A stretch of DNA of 15,308 bases. Origin: Treponema sp. (GTDB lineage: Bacteria > Spirochaetota > Spirochaetia > Treponematales > Breznakiellaceae). Positions 1 through 15,308 of this stretch are shown here, piece by piece. Location of the stretch: assembly GCA_031271075.1 (NCBI GenBank), contig JAISWN010000193.1:1-15308 (forward strand). Direction: 5' to 3'. Position 1 is the stretch's first letter. Every line of letters begins with the position of its first letter. The notes beneath the pieces were generated by a model. The model saw only the letters and a program-made list of their open reading frames with translations. It did not search any database and had not been told where the DNA came from. Both the position numbers and the translations under genes were made by a program.

Positions 1-2
1 TA

Positions 3-773
3 CGGCTCCCCTTTACGCCGGGCATCCTTCCCAGGGAACGCCGCCGGCTTGCGGACAGCATCGGGCGGATGGTGGAGCGGGAACTCCTTACCCCGGAGAT
101 CCTAAGGGAACGTTTTGCCGACCGGGAATTCAGGGAAGAATTCCGCCGGGGCTTCGCCGCTTACGCCGGGAGCCTTCCGGCTCTTTTCAATCAATTGGCG
201 GGGGAAATGTATCCCCTGGCCTGGCAGAGTCTTGTGGATTTTTTATACGAACCGGGGATCCACGCCAAACTGGAAGCCCAGGGGCACGCTTTTGTTGACA
301 ACACCGTATTTATGCTTCCCCCGCTGCAGAGGTTCCTGGTCACTTCCGGACAGTTTGACCGGAGCCTTCACGATAAAATGCCGGAGATCATTGACGAGTT
401 TATCCAAAGGCTGGAGAACCTGGGAAGCGACGGCGGGCTAAGGGAACAGCTTCTCTCCCGCGCCGCGGACAAATTGTTTGCCGGTGGGGCATCCGATTCC
501 CCCGCGGGGGAAGAAAAGAGCCTTGAAAACAGGATAACAGAGGAACTGTTTAAGGCCCTGGAATCCCAGGCCGGAAACATCCTTAAGGCCGTTGACGTGC
601 GGGCCCTGGTCTCCCGGCGCATTGATTCCCTGGACATGCTCCGGGTGGAGGGGATAATCCTCGACGTGATGGCGGATCAGTTCAAGTGGATAGATATTTT
701 CGGCGGCATCCTGGGTTTCTGTATCGGCCTCTTCCAGGTTCTGTTTTCCCGGGTCCTGGGGGGAGCCCCTTAA
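3..773 (+). CDS. DUF445 family membrane-associated protein, 3' part
   Basis: The reading frame is open from base 3, before the first ATG at 69, so the gene begins upstream of the window; 256 codons are visible. The residues ahead of that ATG (FTPGILPRERRRLADSIGR) followed by LLTPEIL match the conserved N-terminal block of DUF445 proteins, which normally lies just after a first membrane helix. The middle is helical and charged. The C-terminus carries a hydrophobic segment (FGGILGFCIGLFQVLF) expected to return to the membrane, as is usual for the family. The function of DUF445 proteins is unknown. The gene converges on rlmN, and their stop codons overlap in the 4-bp palindrome TTAA (770-773), so no room is left for a separate terminator. 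Family call is fairly sure; role is unknown. Confidence 0.85.
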   Translation, partial: RLPFTPGILPRERRRLADSIGRMVERELLTPEILRERFADREFREEFRRGFAAYAGSLPALFNQLAGEMYPLAWQSLVDFLYEPGIHAKLEAQGHAFVDNTVFMLPPLQRFLVTSGQFDRSLHDKMPEIIDEFIQRLENLGSDGGLREQLLSRAADKLFAGGASDSPAGEEKSLENRITEELFKALESQAGNILKAVDVRALVSRRIDSLDMLRVEGIILDVMADQFKWIDIFGGILGFCIGLFQVLFSRVLGGAP

Positions 774-1855
774 AGCCCCTGGCAGCCTGTCCTGGGGGCG
801 GGCTGCCGGCGGATCTGCCCTAACTGACCGCAGGCCCCGGCTATGGCCCGGCCTTTGCGGTAACGGAGGCTTAACTTGAGCCCCCTGCCTTCGAGTTCCG
901 CGGTAAAATTCCGCAGTTCGGCGGGGGAAGGTTCCCTTAAGGGACGGCCTTCAAAGACAAGGCCCTCTACCGGGTTCCAGGGTATCAGGTTGACGATAAG
1001 CCCGAGCCCCGAGGCAAAAGCCGCCATGGCGGCGGCCTCCTCTTTGCCGGTGTTAAGCCCTCCCAGAAGGACGGCTTCCAGAGTTACCCTGCGGCCCGTT
1101 TTTTTCTGGTAGTAGAGCAGCGCCTCTTTTAGGAGGGGGAGGGGATTCTCCCTCCCTATGGGCATCAGGCGGTTCCGCAGTTCTTCCCTGGCGCTGGTAA
1201 GGGAAAGGGCAAGCCGTACCGGAGGCCCCTTGTCCGCCAGATCCCGTATACCCTCAACAATCCCGCTGGTAGAGACGGTAACCCGCCGGGGGGAAATTCC
1301 CAGCCCCCGGGGATCAAACAAGATCCCCAGCGCCCGGCGGAGTTCCTCCAGGTTGAGCAAAGGTTCCCCCATGCCCATGATCACGATGTTTGAGACGGCA
1401 GAACGGGAGTTCAGGTAGAAAAACTGTTCGATTATTTCCCCGGAAGAAAGGTTGCGGGAAAAACCCAGGGAACCGGTCTTGCAGAACACGCAGCCTGCCG
1501 GACAGCCCGCCTGGCTTGAAAGGCAGGCGGTTCCGCGGCCCTCCCCGTCGGAAAGAAGCACCGCCTCTATCCGCTGCCCGTCGCGCAGTTCAATCAGCAG
1601 CTTTACTGTTCCGTCAGGATCGGTAAGCTCGGCGCTAAGCCCGCTACTCCGGAGGGTAAAGCGGGATTCCAATTCTTCCCGCAGGTCTTTGCCCAGATCG
1701 GACATGAGGGTAAAAGAAGAAACGCCCCTGGAGATCCACCTGAATATCTGTCTCGCCCGGAAGGGGGGGAGCGGCTGAAGCAGAGAGGAAAGTTCTTCCA
1801 GGGACAGGCCGGAAACAACCCTGCGCGACGGTGTATCAGGGTTTGATTTTTTCAA
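770..1855 (-). CDS. rlmN: RlmN, dual-specificity 23S rRNA (A2503-C2)/tRNA (A37-C2) methyltransferase
   Basis: A radical-SAM enzyme of 361 aa, the usual family size, that methylates C2 of A2503 in 23S rRNA and, in studied members, of A37 in some tRNAs. Cys118, Cys122 and Cys125 form the CxxxCxxC motif for the 4Fe-4S cluster, in the context GCPAGCVFCKTGSLGFSRNL. Cys342 in AGACGQL corresponds to the C-terminal cysteine that carries the methyl group. The N-terminal part (LSLEELSSLLQPLPPFRARQI) matches the RlmN helical domain, and MGMGEPLLN is the family's glycine/glutamate motif. The best start is a TTG at 1855, inside the end of the upstream TPR gene (20-bp overlap); no ATG or GTG lies between it and the conserved domain. 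Expression is therefore probably coupled to the TPR gene. Confidence 0.95.
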   Translation of the reverse strand: MKKSNPDTPSRRVVSGLSLEELSSLLQPLPPFRARQIFRWISRGVSSFTLMSDLGKDLREELESRFTLRSSGLSAELTDPDGTVKLLIELRDGQRIEAVLLSDGEGRGTACLSSQAGCPAGCVFCKTGSLGFSRNLSSGEIIEQFFYLNSRSAVSNIVIMGMGEPLLNLEELRRALGILFDPRGLGISPRRVTVSTSGIVEGIRDLADKGPPVRLALSLTSAREELRNRLMPIGRENPLPLLKEALLYYQKKTGRRVTLEAVLLGGLNTGKEEAAAMAAFASGLGLIVNLIPWNPVEGLVFEGRPLREPSPAELRNFTAELEGRGLKLSLRYRKGRAIAGACGQLGQIRRQPAPRTGCQGL

Positions 1856-2951
1856 GCGCTTCTATGACGCTGATATTGCGGATGCCTGTTTTCAGGAATT
1901 CCTCCAGAACTTCCACCGCCCGATGTTTTTCGCCTCTCTTCAGGCAGCAATCCGCCAGTTCCAGATAGAACCGGTAATTTTTAGTATCCTGCTGGATAAG
2001 CCGGCGGAGAGACGCGTCCGCCTCGCCGTAGCGGCCCTCGGCCTTGGCCACCATTGCAAGGCCCAATACCGCATAGGTGTCGAATTCTATGTTCAGGGCC
2101 TGTTCGTAATATTTTACCGCTTTATCCAGTTCCCCTATATGACGGCAGGCGTCGCCGACTCTGGTAAGGATTACCTTGTTCCGGGGATCCTGCTCCAGGA
2201 TACGGTTCCAATACTCAAGGGAACGATCCTGCTGGTTCATGCCCCGGAAACAGTCCGCCAGGCCGAAAAGGGCGTAAAAATTGGAAGGTTCCCTCTGGAG
2301 GGCCATTTGAAAATAAACGACCCCATCCTTAAAGGTTTTCAGTTTCCGGTGGCAGTTCCCGATAGAGGTGAGCACCCGGATATCCACATTCTCCCGGTTT
2401 ACCTGAAACATCTTCTCCCAGTAAAAAAGGGCGTCCCGGTACTCCTTGAAATCGTAATGCAGATGCCCAAGGCCGATGATGGCGTAGGGATTCCACTCTT
2501 CCATTTCCAGCACCTTAAGGTACACCGCCTTGGAATGTTTAAAATCCCGAACCTTCCGGTAAGCGTCGGCAACACGGGTAAGAACGGTAATATTTTTATC
2601 ATCGTGGAGAAGGTATTGCTCCCAAATCTCAATAGCCTTGTGAAACTGGTTAAGGGCTTTGTAACAGTCCGCCAGGCCGAAAAGGGCATAGTTATTTCCC
2701 GGGTGATGGGCCAGGCAGCGCTGGTAATAGGCCGCCGCCTCCCGAAAAGCTCCCCTCTTGCGGGTCGCGTCTCCCATGCCAACCAGAGCATAATTGTTGG
2801 TATCGTCAACGGCGAGAATGTGGTTAAAGCAGTCCATCGCCTCGGCAATCTTGTTTTCTTTGAGCAGTTGGTAACCTTTTTTTGATAATTCGGAAATCTC
2901 GGTGATATCCCGTTCTCCTTTTACGTGCCCATTCTCGTTTGTTTCACTCAT
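1836..2951 (-). CDS. Tetratricopeptide-repeat (TPR) protein
   Basis: A 371-aa soluble protein made almost entirely of TPR units of about 34 residues from residue 20 onward, with no signal peptide or membrane segment. Repeats alternate between two types: one with Y-A-L/I-x-G-L-x-D/H (starting near 88, 156, 226 and 293) and one with V-L-T-R-V/S-I-x-D/N (near 123, 193 and 260). This gives a roughly 68-residue double repeat. TPR proteins act as protein-binding scaffolds; the partner cannot be told from sequence. The ATG at 2951 overlaps the end of the upstream gene (ATGAGTGA), and an AGGAT-type ribosome-binding site lies about 10 nt upstream. It sits between the 115-aa TPR-like gene and rlmN and shares their transcript. 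Confidence 0.9.
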   Translation of the reverse strand: MSETNENGHVKGERDITEISELSKKGYQLLKENKIAEAMDCFNHILAVDDTNNYALVGMGDATRKRGAFREAAAYYQRCLAHHPGNNYALFGLADCYKALNQFHKAIEIWEQYLLHDDKNITVLTRVADAYRKVRDFKHSKAVYLKVLEMEEWNPYAIIGLGHLHYDFKEYRDALFYWEKMFQVNRENVDIRVLTSIGNCHRKLKTFKDGVVYFQMALQREPSNFYALFGLADCFRGMNQQDRSLEYWNRILEQDPRNKVILTRVGDACRHIGELDKAVKYYEQALNIEFDTYAVLGLAMVAKAEGRYGEADASLRRLIQQDTKNYRFYLELADCCLKRGEKHRAVEVLEEFLKTGIRNISVIEALEKIKP

Positions 2952-3291
2952 TGGGATGATCCTTTTTTTCTTCTTGCAAGATATTTTTTATGAGAACAGA
3001 AAGCTGTTCAATGATAAGCCCCGCCTTGGTACGATCCGGCGCAATCCAGTACATACGCAAAGCGTCCAGAACCCGGCCTTTGGATTTGTAGTAATCCCCT
3101 ATTCTGGAAAGGCCGTCGGAATACCCCGTGGTCAAAAAAAGCCTTTTCGCGCCCTCAATATCACCCTGATTGTAAAGAATATTACCTTTTCGGTTCAACG
3201 CAACTTTCTGCGCGCCATCCAGCGGGGAGATAGTGGTCTTTACGAACACATTTTGTTCTTTAAACCGTTCAAACGCCTTTTTATAATCCAT
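2944..3291 (-). CDS. Small TPR-like protein of unknown function, 115 aa
   Basis: The frame is open upstream to 3585, but that part overlaps rsmD and should not be counted. Two ATGs are sensible, at 3330 and 3291. The one at 3330 lies inside a strong promoter (3314-3342) and would be lost from a transcript begun there, so I choose 3291 (MDYKKAFERF). Its ribosome-binding site is weak (GGAT, 5 nt away). The protein is soluble and helical. The segment NRKGNILYNQGDIEGAKRLF followed by YSDGLSRIGDYYKSKGRVLDAL reads like two degenerate TPR units, which matches the TPR gene next to it. Its stop overlaps the TPR gene start by 8 nt, so the two are probably made together. No defined domain recognised. 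Confidence 0.75.
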   Translation of the reverse strand: MDYKKAFERFKEQNVFVKTTISPLDGAQKVALNRKGNILYNQGDIEGAKRLFLTTGYSDGLSRIGDYYKSKGRVLDALRMYWIAPDRTKAGLIIEQLSVLIKNILQEEKKDHPNE

Positions 3292-3303
3292 TTCAAATCC
3301 GGT

Positions 3304-3319
3304 TATAGTTTTAACTATA
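3304..3319. promoter_or_regulatory. 16-bp palindrome over the -10 and start point
   Basis: TATAGTT-TT-AACTATA (plus strand) is a perfect inverted repeat with 7-bp arms. It covers the -10 hexamer of the promoter at 3314-3342 and the likely start point near 3307. This placement would suit a repressor operator; it could also be chance in an AT-rich stretch. Confidence 0.4.
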
Positions 3320-3342
3320 TCATGTTCCATGGAGTTTGTCAA
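3314..3342 (-). promoter_or_regulatory. Sigma70-type promoter for the TPR/rlmN group
   Basis: On the minus strand TTGACA (3342-3337), a spacer of exactly 17 bp, then TATAGT (3319-3314). A run of T directly precedes the -35 box. The likely start near 3307 leaves a leader of about 15 nt before the ATG at 3291. It lies in the short gap after rsmD and would drive the 115-aa gene, the TPR gene and rlmN independently of the genes upstream. Confidence 0.7.
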
Positions 3343-3367
3343 AAAAAATATCCCAAATACAGTAAAT

Positions 3368-3910
3368 TCATGCAAAAATCTTGCACACCCGGAGGAACTC
3401 GACCACGGATCTGCCGTACTCCTTAACCTGTTCCTTTTGTATGAAAGGAATACCGGTTTCAAAAAAATCTTCCCTGGGGCGGTGAAGCAATATAAGGGAG
3501 CCGTTTTTGACCAGGGGGGACGCGGCAATATCCCGTACCAGGTTCCATTTATACCGGTAGGGAAAGGGGGGATCGCAAAAGACACAATCGAAGCTCCGCC
3601 TGGCCCGTCTCACGTAAAGCTCTACGGCCATAAAACGGCAATTGACCCTGACCGGGGAAATGGATACGTTTTTCAGCAGGGCCTCCCGTTTAGGCCGATC
3701 CATTTCCACCGCCTCGACATAAGAGGCCCCACGGGAGGCCGCTTCCAGGGCAATGACGCCGGTTCCGCTGAAAAGATCCAGAAATGACGAGCCCGAAAGA
3801 TCCCCCAGCACGGCAAACACCGACTCCCGCATACGATCCATGCTGGGCCGGATAGTCCCCCCGGGCACTTCGACCCGCCTGCCTTTCAGACTGCCCCCGG
3901 TAATCCTCAT
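3368..3910 (-). CDS. rsmD: RsmD, 16S rRNA (guanine966-N2)-methyltransferase
   Basis: A 180-aa SAM-dependent methyltransferase that modifies G966 of 16S rRNA during 30S assembly. The N-terminus MRITGGSLKGR, followed by RPSMDRMRESVF, is typical of RsmD. DLFSGTG (residues 45-51) is the SAM-binding loop, EAVEMD (67-71) ends strand 2, and DPPF (113-116) is the catalytic motif of amino-methylating enzymes. The frame extends 4 codons further to a TTG at 3922, but the ATG at 3910 has a good GGAG ribosome-binding site at 3917-3920 and gives the normal family N-terminus, so it is preferred. It follows the unknown 147-aa gene by 28 bp, probably on the same transcript. Confidence 0.95.
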   Translation of the reverse strand: MRITGGSLKGRRVEVPGGTIRPSMDRMRESVFAVLGDLSGSSFLDLFSGTGVIALEAASRGASYVEAVEMDRPKREALLKNVSISPVRVNCRFMAVELYVRRARRSFDCVFCDPPFPYRYKWNLVRDIAASPLVKNGSLILLHRPREDFFETGIPFIQKEQVKEYGRSVVEFLRVCKIFA

Positions 3911-3938
3911 CTGCTTCTCCAAGAGTCCGGGAACCGGC

Positions 3939-4382
3939 CTAGAAATCCCTGAGAAGTTCGTTAAGCTCGGCGGAGCTTACCGCCCCTTCCAGGATGGTTG
4001 CTTCCTCATGCTTTATGTTTTCCCCGATGGTTTTTTGCCTTTCCTGGCCGCGGTTCTCCAGGATACGGATTTTTTCCCGGATCAGGGGGAAGTTGAGGGC
4101 GGATATATTCCCGGAACCGTTCTTGAGGGCAGAGAGAACCTGGGCAAACTGAGATTCCAGATCGGAAAGGTTTTCGAATGTCTCGTTTCGATCCAGCAGG
4201 CGATCGTTTGCCATAAGGTTTCCCAAAAGCATATCCAGGGTATGATCCACGAAAGCGATATCGTCCATGGTCTTTTCCAGGAATAACTCGGGATCCGTAT
4301 CAAGAATAAGGAGATCCAGAATTCCCCGTATTCTCGCGGCAATGATAAATATATTGTCTTCAAAGTTGACTCGTTTATGCAT
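3939..4382 (-). CDS. Conserved-looking helical protein of unknown function, 147 aa
   Basis: I do not recognise this gene. The product is soluble, acidic and predicted almost wholly helical, with heptad-like leucine spacing (IRGILDLLILDTDPELFLE, then DHTLDMLLGNLMANDRLL) and a polar, coiled-coil-like C-terminal third (REKIRILENRGQERQKTIGE). It has no cysteine, signal peptide or membrane segment. The start is uncertain: a GTG at 4412 is in frame, but it lies within a 16-bp tandem duplication and lacks a ribosome-binding site. The ATG at 4382 has GAAGAG about 8 nt upstream. It lies 55 bp after the LacI-type gene and 28 bp before rsmD. Codon use fits its neighbours, so it is probably a real gene, but its job cannot be guessed. 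Confidence 0.75.
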   Translation of the reverse strand: MHKRVNFEDNIFIIAARIRGILDLLILDTDPELFLEKTMDDIAFVDHTLDMLLGNLMANDRLLDRNETFENLSDLESQFAQVLSALKNGSGNISALNFPLIREKIRILENRGQERQKTIGENIKHEEATILEGAVSSAELNELLRDF

Positions 4383-4385
4383 CGT

Positions 4386-4417
4386 TGTCTCTTCACTTAT
4401 CTGTCTCTTCACTTATC
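4386..4417. repeat. Perfect 16-bp tandem duplication at a translation start
   Basis: TGTCTCTTCACTTATC occurs twice head to tail (4386-4401 and 4402-4417) with no mismatch. On the minus strand each copy brings a GAAGAG sequence and an in-frame GTG. The second copy therefore duplicates the ribosome-binding region of the 147-aa gene and offers an alternative start 10 codons upstream. Confidence 0.95.
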
Positions 4418-4437
4418 GGCAGCAGGGGTAAAAGTAT

Positions 4438-5511
4438 TTACCCCGCGGCCTGTGAGGCTTGGGCCGCGCCTGATTTTTCCGTCAGTCTTTTATAAGCCTC
4501 CCGGCCAATGGTACTCGTTCTTGCGATAAGTTTTGATTGCAGAATTTGCGATTCCGGGGGAGCCGGGGGGGAAGAAATAGCGCAGCGCAAAGCGCTTATA
4601 CCCAGAAAGCCCATTTCCTCCAGGGGCTGTTCAAAAGTTGAAATTGGAATATGCCAGAAACTTGAAAAATCGCGGTCATCGAATCCGATAATTCTAATAT
4701 CACCGGGTATTTTATACCCCATCTCCGTTAAACGGTTTATGGCGCCGGCGGCAATATAATCATTAGCGCAGAATATGCCGTCAATGCGGGGATTGATTTG
4801 CAGCAGCCGAAAGGCGGCTTCATAACCCTGCTCATAGGCGAATTCCCCATACATATAATGGGTAGAGGCAAATTCCAAACCTAAGTCGGTTACTCTGCCC
4901 TGAAATCCCTTGAGCCGCTGCTGTACTGAAAGCCGGTTTTCCGGGCCGCATATCATCGCCGGGCGCCGCATCCCGCAGGCATACAGATGATCCGCCGCTA
5001 TCATGCCGCCGCTGTAATTATCGGGAAAGATGGACAGTATGCCTTCCAGCTTCATATTTATGCTTATTACCGGAATTCCCGAATTTTTGGTAGCCGTAAA
5101 GGCATCAAAAATGGTGGGAATGTGGTTGCACAATAATAAACCCTCTATATCGTGCCCCAGAAGAAAGCGGTAAGCCCGGGAAAAATCATTGTTAAATTCA
5201 ACGCCGGAAACAAAAAGCATGGACAGGCCGCTGCCCACAAGCCCCCGTTCAATTCCCCGCACAATTTTATTTGAGAAAGTTTCGGTAATATCAATAGCGT
5301 AACAACCAATAATCCCCGAGCTGCCTTTTCGTAAATGACTGGCGCTGTGGGATGGAATATAACCAAGGCTGTCAATGGCGGAAAAAATTCTTTCTTTGGT
5401 GGCTGTCCCTACAGGGCGTTTCCCGTTAAGGGCATGGGATACCGTAGACGGGGATACCTTTGCGAGTCTTGCTACATCTAAAATGGTCGCCGAATACGCG
5501 GGATCAGCCAT
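4438..5511 (-). CDS. LacI-family transcriptional regulator
   Basis: A 357-aa DNA-binding repressor of the LacI/GalR family. The N-terminal helix-turn-helix is clear: TILDVARLAKVSPSTVSHAL, then NGKRPVGTATKERI and the hinge region LGYIPSHSASHLRKG. The rest is the periplasmic-binding-protein-like sensor domain, including IDGIFCANDYIAAGAINRL and IIGFDDRDFSSFWHIPISTF, as is standard for sugar-responding members. The frame extends to a TTG at 5523, but the ATG at 5511 lies further from the predicted start point near 5523 and is preferred. The gene is divergent from the sugar-transport operon, across a region holding two palindromes of LacI-operator type. By position it most likely controls that operon and perhaps itself; the inducer is unknown. 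Confidence 0.93.
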   Translation of the reverse strand: MADPAYSATILDVARLAKVSPSTVSHALNGKRPVGTATKERIFSAIDSLGYIPSHSASHLRKGSSGIIGCYAIDITETFSNKIVRGIERGLVGSGLSMLFVSGVEFNNDFSRAYRFLLGHDIEGLLLCNHIPTIFDAFTATKNSGIPVISINMKLEGILSIFPDNYSGGMIAADHLYACGMRRPAMICGPENRLSVQQRLKGFQGRVTDLGLEFASTHYMYGEFAYEQGYEAAFRLLQINPRIDGIFCANDYIAAGAINRLTEMGYKIPGDIRIIGFDDRDFSSFWHIPISTFEQPLEEMGFLGISALRCAISSPPAPPESQILQSKLIARTSTIGREAYKRLTEKSGAAQASQAAG

Positions 5512-5529
5512 TGTTTGTCTCAATAAGCA

Positions 5530-5557
5530 TATATATCTGTTAACCTGAATTATGCAA
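5530..5557 (-). promoter_or_regulatory. Probable promoter of the LacI-type gene
   Basis: On the minus strand TTGCAT (5557-5552), a 16-bp spacer, then TATATA (5535-5530). A start near 5523 would give a leader of about a dozen bases before the ATG at 5511. The -35 box is imperfect. Confidence 0.45.
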
Positions 5558-5754
5558 AAATTTTATTCGTGCCGAGGGGTCGGACTTGCTGATTATATCC
5601 AATTCTCTGAAAAAGGCAACTATTGCTCCGTGCCAGGGAGGATTTGAAAATTTCACGGTTTAATAGAAAAACGTGCTATATATCGCAATCAAGTCAACAA
5701 TCCCGATTCCCGGTTGGGATTTTGGAACCCGTATCTTGAATTTCGCCCGCCAGA

Positions 5755-5780
5755 TTTTTGTAAATTTTTTTCAAATTTTT
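5755..5780 (+). promoter_or_regulatory. Phased T-tracts upstream of the operon promoter
   Basis: Runs of T at 5755-5759, 5765-5771 and 5776-5780 repeat at 10-11 bp, one helical turn, and end 2 bp before the -35 box. Such phasing is known to bend DNA, and A/T tracts here can act as an UP element for RNA polymerase. Confidence 0.5.
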
Positions 5781-5782
5781 GC

Positions 5783-5811
5783 TTGACAATCTGTAAAAAA
5801 CCGGATAATTT
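5783..5811 (+). promoter_or_regulatory. Sigma70-type promoter of the sugar transport operon
   Basis: TTGACA at 5783-5788 is a perfect -35 box. The -10 can be read as GATAAT (5804-5809, spacer 15) or TAATTT (5806-5811, spacer 17). The start point would fall near 5815-5819, just before the palindrome at 5820. Confidence 0.65.
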
Positions 5812-5819
5812 AAAAACAG

Positions 5820-5842
5820 CAAAACGTTTTGACAAAATTTTG
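5820..5842. promoter_or_regulatory. Two adjacent palindromes, candidate LacI-family operators
   Basis: CAAAACGTTTTG (5820-5831) is a perfect 12-bp palindrome with the central CG typical of LacI/GalR operators. CAAAATTTTG (5833-5842) is a perfect 10-bp palindrome one base further on. Both lie just downstream of the predicted start point, where a bound repressor would block transcription. The divergent LacI-type gene is the obvious candidate for binding. Confidence 0.6.
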
Positions 5843-5868
5843 CCAAATTTTTACCCTTGGAGGAAAAA

Positions 5869-7134
5869 ATGAAGAAAAGCCTTGTCTTCATGACCCTGGT
5901 ACTTTGGATGATCGCCGGAATATTTGCTGCCGGCAAGAAGGAATCCGCTGAAGGAACAAGAGGGGGGGTAACCCTGACGGTTCTCTGGTTTAACGACGCG
6001 AATGAATCGGATGTCTTTCTTGCGACTATGCAGGATTATCTCCAGGCAAATCCCCATATCAAAATTGATCTCCAGGTGATTGCCTTTAGCGAGTATGAAC
6101 AGAAACTCAAGATGATGATCTCCGGGGGTGTTCCTCCGGACGCAGCCAGGGTAACCAACAATAACATCAGCACCCTGATCGACAGCTTCCTGCCTCTGGA
6201 ATCGTATATCCCCGAGTTGGAGGAACTGAAAAAGAACTATCTGCCCTCTTCCCTGGCCTTTGCCATGAACCGGCAAAACCAGATGATAGCCTTCCCTACG
6301 GAGGCGACAGCAAACGGTATGCTGGCCAACAAAACGGCCTTTAAAAACGCGGGCATCGATGTTGACGAAGTATCAAAGACCTGGACCTGGACAACCTGGG
6401 AAGAAATGATCAAAAAAGTTATTGCCGCGAATTCCGCCATGAAATACGGGCTGGCGGTGGATTTTACGAACCACCGTTTCGCAACGCTGATGTTTGCGTT
6501 CGGCGGCCGCTTCATGAACGAAACCCAGACAGGCATGAATTTTAGCAATCCCGGAACGATTAACACTATCAAATTTTTCAAGTCCCTGCATGACCAGGAA
6601 CTGATCCCCCGTTCCGTGTGGCTTGGTTCCGAAAACCCCGCGGAACTTTTTCAGGCCGGCGTGGTGGCATGCCATATCGGCGGAAGCTGGAATATCAATA
6701 CCTACAACCAGAATGTAAAAAACTTTGAGTGGGGGGCGGTAATGACTCCCCGGGGTACCATTGTTTCTTCGGTTCCGGGAGGCAAATTCATCGCTTCCTT
6801 TAAAGGCGCCGCCCATCCGGCGGAAGCGATTGCCCTGATGAAGGCCTTTTCCGACAAGGAACATACATCCCGGTATGTACGGGATACTTTCAATATTTCT
6901 TCCCGGGTGGACACCGCCGTTAACTATCCTTCCAATGCCCAGGACTTCAAAGTTTTCGGGGATCTGTTAAAGGTAACCCCCGCTTTTACCGCCAACGAAA
7001 TGAAAAATCCCGAATTAAACACTATTGCGATTTTTATTCGGGATCAGGTCGTGGAGGTACTTCTCGGAAACAGTAGTCCCGAAACAGCGGCCCGGAATGT
7101 GGATGAAAAGGGCGCGCCCCTTTTCAAGAAATAA
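5869..7134 (+). CDS. ABC transporter solute-binding protein, family 1 (carbohydrate type)
   Basis: A 421-aa exported protein that would capture a sugar-like substrate outside the inner membrane and deliver it to the two permeases that follow. Residues 1-21 form a signal peptide (MKKSLVF… ending FAAGKKE) without a lipobox cysteine, so cleavage by signal peptidase I is likelier than lipidation. The mature part has the family-1 layout: TLTVLWFNDANESDVF, then QKLKMMISGGVPPDAARV, and later ACHIGGSWNINTYNQ. The frame is open from a TTG at 5857, but the GGAGG ribosome-binding site (5859-5863) lies inside that extension, so the ATG at 5869 is the start. It is the first gene of the operon. The substrate cannot be named. 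Confidence 0.93.
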   Translation: MKKSLVFMTLVLWMIAGIFAAGKKESAEGTRGGVTLTVLWFNDANESDVFLATMQDYLQANPHIKIDLQVIAFSEYEQKLKMMISGGVPPDAARVTNNNISTLIDSFLPLESYIPELEELKKNYLPSSLAFAMNRQNQMIAFPTEATANGMLANKTAFKNAGIDVDEVSKTWTWTTWEEMIKKVIAANSAMKYGLAVDFTNHRFATLMFAFGGRFMNETQTGMNFSNPGTINTIKFFKSLHDQELIPRSVWLGSENPAELFQAGVVACHIGGSWNINTYNQNVKNFEWGAVMTPRGTIVSSVPGGKFIASFKGAAHPAEAIALMKAFSDKEHTSRYVRDTFNISSRVDTAVNYPSNAQDFKVFGDLLKVTPAFTANEMKNPELNTIAIFIRDQVVEVLLGNSSPETAARNVDEKGAPLFKK

Positions 7135-7163
7135 CGGTTAAGCCTGAAACCAGCGGGGGAAGA

Positions 7164-8051
7164 ATGAAAAAACCAAAGGGAAATTTTAACCAGATCCTGG
7201 CGCCCCTGCTGTTTTTAACGCCCAATATGCTGATATTCCTTGTGTTTATTATCGTTCCCGCTGTTCAGGGGCTAAGGATGTCTTTTATGGACTGGGGGGT
7301 GTTTAAAACTCCCCGGTTTATCGGACTTGATAACTTCAGGGAATTACTGTCCGACTATGTTTTCAGGATTACGGTAAGAAATACGCTGGTGTATTCCGCC
7401 CTTACCGTTGTTCTGCTCCTTACGGCGGCCATGATCCTGGCCATGATGCTTCACAAAAACTCCGTTCCGGGGGAGCGGGTTTTCCGGGCGATCTTCTATA
7501 TCCCCGCGCTTTTAAGCATGATCACCGTTGGTATTTCCTGGCGCTTCATCCTGGGCGATGAAATGGGAATTATCAATTATTTTATCAGGCTGGGGGGAGG
7601 AACAGGGGTACGGTGGCTGACGGATAGTGTTCTTGCTATGTTCAGTGTTATCGTGGTGTCCGTTTGGGCAAGCGCCGGATATTACATGGTTATCCTCATT
7701 GCCGGCCTCCAGGCTGTTCCCAGGGAACTTTATGAGGCCGCCCATATTGACGGGGCTTCGCCGGTAAAGGTTTTTTTAAGGATTACCCTTCCGCTGCTTA
7801 GGAGTACCATCCTGGTTGTCATGGTATTGTCAACTATCAGTACCTTTAAAGCATACGAATTAATTTCCGTCATGACGAAGGGAGGCCCCGGCTATGCTAC
7901 AAAGTTTATTGTTCAGCAGGTATATCAGGCCGCTTTTGTGGAAGATCGCCTTGGATACGCCACGTCCATGTCGATGGTACTCATGCTGATGACAGGTTTG
8001 TTCACCCTCATCCAATTCAAAACAAGCGGAAGGGAACAGGATTATGAATGA
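7164..8051 (+). CDS. ABC sugar transporter permease, MalF/UgpA type
   Basis: A 295-aa inner-membrane permease with six predicted helices; the first is LLFLTPNMLIFLVFIIVPAV. The EAA loop that docks the ATPase is present (EAAHIDGASPVKVFLRITLP, from residue 191). It resembles the first permease of CUT1 carbohydrate importers. A GGGGGAAGA ribosome-binding site lies just before the ATG. It starts 29 bp after the binding-protein gene and overlaps the next permease by 8 bp (ATGAATGA), which suggests coupled translation and equal amounts of the two subunits. No ATPase gene is in the window; CUT1 systems often share one encoded elsewhere (MsiK/UgpC type). Confidence 0.94.
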   Translation: MKKPKGNFNQILAPLLFLTPNMLIFLVFIIVPAVQGLRMSFMDWGVFKTPRFIGLDNFRELLSDYVFRITVRNTLVYSALTVVLLLTAAMILAMMLHKNSVPGERVFRAIFYIPALLSMITVGISWRFILGDEMGIINYFIRLGGGTGVRWLTDSVLAMFSVIVVSVWASAGYYMVILIAGLQAVPRELYEAAHIDGASPVKVFLRITLPLLRSTILVVMVLSTISTFKAYELISVMTKGGPGYATKFIVQQVYQAAFVEDRLGYATSMSMVLMLMTGLFTLIQFKTSGREQDYE

Positions 8052-8865
8052 GATAATCAAGAAAAGGGTATTTAGCACCGTTTTGTTTTTCTTGTCTTTT
8101 TGCACACTGTTTCCGGTTTTGTGGGCCGCCCTTTCATCTTTTAAGCCCCAGTCGGACCTTTTTGTCATTCCCCTGTCCTTTTTGCCCCGGCGGTGGACCT
8201 TTGAAAATTATGTCGCCGCGCTGGGGCATGGAAAATTTGTCGTTTATTTTTCAAATACCCTCTTTGTCTCCGTAACGGCTACGATCATTACGGTGATTAT
8301 CAATATCATGGCAGGTTATGCCCTGTCAAAATACCAGTTTCCCGGCAGGGACATCATCTTTATGGTTATGCTGGGAACCCTGATGATTCCCCTCCAGGTG
8401 ATTATGATACCTATTTTTCTTCAGCTTAAAAACATGGGGATGCTTAACAGCCTGTGGGGAATTATTATTCCGCCGGCGGCGACACCGACGGGGGTGTTTC
8501 TTTCGCGGCAATATATACAAACCATTCCCAATTCTCTTATCGAAGCGGCGCGGATAGACGGGGGAAATGAATTCTTTATTTTCCAACGGATTATTATCCC
8601 GATTGTTAAGCCGGTAGTCGCGACTATAGCCATATTTTCTTTTATGTGGAGATGGAACGATTATCTGTGGCCCTTGATCGTTATTTCAAAAAATGACCGG
8701 CAGACCATTCAGCAGGCCCTGGCAAATTTTGTCGGGCAGTTGCAAATAAACTGGTCAAACCTTTTAGCCATGACAATCATCACCATTATACCAATCGTCA
8801 TCGTTTTTTTGTCTTTTCAGAAATTTTTTATACAGGGAATAACGGCTGGTTCTGTAAAAGGATAA
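8044..8865 (+). CDS. ABC sugar transporter permease, MalG/UgpE type
   Basis: A 273-aa permease, the partner of the gene before it, with six predicted membrane helices. The EAA motif is EAARIDGGNEFFIFQRIIIP (from residue 168). TLMIPLQVIMIPIF and FMWRWNDYLWPLIVI are typical of the second permease in CUT1 importers. The start at 8044 lies within the end of the previous gene and has AGGA close upstream. The protein would form a heterodimer with the MalF-type permease and take substrate from the exported binding protein. Confidence 0.94.
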   Translation: MNEIIKKRVFSTVLFFLSFCTLFPVLWAALSSFKPQSDLFVIPLSFLPRRWTFENYVAALGHGKFVVYFSNTLFVSVTATIITVIINIMAGYALSKYQFPGRDIIFMVMLGTLMIPLQVIMIPIFLQLKNMGMLNSLWGIIIPPAATPTGVFLSRQYIQTIPNSLIEAARIDGGNEFFIFQRIIIPIVKPVVATIAIFSFMWRWNDYLWPLIVISKNDRQTIQQALANFVGQLQINWSNLLAMTIITIIPIVIVFLSFQKFFIQGITAGSVKG

Positions 8866-8879
8866 AGGAGACTATCGGT

Positions 8880-9899
8880 ATGACTAAAATAATGCGGGAA
8901 CTTTTTTTTACCGGCAAGTTCACTGTGAGCGCCCTGGAAGCGGAAATTCCCGATCAATTATCCCCTTCGCAGGTATTAATAGAAAACCGGTACTCAATGT
9001 TGAGCCCGGGAACGGAGCTTGCCCTGTTTACGGGAACCCATGTGGGGTTCGCCGATCCTGAAATAGGGTGGTGCAGGTATCCCATTAAAGCAGGGTATTC
9101 GTCAGTGGGGACAGTTGCCGCCGCGGGAACGGAAGTACCCTTCAGGATTGGCGATCAGGTAGTTCATTATCAACCCCACGCGGATTATTCGGTGCTTGAT
9201 GTAACGAAAGATATTATATGCCCCATTCCCCGGGAACTGGACAGTAAACTGGCCCTTTTTGTTCGTTTCGGGCAGATAGCCTTTACTGCCGTCTGCACAT
9301 CATTAAATCAGGGGGCGGTACTGATACTGGGATGTGGATTAATCGGAAACCTCTGCGCCCAGCTTTTTCAGATGCAAACCGGGCGGCAGACAATTGCCGC
9401 TGATATTTCCCCGGCCAGGATTTTGCTGGCGGAAAAATGCGGCGTCAAACATACGGTCGATTCCTTAAAAGAGAATCTCAAGGAAGCTGTTTACCGGATT
9501 ACCGGAGGCCGGGGGGTTGATACGGCGATAGAGGCTACCGGGGTCCCTGCCCTGGTATCCGAATGCCTGGAAAAGATCAATCGGCACGGCGAAGTTATCC
9601 TTCTAAGTTCCACCAGGGGAAAGGTTGAACTTGATGTCTACAAACTTGTCCACCGGAAAGTAACCAGTATTATTGGCGCCCATGAACTGCGGTATCCCTT
9701 GTTTTCTGAGGGGGCTTCCCGAAACAGCCATCAGGATTTCAGTAATTTGGTTTTGAAGGGCCTGTGTTCCGGCGTGTTAATCGCTGAACCTTTTATTACC
9801 GATATTATCCCCTACACCCGGGTAGAGGAGGCATATCATTGGCTGCTTGATGACCAGGATAATCATATTGGTGTTATTATTGACTGGGAAGGAGTTTAA
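8880..9899 (+). CDS. Medium-chain dehydrogenase/reductase (zinc-less 'alcohol dehydrogenase' type)
   Basis: A 339-aa oxidoreductase of the MDR superfamily. The Rossmann nucleotide site is clear: VLILGCGLIGNLCAQLF, with GxGxxG at 151-156, and an acidic residue after the second strand (AADISPAR, D175) that in this fold favours NAD(H) over NADP(H). The catalytic-domain signature is MLSPGTELALFTGTHVGF. The usual catalytic zinc Cys/His pair (GHE) and the four-cysteine structural zinc loop are absent, so it probably works without zinc. AAAGGAG precedes the start. The gene is in the transport operon 14 bp after the second permease, so it likely oxidises or reduces the imported compound or a derivative; the reaction is unknown. 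Confidence 0.85.
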   Translation: MTKIMRELFFTGKFTVSALEAEIPDQLSPSQVLIENRYSMLSPGTELALFTGTHVGFADPEIGWCRYPIKAGYSSVGTVAAAGTEVPFRIGDQVVHYQPHADYSVLDVTKDIICPIPRELDSKLALFVRFGQIAFTAVCTSLNQGAVLILGCGLIGNLCAQLFQMQTGRQTIAADISPARILLAEKCGVKHTVDSLKENLKEAVYRITGGRGVDTAIEATGVPALVSECLEKINRHGEVILLSSTRGKVELDVYKLVHRKVTSIIGAHELRYPLFSEGASRNSHQDFSNLVLKGLCSGVLIAEPFITDIIPYTRVEEAYHWLLDDQDNHIGVIIDWEGV

Positions 9900-9925
9900 C
9901 AGTATAGGCGAGGGCTGTTCCCCGG

Positions 9926-10329
9926 ATGAGGCTGCTGGGTACAAATTACATACGTATCATGTCATACCCCAATGACGGACTCGGGGGGAGGCATGGAAAA
10001 AAGAGGCTTTTCGCCGTATCAGAGAATTAACCAGTATTGCTCTTTCATCATTCAATTCACCCACCTTGCGGGTGGTGTTTGATACAGGAAATCCGGTTTC
10101 TCACGGCGGCGGGAGACGGGGATTGTTCAGTTCTGGAAATTATGAAAGACTTGATTGCACGGGGGTATAGGGGTAGTTTTCCATTGAGCCCCATATTCTC
10201 GCCCATGTTCACCTAAACGGCAATGATGAGAGAACCGCAGATCCGGAAAAGATGTACTTGGAATATGGCCGCAGGGCAACCCTGTTGTTGGAAACCGTCT
10301 TGGGAAACCAAGGAGCCGCGCAGAAGTAA
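9926..10329 (+). pseudogene. Decayed sugar phosphate isomerase/epimerase (xylose-isomerase-like TIM barrel)
   Basis: Conserved pieces of this family can be read in order across two frames. LGTNYIRIMSYPNDGL starts at 9935 (frame 2). After a shift near 9983-9991 comes AWKKEAFRRIRELTSIA (from 9991), then SPTLRVVFDTGNPVSHG, ending near 10107 (frame 1). Next is GDGDCSVLEIMKDLIARGY (from 10112, frame 2). After loss of one T in the run at 10177-10180 comes SIEPHILAHVHLNGNDERT (from 10180, frame 1), continuing to GNQGAAQK and a stop at 10327-10329. About 30 codons between ELTSIA and SPTLR and about 50 between SHG and GDGD are missing, as is the N-terminal third. An AAGGAG at 9889-9894 may be the old ribosome-binding site. 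Lengths missing are judged from memory of the family. Confidence 0.85.
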
Positions 10330-10350
10330 CATGCCCGGAAAGTCATGTTG

Positions 10351-10377
10351 TTCCCAAAACCAGCCGGGTTTTGGGAA
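10351..10377. repeat. Perfect 11-bp inverted repeat with 5-nt loop
   Basis: TTCCCAAAACC (10351-10361) pairs fully with GGTTTTGGGAA (10367-10377) around AGCCG. It lies between the pseudogene stop and the Gfo/Idh start. No T-run follows on either strand, so it is not a standard terminator. It could be an operator, an RNA-processing or stability hairpin, or the remains of a mobile repeat. Confidence 0.85.
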
Positions 10378-10422
10378 AAGTTCAATAATTCCCACAGACG
10401 ACAATGGAAAAAGGGGATAAAA

Positions 10423-11454
10423 ATGAACCGGATCAGAGTGGGAATTGCCGGGTGCGGAAACATCGGGGGTTTTCACGCCAAAGTTCTCCGGGAAGTGGAA
10501 GGGGCTGTCCTCCGGGCGGTGGCGGACGCCAATTTCCCCGCCGCGCAAAAACTGGCCGGACAATACGGCTGCGCCGCTTACGCGAGCCTTACGGATCTGC
10601 TTGACAAAGGAGACCTTGACCTGGTATCCGTTTGCCTGCCTCCCGCCCTGCACTACGAGGCGGCTATCGCCGCCGCGGACAGGGGGATCCATATATTAAT
10701 GGAAAAGCCCATGGACGTATCAGGCGCCCGGGCTGCCGGGGTAATCGAACACTGCGGGAACAGGGGCGTAAAGCTGGGTGTTATCAGCCAGCACCGTTTT
10801 GATCCGGCCATTCAGATATTGAAAAGCCTCATTGATCAGAACAGGCTGGGTAAACGGCTCATGGGAACCGCCAGGGTACTCTGGCACCGGAACCCAGAAT
10901 ACTACCATGACGCCGGAACATGGCGGGGGCAAAAGTCCAATCAGGCCGGGGCCTTGATGAATCAGTCGATCCATTATATAGACCTTCTCCAGTATCTGAT
11001 GGACGGGGTGGAAGCGGTACAGTCGGTTTGCCGGACTCTCCTGCATGACATAGAGGTGGAAGATACCGGGCTTGTCTTGCTGCGCTTTAAGAACGGCGCG
11101 ATAGGCAGCATAGAGGCCACTACCATTGCGTATCCCGGCCTTATGGCGGAACTCAATATCTATACGGAAAAGGCAACGGTTTCAGTCCGGGATGATAAGC
11201 TGGCTTTTTATCACGCCAAAGATGGCCCTGTCCCCGAACTGGACGCCCTGCTTGCCGGCAAATCCGGACAAGCCGCGGTAACCGATCCTCTGGCCCTTGA
11301 TACCAAAGGCCATGTCTCCCAGTACCTGGATATGATCGACGCCATAAACAACAACCGGGAGCCCGCCGTAAGCGGGGAAGAAGGCCGCCTTCCCCTGGTG
11401 TTGATAGAAACCATCTACGCGGCTTCCGAAAAGGAAAACTGGACCCCCCTATAA
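10423..11454 (+). CDS. Gfo/Idh/MocA family NAD(P)-dependent oxidoreductase
   Basis: A 343-aa dehydrogenase of the glucose-fructose oxidoreductase / inositol dehydrogenase family, which acts on sugars, polyols and related compounds. The N-terminal Rossmann fold has GIAGCGNIGGFH (GxGxxG at 10-15). EKP at 94-96 carries the conserved active-site lysine. ALMNQSIHYIDLLQYLMDG holds the catalytic His184 and Asp187. The frame runs back to an ATG at 10345, but the ATG at 10423 has a good ribosome-binding site (AAGGGG, 10411-10416) and gives the normal family N-terminus. It is the last gene of the transport operon. With the MDR enzyme and the lost isomerase it outlines a redox route for an imported sugar or polyol; the substrate is unknown. 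Confidence 0.92.
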   Translation: MNRIRVGIAGCGNIGGFHAKVLREVEGAVLRAVADANFPAAQKLAGQYGCAAYASLTDLLDKGDLDLVSVCLPPALHYEAAIAAADRGIHILMEKPMDVSGARAAGVIEHCGNRGVKLGVISQHRFDPAIQILKSLIDQNRLGKRLMGTARVLWHRNPEYYHDAGTWRGQKSNQAGALMNQSIHYIDLLQYLMDGVEAVQSVCRTLLHDIEVEDTGLVLLRFKNGAIGSIEATTIAYPGLMAELNIYTEKATVSVRDDKLAFYHAKDGPVPELDALLAGKSGQAAVTDPLALDTKGHVSQYLDMIDAINNNREPAVSGEEGRLPLVLIETIYAASEKENWTPL

Positions 11455-11456
11455 GC

Positions 11457-11470
11457 GGCCGCCCGCGGCC
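11457..11470. other. GC-only hairpin after the Gfo/Idh gene
   Basis: GGCCG-CCCG-CGGCC can fold into a 5-bp GC stem two bases after the stop codon, immediately before the -35 box of the rpsF promoter. There is no T-run, so a role as terminator is doubtful. Confidence 0.35.
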
Positions 11471-11499
11471 TTGACCTGAATCCCCCGGCCGGTTATTAT
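11471..11499 (+). promoter_or_regulatory. Sigma70-type promoter of the rpsF operon
   Basis: TTGACC (11471-11476), a 17-bp spacer, then TATTAT (11494-11499). Start near 11505-11507, giving a leader of about 57 nt before rpsF. Confidence 0.75.
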
Positions 11500-11504
11500 A
11501 GAGA

Positions 11505-11560
11505 AACCTCTTTGTCCGCCCCAGGGCGGACCTAGACACAAATCTTGTCCGTAAGGAGGG
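11505..11560 (+). promoter_or_regulatory. rpsF 5' leader with alternative hairpins, candidate S6/S18 autoregulatory element
   Basis: GTCCGCC (11514-11520) pairs perfectly with GGCGGAC (11525-11531). A second GTCCG at 11547-11551 can pair with the same CGGAC (11527-11531), and GACA (11535-11538) with TGTC (11546-11549). The two folds exclude each other, and the second ends 1 nt before the ribosome-binding site AAGGAGGG (11553-11560). In many bacteria the S6:S18 complex binds a structured rpsF leader with a key CCG. Whether this leader fits that motif could not be tested here. Confidence 0.5.
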
Positions 11561-11563
11561 TCC

Positions 11564-11854
11564 ATGCGCCGTTATGAATTGACGGTTATCTTCCCCTTGG
11601 AAGAGGACCAGCACAGGGCGGGCCGGGAACAGCTTCTCAGCGACCTGGCCGCCAACGGGGCGGAGATCGAAAAAACCGATGAAACCGGTGATCGAGATCT
11701 CGCCTATGAAGTAAAAAAGAGAAAGCGGGGTAAATACGTGCTTTTTACTCTCAAAGCCGATCCGGCGAAAATTATCGTCATGGATCGGGTTTTCAAGCTG
11801 AACGCTAATCTTCTTAAGTATCTGTTCGTAAAGATAGACGATCAGGGGGTATAA
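11564..11854 (+). CDS. rpsF: 30S ribosomal protein S6
   Basis: A 96-aa protein of the central 30S domain that binds 16S rRNA as a pair with S18, encoded two genes downstream. MRRYELTVIFP is the usual first strand. TGDRDLAYEVKKRKRGKYVL matches the conserved LAY-I-K-G-Y block, and RVFKLNANLLKYLFVKID matches the last helix and strand. Length is normal, without the glutamate tail seen in E. coli. A strong AAGGAGGG lies 3 nt before the ATG. The stop overlaps the ssb start by one base (TAATG), so translation of the two is likely coupled. Confidence 0.96.
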   Translation: MRRYELTVIFPLEEDQHRAGREQLLSDLAANGAEIEKTDETGDRDLAYEVKKRKRGKYVLFTLKADPAKIIVMDRVFKLNANLLKYLFVKIDDQGV

Positions 11855-12372
11855 TGGCTGATCTCAATCATGTTGTTCTGCTTGGCCGCCTTACCCGGGA
11901 CGCGGAACTCAAATACACCGCCAGCGGACAAGCTGTCTGCAAATTCTCTGTCGCGGTAAACCGCCGCCGGAAAAACGGCGATCAATGGGAAGACGAGGCG
12001 AATTTCTTCGATATCGTTCTTTGGGGAAGGCAGGGCGAATCTCTGAACCAGTACCTGGTGAAGGGTAAAATGATCGGTGTTGAAGGGGAGCTTCGTCAGG
12101 ATCGCTGGCAGCAGGACGGGCAGAACCGTTCGAAGGTAGAAATCGTGGCGAACAACATCCAACTGATCAGCGGTTCGGGAGGGGCGAATTCCGGAGGCGG
12201 CGCTTACGGCGGTTCAGGCTCAAACGCCGCGCCAGGCTCTTCCTATGGAGGGAGTTCCGGTTCCTTCCAGGGCGGTCATTCCGAAGTTTCCGCCGCTCAG
12301 GGGCGGCGGGACGCGCCTCCTTCCCAGGAAAGCGGCCCGGATGACGGGTTTGCCAACGACATTCCCTTTTGA
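11854..12372 (+). CDS. ssb: Single-stranded DNA-binding protein
   Basis: A 172-aa SSB that coats single-stranded DNA in replication, repair and recombination as a tetramer. The OB-fold covers residues 1-107 (LNHVVLLGRLTRDAELKYT, then NFFDIVLWGRQGESLNQYL and GVEGELRQDRW). A flexible Gly/Ser-rich linker follows (about 108-162). The acidic tip DDGFANDIPF is the standard docking tail for partner proteins. AGGGGG lies just ahead of the start. The rpsF-ssb-rpsR order is widely conserved and ties its level to ribosome synthesis. Confidence 0.97.
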   Translation: MADLNHVVLLGRLTRDAELKYTASGQAVCKFSVAVNRRRKNGDQWEDEANFFDIVLWGRQGESLNQYLVKGKMIGVEGELRQDRWQQDGQNRSKVEIVANNIQLISGSGGANSGGGAYGGSGSNAAPGSSYGGSSGSFQGGHSEVSAAQGRRDAPPSQESGPDDGFANDIPF

Positions 12373-12383
12373 TCCGGATTTAA

Positions 12384-12413
12384 CCGGGAACCGTCCGGGG
12401 CGGTAAAACCCGG
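12384..12413 (+). other. Two-tier hairpin between ssb and rpsR
   Basis: CCGGG (12384-12388) pairs with CCCGG (12409-12413), and inside it ACCG (12390-12393) pairs with CGGT (12401-12404). A T-rich stretch (TCTTTTT) starts 8 nt later, just before the rpsR ribosome-binding site AGGAG. It might act as an attenuator or a processing site; a leaky terminator is also possible. Confidence 0.4.
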
Positions 12414-12439
12414 AAACAGTTCTTTTTACAGGAGTAATT

Positions 12440-12766
12440 ATGTCTGACGAAAAATACACGGAAGATCGCGCCTCAAGGCAGGAACGGGGTGTGGATGTCC
12501 AGATGGATGGCCGGGAAACCGAGGACAGGGGTGGCCGGGGTGGAAAAGGCGGAAAGGTCTATTTCAAGAAAAAAGTCTGCAAATTCTGCGTCCAGAAACT
12601 CAGGATTGACTACAAAGAGGCGGATGTGCTGCGCCGTTTTATTACCGAACGGGGTAAGATCCTTCCCCGCCGGATAACGGGAACCTGCGCCAAACATCAG
12701 CGGGCCCTGGCCCTGGCGATAAAACAGGCCAGGTCCATCGCCCTGCTTCCCTTTGTGGCTGAGTAG
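12440..12766 (+). CDS. rpsR: 30S ribosomal protein S18
   Basis: A 108-aa protein that binds S6 and the central domain of 16S rRNA. The core from residue 40 is typical: [20 protein letters not shown], then [20 protein letters not shown] and ALLPF. Cys47, Cys50, Cys83 and His86 make a CxxC…CxxH set, the zinc-binding ('C+') form of S18. Residues 1-39 are an extra, charged, Gly/Arg-rich N-terminal extension, about 30 residues longer than many S18 proteins and probably disordered. An AGGAG ribosome-binding site supports the ATG at 12440, so the extension appears to be translated. Confidence 0.96.
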
Positions 12767-12789
12767 AAGCGTTTCAGGGAAATTTTCCT

Positions 12790-13860
12790 ATGGATCCTTC
12801 CGGCCTTCGGACATTTGGGGTGGATGGGGCTTCCCCCCAGGGGGCCCCGGTATGGAAAGGCGGCGTTTCATGGCTGCCCGCCCTGGCGGGGGCCTTTGTA
12901 TGTGTCATCCTAATGCGGATCGGGTTTCTGGGCTTTTTTTTCCTGGTACCCATGGGCTTCGTAGCCGCCCTTTGGAATACCAGTACCGCCTGGGTTTCTG
13001 TTTTAGCCGCCATGGCTTCCCACGCGGGTATCGGCCTGGGGCTTTCCCTGATTATCCCCCTGGTTCCCCGGGATTTTGCTCTGGATATCCTGTATTTCGG
13101 GGTTATGGTGTCCGCCTTTGTGTGGATCATCAGACCGCCGGAAGGGGGGCCCGGGTTCTTGCGGATCCGCGCCGCCTGGCGTTTGACCCTGGGCGCGGCT
13201 GCCGGGGTATCCCTTTTTATGGGGATTGTATCTTCGGCGGGGGAAAACAGCGGGGTTGCCGCCTTTGTAAGGGCCCAGGCGGAACTGCTTTCCTCGCTTT
13301 CCATAGAATCTTCCGGATCCGACGCGGCCCGGCGTTCCCTTTTGGAGCAGTACCTTAGTCCCGAGCGTATAAGGGAGATGATGACCGCCCTGATCCTTCG
13401 GGGTGGGGGACTGGCATCCTGTATGCTGGTTTTTTATATCAGCAGATTCATTACCCTGTTTCTGGCCGGTTTGGTCAGACGGGACAGGGCATGGCCGGGG
13501 CTCAGGGAATTCCATGTGCATCCCTGGCTTATCTGGGCTTTTTCCCTGTCTCTGGGAATCATCCTCCTCTCCCGGCTGGTAAAATGGCAGGTTCCGGAGA
13601 TTGCCGCCTGGAATGTCTTTGCCGCGTGCGTTCTTATGTACTTTGCCCAGGGGGCGGGTATAGCGCGGCATTTCCTTACCCGCCGGCCGGTTTCCCCCGG
13701 CCTGCGCTTGTTTGTAAATATCGCGATTGTTTTCGCGGTGTTAAGCCCCGGGCTCAACGGGATACTCTTCGGAGCCTTGATTCTTCTGGGTATCGCTGAG
13801 CATTGGGTACCCCTGCGGGTACTTAAACAGGAGGGGCCGCCGTCTACTCCGGCGGCGTGA
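12790..13860 (+). CDS. DUF2232 (YybS-like) multi-pass membrane protein
   Basis: A 356-aa integral membrane protein with about eight hydrophobic helices. The best-kept parts are the C-terminal ones: HPWLIWAFSLSLGIILLSRL, then LMYFAQGAGIARHFLTRR (matching the family's FxQG block) and NGILFGALILLGIAEHWV. Size and layout fit DUF2232, whose Bacillus member yybS also lies just upstream of rplI and dnaB-type genes. Function is unknown. The first 25 residues are polar and cytoplasmic. The ribosome-binding site (AGGGA) is about 10 nt from the ATG, slightly far. It starts 23 bp after rpsR and is therefore part of the ribosomal operon. Confidence 0.75.
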   Translation: MDPSGLRTFGVDGASPQGAPVWKGGVSWLPALAGAFVCVILMRIGFLGFFFLVPMGFVAALWNTSTAWVSVLAAMASHAGIGLGLSLIIPLVPRDFALDILYFGVMVSAFVWIIRPPEGGPGFLRIRAAWRLTLGAAAGVSLFMGIVSSAGENSGVAAFVRAQAELLSSLSIESSGSDAARRSLLEQYLSPERIREMMTALILRGGGLASCMLVFYISRFITLFLAGLVRRDRAWPGLREFHVHPWLIWAFSLSLGIILLSRLVKWQVPEIAAWNVFAACVLMYFAQGAGIARHFLTRRPVSPGLRLFVNIAIVFAVLSPGLNGILFGALILLGIAEHWVPLRVLKQEGPPSTPAA

Positions 13861-13891
13861 ACGCGGCAGGGATCGTGTTCCGCGCCCCTCC

Positions 13892-13909
13892 GGCCGGCTT
13901 TTGCCGGCC
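13892..13909 (+). other. GC hairpin after the DUF2232 gene
   Basis: GGCCGGC-TTTT-GCCGGCC is a perfect 7-bp stem with a 4-nt loop. It is followed by CTAATTCT rather than a T-run, so it is at best a weak terminator; it could instead protect or mark the mRNA between the DUF2232 gene and rplI. Confidence 0.5.
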
Positions 13910-13923
13910 CTAATTCTATCAAA

Positions 13924-13944
13924 CCAAAGCCCAAAGAGCTTTGG
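13924..13944 (+). promoter_or_regulatory. Hairpin just upstream of the rplI ribosome-binding site
   Basis: CCAAAGC (13924-13930) pairs with GCTTTGG (13938-13944) around a 7-nt loop. It ends 3 nt before the AAGGAG of rplI (13948-13953). With the hairpin at 13892 it makes a two-stem leader that could tune L9 translation. Confidence 0.4.
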
Positions 13945-13958
13945 CGCAAGGAGCTTGT

Positions 13959-14675
13959 ATGAAAGTAATTCTGAACAAGGATCACGCCCCCCTGGGCGAA
14001 GAGGGAGACGTAAAGGATGTAGCCCGGGGTTACGCCCGCAATTTTCTCTTCCCCCGGGATATCGCCCTTCCCTATAACGAAAAGACAGTAAAACTGTTTG
14101 AATCCCGCAAAGAGGAAATTGAGGCCCGCAAGGCGGAAAAGCGGAAAGACGCGGCGGGTTTGAAAGAAAGGCTGGAGGCCCTGGAGCTTTCCGTTTCCAT
14201 GCCCGCGGGGGCCAACGGGAAACTTTACGGCGCCGTTACCAGCCAGACCGTAATGGACGAACTGGTTAAACAGGGTTTCCAAATTGAGCGGAAACGGATC
14301 GAGTTGCAGGGAACCAGTTTTAAGAGCGTGGGTAAATACAAGGTGATCATAAAGCTTTACGAGAGCGCCGCCGCGGAACTGAGTATTACCGTGCAGAGGC
14401 AGGTGGAAAAAACCGAGGCCCGCCCGGCTGCCGGGAGGAGGAGGCGCCGGGATGAGGGGGAGGCCCGGAAGGAAGGGCAGGATTCCCCAGGCATTGCCCG
14501 AGACGAAGCCCGGGGTGAAACCCAAGGCGCGGTCCAGGGTGAAGTCCTGATCGAAACCGTGGAGGGAACCGAAGCCGGCGCGGCCCCGGCTGCCGAAACT
14601 TCCCCTGTTCCTGAAACAGGCGGGGAAGAAAGACAGGATACGGGAACCGACGGAGAAAACGCTTCCCAGGCTTAA
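13959..14675 (+). CDS. rplI: 50S ribosomal protein L9 with long C-terminal extension
   Basis: A 238-aa protein; L9 is normally about 150 aa. Residues 1-148 are ordinary L9: MKVILNKDHAPLGEEGDVKD and ARNFLFPRDIALPYNEKT (N-domain, rRNA binding), a long charged connecting helix (about 42-75) and the C-domain (GANGKLYGAVTSQTVMDEL). Residues 150-238 are an added tail with an arginine cluster (GRRRRRDE), then Glu/Ala/Gly/Thr-rich low-complexity sequence, likely disordered. The frame runs back to a TTG at 13941, but AAGGAG at 13948-13953 and the family N-terminus fix the ATG at 13959. The stop overlaps the dnaB start by one base (TAATG). Confidence 0.95.
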   Translation: MKVILNKDHAPLGEEGDVKDVARGYARNFLFPRDIALPYNEKTVKLFESRKEEIEARKAEKRKDAAGLKERLEALELSVSMPAGANGKLYGAVTSQTVMDELVKQGFQIERKRIELQGTSFKSVGKYKVIIKLYESAAAELSITVQRQVEKTEARPAAGRRRRRDEGEARKEGQDSPGIARDEARGETQGAVQGEVLIETVEGTEAGAAPAAETSPVPETGGEERQDTGTDGENASQA

Positions 14676-15308
14676 TGGTGGCGTCCGGCACAGACAGAGT
14701 CCCGCCTCACGACGAAGAAGCGGAACGGGCGGCCCTGGGGGCCATGCTGATGGACCCCGACGCCATAAGCGCTTCCATACAGTACCTCAGGCCCGGAGAT
14801 TTTTATTCCAACGCCAATAACCGGGTCTATGAGGCGATTCTGGGAATCTTTAACAAAGGGCATACGGCGGATATCCTTACCGTCGCGGGGGAACTCAGGC
14901 AAAGCGGCAAACTGGACGAGGCGGGGGGCTCCGCCTACGTGGCATCCCTTACCACCGTGGTGCCTTCCAGCGCCAATATCGAATACTACGCCCAGACCGT
15001 ACAGTCCTATTCCCTGCGCCGGGCGCTGCTCCGGGTTTCCGGGGAGATTGGGACAAGGGTTTTTGACGAATCCCGGGAGGCCAGGCTTCTCCTGGAGGAG
15101 GCCCAGCAGCGGCTCTTTGAGTTAAGCGACAACCGTCAGACCTTCAGGTACCAGAGCGTCAAGGAAATAATCCCCGAGACGATCAAGATCATAGAGAACG
15201 TGGTCAAATCAAAGCAGGAATACACGGGGATCCCCTCCGGCTTTGACGAACTGGACAAGATGACTTCGGGCTTCCACCCTTCCGAGTTTATCATCATCGG
15301 GGCCCGGC
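14675..15308 (+). CDS. dnaB: Replicative DNA helicase DnaB, 5' part
   Basis: The gene runs off the window end; 211 codons are present. DnaB is the hexameric helicase that unwinds DNA at the replication fork and interacts with primase. The N-terminal domain is typical: PHDEEAERAALGAMLMDPDA, then FYSNANNRVYEAILGIFNKG and GGSAYVASLTTVVPSSANIE. The linker and start of the RecA-like domain follow (TGIPSGFDELDKMTSGFHPS, then EFIIIGAR). The window stops just before the expected Walker A motif. The ATG at 14675 shares a base with the rplI stop, and no strong ribosome-binding site is seen, so translation is probably coupled. A GTG directly follows as an alternative. Confidence 0.95.
   Translation, partial: MVASGTDRVPPHDEEAERAALGAMLMDPDAISASIQYLRPGDFYSNANNRVYEAILGIFNKGHTADILTVAGELRQSGKLDEAGGSAYVASLTTVVPSSANIEYYAQTVQSYSLRRALLRVSGEIGTRVFDESREARLLLEEAQQRLFELSDNRQTFRYQSVKEIIPETIKIIENVVKSKQEYTGIPSGFDELDKMTSGFHPSEFIIIGAR

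Follow-up and report, generated by a model that had tools for sequence, protein, structure and literature searches.

Remnant of a predicted sugar isomerase gene, probably broken late, between intact oxidoreductase genes of a Treponema sp.

The DNA stretch analyzed here (hereafter, the window; 15,308 nucleotides) is contig C138 of a genome assembly of 2.53 Mb, which comprises 394 contigs and is 62.93% complete. It likely belongs to a Treponema of a gut, probably that of a termite, as judged by kinship to Treponema sp. isolate Cc175_bin57 (G028; of another genus in the same family), the nearest relative with an accessible locus. This locus is designated L010, L029 or L040 below, and its isomerase P0001. 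A published study (PMC7024585), in whose main text the name Cc175 is absent, describes 54 Treponema I genomes from termite guts. The locus of interest consists of a divergently oriented gene of a LacI-type regulator, followed by the genes of a solute-binding protein, two ABC permeases and a zinc-type dehydrogenase, then by a gene remnant and the gene of a Gfo/Idh/MocA oxidoreductase (Table 1). No Pfam match to the N-terminal catalytic domain was obtained for the zinc-type dehydrogenase. When compared with relatives, the transporter, dehydrogenase, LacI and Gfo/Idh genes are full length, in agreement with the original prediction, made from the window sequence, that the genes on both sides of the remnant, the transporter and the regulator are intact.

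Table 1. Genes, remnant segments and repeat at the isomerase locus (window coordinates).
Feature	Position	Strand	Remarks
LacI-type regulator, intact	4438..5523	-	76% identical to the LacI gene after the intact isomerase in L029
Predicted ABC sugar transporter (solute-binding protein and two permeases), intact	5857..8865	+	
Zinc-type (MDR) dehydrogenase, intact, 339 aa	8880..9899	+	orthologues precede intact isomerase
Pseudogene of predicted PF01261 sugar phosphate isomerase/epimerase	9904..10305	+	402 bp left of 864 (L010)
Start-codon relic, now ATA	9904..9906	+	beside the ~269-bp deletion (residues 2-92); placed by eye
Segment 1, residues 93-116 (RAVPRMRLLGTNYIRIMSYPNDGL)	9911..9982	+	20/24 identical to L010; 24/24 to P0006
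Segment 2, residues 117-136, entered via single-base loss	9982..10041	+	11/20 identical to L010
Segment 3, residues 163-185, past 78-bp in-frame deletion (residues 137-162)	10042..10110	+	19/23 identical to L010
Segment 4, residues 224-245, past 113-bp deletion (residues 186-223)	10112..10177	+	16/22 identical to L010
Segment 5, residues 246-288, entered via second single-base loss	10177..10305	+	24/43 identical to L010
Dispersed palindromic repeat, core CCCAAAACCARCCGGGTTTTGG	10333-10394 (core 10353-10374)		between the remnant and the Gfo/Idh gene
Gfo/Idh/MocA oxidoreductase, intact, 343 aa	10423..11454	+	downstream of the remnant

Frameshift-aware alignment of positions 9900-10345 with the 289-aa isomerase of L010 yielded five ordered segments with 90 of 132 residues identical; the corresponding values were 103/132 for P0006 and 104/130 for P0005, and when the DNA of the window and L010 was aligned directly, high-identity blocks appeared in order. 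The alignment score of 441.7 compares with a mean of 50.1 (sd 8.9, maximum 79.25) in 400 dinucleotide-preserving shuffles, with at most 75.05 in 66 window segments taken from both strands apart from the sense strand of the remnant locus, and with 57 for the antisense of the locus. The remnant was thereby recognized as a decayed sugar phosphate isomerase/epimerase gene, as had been proposed originally: the four fragments named then (SYPNDGL, VVFDTGNP, SIEPHI and LEYGRR) are all present in the right order, and two single-base shifts, two deletions and the loss of the N-terminus are each seen in the alignment. The extent proposed then (9926-10329) pointed to the right place, but the remnant itself is somewhat wider at the 5' side. 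Three deletions (~269, 78 and 113 bp) and two single bases make up all 462 bp missing. The loss of the N-terminus is counted as the third deletion, because a relic of the former start, ATA, is still found directly after the dehydrogenase stop codon. The N-terminus of P0006 reads LELLLTGKEFDGMSGIYTR, and the window in the same frame at 9880 reads LTGKEFNSIG; since the two readings line up, the M of P0006 faces the I (ATA) of the window. This position was read by eye, as the DNA aligner put the few bases of the start relic elsewhere, and the size of the 269-bp deletion depends on it, while the deletion ends in general are good to a few bases, the reference (L010) being another species.

The intact orthologue (L029:9047-9913) matches PF01261 (AP_endonuc_2, xylose isomerase-like TIM barrel) with an E-value of 1.7e-31 and 110.2 bits at a cut-off of 31.1. 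The remnant is absent from the 12 PF01261 profile matches of its genome, and two of its fragments, scanned singly against Pfam, gave no match, which is to be expected from their length of only 23-24 residues; it was comparison with close orthologues, not the PF01261 profile, that revealed it. In the predicted structure of the intact orthologue (47 sequences, mean pLDDT 94.0, pTM 0.91), barrel strands 1, 2, 3, 5 and 7 (residues 8-10, 33-36, 65-69, 142-150 and 201-211, respectively), as assigned by our own reading of the strand list of the model, fall within the stretches deleted from the remnant, and strands 4, 6 and 8 (105-110, 171-176 and 245-248) survive; with five of the eight predicted strands gone, the remnant would not make an eight-stranded barrel. 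Also deleted are 23 of the 45 columns invariant in 47 homologues (chosen among the 120 listed of 1934 found), including E146 and H203/H205. The metal-binding pattern of PF01261 is composed of Glu, Asp, His and Glu. By analogy with related epimerases, E146 and H203/H205 presumably bind the metal, and of the putative ligands the remnant keeps only D176 and E249, so that its metal-binding set would be incomplete. Because of these losses of strands and invariant residues, an active enzyme would not be expected from the remnant in whatever frame, and, as judged by the deletions, a functional product would be absent.

The substrate of the lost enzyme could not be named from the fold and sequence matches of the intact orthologue. 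UlaE (L-xylulose-5-phosphate 3-epimerase), D-tagatose 3-epimerase and Art22 match its predicted fold with TM of ~0.71-0.76 by query length, at 14-18% identity in structural alignments, which is too low to read the substrate; unlike these known xylose isomerase-like TIM-barrel structures, the remnant has lost most of the fold. Sugar epimerases, isomerases and IolE-like proteins predominate among the best 50 fold matches listed (13-18% identity), with a 2-hydroxy-3-keto-glucal hydratase at rank 29 (TM 0.69), and by sequence only MJ1311 and Art22 match the intact orthologue.

The ancestral state of the locus is seen in relatives. In Cc175_bin57 (L010), the intact isomerase gene lies directly downstream of a dehydrogenase gene 75% identical to that of the window. 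Six loci of named organisms carry an intact relative of the isomerase (L040, the same locus as L029, and L041-L045), and the comparison of the same locus in relatives, which the original prediction had called for, showed the dehydrogenase directly before the isomerase in five of them (L029, L041, L042, L043 and L045, not L044), the LacI gene directly after it in four (L029, L041, L042 and L043), and the same ABC transporter genes upstream in three (L041, L042 and L045), the contig of L043 ending too early. P0122, the closest listed dehydrogenase besides the window's own (87% identical), ends with GIIIDWKGV and a stop, and the N-terminus of P0006 is an out-of-frame reading of the same dehydrogenase tail. 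Both sequences come from a JGI set with the longest contig of 20,506 bp; this common origin and the shared tail strongly suggest that they are located on one contig. P0001 and P0006 represent the same gene as the remnant (68% and 78% identity over its surviving residues) and sit behind the same dehydrogenase, in the case of P0006 by the above reasoning; they are full length (289 and 301 aa), whereas the remnant lacks 462 of 864 bp. Within the genus (G001-G006), dehydrogenase matches reach at most 37% identity (G004), the others being weak or absent, and an isomerase match at E 1e-20 was found in none of the six genomes, thus leaving no same-genus ancestral locus for comparison. At the same threshold, the intact isomerase was matched in 8 of 195 family genomes, namely the query source G028 and seven others at 30-39% identity. 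As judged from these loci, the window keeps the regulator, the transporter and the dehydrogenase of the cluster, and the isomerase is lost.

The spirochaete loci L041, L042 and L045 share a sugar cluster composed of an ABC transporter, a glycoside hydrolase of family GH31, a zinc-type dehydrogenase and a PF01261 isomerase, with LacI in L041 and L042. An alpha-glycoside may be processed oxidatively by this combination of GH31, dehydrogenase and isomerase. The window contains no open frame of GH31 size (the longest is 425 aa), and the only GH31 gene of the genome was ruled out as the missing partner, being 26-27% identical to the GH31 genes of L041, L042 and L045. In G028 (L029:8020-13602), the genes of an MFS_2 sugar transporter and of another Gfo/Idh protein, 33% identical to that of the window, come after the same three genes (dehydrogenase, isomerase and LacI); one type of transporter was seemingly swapped for another inside a single pathway cluster. 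No published description of this sugar cluster or pathway was found in the literature searched.

Among 195 family genomes, the closest match of the Gfo/Idh gene downstream of the remnant is in G059 (69% over 239 residues), the only other match at E 1e-60, and the 1.4 kb upstream of it, examined by eye, contains no dehydrogenase or isomerase frame. In L029 and L042, Gfo/Idh genes also occur near the cluster, but their identity to the window's gene is just 33-34%. Given these two observations, shared ancestry of the dehydrogenase-isomerase-Gfo/Idh arrangement is unsupported. The six closest listed relatives of the Gfo/Idh protein (P0169-P0174, 94-87% identical) are none of them shown with the 20,506-bp contig. 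Considering the sources of these relatives, the upstream region in G059 and the repeat that separates the gene from the remnant, the Gfo/Idh gene perhaps does not belong to the same operon. Hence, of the otherwise intact operon proposed originally, the intactness of the genes stands, but the membership of the Gfo/Idh gene is doubtful.

The repeat between the remnant and the Gfo/Idh gene forms a hairpin at 10351-10377 (-19.1 kcal/mol for 10335-10395, z -2.8). With a covariance model of 11 copies (seven from this genome and four from G028), hits at E 0.01 were obtained in 20 of 39 genomes: 7/7 in the genus (17-134 matches each), 12/17 in the rest of the family and 1/15 in the rest of the order, where at most 138 candidates were scored per genome and some places were counted on both strands. 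It resembles a REP-type repeat belonging to this Treponema group, and no Rfam family attained its gathering score there. A copy is located in G028 (L029:13614-13675) directly after the Gfo/Idh gene that ends the cluster, which hints that such repeats may sit at the ends of transcription units.

The isomerase gene probably broke late, as indicated by the surviving conserved columns and by a dN/dS still typical of a coding gene. Not one of the 36 surviving conserved columns has changed, neither the 22 invariant ones nor the 14 others with conservation of at least 90%. These columns hold ~83 nonsynonymous sites, and because none of them has changed, a neutral divergence above ~0.036 per site since the inactivation seems unlikely (95% bound); the synonymous distance between the window and G028 is 0.9-1.1 for both lineages together. 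All conserved columns are also kept by 22 of the 47 intact homologues, so full conservation is not rare. Residues unseen in the 47 homologues number five of 129 in the remnant and one or two in each of its six closest intact relatives; when the intact homologues were left out one by one, unseen residues made up 3.1% as a median and 13.3% at most, a range that includes the remnant. The dN/dS values are 0.188 for the remnant, 0.166 for the dehydrogenase and 0.142 for LacI, and the pN/pS of the remnant (0.31) exceeds that of each of the 220 equally long LacI stretches and is reached by 62 of 211 dehydrogenase stretches. Relative-rate counts with the outgroups P0001, P0002, P0012 and P0013 gave 5/7, 8/7, 4/0 and 4/2 changes (remnant only/P0006 only) and 7/6, 11/5, 4/1 and 5/2 (remnant only/P0005 only). 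Seven of these eight comparisons, which share data and are not independent, lean slightly to the remnant, the exception being 5 vs 7; the largest chi2 is 4.0 (4 vs 0), the next 2.25 (11 vs 5), and the others do not exceed 2.25. The lean of the dehydrogenase is smaller (19/15, 17/15, 14/12 and 12/11; chi2 of at most 0.47). A short spell of relaxed change would fit these data, a long one would not. The recent decay considered as one option originally is thus favored by the conserved columns and dN/dS and not contradicted by the relative-rate counts. Either a mutation spectrum rich in deletions or a small number of complex events would be consistent with the loss of 462 bp alongside untouched conserved residues.

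Considering these data, we are highly confident that positions 9904-10305 represent the broken remnant of a predicted isomerase gene, likely inactivated recently, with its neighbors intact. Breaks of this kind could also be ascribed to faults of the fragmented assembly, the gene being whole in the organism, and a local fault in a genome of 394 contigs and 62.93% completeness could indeed produce five losses with conserved residues untouched. Such an origin is nevertheless very improbable: three separate deletions fall within one gene, while the other genes of the contig are full length, all 12 PF01261 matches of the genome are free of internal stops, and ATA in place of the start codon is a substitution, not a gap. 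It is hardly credible that the remnant, lying between the two oxidoreductase genes, acts in regulation or as an RNA. The stable hairpin just 3' of it and a somewhat elevated number of promoter-like sites in 8800-11600 (five vs 2.3 in shuffles, sd 1.3) could be cited for such a role, but none of the five sites falls within the remnant, no Rfam family was detected at the gathering score, the hairpin belongs to a dispersed repeat outside the remnant, and terminator-like sites, one of four located in the remnant, show no excess (four vs 3.8 in shuffles).

Replacement of the lost enzyme by another PF01261 protein encoded elsewhere, which would have allowed the local copy to decay, is compatible with the inactivation described above and may be kept as a tentative, rather unlikely, addition to it. 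Of the 12 PF01261 matches in the genome, 11 exceed the curated cut-off, and a genome search with the intact isomerase found, after the remnant's own pieces, an isomerase-like fragment cut by the edge of contig C79 and adjoining a Gfo/Idh gene. This best candidate, however, shares just 31% identity with the intact orthologue in an alignment of 118 residues (E 9.4e-6); the search for another copy suggested originally thus produced this fragment but no intact orthologue in the assembled genome, 62.93% complete. Moreover, the genome gave a single further match to the window's dehydrogenase, at 20% identity, and its assembled part hence shows no second such cluster. Improbable, in our estimation, is a scenario in which the isomerase was shed as the pathway was rebuilt, with the transporter and the dehydrogenase remaining under selection: the dehydrogenase and the newly neighboring Gfo/Idh protein would now make up a shorter route, or other gut microbes would receive the keto-sugar product. 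The remnant is likely an ordinary pseudogene left by ordinary recent gene loss: it is homologous to an intact gene, and its reading frame is destroyed. Ordinary pseudogenes of bacteria can stem from the recent loss of a single operon gene, and the remnant shares with them the deletions, the frame breaks, the lost start codon and the intact neighbors, with no difference of principle.

Since the isomerase gene, where intact in related spirochaetes, comes after the same dehydrogenase, the predicted isomerase likely performed the next step after this enzyme in one sugar pathway. Three deletions, two single-base losses and the changed start codon have left fragments in different frames that would yield no enzyme, and the organism would have either lost the isomerase step or come to cover it with another enzyme. 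The original reading is hereby extended with a dating of the break and with the ancestral state shown in relatives. The finding is mainly useful for annotation, as a plain ORF search or a Pfam family search misses the remnant. One gene of a predicted uptake-and-oxidation cluster is apparently seen here soon after its inactivation, with several deletions and its conserved residues untouched, and, if the neighboring genes prove to be in use without the isomerase, the locus would be a handy case for studying the persistence of a catabolic pathway that lacks one of its middle steps.
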